A stretch of 41,088 bases of DNA. Source: Salinivirgaceae bacterium (GTDB lineage: Bacteria > Bacteroidota > Bacteroidia > Bacteroidales > SZUA-534). The position numbers and the translations under genes were made by a program. Of the stretch, positions 1 through 41,088 are shown piece after piece. The stretch spans positions 1 through 41,088 of the forward strand of contig JAQICC010000443.1 of the NCBI GenBank assembly GCA_027858735.1, written 5' to 3'. Under the pieces are notes generated by a model. It ran no database searches, was not told where the DNA came from, and saw only the letters and a list, made by a program, of their open reading frames with translations. Position 1 is the first letter of the stretch; every line of letters begins with the position of its first letter.

Positions 1-161
1 GTAAGGTTTTCATACTTTTCGTTTCCCCGAAATAATCGGGGCAGGCTACTCAAAATGTGAAAACCAACAATTCCTAGGTCAGCCTGTCCCGTACCGGAGG
101 TCGGGAGGGTTATACCTAGGTAAAGCGCCTCTTCCCTATGTTCGAATCGCTCAACTTAGGT
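1..161 (-). mobile_element. MITE-like inverted-repeat element, copy 1 (cut by window edge)
   Basis: This stretch is the reverse complement of 25480-25640, with 157 of 161 positions identical by eye. It is visibly richer in G and C than its surroundings. Its outer terminal repeat (19 bases, 143-161) matches the left terminal repeat of the second copy. The other terminal repeat should lie about 50 bases beyond the left edge. It contains a small hairpin (CCCCGA/TCGGGG near 25-41) and no plausible coding capacity. The two copies are in opposite orientation, so recombination between them would invert the 25 kb in between. I infer a non-autonomous mobile element; no transposase is present in the window. 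Confidence 0.75.
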
Positions 162-682
162 TTAATATTAAGCTTGTGTTAAAAATATAGTGAAAAAGCA
201 TGTAACAATATATTTTTAAATGCAGCACCGAAATCATAATTGCAACCAGTCTAACAGCATATAATTGTTCCATTGTTTAGAACAATACAACAAGATTGGA
301 ACACCAGACTCCAGACTGATATACAATACACAATTACTTAATTTATATTTTTAAAGAAATTCATGATTTGCAGGTCTTAATTCAGGCTAATTATTAAGGG
401 ATTAAAAAGCAAAAGAAGCATCAATTACTATATACATATAGTATTAAATATTATGTCAATTAGTTAAAAACTGCCGCTATCTTTTTGTGCTATACACATT
501 ACAAAATATGTATATGAAGAATTGATATAGAACCTAAGAATTTGAAGTAAGCTTTGGTAATTATCAAAAAACATCTTTTAAACGCATTTATTTTTTCAAA
601 ATCACTCCCCTACTGCAACAACATAAATGAAGATTCAGGATTAACATCATAACTTTTTTATAAAAATTAAATGAAAAATTAA
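162..682. other. Intergenic region upstream of the BspA-like gene
   Basis: No credible open reading frame was found on either strand in these 521 bases. A short perfect hairpin (ATTGTTC at 264-270 with GAACAAT at 280-286) is the only clear structure. If the 25 kb between the MITE copies had inverted recently, the missing 5' part of the gene broken at 25588 could have landed here on the minus strand; no such coding remnant is visible. Confidence 0.5.
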
Positions 683-3600
683 ATGAAAAATTTCTTACAA
701 ATTAAGTTTTGGCAAATTTTAGCCGTTTTTACAGTTCTACTTTTAAACTGTAATAATATGTTTGCTACACATACATTAACCAATAGTGAAGTTGAGGTAG
801 TTGATGGAGTACTGAAAAAAGTTACCTACAAGGGTACCGACAGAGACATTATTATTCCAAGTTATCTTGATGACCAAACAATTACAGAATTAGGATATCA
901 AATATTCGGTTCAAGCCCTGCAATGATTTCTGATCTTAAATTACCTTCAAGCTTAAAAATTATTCAAGCTAATTCAATGGTAGCTACCTATATAAAATCC
1001 GTAAATATACCAAGTGGAGTAACCGAAATTGGGAGTAGAGCTTTTGCATATAACAGACTTAGCACTATTACCATTCCATCGAGCGTTGAAATTATTGGCG
1101 ACCGTGCTTTTAATAACGGCGACTTAACCAGTGTAACCTTTTCAGGAACACCAAATATTAAAAAGATTGGTGCTTATGCTTTTAAAAGTGATGAAGGTTT
1201 AAGTTCTGTTTCATTTACTTACAACCCTAATGTTATCCCAAATTTTAAATATTGGTATAGCGATGGTAAAAAATATACAAGCCAATTTACTATAACCGAT
1301 TTTACTGAAGAATATAAAGCTATTGCAAAATATACATTAACCGATAATGATGTTGTTGTTGAAAATGGAAAAATAACTAGCGTTTCGTACGATTTTTCTG
1401 ATCAATATATTGCATTTCCAAATTCGCTTGATGGTCAATACATTACCGAAATTCATAGAGGATTTAAAGCAAAAAAATTAATTGAATTGGAATTACCCGA
1501 TTCATTAAAAATAATTGGTGATACTGCTTTTTATTCTAATATAATAGCATTTGCAAATTTACCCGATGCTTTAGTAAATATTGGTAAAAATGCCTTTTAC
1601 AATAATAAACTTGAAAATATTAATATTGGTAAAAACGTTAAACGTATTGAAGCAAACGCTTTTTACATGAACAATTTAAATTCTGTGACTTTTAGTTCTG
1701 ATGCAGTGCTAAGCTATATTGGAGAAAGCGCATTTGAAGGAAATAAAGATGCTAGGTTCTTTGCTGCAAATAATATTACCAGCATTACATTACCTGCAAC
1801 TATTGATACTATTGGCGATTATGCATTCTATAAAAATAGCCTTAGCTCGGTAACTATACCTGATAGCACTATTAGTATCGGAAAATTTGCATTTGCCCAA
1901 AACGATCTTAATTCACTTGATATTCCTGAGAAAGTTAAATCGTTAGACATAGCTTGTTTTGCTGAAAACAAGTTAACAACAGTGACCTTTAACGGTAGTA
2001 TCAAAACGATTGCCGATTCGGCATTTTTCACTAATAATATTACAGCTCTAACATTATTAGAAGGAACAGAAGATATTGGTGTAAAAGCATTTTACAACAA
2101 TTTAATCGATAGCTTAACCATACCTGCATCGGTAACAACCATTAACGAAGATGCTTTTTCAAATAACTATGGATACTCAAGTACTTCCCAAAAAATTATG
2201 AGTCTTGTTTTTGCTGAAAACAGCCAATTAAAATATGTGGGTGATAAGGCCTTTGAAAAAAACAAATTATCAATAGTAATCTTTCCAAAATCGTTAGAAT
2301 ATATTGGATATCGTTCATTTAATAGCAATGCTATTGATAGTGTAAATTTAAATGACTGTAATTTATTAAGTAACATCGGATTCAATGCTTTTAGCTCTAA
2401 TGCTAGTGAACTAAAAAATATTCATGTTCCGCAAACTACCTTGTCTGGTTTTATAAAATGGATTGACAGTGATGATAGCACTTATACTGGGGCTTTTAAC
2501 ATTACTGATTTTAGTAACTCATATAAGGCCATAATCAGTCACACCCTAACCGATAACGATGTTGAAGTAATAGATAACAATATAATAAATTGTACTTACG
2601 ATTTTTTAGGTAGCGTAATTACAATACCTGACACATTAGACAATCAGCTTATTAAAGGCATAACCGCTTCACAATTCGCAAATAAAAATATATTCAATAT
2701 TAAACTCCCTTCAAAGCTTGAATATATTGGAGCTAATGTATTTTCGATCAATAAACTTAGTGAAATAGACATCCCTGCAAGTGTTACCTATATTGGCGAG
2801 GCTGCTTTTGATAACAATAAATTAGCAGCATTAACTCTTCCCAAGAATGTTCATAAAATTAGCAAGAACGCTTTTAGCAATAATGAATTAACCTATGTAG
2901 AAATACCTAATAAGGTTGATACAATAGAAATGAGTGCATTTGCCATGAATAAATTCGATAGTATACTAGTTATACCTGAAAATGTAAATTATGTGGGCAA
3001 TTCAGCTTTCGATGGATCCTATTCCAATGATAATCTTGATACTGTAATATTTAAATCAACAGGCAAACTGCATTATATTGGTAAAAAGGCATTTGAAAGT
3101 AGAAATTACAATTCATTTGTGCTACCCGTTGCTAAAAAACGCTATTACGAATTCAATGAATGGAAAACCAATTATTACGACAAAATGCAGCCCGGTGACA
3201 CTGTTCCTACTCATAAAAGTTATGCTGCGCAGTTTACTCAAAAAATAACCGAAATTTATAATTTATCAGGTACTGTAACAAATGCTGATGATATTCTAAT
3301 TACATTTAAAGTAAACAATGAAATTTATGATTCAATACTATGCAACTCAAATAGCACCTATAATTTCGAGGCTGGGGTTGGTGAACAAATCACAATTACG
3401 CCTAAAAAAGAAGGATACGTTTTTGAACCTTCTTATTATTACATTTCCCCATCTCAAGACAGCTTATCTCTTGACTTTGAAGCGTTAAAAGCGTATACCT
3501 TAGAAGGTATGGTTACTGGTGTTTCTGATGGTAATATAAGAGCTGATATATATAAGGGTAGTAATAAATATCTTTCAATTACATCAGATAGTACTCAATA

Positions 3601-5662
3601 CAAATTTACTGTAGGACAAGGCCAAATGGTTAAAATTTATCCATACAGCAAAGGATATGCATTCACCCCCCAAACAGTTGAGATTGACAGTGTTTTTGAA
3701 AACAGAACAAATATAAACTTTGAAGGATACAAAGCATGTAATATAAGTGGTTACCTGGATATTGATAGCACCTACATTTACCTCACTTATAACGACACTG
3801 TTCAAGATACAATCTTCCGTAAAAATATATCATACTACGCAACAGTACCTTATGGTGCTAATGTTAAACTATCGGCTCATAAAGATGGTTATAAATTTAG
3901 CCCTGAATCTCATGTTATCGATAGCATTATCAACGACACATCGCATGTTAGCTTTACCAGCCAAAAAGCTTATGAGTTATCAGGCACCATTACCGGAGCC
4001 GATAATGTAAAGCTGTTATTTAGTTCAAATAATGAAATTATTGATAGCATTATGGTTGAATCTGATGGTGATTCATACTCTTATATTGCAGTAAAAAATG
4101 AAACAATAACTATTAAAGCCGTAAAAGAAGGGTACACTATTGAACCTACAGAATATACAATTGCTGATATTGAAACTGATAGTACCGGACTTGATTTCAA
4201 CATCGTTGAAAACTTTACCTTAAGTGGTACAGTATATAATAGTCCAAACTCAAGCGTTCGCTTATATGTAGATGATGTTTTGGTAAACAATTCATATATT
4301 GATTCTGATTCTTCTGAATATGCATTTGAAGTAAAAAAAGGATCGGATATTAGTATTAAAGTAACCAGATATAATTTCGTGTTTGAACCTGAAACCATTA
4401 CCATTGATGGTGTTGTGGCTGATTCTGCAAATCTTGACTTTGTAGGTACACGAGCATACTTCAATGCTAAATTTTTAGTAATAGACGAAGAAAACAATCC
4501 AATTGATTCTGCTTTAATTAACATTAATGACACCAGTTTAATGACCGGTTATTATGGGAATGCAACACTGGATAACTTAAAAATTAATGAATATCAATAT
4601 ACCGTTAATTTAGAAGGGTTTACGACATACATTGATACCTTGGTTTTCACAACCGAAAATGCTGTTGATACTATTGTATTAAAAGAAATACCCACAGTAA
4701 CACAACTTGTAACATTTAATGTGACCGAGGGCACAAACAATCTTGAAAATGCTGAAATAAGTATTAATAATACAACTCTAATAACAAGTGCTGAAGGTAT
4801 TGCTACTGTTGAATTACCTGAAGGCGATTATACATACACTGCTTTACTGCAAGGTTATATTACCGCTGAAGGAAATATCACAATAAGTGATCAGGCAGTA
4901 AACGAAGCTGTAGAATTGGCTATTGATAACAGTATCTTATACACCGTTGAATTTAAAATTACTGATAGCGATACTGTACTAAACAATGCCGCAATTGCTA
5001 TTAACGATACTACTATCTATACCGATTCAACAGGTTATGCACAATGTAATTTGGTAAATGGTGATTATATTTACACAGTATCACTCAATGGTTATAATAG
5101 CAAATCAAATACCATAACTGTAGCAATGGAGAATGTACTTAGCGAAATTGAGCTAAATGTAATTCCAGAAGGCTCTCTGTTAATAACATTTACAGTTACC
5201 GATGGTGCAAACATTTTACCTGGTGCTACTATAACTATTGATGGTGAAGATTTAATTGCTGATGAAAATGGTATAGTTTCAACTTATCTTTTATCAAATA
5301 CCTATACCTACACTATAACTCTTGAAGGTTATGCCGATATTACAGATGAGGTTGCGGTTAATGATGCAGATGTAGACATTGAAATTACAATGACTCTAAT
5401 TTCAAGCTTTAAAGAAGCAAATTCAATGAATTTCTCTTACTATCCAAACCCTGCAACAAGCAATATTACAGTAGAAATGACAACTGAATCTGATGTAAAA
5501 TCGCTAGTTATTTATAGCGCAACAGGATCGGTACTTTTCTATTCTGATAATTTAAATAGAAAAATGCTTATTGATATTAGCAGTTTCCCTAGCGGAATAC
5601 TTCTATTAAAAGCCCTAAATGCCGATGGTATAAGCATAAGTAAACAAATAGTTAAACAATAG
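683..5662 (+). CDS. BspA-like leucine-rich repeat surface protein with T9SS sorting domain
   Basis: A secreted, cell-surface protein of 1659 residues, probably for adhesion or binding. A signal peptide covers about residues 1-29. Residues about 30-850 are BspA/LRR_5-type leucine-rich repeats (units such as IPSSVEIIGDRAF) arranged in three blocks. Each block opens with a TLTDNDVxV-like motif, near residues 30, 217 and 620. Residues about 860-1260 are five or six repeats of roughly 80 residues starting with a LSGTV-like motif. Residues about 1260-1570 are four PEGA/carboxypeptidase-regulatory-like beta repeats. The last ~85 residues (YYPNPATSNITVEM and onward) are a typical type A T9SS sorting domain, which predicts export through the type IX system and anchoring or release at the surface. 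An ATG at 671 is followed at once by a stop, so 683 is the start. The repeat architecture is clear; the ligand is unknown. Confidence 0.88.
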   Translation: MKNFLQIKFWQILAVFTVLLLNCNNMFATHTLTNSEVEVVDGVLKKVTYKGTDRDIIIPSYLDDQTITELGYQIFGSSPAMISDLKLPSSLKIIQANSMVATYIKSVNIPSGVTEIGSRAFAYNRLSTITIPSSVEIIGDRAFNNGDLTSVTFSGTPNIKKIGAYAFKSDEGLSSVSFTYNPNVIPNFKYWYSDGKKYTSQFTITDFTEEYKAIAKYTLTDNDVVVENGKITSVSYDFSDQYIAFPNSLDGQYITEIHRGFKAKKLIELELPDSLKIIGDTAFYSNIIAFANLPDALVNIGKNAFYNNKLENINIGKNVKRIEANAFYMNNLNSVTFSSDAVLSYIGESAFEGNKDARFFAANNITSITLPATIDTIGDYAFYKNSLSSVTIPDSTISIGKFAFAQNDLNSLDIPEKVKSLDIACFAENKLTTVTFNGSIKTIADSAFFTNNITALTLLEGTEDIGVKAFYNNLIDSLTIPASVTTINEDAFSNNYGYSSTSQKIMSLVFAENSQLKYVGDKAFEKNKLSIVIFPKSLEYIGYRSFNSNAIDSVNLNDCNLLSNIGFNAFSSNASELKNIHVPQTTLSGFIKWIDSDDSTYTGAFNITDFSNSYKAIISHTLTDNDVEVIDNNIINCTYDFLGSVITIPDTLDNQLIKGITASQFANKNIFNIKLPSKLEYIGANVFSINKLSEIDIPASVTYIGEAAFDNNKLAALTLPKNVHKISKNAFSNNELTYVEIPNKVDTIEMSAFAMNKFDSILVIPENVNYVGNSAFDGSYSNDNLDTVIFKSTGKLHYIGKKAFESRNYNSFVLPVAKKRYYEFNEWKTNYYDKMQPGDTVPTHKSYAAQFTQKITEIYNLSGTVTNADDILITFKVNNEIYDSILCNSNSTYNFEAGVGEQITITPKKEGYVFEPSYYYISPSQDSLSLDFEALKAYTLEGMVTGVSDGNIRADIYKGSNKYLSITSDSTQYKFTVGQGQMVKIYPYSKGYAFTPQTVEIDSVFENRTNINFEGYKACNISGYLDIDSTYIYLTYNDTVQDTIFRKNISYYATVPYGANVKLSAHKDGYKFSPESHVIDSIINDTSHVSFTSQKAYELSGTITGADNVKLLFSSNNEIIDSIMVESDGDSYSYIAVKNETITIKAVKEGYTIEPTEYTIADIETDSTGLDFNIVENFTLSGTVYNSPNSSVRLYVDDVLVNNSYIDSDSSEYAFEVKKGSDISIKVTRYNFVFEPETITIDGVVADSANLDFVGTRAYFNAKFLVIDEENNPIDSALININDTSLMTGYYGNATLDNLKINEYQYTVNLEGFTTYIDTLVFTTENAVDTIVLKEIPTVTQLVTFNVTEGTNNLENAEISINNTTLITSAEGIATVELPEGDYTYTALLQGYITAEGNITISDQAVNEAVELAIDNSILYTVEFKITDSDTVLNNAAIAINDTTIYTDSTGYAQCNLVNGDYIYTVSLNGYNSKSNTITVAMENVLSEIELNVIPEGSLLITFTVTDGANILPGATITIDGEDLIADENGIVSTYLLSNTYTYTITLEGYADITDEVAVNDADVDIEITMTLISSFKEANSMNFSYYPNPATSNITVEMTTESDVKSLVIYSATGSVLFYSDNLNRKMLIDISSFPSGILLLKALNADGISISKQIVKQ

Positions 5663-5683
5663 ATTTTCATTTTTTTTTGGAAG

Positions 5684-5712
5684 AGGGTGCCGCTTGCGAC
5701 ACCCTTTTTTTT
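5684..5712 (+). terminator. Intrinsic terminator after the BspA-like gene
   Basis: A GC-rich stem (AGGGTG at 5684-5689 with CACCCT at 5700-5705, loop CCGCTTGCGA that can pair further) is followed by a run of nine T. It lies 22 bases after the stop codon. Confidence 0.85.
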
Positions 5713-6551
5713 ATATAATATTTGCGTTAAACACCAAAATATTACGAGTTTTTTCACGGATTTCTTCATCCTTTTCTATCGTGTATAGTAAATCAATGAC
5801 AACTTTCACTTATCTATGTAAAGAGCTTATACCAATTGAATTTTGGAATGCGGCTTTAGAATTTTAAATATTTTTAGTTTGATTGAAGAAGAAACTTTTT
5901 GCATAGCATTATGCTACGGAATATGTTTATGATGATAAGCAAACTAAAAAGAAGATAATTATACGGTGCATTTTAATGTTTAATTGGTATTACTTTCTAC
6001 TTTAGGAATATCACACCTTAAGTAATAAAACTTCACATACTTCAACTGTACTAATAAAGCTTTCGTTTTTTTCATCTGGCTAAATTATTACAACTCACAA
6101 AGCCTCAACACATGCCTGATTTGCCGCTTCGCAAAATTCCACATCATCGCCACACATAATTAATTAAATTTCACCCTGATTACACGATATGAATAATGTG
6201 ACGGTGAGGATTAATAAATTTTTCATACCTAAAAGAGTAAATAACCTCGAGGCATTAAAATTCAAAAAAACAAATTTCAAATTTCAAATAAAACGAGGCA
6301 AGCCTCGGGGAATTAAACCCAAAGATATTAAAGTGTTTTATACAATAACAAAGATAAAAAGAAAACTAAGGTAATTTCAAAGCAAACTTAAAAATAATAT
6401 CCCATTAAAAAAGTCTATTTTGAAGCTCAATGAATAACTCCACGATTCCTTTGCAAATTTCTGTATGATAGTATACTAAGTTATTACACGGAGATTCACA
6501 AAGAAATCACAAAGCTTCTCAGAGGGAAAAACATTTTGCACTATGGTTTAG
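5713..6551. other. Intergenic region with repeat remnants
   Basis: About 840 bases without a supported gene. It holds the palindromic MITE-like element at 5829-5990. It also holds a small perfect hairpin (CGAGGC-AA-GCCTCG, 6294-6307) followed by GGGG, and a degenerate stretch with repeated TCACAAAG-like words near 6490-6525. A 61-codon frame at 6189-6374 is lysine/asparagine-rich, spans the hairpin and is not convincing as a gene. Confidence 0.55.
5829..5990. repeat. Palindromic MITE-like element with ATACCAATT ends
   Basis: The ends are inverted copies of ATACCAATT (5829-5837 and 5982-5990). The match continues inward imperfectly (about 19 of 26 positions), and a second paired block, TTTTTAGTTTG near 5870-5880, pairs with its complement near 5938-5949. 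A perfect hairpin, TAGCAT/ATGCTA, lies at the centre. The whole 162 bases could therefore fold into one long hairpin. No coding capacity. I infer a small non-autonomous repeat; copy number in the genome cannot be judged from one copy. Confidence 0.55.
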
Positions 6552-8783
6552 TTAATCTAAAGCAAATTTTGCCTCCTTAACGTTGTCAGAACTTGTACCA
6601 ATAAATACTTTAAAACCGCCAGGTTCAGCAATAAAATCTAATTCGTTATTATAGAATTTCAGATCTTCAATATCAATGGTAAATCTTACTTCCTTTTCTT
6701 CGCCTTTTTTAAGTTCAACCAATTCAAAGCCTTTCAATTCTTTTACAGGACGGGTAATGCTACCTACCAAATCTTGAATATAGAGTTGTACAATTTCAGT
6801 TCCATCGTATTCGCCCGTATTTTTAACTTTTATGATAGCCTTAATTTTTCCTTTTTTGTTAAGTACCGAATCGGATAATTCAATATTTGAATATTCAAAT
6901 TTGGTGTAACTTAAACCATAACCAAAGGCATAAAGAGGTGTATTTGGACTATCCATATAATGCGTACTCCAACGATAGTTTTCTTGATATGGTCGGCCGG
7001 TACGAAAGCTATTATAGTAAATTGGTATCTGTCCTACTGAATGAGGAAAACTCATGGTTAGCTTACCCGATGGATTATAATCGCCAAACACCACATCAGC
7101 AATAGCATTACCCGATTCATGCCCCAAGTGCCAAACCTGAACTATTGATGGTATATTTTCATCAATCCAGTCAAGCAATAACGGACGACCGCTAAACAAT
7201 AACACGACTATGGGCTTGCCTGTTTTGTGCAATGCTTTTAGCAATTCCATCTGCTTTCCGGGTATATTCAGACTTGTTCTACTTCTAGCCTCTCCAATCA
7301 TATCTAACGGTTCACCAAGTGCAACTACAACTATATTAGCGCTTTTAGCCGCTTGCACAGCTTGAGGAATCTGATCTGCTTCTTCATTGTTGGCATCACA
7401 TCCTTTTGCATAAATTATTTTAGTATTATCTGATACTTTATTTTTAATACCATCAAGTAATGAAACTATACTTTCATAATGGGAACCGCCAAAGGCCCAA
7501 CCACCCATAGGGGTATTGTTATCATCAACAAACGGTCCAATAAGTGCCAGTTTCTTTATGTTTTTATTAAGAGGCAACAACTGATTTTTGTTTTTTAACA
7601 ATACCATCGATTTTTGAGCCATGCTACGCGCAGCCTGTAAATATTCCGGTTTAAATACCTCCTCTTTTTCACGCTTTTTATCAAGATACAAATACGGATT
7701 ATCCATTATGCCTAAAGCATATTTAACACGTAATACATTTTTTACAGCCGCATCTAGTGTTTCCATCATAACCTTTCCTTCTTCAATTAATTCAGGCACA
7801 TGCTTTAAAATTGCCATCGATGCCATATCAATGTCTAAACCAGCATTAATTGCCAATTCTCCTGCATGCTTTAAATCCTTTGCCACACCATGATTTACCA
7901 ATTCGCCAACCGAAGTATAGTCGCCAATAACAAAGCCTTCAAAACCCCATTCGTTACGTAAGATATCGCGTAACAAATAAGTATTAGACGATGAGGGTAC
8001 CCCATTTATATCGTTAAAAGAAACCATGGTGGATGCACAACCCGCATCAAAAGCCGCTTTGTAACTCGGTAAATACACATCACGTAAGCGACGCCACGAC
8101 ATATCAACTATATTGTAATCGCGACCAGCCTCGACTGCACCATATGCTGCAAAATGCTTAACACAAGCACCAAATGTGGAAGGATCAGACAAATCATTTC
8201 CTTGATAGCCTTTTACGACTGCCGATGTGATGGCAGAAGTTAAATATGTATCTTCACCTGCACCTTCCATTACACGTCCCCATCTTGGATCGCGAGCAAT
8301 ATCAGCCATTGGTGAGTAGGTTAAATTTATTCCAAGCGCTGTAGCTTCTTTAGCTGATATTTTCGAAATTTCTTCAATACCTTTCAAATCCCAACTTGAG
8401 GCAAATGCCAAGGGGATTGGAAAAATCACCTCGGTACCGTGAATAATATCAGCTGGAAACATTAATGGAATTCCTAAACGGGATTTTTCAACTGCCAATT
8501 TTTGCAGCTTCGTTAAAAGATCAACTCCACGAATATTCTGTAATCCTCCAATTAAACCTTCTTGAATGGCCGCATCAATATCAATTTCTTCTCCTTGTGG
8601 GTTAATCAGGTTCCCTCCGAAATTAATCACATTTAATTGACCAACCTTTTCATAAATTGTCATTACGGCTATTAACGAATCAATTTTTTCATCGTGCTTA
8701 TTTAACTGGGTAGCTTGTTTTTGATGACATGATGCCAAGATAAAAATGGCAAAAAAAAGAATAAAAGTTGTTTTCATCTCCAT
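6552..8783 (-). CDS. bglX: Glycoside hydrolase family 3 beta-glucosidase (lipoprotein)
   Basis: A GH3 exo-acting glycosidase that releases terminal beta-linked sugars, most likely glucose, from oligosaccharides in the periplasm or at the outer membrane. The start gives a lipoprotein signal with acylated Cys19 (LASC). The TIM-barrel domain carries the conserved GH3 motifs DPRWGR (165-170) and KHFAAYG (209-215). The nucleophile aspartate is Asp288 in GFVIGDYTSVG. The alpha/beta sandwich domain follows, and the last ~100 residues are a fibronectin III-like domain (VKNTGEYDGTEIVQLY). The length of 743 residues fits BglX-type enzymes. Two start codons are possible, at 8783 and 8777; both give the same signal peptide. 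No sugar-uptake (SusC/D) genes adjoin it. Family is certain; the exact substrate is inferred. Confidence 0.92.
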   Translation of the reverse strand: MEMKTTFILFFAIFILASCHQKQATQLNKHDEKIDSLIAVMTIYEKVGQLNVINFGGNLINPQGEEIDIDAAIQEGLIGGLQNIRGVDLLTKLQKLAVEKSRLGIPLMFPADIIHGTEVIFPIPLAFASSWDLKGIEEISKISAKEATALGINLTYSPMADIARDPRWGRVMEGAGEDTYLTSAITSAVVKGYQGNDLSDPSTFGACVKHFAAYGAVEAGRDYNIVDMSWRRLRDVYLPSYKAAFDAGCASTMVSFNDINGVPSSSNTYLLRDILRNEWGFEGFVIGDYTSVGELVNHGVAKDLKHAGELAINAGLDIDMASMAILKHVPELIEEGKVMMETLDAAVKNVLRVKYALGIMDNPYLYLDKKREKEEVFKPEYLQAARSMAQKSMVLLKNKNQLLPLNKNIKKLALIGPFVDDNNTPMGGWAFGGSHYESIVSLLDGIKNKVSDNTKIIYAKGCDANNEEADQIPQAVQAAKSANIVVVALGEPLDMIGEARSRTSLNIPGKQMELLKALHKTGKPIVVLLFSGRPLLLDWIDENIPSIVQVWHLGHESGNAIADVVFGDYNPSGKLTMSFPHSVGQIPIYYNSFRTGRPYQENYRWSTHYMDSPNTPLYAFGYGLSYTKFEYSNIELSDSVLNKKGKIKAIIKVKNTGEYDGTEIVQLYIQDLVGSITRPVKELKGFELVELKKGEEKEVRFTIDIEDLKFYNNELDFIAEPGGFKVFIGTSSDNVKEAKFALD

Positions 8784-8957
8784 ATATTTATAATTTATAG
8801 AAAACCCAATTTAATTATATAACCATAAAATTAGCTATTAAAATTAAACTTATGAAATAGGTGTATTATATTGCAACAATTGAAACTTAATATGTAACAA
8901 AAAAATCAAATTATATAAAATAAGTATTTTTGAGGATTTCTAGTATCGTATTCAATA

Positions 8958-9389
8958 TTATTCAAGCAAAAGATCGAGAGCCCTTTTGTATCCATCAATT
9001 CCCATGCCTTTAAATTGAGACTTACAAACCTCTGTTATAACGGATAGCTTTCTAAACTCTTCGCGTTTTTCAATATCCGATAAGTGAACTTCAATACAAG
9101 GAATTGTTATAGCTTCAATGGCATCGCGAATAGCATAACTATAATGGGTGAAGGCACCTGCATTTATTATACACCCTATATATTTTTTCTTCTTAAGGGT
9201 TGAATGCAGTTTATCAATTATTTTGCCTTCATGGTTCGATTGAAAGCACTCAACTTTGTATCCCTTATCTTTACCGTAAATTATCAATTCTTGGCTCAAA
9301 GCCCTTAATGTAAGAATGCCGTACACTTCTGGTTTTCTTATGCCAAGCAAGTTCAAATTAGGGCCATTTATTATGATTATCGTTCTCAT
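8958..9389 (-). CDS. aroQ: 3-dehydroquinate dehydratase, type II
   Basis: Third step of the shikimate pathway: dehydrates 3-dehydroquinate to 3-dehydroshikimate, in the cytoplasm, as a dodecamer in known members. At 143 residues it has the usual length. The conserved motifs are present in order: NGPNLNLLGIRKPEVYG (8-24, with catalytic Tyr23), QSNHEG (50-55), INAGAFTHYS (75-84; the family usually has INPGA) and EVHLSDIEKREEFR (100-113, with catalytic His102). The proline-to-alanine change in the third motif is mild. The gene lies downstream of a secreted protein gene on the same strand, but a strong terminator between them suggests its own promoter. Confidence 0.96.
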   Translation of the reverse strand: MRTIIIINGPNLNLLGIRKPEVYGILTLRALSQELIIYGKDKGYKVECFQSNHEGKIIDKLHSTLKKKKYIGCIINAGAFTHYSYAIRDAIEAITIPCIEVHLSDIEKREEFRKLSVITEVCKSQFKGMGIDGYKRALDLLLE

Positions 9390-9441
9390 TTTTAACCTTT
9401 TAAATTAATGTATTTATGGCCTGAAACTAAATTTTTGGAAC

Positions 9442-9490
9442 AAAAAAAACACAAATTCACAGATTTTATGTTTAATCCGTGAATCTGTGT
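9442..9490 (-). terminator. Long-stem intrinsic terminator on the minus strand
   Basis: Two 17-base arms (9474-9490 and 9449-9465) pair along their whole length with two G-U wobbles. On the minus strand they are followed by eight T. This ends transcription of the gene at 9518-10903 before aroQ. The arms (AATCCGTGAATCTGTG-like) resemble words that recur between genes in Bacteroidota, and a degenerate relative may lie near 28105-28145. Confidence 0.85.
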
Positions 9491-9517
9491 TAAATAAGGT
9501 TCTATTACTTTTAATTA

Positions 9518-10903
9518 TTACTTCACCTGTCTTAAAAGCATTCCTGTCATAACTTTCTTACCACCACCTTTAAAATGGGTTCCATCTAAATCTCTATTAC
9601 CCGTTACTTCTTCTTCATCAGGAACTGCTACAACTTCGCCATCTGCTGGCTCTTCCATATCGGCAGCTTCCCCTTCACCCATATAATATCTATTATCCCA
9701 AATATTTGCATTTTTTACTTTCACAGTACCTACTACTGCATACTTTGTTAAACCGGTTTTTTTATCAACTACCATCTCAAGCACTTCATACTTATCATTT
9801 TTCTCAATGCCTTCTTTTAATCCAATTTTAGCAACTACCGGATCCACAGAGTATATTGGAGTTTTGGTTTTAAATACATCATAAGTCTTTTGAAGTTTGG
9901 TGTAAACTTTATCAACGTTGCGAATTGTGGCTTGTTGAATAATCTGTTGTTCGCTTTTTCCAACTCCTATAAGTACTAGCGATTTTGCTTTTTCAAAACC
10001 TATATAATTTAATTTAAAAATTGAGGTTGTATCAAATCTTTCTTTAATAGCCGAATCAACATTTGATTTATCCATCCACATTTCCATGTAAAATTCATTA
10101 GCTATTTCATCATTCCATTCAAGTTGAAAAAGATAAGATACAGCCCAAACAGAATAGCCATCTTTGGTAGCTACATAAGCAGCTTCTGCAGCAGCTTTAG
10201 CAGCTGTTTGAGCTAAACTAGGCAATCTATTGGCCAAAATCAATGCCGATTCTTTTATTGCGTATGCAATAGGCTCATTCTCAACAAAATTCATACTATT
10301 TAATACAACAAATGTATTACTAATAAGTTCCTCACCAGCATCTTTTAGCGATGCTAATCCACGGATACTTCCTTTTGCAATTTGCGCTTCCATTTCGGTA
10401 GCATCATACGAACCACGCTCGTGTATCATACTCATATCAAAGGTACCATCTTCTTGGCGATTGAACCATTTTGCCACCAATTTATTGGCAACTTTGTTTT
10501 GAATGAAATACTTTTCAATGGCGAGAGGTAATTCTTTCTCAGCATTTTTAACTTTTTCTTTATCAACTTTTTCACCATTTTCTTTGGCAGCATCTTTTTC
10601 TGCTTTATCGGCTTCCTTTGCCTCAGCTTTTTGCTCTTTGGTAAGCATAAAAGGAGTTGCATCAAAAGTATTAATTTCTAACCTGTGATCGTTATACTTA
10701 TCAGGAAATGGAGCAAGATTATATGACCCAATAACCAAGTCTTTTTTCATAAAATCACCCGTTTCAATTAACATAGTGTGTAACGAACTTCTGCGATATA
10801 CTGCAGCTTCTTCTGTTGTTTTCTCTTGTGCTACCCCAGGCATAACAATACCAACAAGGGCTGCGAATAATACAACTAAATTTAACTTCATAAAGATTCT
10901 CAT
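9518..10903 (-). CDS. Secreted protein of unknown function
   Basis: I do not recognise this protein. The open frame reaches back to 11020, but the first 39 codons are unlike a signal peptide. The ATG at 10903 (or 10891) opens a clean signal sequence (MKLNLVVLFAALVGIVMPGVAQ), so I chose it; this gives 461 residues. A promoter-like GTTG-N19-TAGGTTTA on the minus strand (10979-11009) would start transcription downstream of 11020, which supports the shorter form. After the signal peptide comes a mixed region. A Lys/Glu/Ala-rich, probably helical stretch, about 35-40 residues long, follows the MLTKEQK motif. The remainder is a mixed alpha/beta part ending in an acidic tail (EEPADG, PDEEE) and a basic end. 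No catalytic motif stands out. It is monocistronic, between a terminator and trpB. Confidence 0.7.
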   Translation of the reverse strand: MRIFMKLNLVVLFAALVGIVMPGVAQEKTTEEAAVYRRSSLHTMLIETGDFMKKDLVIGSYNLAPFPDKYNDHRLEINTFDATPFMLTKEQKAEAKEADKAEKDAAKENGEKVDKEKVKNAEKELPLAIEKYFIQNKVANKLVAKWFNRQEDGTFDMSMIHERGSYDATEMEAQIAKGSIRGLASLKDAGEELISNTFVVLNSMNFVENEPIAYAIKESALILANRLPSLAQTAAKAAAEAAYVATKDGYSVWAVSYLFQLEWNDEIANEFYMEMWMDKSNVDSAIKERFDTTSIFKLNYIGFEKAKSLVLIGVGKSEQQIIQQATIRNVDKVYTKLQKTYDVFKTKTPIYSVDPVVAKIGLKEGIEKNDKYEVLEMVVDKKTGLTKYAVVGTVKVKNANIWDNRYYMGEGEAADMEEPADGEVVAVPDEEEVTGNRDLDGTHFKGGGKKVMTGMLLRQVK

Positions 10904-10978
10904 AGCAATTTTTTTTTTGGGTTTATTTTGAATTAGCAAGTTACAAATAAAATCTTTTCGCAGTATATTAATAAGCAA

Positions 10979-11009
10979 TAAACCTATACCATCTGGTATA
11001 ATTAACAAC
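10979..11009 (-). promoter_or_regulatory. Possible Bacteroidota-type promoter
   Basis: Read on the minus strand, GTTG (11006-11009), 19 bases, then TAGGTTTA (10979-10986). This is close to the family consensus TTTG-N19-TAnnTTTG, with one mismatch in each box. It lies about 70 bases upstream of the chosen start of the secreted protein gene. Confidence 0.35.
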
Positions 11010-11122
11010 AATGTACCCATTCTGCATGGCTACTATGCTCTATTTTAATCTAATTCAACTTTTATAAAATATAATTGCTTATTTTCGGTCAATTAATGCT
11101 ACAAATCTATCATTAAATCCAA

Positions 11123-11154
11123 TAAAAAAAAGCAGAACCTCTCAGCTCTGCTTT
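11123..11154 (-). terminator. Intrinsic terminator of trpB
   Basis: On the minus strand AAAGCAGA (11147-11154) pairs with TCTGCTTT (11129-11136) across a 10-base loop and continues into a T run. It lies 22 bases past the trpB stop codon. Confidence 0.85.
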
Positions 11155-11176
11155 CCATTATAAAGTTTTTATTTTT

Positions 11177-12379
11177 CTATTCCGGCAATCCATAAGTATC
11201 AACCACAAAGTCAATATCTTTATCACCACGACCACTTAAATTAACTAAAATAGATTTTTGTGGATCTTGTTGGGCTAGCTTTATTGCATAGGCAACAGCA
11301 TGAGCGCTTTCCAAAGCAGGAATAATACCCTCTAAGCGACTCAATTCATAAAAAGCATCAATGGCTTCTTTGTCGTTAATTACATCGTATTTAACACGCT
11401 TAATATCTTTTAACATGCTATGTTCTGGTCCAACTCCAGGATAATCTAATCCACTAGCACAAGAATAAACAGGTGCTGGTTCGCCTTTTTCATCTTGTAG
11501 TAAATAGCATTTAAAACCATGAATAACTCCTGGTTTTCCCAATGTCATAGTTGCTGCATGCTCACCAACTTCAAGTGAACGGCCTGCCGGTTCAATACCA
11601 ATAATCTCACATTCTTCATCGTCTAAAAAGGCTGAAAAAATACCCATGGCATTACTACCACCACCAACACAAGCAACAATTTTGTCAGGCAATTCACCTG
11701 TCATATCTATAAATTGTTCTTTGGCTTCAATTCCCACCACACGCTGAAAATCACGTACCATCATTGGGAAAGGGTGAGGTCCAACTACCGAACCAATACA
11801 ATAAATTGTATTTACCGGATCGTTTAAATACGATTGAAAGGCTGAATCAACAGCTTCTTTTAAGGTTTTTAAACCATGTGTTACTGGTACCACTTCAGTA
11901 CCCAATATTTTCATACGAACTACATTTGGATACTCTTTTGCCATATCGACTTCACCCATATGAATTTCACATTCTAATCCAAAGTAAGCTGCAGCTGTAG
12001 CCAAAGCAACACCATGCTGTCCTGCACCTGTTTCGGCAATAAGTCTTTTTTTACCAAGATGTTTAGCCAATAAAGCCTCACCCATACAATGGTTAAGTTT
12101 ATGGGCTCCTGTATGGTTTAAATCTTCACGCTTTAAATAAATGCGACCACCATATTTTTCCGATAAACGGTTGCAAAAATAAACAGGGGTTGGACGTCCT
12201 TGAAAATGCTTGCGAATACTTCGAAGTTCAGAAATAAAACTGTGCGATTTGCTAATGGCATAATAAGCATCAGTAATTTTTTTCATTTCCTCTTCTAATA
12301 CAGGTGGTATAAAGGCTCCACCATACTCCTTAAAGAATCCTTCTTTATTTGGATACGTTTTAAAATAGTTCTCGCTCAT
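11177..12379 (-). CDS. trpB: Tryptophan synthase beta chain (orphan copy)
   Basis: PLP enzyme joining indole and serine to make tryptophan. 400 residues, full length. Key residues are all present: PLP lysine Lys94 in HTGAHKLN, Glu116 in ETGAGQHG, the phosphate loop GGGSNA (239-244), Asp312 in [10 protein letters not shown] and SGRGDKD (382-388). The segment that normally contacts the alpha subunit and closes the active site (about 160-200) is unusual: [19 protein letters not shown], where E. coli-type enzymes read GSxTLKDAxNEALRDW. No trpA or other trp gene is nearby. It may be a stand-alone beta chain using free indole, a salvage copy, or the only copy with trpA elsewhere; the window cannot decide. 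It is transcribed divergently from the SDR gene and has its own terminator. Confidence 0.92.
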
Positions 12380-12538
12380 GATAAATTTTATTATAAGTAT
12401 GCCTTAAATATAGTAATAAATGTTAAAAAACATTGACGCATGAACCGTTATAAAAAACAAAATTAAATCAACTGGAATATTTTCATCAGTAATTATTAAC
12501 TTTCAAAACCATTATTAATAATATAAACAAAGAAGAAC

Positions 12539-13516
12539 ATGAAGGCATTATTTATTGGCGGAACAGGGATTATTAGCTCGGCATGCACCGATTTAGCTCT
12601 AGAAAAAGATGTTGATCTATACCATTTAAATAGAGGAAAATCGTTTAAAAACAATTCTTTATCTGATGAAAAAATGTTAATGGCGGACATTAATAATAAA
12701 AATGAAGTTAAAAAAGTATTAGGAGAACATAATTTTGATGTGGTAGTTGATTGGATTACATTTTTACCTGAACAGCTAAAATATAAAATGAACTTGTTTA
12801 AAGGTAGAGCAAAGCAGTTCGTATTTATTAGTTCGGCCTCGGCTTACCAAACACCCCCTTTAAAACTGCCTGTTACAGAAGAAACTCCATTAAACAACCC
12901 AATATGGCAATACTCACGTGATAAGGCTGCATGTGAAGAACTGCTAAAAAAAAAAGCTTCAAATTATGGTTTTACCTATACCATTATTCGCCCATCACAC
13001 ACCTACGACAAAACCTTAATACCAATGCCCGGTGGCTATACCACTCTTCATCGAATAAAAAACGATTTACCTGTTATTGTACCCGGTGATGGTACCTCGC
13101 TTTGGACTATGACCCACCATAAAGATTTTGCAAAGGGGTTGGTGGGTATTTTAGATAACGATTTGGCTTTTAACGAAACATTCCACATTACTTCTGAAGA
13201 ACTAATTACCTGGAATCGTATTTATGAATTAATGGGCAATGCATTAGGAAAAAAAGTGAAAATGGTGCATGTACCCTCAACAATTATTGCCAAATATAAC
13301 AAAGACATGGGCGATAGCTTATTGGGTGACAAATGCCACAGCATGATTTTTGACAACGACAAAATTAGAAGAGCTGTTGGTGGTTTTGAATGTAAAATAC
13401 TATTTGAACAAGGAGCAAAAGAAATTGCTGAATGGTTCCTGACAAATCAGAAATTTGAAGTTATTGATGAAGAAATAAATAGAATTTTTGAAGAGCTCAT
13501 AGAAAAATATAGCTAA
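12539..13516 (+). CDS. NAD-dependent epimerase/dehydratase family protein (extended SDR)
   Basis: A cytoplasmic Rossmann-fold protein of 325 residues. The dinucleotide-binding motif GGTGIIS is at 7-13, and a serine pair (FISSASAYQ) plus YSRDK supply the SDR catalytic Ser/Tyr/Lys arrangement. Later sequence (SHTYDKTLIPMPGG, VPGDGTSLWTMTHHKDFAKGL) matches sugar-nucleotide epimerase-like and CSP41-like extended SDRs. Substrate unknown; a nucleoside-diphosphate sugar is the family expectation. It is alone on its strand, divergent from trpB. Confidence 0.82.
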   Translation: MKALFIGGTGIISSACTDLALEKDVDLYHLNRGKSFKNNSLSDEKMLMADINNKNEVKKVLGEHNFDVVVDWITFLPEQLKYKMNLFKGRAKQFVFISSASAYQTPPLKLPVTEETPLNNPIWQYSRDKAACEELLKKKASNYGFTYTIIRPSHTYDKTLIPMPGGYTTLHRIKNDLPVIVPGDGTSLWTMTHHKDFAKGLVGILDNDLAFNETFHITSEELITWNRIYELMGNALGKKVKMVHVPSTIIAKYNKDMGDSLLGDKCHSMIFDNDKIRRAVGGFECKILFEQGAKEIAEWFLTNQKFEVIDEEINRIFEELIEKYS

Positions 13517-13522
13517 CCTAAA

Positions 13523-13552
13523 AAATTTAGTGCTTTTTTATGCACAAAATTT
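13523..13552. terminator. Hairpin between convergent genes
   Basis: AAATTTAGTGC (13523-13533) pairs with GCACAAAATTT (13542-13552), 10 of 11 positions, with an eight-base loop. It sits just after the SDR gene stop, between convergent genes. No T run follows on the plus strand, so termination is only a suggestion. Confidence 0.35.
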
Positions 13553-13661
13553 CACAACAACCTGAGTTCGATAGAAAATAATGACACAGCTTTAGGTAAT
13601 ATTTATATCGGACTCAGATTAATAGAATATATTATTTTTAAAATCTATGAATAATCGTAAC

Positions 13662-15440
13662 CTATACTGCAAACTGCAATTCACTTAAATTCCGATATTT
13701 ACCTTTTTGTATCTGCATCAGCTCCTCATGGGTACCTTTTTCAACCAACTTACCGTGCTCCATCACAAGTATTTGGTCGGCTTTACGAATGGTTGAAAGC
13801 CTATGTGCAATAACTATAGAGGTTCGGCCTTGCATTAGTTTATCAAGTGCATCCTGCACCAATCGTTCCGATTCAGAATCGAGCGACGATGTTGCTTCGT
13901 CTAAAATTAAAATCTTCGGATTCTTCAGCAATGCCCTTGCAATGGCAATTCGCTGCCTCTGTCCTCCCGAAACCTGGGTTCCCCGCTCACCCACAACGGT
14001 CTCAAATTTTTCAGGAAATCGGTCAATAAACTCCAAGGCATTTGCTTTTTGTGCTGCTTCGTAAATTTCTTCATCTGAGGCCGTGGGCTTTCCATAGGCA
14101 ATATTTTCACGTATGCTTCCTCCAAAAAGAAAAATATCTTGCGGTACCAAAGCTATTTGACTTCGCAAGCCTGAAATAGAAAACTCAGAACTATCCCTCC
14201 CATCAAAAAGGATATGGCCTTGTGTAATTTTATGCAATTGAAGTACTAAGGAAGCCAAAGTTGATTTTCCGGCTCCACTTGCACCAACCAATGCCACGGT
14301 CTGGTTGGGCTTAATTGCCATATTAACATGCTCTAAAACCAGTTGATTTTCCCGCGACGGATAAGCAAATGATAAATCATTAAAAGTAATTTCACCCTTC
14401 AATAATTCTTCCGATTTTAATTCAAAGTTTTCAAGTACTGACTCCTCTTCCTCATCAAATAGTTCAAAAAGTGCTTCTGTAGCTCCAATAAATTTTTGAA
14501 TACTTGCAAATACAGAAGCCAAGCCTCCGATTGTACCTCCCACAAAAACTGAATATATAACAAATGAAAAAAGCTGACCAGAATTTATCTGGCCTTCAGC
14601 CAATAAGGTTGAACCTTTCCATATTACCGCAACTATAGCCCCAAATAACCCAAATATAATAAAGGATGAGAATGCCCCTCGATATTTACCACTCTTCATA
14701 CCAATTTCAGCAATTTCCTGAGTGCGCTTAAAATAGCGTTTCATCTCAAAAGCCTCATTAGTAAAAGCCTTTACACTTTGTATGCCTTGTAACGTTTCTT
14801 CAACAATGGTATTAGAATCAGCTACTTGGTTTTGAACTTCTTTAGAAAATTTACGAATAAACTTTCCAAAAAACCTTGCTGCCACCATTACTGGTGGAAG
14901 AATAACCAGCATAAATAGAGTAAGCTTTATTGATGTAAATGCCAGCAAAGTAATTCCCCCGATTATTATAATTACTTGCCGAATAAATTCTGCCAAAGTG
15001 GTGGTTAGAGTTTCTTGAAGTAGTGATATATCCGACGAAATTCTACTATTAAGTTCTCCCACCCTGTGTTTCTCAAAAAAGCTAACGGGTAGTTTTATTA
15101 AATGGTTAAAAGTATCGCGTCGTAAAAAAGCCAGCGTTTTTTCAGTAACATTAACAAACAAAACAATTCTAAAATATGAAAAGGTAGCTTGAATAAGTAA
15201 AATTCCGGCAAGCAAAATTGCTATTCTATTTATATCATTAGCCAAACTTCCTTCAGATCCTGAATTAACTAAGTCGCCCAATAATTTTGGAAAAGCTAAG
15301 TTTGCTAAACTTGACCCCAGCAAAAAGAATAAGCCTAGTAAGTATTCTGCGTTATACGGTTTTATAAATTTATAAAGTTTAAATGCTTTTTTCAGGTTCA
15401 CTTTATTTAATTTTGATTTTTTTTGTTCTTCTTTATCCAT
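13662..15440 (-). CDS. ABC exporter, fused membrane and ATPase domains (MsbA/BmrA-like)
   Basis: Half-transporter of 592 residues that should act as a homodimer in the inner membrane. The N-terminal six-helix ABC transmembrane domain spans about residues 30-320. The ATPase domain has Walker A GASGAGKST (386-394), Q-loop Gln434, signature SGGQ (491-494), Walker B LILDEA (511-516) and the H-loop histidine His546 (IAHRLST). The first ~25 residues are charged and cytoplasmic. The overall type resembles lipid or multidrug exporters such as MsbA; the substrate cannot be told from sequence. No partner half-transporter adjoins it. Confidence 0.93.
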   Translation of the reverse strand: MDKEEQKKSKLNKVNLKKAFKLYKFIKPYNAEYLLGLFFLLGSSLANLAFPKLLGDLVNSGSEGSLANDINRIAILLAGILLIQATFSYFRIVLFVNVTEKTLAFLRRDTFNHLIKLPVSFFEKHRVGELNSRISSDISLLQETLTTTLAEFIRQVIIIIGGITLLAFTSIKLTLFMLVILPPVMVAARFFGKFIRKFSKEVQNQVADSNTIVEETLQGIQSVKAFTNEAFEMKRYFKRTQEIAEIGMKSGKYRGAFSSFIIFGLFGAIVAVIWKGSTLLAEGQINSGQLFSFVIYSVFVGGTIGGLASVFASIQKFIGATEALFELFDEEEESVLENFELKSEELLKGEITFNDLSFAYPSRENQLVLEHVNMAIKPNQTVALVGASGAGKSTLASLVLQLHKITQGHILFDGRDSSEFSISGLRSQIALVPQDIFLFGGSIRENIAYGKPTASDEEIYEAAQKANALEFIDRFPEKFETVVGERGTQVSGGQRQRIAIARALLKNPKILILDEATSSLDSESERLVQDALDKLMQGRTSIVIAHRLSTIRKADQILVMEHGKLVEKGTHEELMQIQKGKYRNLSELQFAV

Positions 15441-15676
15441 AAAATACTTAATTCGTAAATCTTAAACATCAATAAAAACAAACATGTTCTCATTATTTCA
15501 GAAAAAATAATTTAGTTTATTATAACTTGCAAATTCAATACCTATTTTAAAAATGGACAAAGTGGCACAAAATTATGAAGCAATACTCTATAAAAACTAT
15601 CCACATTTTCAAAATTATGTAGCTATTGACCTGAATTATTTTTTTTATTAATTAACCTTAATTAAACATTTTCTAA

Positions 15677-18600
15677 ATGAATTATTCTCTTGGAATTGAT
15701 ATTGGCTCAACAAGTGTAAACACTGTGATATTAAGCAGTGAGAATAAAATAACCAAAGAATATTACGATTATGCCTATGGCAAACCTTTCCATTTTTTAC
15801 ACAAACGGCTTCAAGATATATTTAAGGATTACCCTCAAGTTAACCTAAAACACATTTCTTTCACAGGATCTGGAGGAAAAAAAGCCGTTGAAATTCTAGG
15901 AGGAATAACAATAAATGAAATTATTGCCCATTCAACTGCAGCTGCAGAACTTTTTCCAAGTGCAAAAACCATTATTGAAATGGGAGGTGAAGATTCTAAG
16001 CTTATTTTCATGGGGAATGGCCTTATCAAAGGGCAGTCGTACCTGTCAGATTTTGCCATGAATAGCTTATGTGCTGCGGGTACGGGCTCATTTCTCGATC
16101 AGCAATCGAAACGAATTGGAGTTAGTATTGATAAGGAATTTGGCGAACTCTCATTAAAATCGAAAAATCCACCAAGAATTGCAGGCAGGTGCAGTGTTTT
16201 CGCCAAAAGCGACATGATACACTTACAACAAATTGCTACCCCAGTGCATGATATAGTGGCCGGATTATGTTTTGCTGTTGCACGGAATTTTAAAAGCACT
16301 TTAGGTAAAGGGAAATCAATTACAGCTCCTGTATTATTTCAAGGTGGCGTTGCTGCCAATATTGGCATGATACGTGCATTCCGCGAAATCCTTAACTTAC
16401 AGGAAGATGAATTAATTATACCAAAGCATCATGCATCAATGGGAGCAATTGGAGCATCACTATATTATCAAAAAAACACTGCCGATTACATTCCATTTAA
16501 AGGCATTGAATCACTTGAGAAATTTATTAATAATGCTGAACAGAGTAAGTATTCAAATCTAAAACCATTGGTAAGAAGAACTTACACCTTAAACAAAGAA
16601 ACTCGCGATATTAGCAAAGAAACCGAACTTGTTGATGTTTTCTTGGGTATTGATGTCGGCTCATTAAGCACCAATGTTGTTTTAATTGATAAAGATATTA
16701 ACGTTATTGCTCGAAGGTATCTTCCTACAGCAAGTAAACCTTTAGATGCTATAAGGCGTGGCTTATCTGAAATAGGCGATGAAATTGGTAAAAAAGTAAA
16801 TGTTGTAGGTGTTGGAACAACAGGTTCTGGCAGGTACTTAACAGGCGATTTTACTGGGGCCGATACCATTGTTAATGAAATAACTGCCCAGGCAACAGCC
16901 ACTATTGCTTCTAATCCGGAAGTAGATACCATTTTTGAAATTGGTGGACAAGATTCTAAATACATACAAATTGAAAATGGGGTAATCGTTGATTTTGAAA
17001 TGAACAAGGTTTGCGCTGCTGGAACAGGATCATTTCTTGAAGAACAAGCTGAAAAATTAAATATTAACATTAAAGAAGAGTTTGAGCACCAAGGCTTTCA
17101 GGGACGTCACCCTTCAAAACTTGGTGAACGTTGCACTGTCTTTATGGAGAGCGATCTCAACTCTTTATTACAAAAAGGCGATAATAAAGAAAACCTTATT
17201 GCCGGTTTAGCCTATAGTACTGTTCAAAACTACATTAACCGTGTGGTTCGCGATAAACCAATCGGTAAAAATGTTTTTTTTCAGGGTGGTGTAACCAATA
17301 ACAAAGCTGTTGTTGCAGCATTTGAAGAAATTACGGGTAAAAAAATTAACATTCCTCCTCATTTTGATATAACTGGAGCCATAGGCGCTGCAATACTTGC
17401 CCGAGAGAACATGAACAATGGGCAACAAACAAAATTTAAAGGTTTCAATGTTGGCAAAGCACCTTATACAACCGATAAATTTATCTGTAAAAAATGTTCG
17501 AACCAGTGTGAAATAAGACTTATTAAGGTTGAAGGTGAGAAACCGCTTTTTTATGGCGGAATATGTGACATCTACGAAATGGCAGACAGAAAAGGTAAGG
17601 GGAAAGACATACCAAACCTGTTTGATGAGCGAATGCAAATGTTACTAAAAGACTATACTCCAAAAGTAAAAACTACAAAAACCACCATTGGGATACCCCG
17701 TGGCCTCATGTTATTTTATCAGCAGTTTCCGTTTTGGAAAAGCTTTTTTGAGAAACTTAATTTTGATGTCGTAATTTCAGGAGAATCGGACAAAACAATC
17801 CTTACCAACTCCATTGAAATGATGACCGCAGAGACTTGTTTGCCTGTTGAACTTATTCATGGACATGTAAATGATTTACTAGATAAAAACATTGATTACG
17901 TTTTTCTACCCTTTGTAGTAAATAATAAAAGTGACAAAAAAGACAAAACAAGCAGTGCAAATTGCCCATGGGTGCAGTCTAATCCGTTTATGGTTAAAGC
18001 GGCACTAAACAAACACAAAAACGTAGACAAGCTGCTCATACCCACCCTTCATTTTAAATACTTTGATACGGCTTTTCAAAAAGAGATTAGCAGCTTTATG
18101 AATGATAAATTCGGATTTTCAAAAGCAAAAATTAAAGAAGCTATAAATATTGCAAATACTGCACAAGAAGCGTTTGAAGCCGCAATTTCGGCAAGAGGAA
18201 AAGAAGTTTTAGCAAATCTACCGAAAAATAAAATGAGTTTTGTAATACTTGGTAGGCCTTATAATACAGCCGATCCGATGCAAAACCTAAGTTTGGTTGA
18301 AAAACTTATTAAAATGGATATTTTACCTATTCCTCAAGACTTTATGCCTTGGCAGAATGAGGATATTACAGATGCCTATCCGAACATGTATTGGCCTAAT
18401 GGGAAAAAAATATTGTCCGCTGCCAGAATTGTTAACAGAACAGAGAATTTGAATGCCATTTACTTAGGTAATTTTAAATGTGGCCCCGATACTTTTATTC
18501 AGCACTATGTAAAAAAAGAAATTAAAAACAAACCTTACCTTCATCTTGAGGTAGATGAACATAGTGCCGATGCCGGCATGATTACACGCATTGAAGCCTT

Positions 18601-19903
18601 TGTAGATAGTTTAAAAGGATCTTTCGCTTCCACACAAAAACAAGCCCTTTTTGTAGATCATACACAAAACCCAACACCAAATTTAAAAGGTAGAACCTTA
18701 TATTTTCCGTACGGTCGTGATGCTATTTATGTTTTTGCTGCAGCCTGTAAAAGTGTCGGCATAAAGGCCGAAGTATTACCTATGCAAGATGAAACCGACA
18801 TAGAAATTGGCAGAAAGCATACAAACGGACAAGAATGTTTTCCAATGATTGCAACTACAGGAAGTTTTGTAAAAAAACTAATGGAACCAGGGCTAGATCC
18901 TAAAAAGGTAGCTTTTTTTATGCCTGATCATAATGGACCGTGTAGGTTTGGTAATTACAACAAACTGCAGCGAATTATATTCAATAAACTGGGGTTTAAC
19001 GATGTTGAAATTCTTCAACCCAGTAACGACGATTCATATGCCAGTGTTGCACCAGGACACTCTACCCAATGGCGTACCCTTGCTTACAAAGGCATTATTG
19101 CTATTGACCTATTACGAAAAATGCAACAGCAAAAACGACCATACGAACTCATAAAAGGTCAAACAAACAAGGTATATAAGGAATGTTTAAGCAGTGTTGT
19201 AGAATCAATTGAAAAGGGTGGAAAAGATTTAGTATCGGTAATGAAAGAATCGGCAAGAAAATTCAAAACTATAGCCTATTCAAACGGAGAAAGAAAGCCT
19301 GTTGTAGCCATTGTAGGTGAAATATTTATGCGCGATAATCCCTTCTGCAGCAGCTTTCTTGTAGACCGTCTTGAAAATTTAGGCGCCGAAACTTTAATGG
19401 CTCCATTTGGAGAGTGGTTAAACTACTCAACCTATCGATATGGACGTGATAGCAAATGGAAAAAAGACACCAAAGGGCTTATGAAATCTAAAATGCAAGG
19501 TTTCTTTCAGCATCATTTTGAGGATCAATTAGTTAGAGCCGTGTCGGGAATATTCCCTTTAGAGGAAGAAATTCCAGTAAAAGATATGCTTTCAGAAAGC
19601 AACAAATACATTCATCAAGATTACGATGGTGATCCTCCAATGGCTTTGGGCACAGCTTCTATTCTATCAAAAAAATACGTTTCGGGCATTGTAAATATCT
19701 TACCATTTTCTTGCATGCCAGGTACACTTAACACTTCAGTTTCCGATGTTTTCAGACAAGATAACAATGGGCTACCTTGGGAAAACTTTGCATACGATGG
19801 GCAAGAAGATAGCTCCTCGGAAACAAGGTTTCAAGCATTTATGTATCAAGTTAAAGAATATTCAAGAAGAAAGGGCTTTAATAAAATAGCCGCAAAATGC
19901 TAA
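15677..19903 (+). CDS. Acyl-CoA dehydratase activase fusion: two BadF/BcrA-type ATPase domains plus DUF2229-like region
   Basis: A 1408-residue protein of the 2-hydroxyacyl-CoA dehydratase activator type: ATP-driven, iron-sulfur electron donors that reduce a partner enzyme. Two ASKHA ATPase domains lie in tandem. The first has GIDIGSTS (6-13), GGEDSK and CAAGTGSFL with Cys132, then RCSVF with Cys172. The second, offset by 314 residues, has GIDVGSLS, GGQDSK, Cys446 and Cys486. In HgdC these two cysteines from each of two subunits hold one [4Fe-4S] cluster, so the fusion could hold it inside one chain. A CKKCSNQC motif follows near 604. The C-terminal ~740 residues resemble DUF2229/HgdB-like sequence with cysteines in AETCLPVE, KCGPDTF, GQECFPM, NGPCRFG and FSCMPGT. 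No separate dehydratase gene adjoins. Long fusions of this type occur in anaerobes; their substrate is not established to my knowledge. Confidence 0.88.
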   Translation: MNYSLGIDIGSTSVNTVILSSENKITKEYYDYAYGKPFHFLHKRLQDIFKDYPQVNLKHISFTGSGGKKAVEILGGITINEIIAHSTAAAELFPSAKTIIEMGGEDSKLIFMGNGLIKGQSYLSDFAMNSLCAAGTGSFLDQQSKRIGVSIDKEFGELSLKSKNPPRIAGRCSVFAKSDMIHLQQIATPVHDIVAGLCFAVARNFKSTLGKGKSITAPVLFQGGVAANIGMIRAFREILNLQEDELIIPKHHASMGAIGASLYYQKNTADYIPFKGIESLEKFINNAEQSKYSNLKPLVRRTYTLNKETRDISKETELVDVFLGIDVGSLSTNVVLIDKDINVIARRYLPTASKPLDAIRRGLSEIGDEIGKKVNVVGVGTTGSGRYLTGDFTGADTIVNEITAQATATIASNPEVDTIFEIGGQDSKYIQIENGVIVDFEMNKVCAAGTGSFLEEQAEKLNINIKEEFEHQGFQGRHPSKLGERCTVFMESDLNSLLQKGDNKENLIAGLAYSTVQNYINRVVRDKPIGKNVFFQGGVTNNKAVVAAFEEITGKKINIPPHFDITGAIGAAILARENMNNGQQTKFKGFNVGKAPYTTDKFICKKCSNQCEIRLIKVEGEKPLFYGGICDIYEMADRKGKGKDIPNLFDERMQMLLKDYTPKVKTTKTTIGIPRGLMLFYQQFPFWKSFFEKLNFDVVISGESDKTILTNSIEMMTAETCLPVELIHGHVNDLLDKNIDYVFLPFVVNNKSDKKDKTSSANCPWVQSNPFMVKAALNKHKNVDKLLIPTLHFKYFDTAFQKEISSFMNDKFGFSKAKIKEAINIANTAQEAFEAAISARGKEVLANLPKNKMSFVILGRPYNTADPMQNLSLVEKLIKMDILPIPQDFMPWQNEDITDAYPNMYWPNGKKILSAARIVNRTENLNAIYLGNFKCGPDTFIQHYVKKEIKNKPYLHLEVDEHSADAGMITRIEAFVDSLKGSFASTQKQALFVDHTQNPTPNLKGRTLYFPYGRDAIYVFAAACKSVGIKAEVLPMQDETDIEIGRKHTNGQECFPMIATTGSFVKKLMEPGLDPKKVAFFMPDHNGPCRFGNYNKLQRIIFNKLGFNDVEILQPSNDDSYASVAPGHSTQWRTLAYKGIIAIDLLRKMQQQKRPYELIKGQTNKVYKECLSSVVESIEKGGKDLVSVMKESARKFKTIAYSNGERKPVVAIVGEIFMRDNPFCSSFLVDRLENLGAETLMAPFGEWLNYSTYRYGRDSKWKKDTKGLMKSKMQGFFQHHFEDQLVRAVSGIFPLEEEIPVKDMLSESNKYIHQDYDGDPPMALGTASILSKKYVSGIVNILPFSCMPGTLNTSVSDVFRQDNNGLPWENFAYDGQEDSSSETRFQAFMYQVKEYSRRKGFNKIAAKC

Positions 19904-20060
19904 TAACCAATGCAATTTACATCTATTGTATCTGAAGTTTTTTGTTCTATTCTAATTTCTATCGAACGTTTTAGTAAAAATTAAATTTTTGACGTTTTTC
20001 CTCTAGGTTTTTGAATTAATATTTCTATTTTGCCCTCTTTGAAAATAAAACCGTAATGTA

Positions 20061-21251
20061 ATGAATTATATATTATTTGATGATAAAACATGGGATCAAA
20101 TGTTACCGTTAACATTTACCCGTCCTGTTTCTGAAGTTCGTTTAGGCATATTAACCATAAAAAGGAAATGGGAAAAATACCTTAAAGATTCTTGTTCGTA
20201 CTTTACAAAAAATCATTTAAAAGCGAAATACCCAACTGTAATTGATGACGATAATGTTTTTATAAACAGTTCATTAATTCCAACGGCCGAATTACTATCC
20301 GAAATTGACAATCTTGAAATTGGTCAAGTACTAACATGTAATGATACTATATGCGCCTTACGTATTGACCAAAAAGCAGCCGAAAATTTTCAACCTGAAA
20401 TTTCTTGTGAAGGTCGCTGTATTCAAACCATTTCAGATTGCATAAAAGTGAGCCATCCATGGGATTTATTTAAAAGCAATGGCGAAGCTATTGAAGTTGA
20501 TTTTAAACTACTTACAAAAGGGCGCAAGTCGCAGCCCATTAGTAAAACCAATACCGTTATTGGTATTAACGATGTATTTATTGAACGAGGTGCAACTGTT
20601 GAATGCGCAACTTTAAACACTACCAATGGCCCAATTTATATTGGTAAAAATGCCGAGGTTATGGAAAATTCTGCCATACGCGGACCATTTGCTTTATGCA
20701 ACGATAGCACTGTAAAAATGGGAGCAAAAATTTATGGCCCAACAACCATAGGCCCTCACTCAAAAGTTGGAGGCGAACTCAATAATGTAGTTATTTTTGG
20801 GTACTCAAACAAAGGCCACGACGGATTTTTAGGTAATTCAGTATTAGGCGAATGGTGTAATTTGGGTGCTGATACCAATAACTCAAATTTAAAAAACAAT
20901 TATGCCGAAGTTAAACTTTGGAATTATATTGATAATCGTTTTACAAAAACCGGACTACAGTTTTGCGGACTAATTATGGGCGATCATTCAAAATGTGGAA
21001 TAAATACCATGTTTAACACCGGTACTGTGGTTGGCGTAGGCGCTAATATTTTTGGTGATGGTTTTCCTCGCAATTTCATCCCGTCGTTTGCATGGGGAGG
21101 TTCGCATGGCTTTAAGGTTACACAGCTCGATAAAGCTTTCGAAACAGCTCAATTGGTAATGGAACGTAGAGGCATTAATTTAGACGATACAGAGAAACAA
21201 ATACTTACCGATGTTTTTGACATGACAGCTAAATACAGAGAGCAATTTTAA
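20061..21251 (+). CDS. GlmU-like sugar nucleotidyltransferase family protein
   Basis: A 396-residue cytoplasmic protein of the GlmU-related group with an N-terminal NTP_transf_4-like domain (opening MNYILFDDKTWDQMLPLTFTRPVSEVRLG, a stretch typical of this Bacteroidota family). From about residue 170 to 345 it has a left-handed beta-helix of hexapeptide repeats (for example PIYIGKNAEVMENSAIRGP), as in acyl- and nucleotidyltransferases. It probably transfers a nucleotide to a sugar phosphate, or acetylates it, in cell-envelope precursor synthesis. The specific sugar is unknown. A strong terminator follows. Confidence 0.85.
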   Translation: MNYILFDDKTWDQMLPLTFTRPVSEVRLGILTIKRKWEKYLKDSCSYFTKNHLKAKYPTVIDDDNVFINSSLIPTAELLSEIDNLEIGQVLTCNDTICALRIDQKAAENFQPEISCEGRCIQTISDCIKVSHPWDLFKSNGEAIEVDFKLLTKGRKSQPISKTNTVIGINDVFIERGATVECATLNTTNGPIYIGKNAEVMENSAIRGPFALCNDSTVKMGAKIYGPTTIGPHSKVGGELNNVVIFGYSNKGHDGFLGNSVLGEWCNLGADTNNSNLKNNYAEVKLWNYIDNRFTKTGLQFCGLIMGDHSKCGINTMFNTGTVVGVGANIFGDGFPRNFIPSFAWGGSHGFKVTQLDKAFETAQLVMERRGINLDDTEKQILTDVFDMTAKYREQF

Positions 21252-21280
21252 GAAAAATAACTTATTTGAAAATATCAATC

Positions 21281-21320
21281 AGGCAAGGTCATATATAGTG
21301 GCTTTGCCTTTTCATTTTTT
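21281..21320 (+). terminator. Intrinsic terminator after the GlmU-like gene
   Basis: An 11-pair stem (21281-21291 with 21299-21309, two G-U wobbles) with a seven-base loop is followed by TTTTCATTTTTTT. Confidence 0.85.
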
Positions 21321-21373
21321 TATGCACTTTATATTATTTAGCTACCTTTATTGCCCAATAGCATAAAAGTTAA

Positions 21374-22579
21374 ATGTTTAAAATAAAAAACTTACGAAAG
21401 CTCACACTCTTACTAGCCAGCATGATGACCATGATGGCTGGAGCAGTGGTCGCCCCATCACTCCCACAAATAAATAATATATTCAGTTTAACACCCCATG
21501 CCGACATTTTAACAAGGCTGATAATTACTCTACCTGCACTATTTATAGCCTTCTTCTCTCCCATTTTCGGCAAACTTAGCGATACTATTGGCCGAAAAAA
21601 AATCCTCTTGATAGCGCTTGTGATTTATAGTATCAGCGGCACATCGGGTTACATTTCAAATAGCTTACTCCTCCTTCTCATCGGTCGTGCTTTTCTCGGT
21701 ATTTCTGTTGCTGGAATTATGACTATGGTAATCGCCCTGGTTGGTGATTATTATAAAGGTTCCGAACGTAGCAAATTTTTAGGTTTACAAGGTGCCTTTA
21801 TGGGAATTGGTGGAGTTGTATTTATATCGTTTGCAGGTTGGTTAGCCGATTTTGGATGGCAAACACCTTTTCTAATCTACCTTTTTGGTTTTATAGTACT
21901 CCCTTTGGCTCTTTTGTATTTATATGATGAGCCCAAATTACCTGAAACAGTTATAATAAATAAAGAAAAAAAGGTTGATGAAACCGCCTATTCAAAAACA
22001 TTGGTAAATATAATATTCCTTATTATTTTCTTTGGAATAGTAATTTTTTATATGATACCGGTTCAAATACCCTATTTATTGAAAGAATTACCGGGTATAA
22101 GCAATACCCATATTGGGCTTGCCATAGCTGCCCAAAGTTTGGCCGGATCGATAGTCGCAATGAATTACCGTAGAATAAAAAGCAAACTTACTTTTTGCAG
22201 TATTTACCAAATAACATTTGCTTTAATGGCTACAGGTTATATTTTTATAAGCTTAAGTAACTCTTACGCACTCATTATTGTTGGCCTTATTATAAGCGGG
22301 TTTGGTGTAGGCCTATTAATGCCAACCGGCAATATGTGGATAATAGAAGTTGCACCTGACAACATGCGCGGTCAGCTTGTAGGAAAAGCAAATACCGCTA
22401 TTTTTATCGCTATGTTTTTATCGCCAATAATTGTCCAGCCTTTAATTAAATGGGGATCTATTTCTTCATCCTTCTTTATTATGGGAATTGCACAAATTGC
22501 TTTTATTGGTTTTTTGTTTTATTTAAAATCCTATCAAAAAAACAATATTCAACCAGCATACTGCACTAATAAGAATTAA
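21374..22579 (+). CDS. MFS transporter, drug/metabolite exporter type
   Basis: Inner-membrane secondary transporter of 401 residues with about twelve hydrophobic helices split by a charged central loop (near residues 190-210, EPKLPETVIINKEKKVDE). The loop between helices 2 and 3 carries the MFS signature motif (GKLSDTIGRKK). The pattern is that of the DHA1 family (Bcr/CflA-like), which export small molecules in exchange for protons. The substrate is unknown. It is separated from the gene before it by a terminator and from lysC by the lysine attenuator region, so it is probably a single-gene unit. Confidence 0.88.
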   Translation: MFKIKNLRKLTLLLASMMTMMAGAVVAPSLPQINNIFSLTPHADILTRLIITLPALFIAFFSPIFGKLSDTIGRKKILLIALVIYSISGTSGYISNSLLLLLIGRAFLGISVAGIMTMVIALVGDYYKGSERSKFLGLQGAFMGIGGVVFISFAGWLADFGWQTPFLIYLFGFIVLPLALLYLYDEPKLPETVIINKEKKVDETAYSKTLVNIIFLIIFFGIVIFYMIPVQIPYLLKELPGISNTHIGLAIAAQSLAGSIVAMNYRRIKSKLTFCSIYQITFALMATGYIFISLSNSYALIIVGLIISGFGVGLLMPTGNMWIIEVAPDNMRGQLVGKANTAIFIAMFLSPIIVQPLIKWGSISSSFFIMGIAQIAFIGFLFYLKSYQKNNIQPAYCTNKN

Positions 22580-22666
22580 GCTGCTTAAAAAAAGCAAGCA
22601 AACAAAGCCTTAAAGCGTTAATCTATCACTAATATTTACCTAAAGCAATAAATTATTAACCTTTTA

Positions 22667-22697
22667 TTTGCAAAACCAATTATTCTATATAATTTTG
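22667..22697 (+). promoter_or_regulatory. Bacteroidota-type promoter of the lysC leader
   Basis: TTTG (22667-22670), exactly 19 bases, then TAATTTTG (22690-22697). This matches the Bacteroides primary-sigma consensus TTTG-N19-TAnnTTTG at every defined position. Transcription would begin near 22702-22704, only a few bases before the leader ATG at 22707, so the leader would be translated from a nearly leaderless transcript. Confidence 0.6.
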
Positions 22698-22706
22698 AGG
22701 CCGAAA

Positions 22707-22787
22707 ATGAGTTCAGGACTAAAACATATTGCTAAGCTGAAACAGATAAAGAAATCTGTTTTTAAGAAACGTATGCAATACATTTAA
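22707..22787 (+). CDS. Lysine-rich leader peptide (26 codons)
   Basis: An ATG-to-TAA frame of 26 codons with seven lysine codons (codons 6, 10, 12, 15, 16, 20 and 21), including two KK pairs, and one arginine. It begins just after the predicted transcription start and stops one base before a segment that can act as antiterminator. It is followed by an intrinsic terminator and then lysC. The arrangement is that of amino-acid leader peptides (trpL, hisL, leuL), where ribosome stalling at scarce aminoacyl-tRNA decides termination. GAGG lies about six bases upstream but overlaps the promoter box, so its use as a ribosome site is doubtful. It is too short to prove by composition alone; the case rests on the surrounding structure. 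Confidence 0.6.
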   Translation: MSSGLKHIAKLKQIKKSVFKKRMQYI

Positions 22788-22858
22788 TCCTGACATAACA
22801 AATTGAATATTTAATAAACTAAATATATAAAGGTCAGGGTTTACTCTGACCTTTTTTT
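22713..22858 (+). promoter_or_regulatory. Candidate lysine transcription attenuator
   Basis: The segments are mutually exclusive. (a) Hairpin AAACAGAT/ATCTGTTT (22740-22747 with 22754-22761) sits inside the lysine codons. (b) TCAGGA (22713-22718) can pair with TCCTGA (22788-22793), closing a structure around (a). (c) CCTGAC (22789-22794), directly after the leader stop codon, can instead pair with GTCAGG (22833-22838), the 5' arm of the terminator. (d) The terminator is AAAGGTCAG/CTGACCTTT (22829-22854). Stalling at lysine codons would break (a) and (b), allow (c) and block (d), so lysC is transcribed. A ribosome reaching the stop codon would cover 22788-22794 and leave the terminator free. 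No conserved L-box (lysine riboswitch) core was recognised. This is inferred from base pairing by eye. Confidence 0.6.
22829..22858 (+). terminator. Intrinsic terminator/attenuator upstream of lysC
   Basis: A nine-pair perfect stem (22829-22837 with 22846-22854), eight-base loop and a run of seven T. It ends 26 bases before the GTG start of lysC and about 280 bases after the MFS gene, so its position fits control of lysC better than simple termination of the upstream gene. Confidence 0.85.
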
Positions 22859-22884
22859 GTAGTAAAAACTTAAACCTTTACAAA

Positions 22885-24201
22885 GTGCGAGTATTAAAAT
22901 TTGGAGGAACATCGGTAGGAAGTGCTGCTAGAATAAAGGAAGTAGCAAGTTTAATTGATGATGGGGAACAGAAAATTGTTGTATTATCGGCTATGTCGGG
23001 TACAACAAATACCCTTGTTGAAATTGCTGATTATTTATACAAAGAAAACACGGATGGAGCCCTTAAACGCATTTCTGAACTTGAAAACAACTATTATAAA
23101 GTAGTTGACGAACTGTTTGAAACGAATAAATATAAAGAAGAAGGTAAGGGACTTATAAAGAACCACATGGAACACCTTCGCTCATTTACTCGCGATATGT
23201 TCACTCTACATGAAGAAAAAGAAGTTTTGGCTCAGGGCGAGTTAATTTCTACTGCTTTTATGCAATATCACCTTGAAGAAAAAGGTGTAAAATCGGCTCT
23301 AATGTCAGCGCTTAATGTAATGCGAATTGACAAGGCCGGAGAACCCGATGATTTTTATATTAAAGAAAACCTAACCCGCGAGTTGAATGCATTGGGCGAT
23401 TATTATATTATAATTACTCAAGGTTTTATTTGTCGCAATGCATATGGCCTGATTGACAACTTGCAACGTGGCGGATCAGACTATACTGCATCAATTTTAG
23501 GAGCTGCAGCATGTGCCGATGAAATTCAGATTTGGACCGACATAGATGGTATGCATACAAACGACCCACGTGTGGTAGAAAATACCCATGCTATTGCTGA
23601 ACTATCGTTTGATGAAGCAGCTGAGCTGGCCTATTTTGGTGCAAAAATTTTGCATCCAACATGTGTAATGCCGGCAAAATTAAACAACATACCTGTACGT
23701 ATTAAAAATACTTTGAAACCGAAGGCTGACGGTACCCTTATTTCGGTTAATACAAACAAAGAGCGCATTAAAGCAATTGCAGCAAAAGACGGTATAACTG
23801 CTATTAAAATAAAAAGTGGTAGAATGCTAATGGCCCATGGTTTCTTGCGAAAAGTATTCGAGATATTTGAAACCTACGAAACTCCGATTGATATGATTAC
23901 GACTTCGGAAGTTGGCGTTTCTGTAACTATTGACGACACCAGAAATTTAGATAAAATTGTAACCAACCTTAAAAAATACGGTACCGTTGACGTTGATACT
24001 GATCATGTTATTGTTTGTGTTGTAGGCGATTTTGTTGCTAGCAACAGTGGCATTGCAGCTTCGGTGTTCAGCGCCGTAAAAGATGTGCCCGTAAGAATGA
24101 TCTCTTATGGTGGAAGCAATTATAACATTTCAATGTTGGTAAAGGCTGAACATAAAAAACAAGCCTTGATTGCATTAAGCGAAAAATTATTTATTGATTA
24201 A
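22885..24201 (+). CDS. lysC: Aspartate kinase, monofunctional, lysine-sensitive type
   Basis: First step of the aspartate pathway: phosphorylates aspartate to aspartyl phosphate, leading to lysine (and threonine/methionine). 438 residues. The kinase domain has KFGGTS (5-10), LSAMSGTTN (34-42), QGEL (117-120) and RGGSDYTA (195-202). Two C-terminal ACT domains cover about 303-438. The ACT segment MITTSEVGVSVTID matches E. coli LysC (lysine-inhibited AKIII), which suggests feedback by lysine. There is no homoserine dehydrogenase fusion. The start is GTG at 22885, giving the standard MRVLKFGGTS opening. It is first in an operon with lysA, 26 bases after the attenuator terminator. Confidence 0.95.
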   Translation: MRVLKFGGTSVGSAARIKEVASLIDDGEQKIVVLSAMSGTTNTLVEIADYLYKENTDGALKRISELENNYYKVVDELFETNKYKEEGKGLIKNHMEHLRSFTRDMFTLHEEKEVLAQGELISTAFMQYHLEEKGVKSALMSALNVMRIDKAGEPDDFYIKENLTRELNALGDYYIIITQGFICRNAYGLIDNLQRGGSDYTASILGAAACADEIQIWTDIDGMHTNDPRVVENTHAIAELSFDEAAELAYFGAKILHPTCVMPAKLNNIPVRIKNTLKPKADGTLISVNTNKERIKAIAAKDGITAIKIKSGRMLMAHGFLRKVFEIFETYETPIDMITTSEVGVSVTIDDTRNLDKIVTNLKKYGTVDVDTDHVIVCVVGDFVASNSGIAASVFSAVKDVPVRMISYGGSNYNISMLVKAEHKKQALIALSEKLFID

Positions 24202-24255
24202 GATAAATTGAGCCTTAATAGATTTAACATCTATTTGGTTTTATATAGAAAGAAA

Positions 24256-25398
24256 ATGAAAGAACATTTAAATACATTCGAACAATATAAAACTCCGTTT
24301 TTTTGGTACGATGTTACCTTACTTGAGAACACACTAAAAACCATAAAAACCGAATCGGATAAATATGGCTATCATGTACACTACGCTGTTAAAGCCAATG
24401 CGAACCAACCTATTTTAAGAAAAATAGAAGAAATTGGTTTTGGCGCCGATTGCGTAAGTGGCAATGAAGTTTTGGCGTCGGTGCAAGCCGGCTTTAGTCA
24501 CGATAAAATTGTTTTTGCAGGGGTCGGAAAATCTGACGATGAAATAAACATTGGACTTGACACCAATATTTTCTGCTTTAACGTAGAATCAATTCCCGAA
24601 ATGGAAGTGATTAATGAATTGGCTGCTAAAAAAGGTAAAATCGCCAAAATTGCACTACGTATTAATCCTAATGTTAATGCCGCAACCCACCATTACATTA
24701 CCACCGGTTTGCAAGAAAACAAGTTTGGCATTAACATGTGGGAAATGGAAGATGTTCTTTCTGCCCTTGAACGTTTAAAATCGCTCCAACTTATTGGCAT
24801 TCACTTTCATATAGGTTCTCAAATAAACAATTTGGACGATTTTAAAGGTTTATGCCTTCGTGCCAATGAAATTCAAGAATGGTTTTACAAGCACCAAATA
24901 ATTGTTGATCATGTGAATGTTGGTGGCGGTTTAGGTATTGATTACGACAACCCCGATGCCAATGCAATACCCAATTTTGAGGCTTATTTTAAAGTTTTTA
25001 GCGACCATTTAAAATTACGCCCTAAACAAGAGCTCCATTTTGAACTTGGCAGGGCTGTTGTTGGACAATGCGGTTCGTTAATTACTAAGGTTTTGTATGT
25101 TAAAAAAGGTGTAGAAACCAACTTTGCTATTGTTGATGCTGGTATGACTGAGCTTATTCGTCCTGCACTTTATCAGGCCACTCATAAAATTGAGAATCTT
25201 ACTTCTAATAAGGCAGAAAACCGCTACGATGTAGTTGGCCCCATATGCGAATCGAGCGATTGTTTTGGTAAAGCTTTAATGCTACCCGAAACGCAACGTA
25301 ACGATATAATTGCCTTGCGAAGTACTGGGGCATATGGTGAAGTTATGGCCTCACAATATAATCTGCGAACATTAGCCAAGGCTTATTATTCAAAATAA
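24256..25398 (+). CDS. lysA: Diaminopimelate decarboxylase
   Basis: Last step of lysine synthesis: PLP-dependent decarboxylation of meso-diaminopimelate to lysine, in the cytoplasm. The frame is open back to a TTG at 24208, but the ATG at 24256 gives the normal start (380 residues), so I chose it. Motifs of fold-type III decarboxylases are present: PLP lysine Lys46 in YAVKANAN, HFHIGSQI, the glycine-rich phosphate loop VGGGLGIDY, ELGRAVVG, the substrate-binding GPICESSDCFG, and GAYGEVMASQYN near the end. It lies 54 bases after lysC and probably shares its transcript and attenuator. The pair joins the first and last enzymes of the lysine branch. Confidence 0.95.
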   Translation: MKEHLNTFEQYKTPFFWYDVTLLENTLKTIKTESDKYGYHVHYAVKANANQPILRKIEEIGFGADCVSGNEVLASVQAGFSHDKIVFAGVGKSDDEINIGLDTNIFCFNVESIPEMEVINELAAKKGKIAKIALRINPNVNAATHHYITTGLQENKFGINMWEMEDVLSALERLKSLQLIGIHFHIGSQINNLDDFKGLCLRANEIQEWFYKHQIIVDHVNVGGGLGIDYDNPDANAIPNFEAYFKVFSDHLKLRPKQELHFELGRAVVGQCGSLITKVLYVKKGVETNFAIVDAGMTELIRPALYQATHKIENLTSNKAENRYDVVGPICESSDCFGKALMLPETQRNDIIALRSTGAYGEVMASQYNLRTLAKAYYSK

Positions 25399-25416
25399 TA
25401 TTTTATCATAACAAAA

Positions 25417-25440
25417 AACTCGGCCAATAAGCCGGGGTTC
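25417..25440 (+). terminator. Possible weak terminator after lysA
   Basis: CTCGGC (25419-25424) pairs with GCCGGG (25431-25436), with one U-G pair and a six-base loop. The following sequence (GTTCGTATTTG) has no clean T run, so function is uncertain. Confidence 0.45.
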
Positions 25441-25479
25441 GTATTTGTAGCAATTAATCTATTGTTTATAAAGCTTGTA

Positions 25480-25692
25480 ACCTAAGTTGAGCGATTCGAA
25501 CAAAGTGAAGAGGCGCTTTACTTAGGTATAACCCTCCCGACCTCCGGAACGGGACAGGCTGACCTAGGAATTGTTGGTTTTCACATTTTGAGTAGCCTGC
25601 CCCGATTATTTCGGGGAAACGAAAAGTATGAAAACCTTACAAGTCCTCAGTCGATTGATCAGATTTGCGATAGCGAATCGCTCAATTTGGGT
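25480..25692 (+). mobile_element. MITE-like inverted-repeat element, copy 2 (complete)
   Basis: A 213-base element with 19-base terminal inverted repeats: left 25480-25498 (acctaagttgagcgattcg) and right 25674-25692, matching in 17 of 19 positions. It is richer in G and C than its surroundings. Internal arms can also pair, for example GGGACAGGCT (25551-25560) with AGCCTGCCCC near 25604-25613, and CCCCGA/TCGGGG around 25609-25625. Positions 25480-25640 are repeated in inverted orientation at 1-161. No clear target duplication was found at its edges. It lies at the broken 5' end of a T9SS protein gene, so it marks an insertion or a rearrangement joint. Confidence 0.75.
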
Positions 25693-26034
25693 ACTAATTA
25701 TTATGTAAAAGTTACAGATAGTTTAGGTTGCACTACCTATGATGGTATTACTGTATATGTTGATGGGAATCAGGTAACTGTTAATTCATTTGAAAATACA
25801 GGTTTTATAAAGTTCAAAAATCCAATTGAACAGGGTAATTGCATAAGTTTCGAAAATAAAATTCTTGGAAGTAGTTTTCAAATAATTACTTTGGACGGAT
25901 CGCTTATTTACAATAAGATAATAGATTCAAATACACTCAATGTTAATGAAATTACGAACCCAAAAGGAATCTTTATCTATAAAATCACAAATGAGGGAAG
26001 CGAAGTGTGTACAGGTAAAAATTTAATAAATTAA
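25588..26034 (+). pseudogene. 3' remnant of a T9SS-secreted surface protein, truncated at the MITE
   Basis: The open frame of 148 codons begins (TTG) inside the MITE; native coding sequence seems to start near 25693. The first native residues (NYYVKVTDSLGCTTYDGITVYVDG) are the end of a SprB/PKD-like beta repeat as found in gliding and adhesion proteins. The last ~75 residues (NPIEQGNCISF, LDGSLIYNK, NPKGIFIYKI) are a type A T9SS sorting domain. There is no signal peptide and no coding sequence upstream of the element that would continue the protein. I infer that the gene was cut by element insertion plus loss or rearrangement of its 5' part. It is unlikely to yield a secreted product. Confidence 0.75.
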
Positions 26035-26072
26035 TGTAAATACCTTTAAAATAAGGTAATTATAGGCCAGAT

Positions 26073-26987
26073 TTATTTTGGACTCGCATTAGCTCCAATA
26101 AACATTTTTCTTTTATATGTTATGAGCACCAAGCCAATAATAGTAATAATTCCTCCAATAATTTGATACATAAAAGGTAGTTTTCCAAAATAAAAGTAGG
26201 CCAATACTAAGGTAATAAACCCGGTTGAACTCTGCACCAATGTTGCGCGCGATGCATCGATATATTTAAAAGCTAAAAATTGAAAAAACGAGGTGATAAA
26301 CGGGCCTAATAACGATCCGATTAGTAAATTCCAAAATGCCGATTGGGGAACTACAAGGCTTGATTTGGTTACGCATACGGAAATGGCAGCAACAACAAAT
26401 AGAAATACAATTTTATTTAAATTCAACGCCAATGCTGTAAAATGGTGAATTACCTTTTTACTCCAAATGGTGCGAATGGCATAAAACACACATGCGATTA
26501 CCATAAATTCAACACCGGGTATAAAAAACGATTCAATAGACGTGTTTTTATTATAAGAAATAACAAAGGTTCCTAAAATGGTTAGTAATACGCCAATAAT
26601 TTCTATTCGGTTGTATTTTTCCTTTAAAAGAATAAGAGCGAGAAATACAATGAGTACAGGTTCTAAATTTCTAATCATTGCCGGTATGGTAGGATTTGGA
26701 ATAATATTTATTGCCACGAAAATAGAGGTAGTGGCAATAACTTCTATTAACCCAATTCCCGCAAAATTCCACCATTGAAAACTCGATGGCATTCTTGCTT
26801 TTTTAAAATGGCCAATACTAATTGAATATAGTACGTTCCAAATAATAGCAAATCCAAACCAGTAAAACCCAAACTGAAATAAATTTATTTCATTGAGCGC
26901 GGCCTTACTGAAAATGTATACGTTTGATAATGTTATTGTGGTAATGAAGGCAAAAAAATATCCTTTAAATTGGGGGCTTTTGAACAC
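26073..26987 (-). CDS. DMT-superfamily permease with EamA domains
   Basis: Inner-membrane transporter of 304 residues with about ten hydrophobic helices in two repeated EamA halves. The second half begins near residue 150, and a conserved-type segment lies at IPNPTIPAMIRNLEPVLIVFLALILLKEKYNRIEIIG. Members export or import amino acids, sugars or other metabolites; the substrate here is unknown. The start codon is GTG at 26987; an in-frame TAG lies three codons upstream, so this is the longest possible form. It converges on the truncated T9SS gene. Confidence 0.85.
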   Translation of the reverse strand: MFKSPQFKGYFFAFITTITLSNVYIFSKAALNEINLFQFGFYWFGFAIIWNVLYSISIGHFKKARMPSSFQWWNFAGIGLIEVIATTSIFVAINIIPNPTIPAMIRNLEPVLIVFLALILLKEKYNRIEIIGVLLTILGTFVISYNKNTSIESFFIPGVEFMVIACVFYAIRTIWSKKVIHHFTALALNLNKIVFLFVVAAISVCVTKSSLVVPQSAFWNLLIGSLLGPFITSFFQFLAFKYIDASRATLVQSSTGFITLVLAYFYFGKLPFMYQIIGGIITIIGLVLITYKRKMFIGANASPK

Positions 26988-27093
26988 AGTATACTAGTTT
27001 TGAATGCATACAAAAGTAGCAAGATAAAGTAAACAATAAGGCAATCTTTTTTGTTTTATATTAGGGATATTTATAATTGCAAAATAAATTAGA

Positions 27094-27101
27094 TACCTTT
27101 G
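27094..27101 (+). promoter_or_regulatory. Possible -7 promoter box of the LytTR gene
   Basis: TACCTTTG fits the Bacteroidota -7 consensus TAnnTTTG exactly, about 87 bases upstream of the TTG start. No TTTG was found at the usual 19-base distance, so this is tentative. Confidence 0.3.
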
Positions 27102-27187
27102 GGAGCTTAATTTTTAGTGTTAAATGTAACAACTGTTGTATTTTGCTATAATGCTAAAATGTAATATTAATATATAAAGCTTTTATT

Positions 27188-28030
27188 TTGAATTTTTTAC
27201 AAAAACCATATCCGTTTAACGATGATTTAAAACGAAATGCAAAAATAATTTTCTTTATTAGCATTAGTATATTCGTTTTTCTTATTTTGTTTCAACCATT
27301 AGACATTAGTGAGTTAGCTAATAAAGAAAAGATAATGCTAGTGGGGGGCATTGGTGTAATAACTTTTTTATCATTAAGTATTAATTTAATGGTTCTCCCA
27401 AGTCTTTTTCCTGGCATTTTTCTTAAACGAGAATGGATAATTTGGAAAGAAATATTATGGAACTTTTGGATGCTATTTACCATTGCTTCAGGATATTTTT
27501 TATTGTATAAACTATTAGGCATTTTGGAATTTGATTTTTACTCCTTTGTTAAGCTAAATTTGTTTGCAATAATCCCGCTTACTTTGTTAATTGTATTTAA
27601 TCAGGATAGGTTATTGCGAATACACCTTAAGATTGCGAATGAATTAAATTCAAAATTAAAAGATAGTAAAACAGTTCAGGAGAAATTAGTTCATTTCGAT
27701 TCTGAATACCAAAAAGATAAACTAGCTATAAAAGCTAGGTTACTTTTGTTTATTCGATCTGCCGATAATTATATTGAGGTTTTTTGGAAAGATGGTGATT
27801 CAATAAAGCATCAGTTAATTAGAGGAACTTTAGCAAAAGCAGAAGGTTTATTAGGCGATTATAGTTATGTATTCAAATGTCACCGTTCTTTTATTGTCAA
27901 TATTAACCATATTGACAGAGTAGAGGGAAATTCACAGGGCTATAAAATATATTTTGAAAATGTAGATGTGGAAATTCCAGTTTCAAAAATTGCAATTAAT
28001 TCACTTAAAGAAAGAATTCAATTACTGTAA
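27188..28030 (+). CDS. Membrane-anchored LytTR-family transcriptional regulator
   Basis: 280 residues. The N-terminal half has four hydrophobic segments (about 20-38, 47-70, 88-108 and 112-135), followed by a short linker helix. The C-terminal ~105 residues (from about 172, with IRSADNYIEVFW, LIRGTLAKAE, FKCHRSFIVNINHI and PVSKIAI) form a LytTR DNA-binding domain. Such proteins regulate from the membrane, without a receiver domain; the signal is unknown. The start is TTG at 27188; no nearby ATG gives a better form. Genes on both sides are separate units, so its targets cannot be told from context. Confidence 0.88.
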   Translation: MNFLQKPYPFNDDLKRNAKIIFFISISIFVFLILFQPLDISELANKEKIMLVGGIGVITFLSLSINLMVLPSLFPGIFLKREWIIWKEILWNFWMLFTIASGYFLLYKLLGILEFDFYSFVKLNLFAIIPLTLLIVFNQDRLLRIHLKIANELNSKLKDSKTVQEKLVHFDSEYQKDKLAIKARLLLFIRSADNYIEVFWKDGDSIKHQLIRGTLAKAEGLLGDYSYVFKCHRSFIVNINHIDRVEGNSQGYKIYFENVDVEIPVSKIAINSLKERIQLL

Positions 28031-28246
28031 TTATCGTTGAATTTCATCCCCATATTGTGATATCTTATCCCTAAATTATTTTTTCATACCTAATGAAAGC
28101 TTTTAATCACGGATTTAATGTAATTCAAATTCTGTGCATTAATTTTGCGTTAGTGAAAGGTCATACTTTACAATAATTTATTTGATTGAATCGTAATTTT
28201 AATTATTAGGATTTAATTAATTTCATTGAAAATAAATAATATTTAT

Positions 28247-29341
28247 ATGAATTCATTAAAAATTGGAAATTTAACGGTTAAGATACCTATTGTACAGGGT
28301 GGAATGGGAATTGCAATATCATTATCAGGTTTAGCATCAGCAGTTGCAAAACAAGGTGGAATTGGAGTTATTTCAGCCGCCGGTATTGGAATGACCGAAC
28401 CGAATTTTAAAAAAGAGGGTTTTAAAAAATCAAACATAGTTGCCTTGCGCAAGCATATACAGCGTGCTAAAGAATTGTCTGAAGGAAATGGAGCTATAGG
28501 TGTAAATCTTATGGTTGCATTGACCGATTATGATGATTTGTTGGTAGTAGCTATCGAAGAAAAAGCTGATATTGTATTCATGGGAGCCGGTCTGCCATTA
28601 AGACTTCCTCAGTTTGTACTTGATCAGGGTTTTGAAAATATACATACCAAATTTGCTGTAAAAGTTTCAGGCGGAAAAGCTGCGAAGCTTATTTTTAGAT
28701 ATTGGGATGAGAAATTTGGTCATATTCCAGATGCTGTTGCAGTTGAAGGTCCTATGGCCGGTGGCCATTTAGGATTTAAAAAGAAACAATTGCTAGAGGA
28801 TGACATAAAACTATCCACGTTAGTTGAAGAAACCGTTGAAGCTATAAAAGAGTACGAAGCTAAATATAATAAAGAAGTACCAGTTATTGCCGCAGGTGGT
28901 ATATATACTGGAAAAGATATTCGTGACATTATGAAAGCTGGCGCTAAGGCTGTTAAAATGGGTACGCGCTTTGTAGCAACTCATGAATGTGATGCCGATA
29001 TTGCGTTTAAAGAAAGTTACATTAAAAGTTCAAAAGAGGATATTACACTTATTGATAGCCCTGTTGGATTACCGGGACGAGTTATTGGTAGTGAATTTGT
29101 TGATAAAATCAATAACGGAGGTACAAAGCCTTTTAAATGTCCTTGGAAATGTTTGAAAACTTGTAATTTTAAGGAAGCGCCCTATTGTATTTCTGAAATA
29201 TTGCACAATTCGTCGCGAGGTATGCTTGATGATGGATTTGCTTTTGCAGGTTCGAATGCATTTAGAAATGAAAAAATTATATCGGTTAAAGAATTAATGG
29301 ATGAATTAATTGAAGGGTACGAAAACTCTGCTACTGAATAA
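28247..29341 (+). CDS. Nitronate monooxygenase-like FMN oxidoreductase
   Basis: TIM-barrel flavoprotein of the 2-nitropropane dioxygenase/FabK family, 364 residues from the ATG at 28247. The frame runs to a TTG at 28226, but MNSLKIGN is the better start. Seen motifs are PIVQGGMGIAIS near the N-terminus, GVNLMVAL, VAVEGPMAGGHLGF, PVIAAGGIYTGKDI and GAKAVKMGTRFVAT, which bind FMN phosphate. Near the C-terminus is an unusual cysteine cluster, C-x3-C-x3-C-x7-C (CPWKCLKTCNFKEAPYC), which looks like a metal or iron-sulfur site. The family oxidises nitronates or reduces enoyl-ACP; with the cysteine cluster the real substrate is uncertain. A strong terminator follows. Confidence 0.85.
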   Translation: MNSLKIGNLTVKIPIVQGGMGIAISLSGLASAVAKQGGIGVISAAGIGMTEPNFKKEGFKKSNIVALRKHIQRAKELSEGNGAIGVNLMVALTDYDDLLVVAIEEKADIVFMGAGLPLRLPQFVLDQGFENIHTKFAVKVSGGKAAKLIFRYWDEKFGHIPDAVAVEGPMAGGHLGFKKKQLLEDDIKLSTLVEETVEAIKEYEAKYNKEVPVIAAGGIYTGKDIRDIMKAGAKAVKMGTRFVATHECDADIAFKESYIKSSKEDITLIDSPVGLPGRVIGSEFVDKINNGGTKPFKCPWKCLKTCNFKEAPYCISEILHNSSRGMLDDGFAFAGSNAFRNEKIISVKELMDELIEGYENSATE

Positions 29342-29371
29342 AAATAAGAAGATTAATTGAATTATATAATG

Positions 29372-29404
29372 GCCCGATACACTTAAGTTGTCGGGCTTTT
29401 TATT
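29372..29404 (+). terminator. Intrinsic terminator after the flavoprotein gene
   Basis: GCCCGA (29372-29377) pairs with TCGGGC (29391-29396), with a palindrome ACTTAAGT in the loop, followed by TTTTTATTT. Confidence 0.88.
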
Positions 29405-29554
29405 TGGTAGCAAATTAATGAATAATAATTATTGAAATTATCCTTAAAAATACTCAAATGGCATAATTACACTTGGCTTAGTGTATTTAATCCACTATGT
29501 TGTATCAATTCATCATAATTTATTCTATTTTTAGGCCCTTTAAAAATAGAGATC

Positions 29555-32257
29555 TTGATAATTAAAATCAAACTAAGTGCAATTTTTATATTATTTGCTG
29601 TAACTATTAGTGTATCAGCTCAAAATGTATTAGATAGTAAAGTTCTTAAAAGCTATACCGGTTATTCCATAGCAGAGTCATTTAAGGAATTAGAGGCCCA
29701 ATTTGGTGTTAAGTTTTTCTATAAAAAGAATTGGATAGAAAAAACTACAGTTCCTGAATTGCCCCAAGCCTTAACATTGAATGAATTTATAACGTTTTCG
29801 CTTGACAAAAATGATCTATCTTTTATTGAGTTGCAAGGCAGCAATATTGTGCTTGTACCAAGAGGGTATAATTCAGTAATAAAAAACAACGAAATATCTT
29901 TAGTTAAAACCATTGGTAATCCGCTCGAAAAAGGAAAACACCAACTTAACCGGGTAGAAGGATATGTTTATTATGGAAAAACTCAGGAACCAATAATTGG
30001 TGCAGTTGTAGTAAGTTCTAAGCATAATAAGCAGACTATTACAGATTATAAGGGGTATTATTATTTTAACCTACCGGGCGGTAATGATATTTTGGAATTT
30101 TCATTTATCGGTCTGGAGAAAAATGCGATTGATATTGAGGTTTTTAGTCATGGAACACTTGATTGTGAACTGTATGATTCGCATATAGAAATTGAAGCCG
30201 TTAATGTTTCAGCTTATAGTGGTAAAAGAAATATTGAGCGAACCCAAATGGGAGTGGCTCATGTTGAAATGAAAAGTCTAAATAAACTGCCTGTTTTAAT
30301 GGGAGAACCCGATGTTATAAAAGGTATGACCCTACTTCCTGGAGTTCAATCAACAGGCGAACTTGCGTCGGGATTTAATGTGCGAGGCGGAAATAGCGAT
30401 CAAAATAGTGTGCTTATTAATGGAGCACCAATGTATAATACCTCACACTTATTTGGATTATTTAGCACACTAATTCCAGATGCTTTAAATAGCGTGCAGT
30501 TTTATAAGGGTACACAGTCGGCCAATTTTGGATCAAGGTTATCGTCTGTAATGGACATTCAGCTAAAAAAACCAGATAATAATAAAGTTCAGGGTAAAGC
30601 AGGTATTGGGATTTTAAATAGTAGTGCTTTTGTTGAAGGCCCAATAAAAAAAGATTTTTGTGCCTTCTCCTTTGGTGCTAGAACGACCTATTCAAATTGG
30701 TTACTAAAAAAAATACCTGATATCGATATTAGAAACAGCGAAACACAGTTTTATGATTTAATTGGAAATCTTCATTTTAAATTAAATAAAAAAAATCAAT
30801 TGGACTTGTTTGCATATTATAGTGCAGATAATTTCAAATATTCTGATAGAAATAAATATGCTTATGATTCATTTATTAGTGGGCTGAATTATAGGTGGCT
30901 AATTAGCGACATTTTCTCCATGTCAGTAAATGCATCATACACGCAGTATAAAAATGATTTAACCTATACTGAAGATCCTGCTCAAGCATCGAATGTTAGA
31001 ACAGGTATTAACCAGCTTTTAGCTAAAACAGAATTTAATTTGCAATTAAATAAGCATAATTTATTGTTTGGACTAGAAGGGTCAGATTATACCTTAAATG
31101 GAGGCGATCGCAATAAGTACGGCATTATTTCACAAATAATTCCTGAGTTTATAGAGCCTGAAAAAGCTCTTGAACTTGGAGGTTTTATTCACGACAATGT
31201 GAATATTACCGATAAACTTAGCTTAATGATCGGGTTGCGCTATTCGTGGTATTCAAAATACGGATCTTCGTATTCGAATATTTATGACCCTAGTAAGCCG
31301 ATTAGTGCGAACAGTATTATTGATACTTTATATTATGGGAATGGTGAAATGGTGAAACCATACGCAGGCCTTGAACCAAGGGTTGGAATTAAATATGGAT
31401 TAACTAACAATAGCTCAATAAAAGCAGGTTTTCATATTTCAAAGCAATACCAACATTTAATTTCAAACTCATCAACTTCAACGCCTTCAGATTATTGGAA
31501 ATCGGCTGACATGAATATTAAACCTATGAAAAGTCAGCAATTATCACTCGGTTATTTTCATAATTTTTTTAATAGTGTTGTGGAAACATCAGTCGAAATA
31601 TATTACAAGCAAATCGATAATCTGCTAGACTATCGAAATGGAGCCATATTGGTTATGAACTCAAGCATTGAACGCGATGTGTTACCTGGCTTAGGAAAGG
31701 CTTACGGCTTAGAGTTAATGGTGAAAAAAAATGCAGGAAAACTTAATGGTTGGTTAAGCTACACTCTATCAAAATCATTAATACAAATAGATTCGGAATT
31801 TGAGAGCAATAAAATTAATGATGGAAAATTTTTTCCGACTTATAATGATAGGCTTCATGATTTAAGTGTTTCGGTAAATTATCAATTTACCCGCCGATGG
31901 AACTTTGCAGGAAATTTTATTTTAACCAGTGGCCGACCAGCTACTTTTCCTGAAAAAAAATATAAGATACACTCAGGTGAGGTGGTATATTTTTCCGAAC
32001 GAAATAAATATCGCCTTTCAGCATATCATAGAATGGATATTTCCGTAACCTATGAAGGCTTTCTTAAAAAAACCAAAAAAGTTCATCCAAGTTTTACATT
32101 TTCTGTATATAATTTATACGGGCGAAAAAATATTTATTCGGTGTATTATAAAAACACTATTCCATCAAGTCAAAACGATTATACGAAATATGGGTTATAT
32201 AAACTGTCTATTATTGGAATTCCAATTCCATCGTTTACGGTTAATTTAAGATTCTAG
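29555..32257 (+). CDS. TonB-dependent receptor with STN and carboxypeptidase-like domains
   Basis: Outer-membrane active importer of 900 residues. The TTG start at 29555 gives a good signal peptide (ending VSAQ, about residue 23). An STN domain covers about 28-110 (FKELEAQFGVKFFYKKNW), which in this family usually passes signals to an anti-sigma factor. A carboxypeptidase-regulatory-like domain covers about 133-215 (VEGYVYYGKTQEPIIGAVV). The plug (about 235-345) contains LPGVQSTGELASGFNVRGG and VLINGAPMYN. The rest is a beta-barrel ending in aromatic Phe. It is not SusC-type, and no SusD follows. It heads a tightly spaced four-gene operon whose second member is a DUF4249 lipoprotein; the ligand is unknown. 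No sigma/anti-sigma pair is in the window. Confidence 0.92.
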   Translation: MIIKIKLSAIFILFAVTISVSAQNVLDSKVLKSYTGYSIAESFKELEAQFGVKFFYKKNWIEKTTVPELPQALTLNEFITFSLDKNDLSFIELQGSNIVLVPRGYNSVIKNNEISLVKTIGNPLEKGKHQLNRVEGYVYYGKTQEPIIGAVVVSSKHNKQTITDYKGYYYFNLPGGNDILEFSFIGLEKNAIDIEVFSHGTLDCELYDSHIEIEAVNVSAYSGKRNIERTQMGVAHVEMKSLNKLPVLMGEPDVIKGMTLLPGVQSTGELASGFNVRGGNSDQNSVLINGAPMYNTSHLFGLFSTLIPDALNSVQFYKGTQSANFGSRLSSVMDIQLKKPDNNKVQGKAGIGILNSSAFVEGPIKKDFCAFSFGARTTYSNWLLKKIPDIDIRNSETQFYDLIGNLHFKLNKKNQLDLFAYYSADNFKYSDRNKYAYDSFISGLNYRWLISDIFSMSVNASYTQYKNDLTYTEDPAQASNVRTGINQLLAKTEFNLQLNKHNLLFGLEGSDYTLNGGDRNKYGIISQIIPEFIEPEKALELGGFIHDNVNITDKLSLMIGLRYSWYSKYGSSYSNIYDPSKPISANSIIDTLYYGNGEMVKPYAGLEPRVGIKYGLTNNSSIKAGFHISKQYQHLISNSSTSTPSDYWKSADMNIKPMKSQQLSLGYFHNFFNSVVETSVEIYYKQIDNLLDYRNGAILVMNSSIERDVLPGLGKAYGLELMVKKNAGKLNGWLSYTLSKSLIQIDSEFESNKINDGKFFPTYNDRLHDLSVSVNYQFTRRWNFAGNFILTSGRPATFPEKKYKIHSGEVVYFSERNKYRLSAYHRMDISVTYEGFLKKTKKVHPSFTFSVYNLYGRKNIYSVYYKNTIPSSQNDYTKYGLYKLSIIGIPIPSFTVNLRF

Positions 32258-32259
32258 TT

Positions 32260-33369
32260 ATGAGGAGTATTAATTTTGTATTAATGTTTGTTGTTTTGCT
32301 TTTTGCATCGTGCGAACAATATTATGTGCCTGAAATTGATACGCAAAACAGTTGTCTTGTATTCGAGGGTTTTATTACGGATGTTTCGGGAAGTCACGTA
32401 ATTAAAATTTCAAAATCGCAATCATTGAATCAGGATTCGGTATTTGAAAAGGCCTCTGGTTTTACTGTTTTTATTGAAGATGATAAAGGAACTATGCTTG
32501 ATACTCGTGAAAAGTATCCGGGTATGTATTACACAAGGGCATTTCAACAAGGGGTGGTAGGTAATAAATATAGAATGGTTGCTACCTCGCCCCAAGGAAA
32601 AATTTATTACTCAACATGGGAGCTGCTTACCAAAGTGGCTCCAATTGATACTGTATATGGAGTTTTTGCTGAAGAAAATATTTTGCTGTATAACGAAACC
32701 GCCGGATACTATGAAGAAACACTTCGTGGTGTGCAAATTGTTACAAGCTCAAAAACTCTGGGTTATAGTCCCTATAATAGATATGAGTACGATTTGGTGT
32801 TTCAAACCTTGCAAATGTACCCAACCACTCCCTTTAGTACATTATACTATATTGCCCGACCTGCTTTTTCAGAACGATATGATTTTGTATCTGTTGCAAA
32901 TGGTAATTTATATAGCAATAATAATATCGTAGATCATGCTGTTGATTTTGTCGATGATAGAAAGATGAATGTTCAGATTGTGATACCTGAGGAAGAATTT
33001 GATGAATCTGGTAAACCTATTTATGAGGAAGGGGATATTGATTTTTACCAGGTTGGGTTCTTAGCAAGAATAAATCAATATTCATTAAGTGAGAAGGGCT
33101 ATAAATTCTGGGATGCAATTTATAAACAACGAAATGCCAGCGGACAAATTTTTGATCCGGTGGAAAGTCAAATAATTGGGAATATATACTGTTTGCAAGA
33201 TACAACAGAACTTGTATATGGGTATTTTGGAGCCTCAAGTGTTTCAGAGAAAAGTGTTTACTTGAAATTGAAAAATAGAAATGACATACAAGTAGAAGAA
33301 GTGAATTATTTTCCCGATTTATCGGAGATTTTAGTTTCTACGTTTCTGCCCGATTTTTGGACTTACTAA
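32260..33369 (+). CDS. DUF4249 domain lipoprotein
   Basis: 369 residues with a lipoprotein signal (LLFASC, acylated Cys18), so it should sit at the outer membrane. The following sequence (FEGFITDVSGSHVIKISKSQ, FTVFIEDDKGTM, VVGNKYRMVATSPQGKIYYSTW) matches the DUF4249 family, which regularly follows TonB-dependent receptor genes in Bacteroidota. It begins two bases after the receptor gene ends. By analogy with SusD it may capture the ligand for the receptor; this role is inferred. Confidence 0.88.
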   Translation: MRSINFVLMFVVLLFASCEQYYVPEIDTQNSCLVFEGFITDVSGSHVIKISKSQSLNQDSVFEKASGFTVFIEDDKGTMLDTREKYPGMYYTRAFQQGVVGNKYRMVATSPQGKIYYSTWELLTKVAPIDTVYGVFAEENILLYNETAGYYEETLRGVQIVTSSKTLGYSPYNRYEYDLVFQTLQMYPTTPFSTLYYIARPAFSERYDFVSVANGNLYSNNNIVDHAVDFVDDRKMNVQIVIPEEEFDESGKPIYEEGDIDFYQVGFLARINQYSLSEKGYKFWDAIYKQRNASGQIFDPVESQIIGNIYCLQDTTELVYGYFGASSVSEKSVYLKLKNRNDIQVEEVNYFPDLSEILVSTFLPDFWTY

Positions 33370-33378
33370 TTTGATGTA

Positions 33379-35100
33379 ATGAATAAAATTAAAACAATAC
33401 TATTAATTCTTATTACTGCCAATAGTTTATTTGCGGCAAATTCTTTACTTGATGATAATTCTGCAATATTGGTTACCGATAGGCATTGTTATATATCGGG
33501 TGATAATATTTTTGTGCGGGCAATTACTCCAAAGAATACAAATGAGGCAGTTCTTTATATTGATTTAGCAACCACCGAAAATGTTTTTATTAAAGGTGAA
33601 ATTCTTAGACTTGAGGGTGGAAATTCTTCTGGTTTTATACAAATACCAGATACCTTAAAAACAGGTAATTTCTTATTAAGAGCTTACACATATAATTCTA
33701 GAAAGCATCCCATAGACAAGGTACTGGCAAAAGAGTTAATATATATAACCAATAGGTTTGGCAATAATGGAGTCCGTTTTGAATCTGAAATAAAAGCCGT
33801 TAATGATTCTTTGGTATATATAGAAGAAAAGGATGCCAACATAGATATTTTGTTAAGTAATACTGAATATGCTAAGCGTTCAAAAGTTTCATTTGTTGTA
33901 AAAAATATGAATGAGACAAGTTTTGAAGGTTTTCATGGTGCTTTATCGGTTCGTCCGGTTTCAGTATGTGAACAACAAAACCAAAAATTAAATTGGAATA
34001 GTACCTTGGAAAGTGTTATGTCTACAAGTAATTCGGACGAGCAAATTTCAAGTGAAAATGTTATTAATGAAAATAAGGGCATAATAATTTCTGGAATAGC
34101 AAAGCATAAGGTTACAAATAACCCGATTCCTCGAATAATGATTTTAATGGCTTTTGAAGATTCAGTCATTCGGATAAAACAATGTATAACTGATTCAAGT
34201 GGTAATTTTAGTTTTTTAGTAACAAATTGCTTTGAAAGGCAAGATGTGTATCTTTCTGCCTATAGTTACCCCAATATGGAGTTGTTGACCCATGTGGGTA
34301 TGAAACTAAATAATAAATTTTTGAATGGAAAATTTGAATTTTCATCAAATGGAAAATTTAATGGGTATCAGCAAAGTACCGATTCTTTGAATCTAATGAA
34401 ATCAATAATTACCAAGGCTTATGATATCAATAATTTTAAAACTGTTGGTTGTAATAATGGAGATGAAATTTCGTATGAGCATAGTTTTATTGCAGGCGAG
34501 CTAAGTAGAACAACATTAATTGATGACTATGTTTCTCTGCCTGATTTTTATCAAATTGCAAGAGAAATACTCCCGTTCGTGCGAATAAAAATAAGAAATG
34601 ATAGTTATAAGTTTATATTGTTTGATGGCAATAATAATCTTGTAAGAGAAAATCCAATGGTTTTGGTTGATGGAATACCCTTAACAAATTATAAAGAATT
34701 AAAAGAGTGGGGGAGCGATAGAATTAAACGAATTCAAGTAAAGGTTGAACCCCGTTATTATGGAGATGTTCCATTCGAAAATGGTTTAATTTTAATTTGG
34801 ACAAGGAAATTGGATTTTTGGAAGAGTGCAAATTGTGTTAATACGCATAAGTTCACAATTCCAAGCTTCCAAAAAGATTTGATATTTGATTTTCCTAATT
34901 ATTCTAGTACTTCTGAAAACAAGTTACCTGATTTTAGACAAATTCTTTATTGGGAACCTTTTGTTGAAATATCAAAAAATGAAAATTTTGAAAGTGCCTT
35001 TTATTCATCGGATGAAGCTGGTGTTTTTGAAGTTGAATTGAGTGGTTTAACAGGGAAAAATCAACCCGTATTTATTCGAAAATATATTCGTATAAAATAA
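33379..35100 (+). CDS. Secreted MG2-like protein with C-terminal plug-like segment
   Basis: 573 residues with a signal peptide (residues 1-19, ending LFA). The region after it (about 25-115, LVTDRHCYISGDNIFVRAITP, LYIDLATTENVFIKGEI) resembles an alpha-2-macroglobulin MG2-type beta domain. The middle (about 230-300) looks like a carboxypeptidase-regulatory-like beta sandwich (ISGIAKHKVTNNPIPRIMI). Residues about 390-480 resemble a TonB plug without a barrel (NPMVLVDGIPLTNYKEL, IKRIQVKVEPRYYGDVPFENGLILIW). It is ten bases after the DUF4249 gene and translated in the same operon. Similar, usually longer, proteins accompany TonB receptors in Bacteroidota; their job is unknown. I suggest a periplasmic partner of the receptor, as inference only. 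Confidence 0.72.
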   Translation: MNKIKTILLILITANSLFAANSLLDDNSAILVTDRHCYISGDNIFVRAITPKNTNEAVLYIDLATTENVFIKGEILRLEGGNSSGFIQIPDTLKTGNFLLRAYTYNSRKHPIDKVLAKELIYITNRFGNNGVRFESEIKAVNDSLVYIEEKDANIDILLSNTEYAKRSKVSFVVKNMNETSFEGFHGALSVRPVSVCEQQNQKLNWNSTLESVMSTSNSDEQISSENVINENKGIIISGIAKHKVTNNPIPRIMILMAFEDSVIRIKQCITDSSGNFSFLVTNCFERQDVYLSAYSYPNMELLTHVGMKLNNKFLNGKFEFSSNGKFNGYQQSTDSLNLMKSIITKAYDINNFKTVGCNNGDEISYEHSFIAGELSRTTLIDDYVSLPDFYQIAREILPFVRIKIRNDSYKFILFDGNNNLVRENPMVLVDGIPLTNYKELKEWGSDRIKRIQVKVEPRYYGDVPFENGLILIWTRKLDFWKSANCVNTHKFTIPSFQKDLIFDFPNYSSTSENKLPDFRQILYWEPFVEISKNENFESAFYSSDEAGVFEVELSGLTGKNQPVFIRKYIRIK

Positions 35101-35106
35101 TATATA

Positions 35107-35844
35107 ATGAGGTTAAAAATTATCTTCATATTAACTTTAGTTGTTGTTCTTGGGGGGCAGGTGATAGCCCAATGCTGCGGAAGCAAACAGAAAATGGTTC
35201 AACAAATTACAGGCTCATCATTTCAAATGTATTTTTCGCGATATGAAGGAACACCATTCTTAACTACCGAGTGGAGAATAGCCGATGTTAAGGTTTTAAG
35301 TGGCGAAATGTACAAAGGATTAAAAGTAAGACTCGATCTTTATAAAGATGATGTGGTGTATTATAATGAAGCATTAAAAAAGCTAATAGTTATTGATGAA
35401 AAAATAATTGAAGAAGTTCGCTTTTATAATGCCGATGGAACAGATGGTGAAGTGGTATCTTATTACTGTAATGATAAAGCTGATGATTGTAAATTATTCT
35501 TTATTCACTATTCCGATTCTATTTCTTTGTGGTCTGAACATCAAAGGAAAATTGAGAAATACAATGATGTATCTAGGTCAAGCTCTTTTTTGGGAGGTTT
35601 TTATAGTGTAGTAAAATACTATATGGTTATTAATAATGAATTTGTTCATATTCCTAGAAGGAAAAGAGTTTTGGCCAATATGTTTCCTTCAAACAAGAAA
35701 GGTATTGTTTTGTATATTAGCAAAAACAAGCTAAAGCAAAAAAATGCCAATGATTTGGTGCTGATTTTTAAAGAAATTAATGCACTTGAGAAGAAGGAAA
35801 GATCTACTTATATTGAAAAAAACAAATTACTTTTTTGGAAGTGA
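35107..35844 (+). CDS. Small secreted protein of unknown function
   Basis: I do not recognise this family. 245 residues with a signal peptide (about 1-21, ending VIAQ). Two adjacent cysteines come right after the cleavage site (CCGSK), and two more lie in YYCNDKADDC, so disulfides are possible. The preceding residues do not form a standard lipobox. The rest is a mixed, charged, probably beta-rich fold with a basic, lysine-rich C-terminal third. It starts six bases after the MG2-like gene and closes the four-gene operon, so it probably works in the same envelope function. Confidence 0.68.
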   Translation: MRLKIIFILTLVVVLGGQVIAQCCGSKQKMVQQITGSSFQMYFSRYEGTPFLTTEWRIADVKVLSGEMYKGLKVRLDLYKDDVVYYNEALKKLIVIDEKIIEEVRFYNADGTDGEVVSYYCNDKADDCKLFFIHYSDSISLWSEHQRKIEKYNDVSRSSSFLGGFYSVVKYYMVINNEFVHIPRRKRVLANMFPSNKKGIVLYISKNKLKQKNANDLVLIFKEINALEKKERSTYIEKNKLLFWK

Positions 35845-35847
35845 TAA

Positions 35848-35888
35848 ACTTGAGAAAATGATTTGAATGTTAAACCATTTTCTCAAGT
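35848..35888. terminator. Long hairpin between convergent genes
   Basis: A perfect 13-pair stem (35848-35860 with 35876-35888) and a 15-base loop lie between the end of the TonB operon and the end of thioredoxin. No long T run follows on either side, so it may act as a bidirectional end or an RNA-stabilising stem. Confidence 0.6.
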
Positions 35889-35906
35889 GCTATTTGCTGC
35901 AGAAAT

Positions 35907-36263
35907 TTACTCAATACTAAAAACATCTTTAAATGCTTTTTTGAAACTATCTTTTGGTAGTGCACCTTGTGACATTTGAGGTTGACTATCTTTAGGAACA
36001 AAAAGTATTGATGGAATGCTTTGGATACCAAACATTGCAGAAAGTTCTTTCTGGTCTTCGGTATCTACTTTATATATATTTAGTTTACCATCATATTCGG
36101 CTGATAGTTCTTCAAGTACGGGAGTTACCATTTTGCATGGACCACACCAGTCAGCATAAAAATCAATTACGCAAGGCAAATCGCCTTCAAATTTCCACTC
36201 TTTGTTTTCTTCAAAGTTAAAAACCTTGTCTTTAAACGTCTCTTTTGTCAAATGTTCAATCAT
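35907..36263 (-). CDS. trxA: Thioredoxin
   Basis: Cytoplasmic disulfide reductase of 118 residues, slightly longer at the N-terminus than classical thioredoxin. The active site WCGPCK is complete (Cys40, Cys43), followed by the conserved cis-proline segment (GIQSIPSILF, Pro about 77) and the buried aspartate in VIDFYADW. No signal peptide is seen, so it is a general cytoplasmic thioredoxin rather than an envelope TlpA-like protein. It is a single gene, divergent from cca. Confidence 0.95.
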   Translation of the reverse strand: MIEHLTKETFKDKVFNFEENKEWKFEGDLPCVIDFYADWCGPCKMVTPVLEELSAEYDGKLNIYKVDTEDQKELSAMFGIQSIPSILFVPKDSQPQMSQGALPKDSFKKAFKDVFSIE

Positions 36264-36445
36264 TTTATTTAATTTTAAGTTAATTCAATATATCTATATA
36301 TGTACAGATGTGATCAAAATCTATGCCTTTTTTTAATGTATACTGTATTGTTTAGTTTTAAATATAAATTGCAGAGGTTAACACCATATTTTGCAACAGT
36401 TTCAATAAATACTTAAATTTATAACAAGTTCGTGTCAAAAACGTT

Positions 36446-36453
36446 TAGTTTTG
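36446..36453 (+). promoter_or_regulatory. Possible -7 promoter box of cca
   Basis: TAGTTTTG matches TAnnTTTG and lies 30 bases upstream of the cca ATG. The -33 box is not clear. Confidence 0.35.
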
Positions 36454-36482
36454 CAGGCTGAAAATGAAAAAAGTATGATATA

Positions 36483-37907
36483 ATGTCAGAACTAGTACTT
36501 AATAAATTAAACCACATTGTATTTAAAAAAGTAGCTGATGCTTGTTCTGAGCAAGGTTTAGAAACTTTTGTGATTGGTGGTTTTGTACGCGACGTATTTT
36601 TGGATAGACCTTCACATGATATTGACATTGTTACAGTCGGTAGTGGAATTGATCTGGCAAAGAACACTGCAAAAAGACTGAATAAGAACTTAAAAGTTTC
36701 CTATTTCAAAAATTTTGGAACGGCCATGTTTCAGTATAAAGGGCTTGAGGTTGAATTTGTAGGAGCCCGAAAAGAGTCATACCAAAGAAATTCCCGCAAA
36801 CCCATTGTTGAAGATGGTACTCTTGAAGATGATCAGAAAAGGCGCGACTTTACTATAAATGCCATGGCATTTAGCTTGCATCCCGATAATTTTGGTGAAT
36901 TGATTGATCCTTTTAACGGCATGCAAGATATAAAGGATGAAATAATTCGTACACCACTTGACCCAGATATTACCTATTCTGATGATCCACTTAGAATGTT
37001 AAGAGCAATTCGCTTTGCAAATCAATTAGGTTTTACAATCGAAGAGGAGTCTCTTAATGCTATTGAGCGGAATGCTGAGCGAATACAGATTATATCATTG
37101 GAAAGAGTTGCAGATGAGCTTAATAAAATAATGTTATGCAAAAAACCCAGTCTTGGTTTTAAATTGTTGCAAAAAACAGGTCTTCTTAAACTTATTTTTG
37201 CTGAGTTTGAAGCAATGAAAGGTATTGAGGTGAAAAATGGGGTGAAGCATAAAGATAATTTTTATCACACTTTGCAAGTGCTTGATAATATTTGTAAGCA
37301 TACCGATAATTTATGGTTACGTTGGGCTGCTCTTTTGCACGATATTGCAAAACCTGTTACCAAAAGATTTGACAAATCACATGGTTGGACTTTCCACGGG
37401 CATGAATTTAGGGGGACGAAAATGGTTCCGATCATTTTCAGAAAGCTAAAACTACCTCTGAATGAAAAAATGAAGTATGTTCAAAAAATGGTAGGTTTGC
37501 ATATGCGACCCATTGTTTTAGCCCAAGAAGAGGTTACTGACAGTGCTATACGAAGACTCCTTTTTGAAGCAGGTAATGATATTGAAGACCTAATGACTCT
37601 TTGTGATGCTGATATTACTTCAAAAAATCCTGAAAAGGTGTCCAAGTATTTAGATAACTATCAATTGGTTCGTCGTAAACTTAAAGAAGTTGAGGAGAAG
37701 GATAAAGTTAGAAATTGGCAACCTCCTGTATCTGGCGAAGAAATAATGGAGGTGTTTAATTTAAAACCATGTAAGGAGGTTGGAGATTTAAAGGCTGCCA
37801 TTAAAGATGCTATTCTTGATGGTGTAATTCCAAATGAATACGATGCTGCCTATAGTTTTATGCTGGAGCAAGGATTGAAAATGGGATTAGAAAGCAACCA
37901 TAAGTAA
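36483..37907 (+). CDS. cca: CCA-adding tRNA nucleotidyltransferase with HD domain
   Basis: Adds or repairs the 3' CCA end of tRNAs, in the cytoplasm. 474 residues. The class II nucleotidyltransferase head has the GGFVRD motif (32-37) and the metal-binding DIDIV (46-50), then [11 protein letters not shown] and the flexible-loop/neck region [12 protein letters not shown]. An HD phosphohydrolase domain starts near residue 265, with LLHDIAKP around 282-289 and a later HGHEFRG, as in HD-containing CCA enzymes. This HD domain may trim damaged ends. The gene might be only an A-adding or CC-adding enzyme if a second copy exists; the sequence alone does not settle it. Confidence 0.93.
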
Positions 37908-37936
37908 GCAAAATATTTGCTTAGTTCTCTTTTTTA
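37905..37936 (+). terminator. Shared terminator hairpin spanning both stop codons
   Basis: TAAGCAAA (37905-37912) and TTTGCTTA (37916-37923) form a perfect eight-pair stem with a three-base loop. The first TAA is the stop codon of cca, and the last TTA is the stop codon (TAA on the minus strand) of the opposing gene. On the plus strand CTCTTTTTT follows closely. Confidence 0.6.
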
Positions 37937-39000
37937 TATAGGTCGAAAAATACGGGCAAATGATCAGAAAAACCACCGTTGTGTCTAAATCCAATAAAAG
38001 CTCGGTTGGGCTTTGTTCCTAAATAGTTTTCGTCTTTTTCAAGCAAAAAATCGGCATTGTAAATGGTGAAAGTATTTGTTGTGGTGTAAATGCTATTACT
38101 TTCTTTTAGTAAGGTTTCCGATATTATAAATTGATCAAGCATCCCCCAAACTCCCTGGTACTTATAAGTGCCTTCATCTTTTTTTACTCCTGCTACGACC
38201 CCCAAGTTATATAAATTTGATTTTTCTAGAGTGTCAAGTTTAGCATCTAATATTTCTTGCACACTTTTATTCGTGGGTTCATCGTTAAAGTCGCCCATTA
38301 TTATAATATTTGCATTGCTGTTAACTGCATAAATAGAATCAACAGTGGTTCGAAGTACTGTAGCTGCCGAAAATCTTGATTCTTCCGATTCCATTTGCCC
38401 ACCCCAACGCGAAGGCCAATGGTTTACAAAAACATGAAGCGTGTCGGTTTTGTGCAATAAACCTTTGGCGTATAATATATCTCGTGTTGTTTTAAGTGGA
38501 GCATGTTTAAAAGTTACGTTTAAAAATTGTGTTTCAATGGGAGTAAAGCTTTTTGCTTGATAAAGTAACGCCACGTCAATGCCTCGTCTATCGGGTGATT
38601 CTTTATGTAAAAAACTATATTCGTGCAAATATAAAGGCGAGTTATGTGTTAAGTCGTAAATAACCTTCTTGTTTTCAACTTCGCATAAGCCTACAATTTC
38701 AGGAGGAGACCATCCACCAACAGCAGTAATAACTTTGGCAATTTTGTTGAGTTTGTTATAGTATTTGTATTTATTCCAATAGCGCGTTCCTTCGGGCAAA
38801 AACTCCTCATCAATAGTTAAGCTATCATCAATATAATCGAATAGGTTCTCGCAATTGTAAAACATAATGCGAGCGAGTCTTGGTTTGTCAACCTTTTCTG
38901 AAAGTTTAGCATCGAACGATTGAGCTAAGATATTATTCGGTTTTAATCCGAAAACAGAAATCAGAATAACACAAAAGGATATGCTTGTAATCTTAATCAT
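37921..39000 (-). CDS. Secreted endonuclease/exonuclease/phosphatase family protein
   Basis: A metal-dependent phosphodiesterase-fold protein of 359 residues with a signal peptide (ending ILAQ, about residue 27). Hallmark motifs are present: YNCENLFD (metal-side Asn), GLCEVEN (Glu ligand), RRGIDVALLY, FVNHWPSRWGG (catalytic His), MGDFNDEP (Asp/Asn) and the final SDHLP (His). These fit an active enzyme in the periplasm or outside. The substrate may be nucleic acid or a phosphodiester of another kind. Its ATG overlaps the stop codon of the preceding lipoprotein gene (38997-39000), so the two are translationally coupled. Confidence 0.88.
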   Translation of the reverse strand: MIKITSISFCVILISVFGLKPNNILAQSFDAKLSEKVDKPRLARIMFYNCENLFDYIDDSLTIDEEFLPEGTRYWNKYKYYNKLNKIAKVITAVGGWSPPEIVGLCEVENKKVIYDLTHNSPLYLHEYSFLHKESPDRRGIDVALLYQAKSFTPIETQFLNVTFKHAPLKTTRDILYAKGLLHKTDTLHVFVNHWPSRWGGQMESEESRFSAATVLRTTVDSIYAVNSNANIIIMGDFNDEPTNKSVQEILDAKLDTLEKSNLYNLGVVAGVKKDEGTYKYQGVWGMLDQFIISETLLKESNSIYTTTNTFTIYNADFLLEKDENYLGTKPNRAFIGFRHNGGFSDHLPVFFDLYKKEN

Positions 39001-40454
39001 TCTTGTTCAACACGCTCATAAGCACCTAGATCAGGCTTGTCATCTAGTGTTCTATCAACATCATCCTGATCAAAAGGTAACAATGTACTATAAATGGTTG
39101 ATCCTTTGTCTTTGGCTGCAGAAAGGGTATCTAAACGAAAGTCACCCTCATAGGTATTTGTAAAATTAGGTAGAGAGTCTTTGTGTCTTATAACATTGCT
39201 AAATATTTGATCGTTGCTTGTATCAAAATCGTCATCCAATTTAATCATACAATGATCGAATAAAAGACCTAATTCGACATCATCTGTTGGATTCAGATCC
39301 ATCAAAAGTTCATTTTCTAGATTTCCGTAAATAATACTATTGGCAAACAATGCACTGAAATCAAATGCTGTTATTTTATCGTCAACTTCATAATAATTGT
39401 TAAAAATTATTGATTCTGTTTTTCGGGAATCAAATTCATAATAGTTACCTATTGTTGAATGAATAAATTGATATTCACCTCCGTAAGCTAAAATAACTGC
39501 TCGTAGTCCGCAATTGGCAATTACCGAGTTTATAACATTAACTTTCGATGTTTGCGCTATAAGGCCAATAGCACTCATGTTTTTTATTATAGAATTGCTT
39601 AAAACCAATGTAGGATTATCGCTTTCCCCAATATAATCAACTTGTATGCCTTTAACACCATTTTTAACAATAGCATGGTCAATTATATTATTGGTACTGC
39701 CTTGCCAAAAGTGAATTCCACCAGTTAAATATTTTGTATCTAATGAATCATTGTGCAAGTAGCCATACCATTGTCCGGGTATGTGCTGGTATTCTTCATC
39801 TAATCTGTCACCTTGAAATACTACTTTGTTTTCGGCAGTTCCTTGAACATTTAGTGAGCCAAGCACCCACATTGCCGATTCGTTGTGAAAATGTATTTGA
39901 GTTCCAGCCTCTACAGTTAAGGTTTCGTCACTGTCAATTAAAACAGAATTGTAAATTAAATAAGGTTTATCTGCTATCCATGTTCGTGTATCAATAACCG
40001 AGTCTTTATATAAATGTACATCTTGCCCAAAAGCTATGAGCTTCACATCTTGCTGATTTCCATTAGTGAAAAACATTATTGAATCGGCAACAACTAATGG
40101 ACTGTTAGAGTTTAAAGGATCAATGTTTACTTCAACAAAAATATAGGCACTGTCGTGTGGTAAAATTTCGTAATTATTTATGGTTGATTCTTGCCTACCA
40201 TCAATATTTAATCGGTAGTACGAGTTTTGTCCACCAGCTAATGAAATAGTAGTTTTTACTGATTTGTCGTTTGGGTTATAAAACCTGAACTGATGGGTGG
40301 TTGAACCAATGCTTGTAAATATAGTGTCGAACTGAACCGTATCGGTAGAGAACTTCAACATAGCCGTTGGGTTATCAGAAAAGTTTTCTGTATCGCGACA
40401 TGAGTAGCCTAACAATACTGCCAATGTAATAATGATTGATATTTCGAATTTCAT
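38997..40454 (-). CDS. Right-handed beta-helix lipoprotein
   Basis: 485 residues with a lipoprotein-type signal (GYSC, Cys19; a relaxed lipobox). The N-terminal ~130 residues (FDTIFTSIGSTTHQFRFYNPNDKSV, YIFVEVNIDP) look like an immunoglobulin-like beta domain. The remainder (VEAGTQIHFHNESAMWVLGSLNVQG, NIIDHAIVKNGVKGIQVD, VNVINSVIANCGLRAV) is a right-handed parallel beta-helix as in pectate-lyase-like and surface proteins. The ending DRTLDDKPDLGAYERVE is typical of such Bacteroidota proteins. No catalytic residues stand out. It is coupled to the EEP-fold gene and preceded by a paralogue. Confidence 0.82.
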   Translation of the reverse strand: MKFEISIIITLAVLLGYSCRDTENFSDNPTAMLKFSTDTVQFDTIFTSIGSTTHQFRFYNPNDKSVKTTISLAGGQNSYYRLNIDGRQESTINNYEILPHDSAYIFVEVNIDPLNSNSPLVVADSIMFFTNGNQQDVKLIAFGQDVHLYKDSVIDTRTWIADKPYLIYNSVLIDSDETLTVEAGTQIHFHNESAMWVLGSLNVQGTAENKVVFQGDRLDEEYQHIPGQWYGYLHNDSLDTKYLTGGIHFWQGSTNNIIDHAIVKNGVKGIQVDYIGESDNPTLVLSNSIIKNMSAIGLIAQTSKVNVINSVIANCGLRAVILAYGGEYQFIHSTIGNYYEFDSRKTESIIFNNYYEVDDKITAFDFSALFANSIIYGNLENELLMDLNPTDDVELGLLFDHCMIKLDDDFDTSNDQIFSNVIRHKDSLPNFTNTYEGDFRLDTLSAAKDKGSTIYSTLLPFDQDDVDRTLDDKPDLGAYERVEQE

Positions 40455-40459
40455 AGAAT

Positions 40460-40491
40460 CATTTGCCTTAAAAACAATTAATTGGCAAATG
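40460..40491 (-). other. Hairpin just upstream of the beta-helix lipoprotein start
   Basis: CATTTGCC (40460-40467) pairs perfectly with GGCAAATG (40484-40491), leaving a 16-base loop. It lies within 10 bases of the ATG at 40454, in the 97-base gap between two paralogous genes of the same strand. It could affect translation start or RNA processing; no T run fits a terminator. Confidence 0.4.
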
Positions 40492-40550
40492 TAATAATAG
40501 CCATTTAATTAATGTGCTTTTGATTGCTTTTTTTAGCTTACCGAAAATTG

Positions 40551-41088
40551 TTATTCAGTGTATTCATAAGCCCCCAAATCAGGTTTTGTATCAGTTGTTC
40601 TATCTATTTTATCCTGATCAAAAGGTATTAAATTGCTATATATTGTTGAGCCCTTATTAATAGCTGCAGAGGCAGAATCAAGATGAAAATTTCCGATATA
40701 AGTATTTAAAAAAAGAGAATCTTGGTAGGGTACTAAGTCTTTGAATATATTTTGGTTGCTAACATCAAAATCTTTTGCCAGCTTAATCATGCAATGATCG
40801 AATAGAAAACCTGCAACAACCTCACTATTTGTTCTTAAATCAGGGTAAAACTCGTTATCCAAATTTCCATCTATTATGCAATTTCCGAAAATTGCGTTAA
40901 AATCGTATGTTTTGTTTGTTGTTCTGTTATAGTTATTAAATGCCACAGCTGGGGATTCACGTTTATCAAAATCATAAAAGTTTCCAATAGTAGTATGGTA
41001 AAACTCGTGATTTCCACCTAGCCACAACAATGCAGCCTCTTCTCGGCAATTAGCAATAACAGAGTTGTAAACTAAGGTATTTGAGAAT
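40551..41088 (-). CDS. Right-handed beta-helix protein, paralogue, 5' end outside the window
   Basis: The frame is open to the window edge, so the protein is partial: about 178 C-terminal residues are visible. It lines up along its length with the C-terminal third of the neighbour at 38997-40454 (VYNSVIANC against VINSVIANC, FYHTTIGNFYDFDKRES against the matching stretch, FDHCMIKL, NKGSTIYSNLIPFDQDKIDRT, KPDLGAYE). This is a tandem gene duplication. Domain identity follows from that match; the N-terminus, signal peptide and start are not visible. Confidence 0.82.
   Translation of the reverse strand, partial: FSNTLVYNSVIANCREEAALLWLGGNHEFYHTTIGNFYDFDKRESPAVAFNNYNRTTNKTYDFNAIFGNCIIDGNLDNEFYPDLRTNSEVVAGFLFDHCMIKLAKDFDVSNQNIFKDLVPYQDSLFLNTYIGNFHLDSASAAINKGSTIYSNLIPFDQDKIDRTTDTKPDLGAYEYTE

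Follow-up and report, generated by a model that had tools for sequence, protein, structure and literature searches.

Results

Gene and domain order

The window, that is the whole analysed stretch of 41,088 nucleotides, encodes a 1408-residue protein that a first-pass annotation had described as an activase fusion. The open reading frame is real (Table 1), and its homologs occupy 80 named loci with 55–81% identity. The domain search placed BcrAD_BadFG/CoA_E_activ in two stretches of the protein, and activase membership scored above the curated cut-off with two stretches each for PF01869 (254 bits) and TIGR00241 (313 bits). Activation and reduction domains, each present twice, carry conserved cysteines; the fold of lobe 2 is the weak point of this assignment. 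The same architecture, Act1/Act2/Red1/Red2, is given for PlsA in the legend of Fig. 8 of PMC12838417.

Table 1 Coordinates of the fusion gene and its parts within the window
Feature	Position	Strand	Basis
CDS, 1408 aa, Act1-Act2-4Cys-Red1-Red2 fusion	15677..19903	+	ATG to stop; domain search and homologs
Activase half 1, residues 1-270, C132 and C172, canonical adenosine loop GGVAAN	15677..16486	+	Domain search, phmmer, row conservation
Activase half 2, residues 320-580, C446 and C486	16634..17416	+	Domain search, phmmer, conservation, model match to HadI 4ehu_B
Four-cysteine module C604-X2-C-X3-C-X18-C630, putative iron-sulfur or zinc site	17486..17566	+	Sequence pattern; without Pfam name
Reductase lobe 1, residues ~653-985, DUF2229 and HGD-D tail, C721/C763/C935, TRIEA motif	17633..18631	+	Domain search, conservation, model match
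Reductase lobe 2, residues ~1000-1400, C1054/C1089/C1346	18674..19876	+	Conservation; separate gene in some relatives

In relatives the chain is split naturally at domain borders. Seven loci are split at the Act/Red border, a Fusobacterium relative is split between the two reductase lobes and a Monoglobus relative has a three-gene form. In both Fusobacterium and Monoglobus the equivalent of lobe 2 is a gene of its own, annotated as ‘2-hydroxyacyl-CoA dehydratase’.

Conservation of the cysteines

The cysteine pairs 132/172 and 446/486 are present as first described, with a spacing of 40 in each activase half. Alignment with phmmer puts the first pair on the cluster motifs of MbdQ and the second pair on those of HgdC. 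All four positions are Cys in 92/92 close rows (>45% identity), so the pairs are kept family-wide. Among the distant rows, which were counted separately, Cys446 is found in 39/39, Cys486 in 40/40, Cys132 in 40/41 and Cys172 in 40/43; all exceptions at Cys132 or Cys172 are rows that represent the C-terminal half from a naturally split gene and are misaligned there. Of the 19 cysteines, 13 lie in the 88 columns (of 1408) that are conserved to at least 98% (hypergeometric P ~ 2e-12, phylogeny ignored). The C-terminal part had been noted for conserved-looking cysteines, and 10 of its 14 are indeed Cys in all close and distant rows having a residue there, the exceptions being 1024, 1170, 1224 and 1408. 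Three invariant cysteines belong to each reductase lobe. C604, C607, C611 and C630 are invariant in all rows, of the family as well as of the PlsA clade (see below), that have the four-cysteine module; this module gave no match in Pfam, and in Monoglobus the single activase also carries it C-terminally.

Folds of the activase halves and the reductase lobes

The models of residues 1-640 (pLDDT 88.1, pTM 0.72) and 590-1408 (pLDDT 89.2, pTM 0.87) provide the folds of half 2 and lobe 1, that of half 1 being assigned from sequence. Half 2 matches HadI (4ehu_B) with Z 29.8, rmsd 2.1 and 257 aligned residues. By homology with solved activase dimers, the two halves would face each other round one cluster. 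Model residues 64-392, covering lobe 1, match HadC (3o3n_B) with Z 15.0, rmsd 3.8 and 271 aligned residues, and further matches are chains of 2-hydroxyacyl-CoA dehydratase, benzoyl-CoA reductase and double-cubane proteins. The model gives lobe 1, as acceptor, the HAD/BCR/DCCP fold, and its three invariant cysteines form the predicted cluster site. Its PF06050 tail scores 32.0 bits when scanned alone (cut-off 28.4) and 27.1 bits within the whole protein. Lobe 2 gave only generic Rossmann-type matches in the fold search, with no specific PDB match, and nothing significant in Pfam (DUF2229, E 0.21); its free-standing homologs reach E 1.8e-06 and 4.9e-14 for DUF2229. PDB sequences gave no hit at E 1 to a profile built from the C-terminal half, so the fold search is the sole link to HAD. 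The Foldseek E-values of the C-terminal model are modest (best 2.0e-05), and beyond DCCP and BzdNO chains unrelated proteins are listed among its matches.

The earlier idea that donor and acceptor are fused gains support from the modelled fold of lobe 1 and from the natural splits at domain borders. The protein had also been said to lack a partner, a statement that does not hold, as the partner is its own C-terminal half.

Search for a separate dehydratase

The observation that no dehydratase gene lies nearby was confirmed for the window, where 20 of the 28 other open reading frames of at least 100 residues were scanned, and extends to the whole genome at the sensitivity of Pfam. No PF06050 was found in the organism's own genome (98.9% complete), nor over the cut-off in any of 40 relatives. 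Since this genome search did not detect the lobes of the fusion itself either, it could overlook a very divergent partner. PF01869 occurs in the own genome only in the two halves of the fusion, PF09989 occurs once and no other activase was found. A stand-alone activase with a distant partner was rejected on these genome searches. The protein is likewise no HgdC-type separate homodimeric activase, since it is fused to acceptor lobes in a genome without PF06050.

Phylogenetic position

The fusion belongs to a clade of anaerobic Bacteroidales and Spirochaetes, here clade A, that is paralogous to the PlsA clade. Maribellus sediminis (locus L029) is a cultivable member of clade A. The PlsA clade was represented by a Listeria protein (L159) together with rows from Collinsella, Fusobacterium, Acetoanaerobium and Haliovirga. 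L159 was labelled PlsA on the basis of its grouping in the tree and of a review according to which Listeria is said to hold PlsA orthologs (PMC9702350). The same review places a TetR gene immediately upstream of pls in E. faecalis and further facultative anaerobes; such a gene was absent among the three neighbouring open reading frames scanned at L159.

The two clades are separated with SH-aLRT 100 and one change each, by a branch of 1.91 and 2.06 changes per column in two trees. In the first tree long branches meet within the sister group A2, and the Paraclostridium and L128 rows are long; the second tree was calculated without these rows, and the long-branch warning for A2 persisted. All 14 invariant cysteines are common to the fusion and the PlsA clade (31/31 rows at 13 positions, 30/30 at the last), yet three marker residues separate the clades. 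N228 is found in 92/92 close rows vs 2/31 PlsA-clade rows, T450 in 92/92 close rows where the PlsA clade has Cys in 31/31, and E973 in 91/91 close rows with a residue where the PlsA clade has Arg in 30/31. The clades also differ across positions 225-228, and clade A has canonical adenosine loops in both halves, that of half 1 being altered in the PlsA clade. Two genomes (G023 and G315) encode one clade A copy and one PlsA-clade copy each. PlsA orthology of the fusion was rejected on the tree and the three marker residues.

Gene neighbourhood

The survey of the 80 loci, which includes near-duplicates and many contigs that end early, revealed no neighbour common to the whole clade. A ferredoxin gene on the same strand lies upstream at 18/80 loci, and Hcp (5/80), Crp-family (16/80) and AhpC/TSA (7/80) genes also occur; one subgroup of Bacteroidales has Crp, ferredoxin and hybrid-cluster protein genes as neighbours, an indication of redox stress and not of lipids. 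None of these four gene types was seen in the window among the open reading frames scanned there. No lipid gene was seen adjoining the fusion. The neighbours of the A2 genes share no theme; at two loci a radical SAM gene is divergent to the A2 gene.

Discussion

Single-gene forms of PlsA and PlsA-PlsR (Clostridium perfringens, Enterococcus faecalis, Lactococcus cremoris, Bifidobacterium longum) resemble the fusion in joining Act1-Act2-Red1-Red2 in one chain of ~1400 residues, in their occurrence in anaerobes and in 14 cysteines, a likeness established against the Listeria member only. PMC12838417 describes PlsA as a single gene for E. faecalis, L. cremoris and B. longum, and single-gene PlsA with this domain order yields plasmalogen in E. 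coli. Ger of Thermotoga maritima and Desulfatibacillum alkenivorans (159 kDa in the latter) is described as PlsA-like with two activase domains, as in the fusion; it forms alkyl ethers in E. coli, and the fusion would likewise probably form an ether. The verified Ger proteins carry the accessions SHJ90043.1 and Tmari_0479 (PMC11150832, PMC8788747). The activases HgdC, HadI and MbdPQ resemble the fusion in their ASKHA fold (half 2 reaches Z 29 to 30) and in having a pair of cluster cysteines in each half, but are separate subunits, whereas the fusion joins two halves, the four-cysteine module and the acceptor. HadBC, BzdNO and DCCP share the fold of lobe 1, and its three-cysteine pattern is as reported for BzdO (Cys95/128/380); the identity is ~10–14%. 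An [8Fe-9S] double-cubane takes six cysteines per lobe, a ligand count from BzdN (PMC11971306). The fusion lobes lack this six-cysteine set, each having three invariant cysteines, and membership in the double-cubane DCCP group was rejected on this count.

We slightly favour the interpretation that the fusion is a self-contained radical reductase dependent on ATP, a member of the benzoyl-CoA reductase/2-hydroxyacyl-CoA dehydratase superfamily from a clade paralogous to PlsA, most probably converting an acyl ester into an ether. By analogy with the known systems, ferredoxin or flavodoxin would reduce a single [4Fe-4S] cluster that C132, C172, C446 and C486 would bind between the activase halves. 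Both halves, each with a canonical adenosine loop, would bind and hydrolyse ATP, and a low-potential electron would be fired, perhaps via the 604-630 module, to putative clusters on the three cysteines of each reductase lobe. There it could generate a ketyl-type radical anion of the substrate carbonyl, the likeliest substrate being an acyl ester of a membrane glycerolipid, and reduction and dehydration would yield an ether of the vinyl or alkyl type, as with PlsA/Ger. The substrate, the cluster types and the electron path in this scheme are all presumptive.

The reaction had been called open in the first-pass annotation, which is not wholly so, because expressed PlsA/Ger enzymes of the same architecture make vinyl-ether or alkyl-ether lipids, as PMC12838417, PMC11150832 and PMC13274423 report. 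The identical domain order and cysteines, together with plasmalogens reported in Bacteroides (PMC10056535, in part), could suggest a plain PlsA plasmalogen synthase, an ortholog of the enzymes from clostridia and lactic acid bacteria. The fully supported separation of the clades, the residues at 228, 450 and 973 and the genomes with both clade types make this unlikely; given the separate clade, an identity of only ~26% to Listeria PlsA and the differences at 225-228, 450 and 973, the function may have changed. Alternatively, clade A could be the Ger clade and the fusion a glycerol ester reductase forming alkyl ethers, which is conceivable though doubtful. Two-activase PlsA homologs were validated as Ger (PMC13274423, PMC11150832), the former linking two activase domains to Ger and alkyl ethers, and a Black Sea screen listed Ger homologues in 19/28 Spirochaetota and 9/273 Bacteroidota MAGs (PMC11868695). 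Clade A occurs in Spirochaetes and Bacteroidales, and the isolate label BS150m of one locus (L014) looks to us like that of a Black Sea MAG. However, verified single-gene PlsA also has two activase domains (PMC12838417), our tree compares clade A with PlsA references only, and Ger and PlsA, the makers of alkyl and vinyl ethers, are inseparable by sequence alone according to the PlsA/Ger papers.

The redox genes at part of the loci, and the Crp/Fnr gene that adjoins a Paraclostridium relative, would suit an enzyme of redox homeostasis reducing a non-lipid substrate such as a CoA thioester or a small stress molecule. Such neighbours are nevertheless limited to subgroups, may reflect shared synteny and are missing from the scanned part of the window, and the nearest characterised relatives act on lipids; we consider this function rather unlikely. 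That the fusion is an activase serving a separate dehydratase encoded elsewhere appears highly improbable. Its activase halves are close to HgdC, HadI and MbdQ, but neither the own genome nor the 40 relatives yielded PF06050, and an acceptor with conserved predicted cluster cysteines is already in the same chain.

Within the self-contained radical reductase that we prefer, a bolder proposal can be put forward only tentatively: clade A may represent a novel type of radical reductase, ATP-driven and in one chain, in which both ATP sites are canonical and the product is not plasmalogen but, for example, an alkyl ether or a different reduced acyl compound, with the four-cysteine module as an electron relay that classical activases lack. 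The fusion offers a one-chain system for the study of ATP-driven low-potential electron transfer, and the split between clade A and the PlsA clade would help to interpret the ether-lipid genes of anaerobic Bacteroidales and Spirochaetes. With its fixed marker residues, the paralogous clade is a direct test case for telling vinyl-ether from alkyl-ether makers. If the product of clade A differs from plasmalogen, the two genomes with both paralogs would make two products.

Architecture of the fusion protein

The 1408-residue protein encoded in the window is, on a modest balance of probability, a putative PlsA/Ger-like (plasmalogen synthase/glycerol ester reductase-like) ester reductase working as one chain. 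Two stretches were recognized as BcrAD_BadFG in the Pfam scan and as acyl-CoA dehydratase activase in the NCBIfam scan, and the alignments with both activase halves cover the cluster motifs of MbdQ and HgdC. The two cysteine pairs named in the first-pass annotation are present, with a spacing of 40 in each half. Its reading of the protein as a fusion of donor and acceptor is right and the finding is real. The notion of an activase without a partner was not borne out; the protein belongs to one clade within an enzyme architecture already in print.

The alignment comprised 124 full-length rows plus the halves of seven split genes. In it, positions 132, 172, 446, 486, 604, 607, 611, 630, 721, 763, 935, 1054, 1089 and 1346 are cysteine in all close rows having a residue there (n = 92; 91 at 935, 1054 and 1089, 90 at 1346). 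The pairs 132/172 and 446/486 are kept in both halves in all 92 close rows. At the same 14 positions, 38 to 40 of the distant rows having a residue carry cysteine; the four departures, three of them at 172 and one at 132, come from C-terminal halves of split genes, which are misaligned there. C198 and C1224 are characteristic of the close clade, whereas cysteines 1024, 1170 and 1408 show no conservation in the alignment. The conservation of the 14 positions therefore adds a CX2CX3CX18C module and two three-cysteine groups to those listed earlier. The module matched no Pfam model; it is invariant across clade A (that of the window protein), its sister group A2 and the paralogous PlsA clade, except in the Paraclostridium relative, and is also joined to the single activase of Monoglobus. 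By its spacing (35, 257), the last three-cysteine group may resemble the catalytic [4Fe-4S] site of BzdO, for which Cys95/128/380 are reported (PMC11971306).

Features of the fusion gene, its relatives and the window
Feature	Location	Strand	Basis
ORF, 1408 aa	15677-19903	+	translation
CX2CX3CX18C module after activase half 2	17486-17566		alignment
DUF2229	fusion residues 670-889		Pfam scan
HGD-D tail, weak	fusion residues 901-979		Pfam scan
Dicluster ferredoxin gene upstream of fusion, relatives' loci	L047, L057, L059, L061, L063, L069, L073 and others		
Paraclostridium bifermentans relative, 1282 aa	L160:2992-6840		
Monoglobus three-gene set	L161:2995-6212		
Radical SAM genes beside A2 genes	L174:5403-6302; L175:4991-5932		
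BspA-type leucine-rich-repeat protein, 1659 aa	683-5662		

In the model of residues 590-1408 (pLDDT 89.2, pTM 0.87), the fold search matched lobe 1 (about 653-985) to 3o3n_B, which we take to be HadC (Z 15.0, rmsd 3.8, 271 aligned), to the BzdNO chain 8s02_B (Z 14.5) and to DCCP (7yyl_D, Z 14.2; 6eno, Z 13.9), far above the unrelated rows, which start at Z 7.3. Lobe 2 gave generic fold matches only in the same search, possibly because lobe 1 filled the match list. In the model of residues 1-640 (pLDDT 88.1, pTM 0.72), half 2 matched HadI, MbdQ and HgdC at Z 29 to 30. The rows for half 1 are pantothenate kinases at about Z 20, because one row is displayed per entry; by sequence, half 1 aligned to MbdQ.

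Relationship to PlsA and Ger

Single-gene PlsA proteins of E. faecalis, L. cremoris and B. longum, for which conserved cysteines and the domains Act1, Act2, Red1 and Red2 are described, led to plasmalogen in E. coli (PMC12838417), and a review of plsA-plsR states orthologs for Listeria (PMC9702350). Ger is reported as a PlsA-like protein making alkyl ethers (PMC11150832, PMC13274423); validated Ger carry two activation domains, and Ger and PlsA are described as inseparable by sequence alone (PMC13274423).

Orthology of the window protein to PlsA was rejected on the separate clades in the trees and on marker residues. Both trees (55 rows, and 30 rows without the two longest branches; roots arbitrary) keep apart A, A2 (other Bacteroidales) and the PlsA clade, which comprises Listeria, Acetoanaerobium, Fusobacterium, Collinsella, Haliovirga and many Bacteroidales. 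A plus A2 are separated from the PlsA clade with an SH-aLRT of 100 in both trees, and each group corresponds to one change in the 30-row tree. The marker residues are consistent with these groups: N228 (adenosine loop, half 1) occurs in 92/92 close rows and 10/10 A2 rows versus 2/31 PlsA-clade rows, while clade A has T at 450 and E at 973 where the PlsA clade has C (31/31) and R (30/31). In A2, phosphate-loop residues 104-106 of half 1 are altered. The PlsA-clade states look derived, since the TRxEA motif of Monoglobus Red1 also has the E and the Monoglobus activase is nearer to window half 2 (44% identity) than to Listeria (34%). Paralogs of A and the PlsA clade occur together in two genomes (G023, G315), of A and A2 in four (G033, G287, G368, G283) and of A2 and the PlsA clade in one (G336).

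Natural splits also occur. Seven loci encode the protein as two same-strand genes, one for the double activase (592-646 aa, measured from stop to stop) and one for the remainder (615-900 aa). The second extends to residue 1241 or further in six of them and is cut short in L155; in Fusobacterium the split falls between the reductase lobes. All of these lie within the PlsA clade. Monoglobus has three genes: one encodes an activase with terminal 4-Cys module, one a DUF2229/HGD-D protein and one a further reductase (2-hydroxyacyl-CoA dehydratase). The set adjoins a TSCPD-domain gene and dapF. In the plasmid-borne Paraclostridium bifermentans relative the 4-Cys module is absent and none of the three lobe-2 cysteines appears in the alignment, although those of the activase and of lobe 1 are retained; the gene adjoins Crp/Fnr and ABC transporter genes.

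A separate partner found little support: PF06050 had no match in the own genome (98.9% complete) and none over cut-off in 40 relatives (sub-threshold in three), PF01869 was confined to the two halves of the fusion, and PF09989 gave one match. A strongly diverged partner is possible, because the fusion's own lobes also went unrecognized in these searches.

Distribution and gene neighbourhood

From 532 confirmed loci in the scan of genome contigs, 80 were kept (55-81% identity), mostly from Bacteroidales MAGs; several Spirochaetes are among them, as is one isolate, Maribellus sediminis. Within the order, the query found matches at E <= 0.001 in 107/295 genomes, in part of them over activase domains alone; in the wider phylum 8/148 match, seven besides the own genome over single activase domains only. 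The fusion is therefore common in part of the anaerobic Bacteroidales rather than a one-genome curiosity. One relative, L011 in genome G004, has in-frame stops within the fusion gene (possibly a pseudogene or assembly error) and was left out of the alignments.

A dicluster ferredoxin gene lies upstream on the same strand in 18 of the 80 loci, directly adjoining in 14; Crp-family (16), AhpC/TSA (7), lepA (6) and Hcp (5) genes are also found, all limited to subgroups. These counts are lower bounds owing to contig ends, and gene names come from one representative per cluster. In one Bacteroidales subgroup the fusion gene is preceded by that for the dicluster ferredoxin, which frequently has a His-rich stretch; Hcp and a Crp-family regulator sometimes accompany it. 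These neighbours would suit anaerobes that require low-potential electrons; across the 80 loci, no neighbour gene names a substrate. Beside A2 genes in two genomes, a divergent gene encodes a radical SAM protein whose N-terminus is of the lipoyl-synthase type. The window neighbours are ordinary, with an ABC exporter upstream on the opposite strand and a sugar nucleotidyltransferase downstream. The window also encodes a large BspA-type protein with a secretion-system sorting tail.
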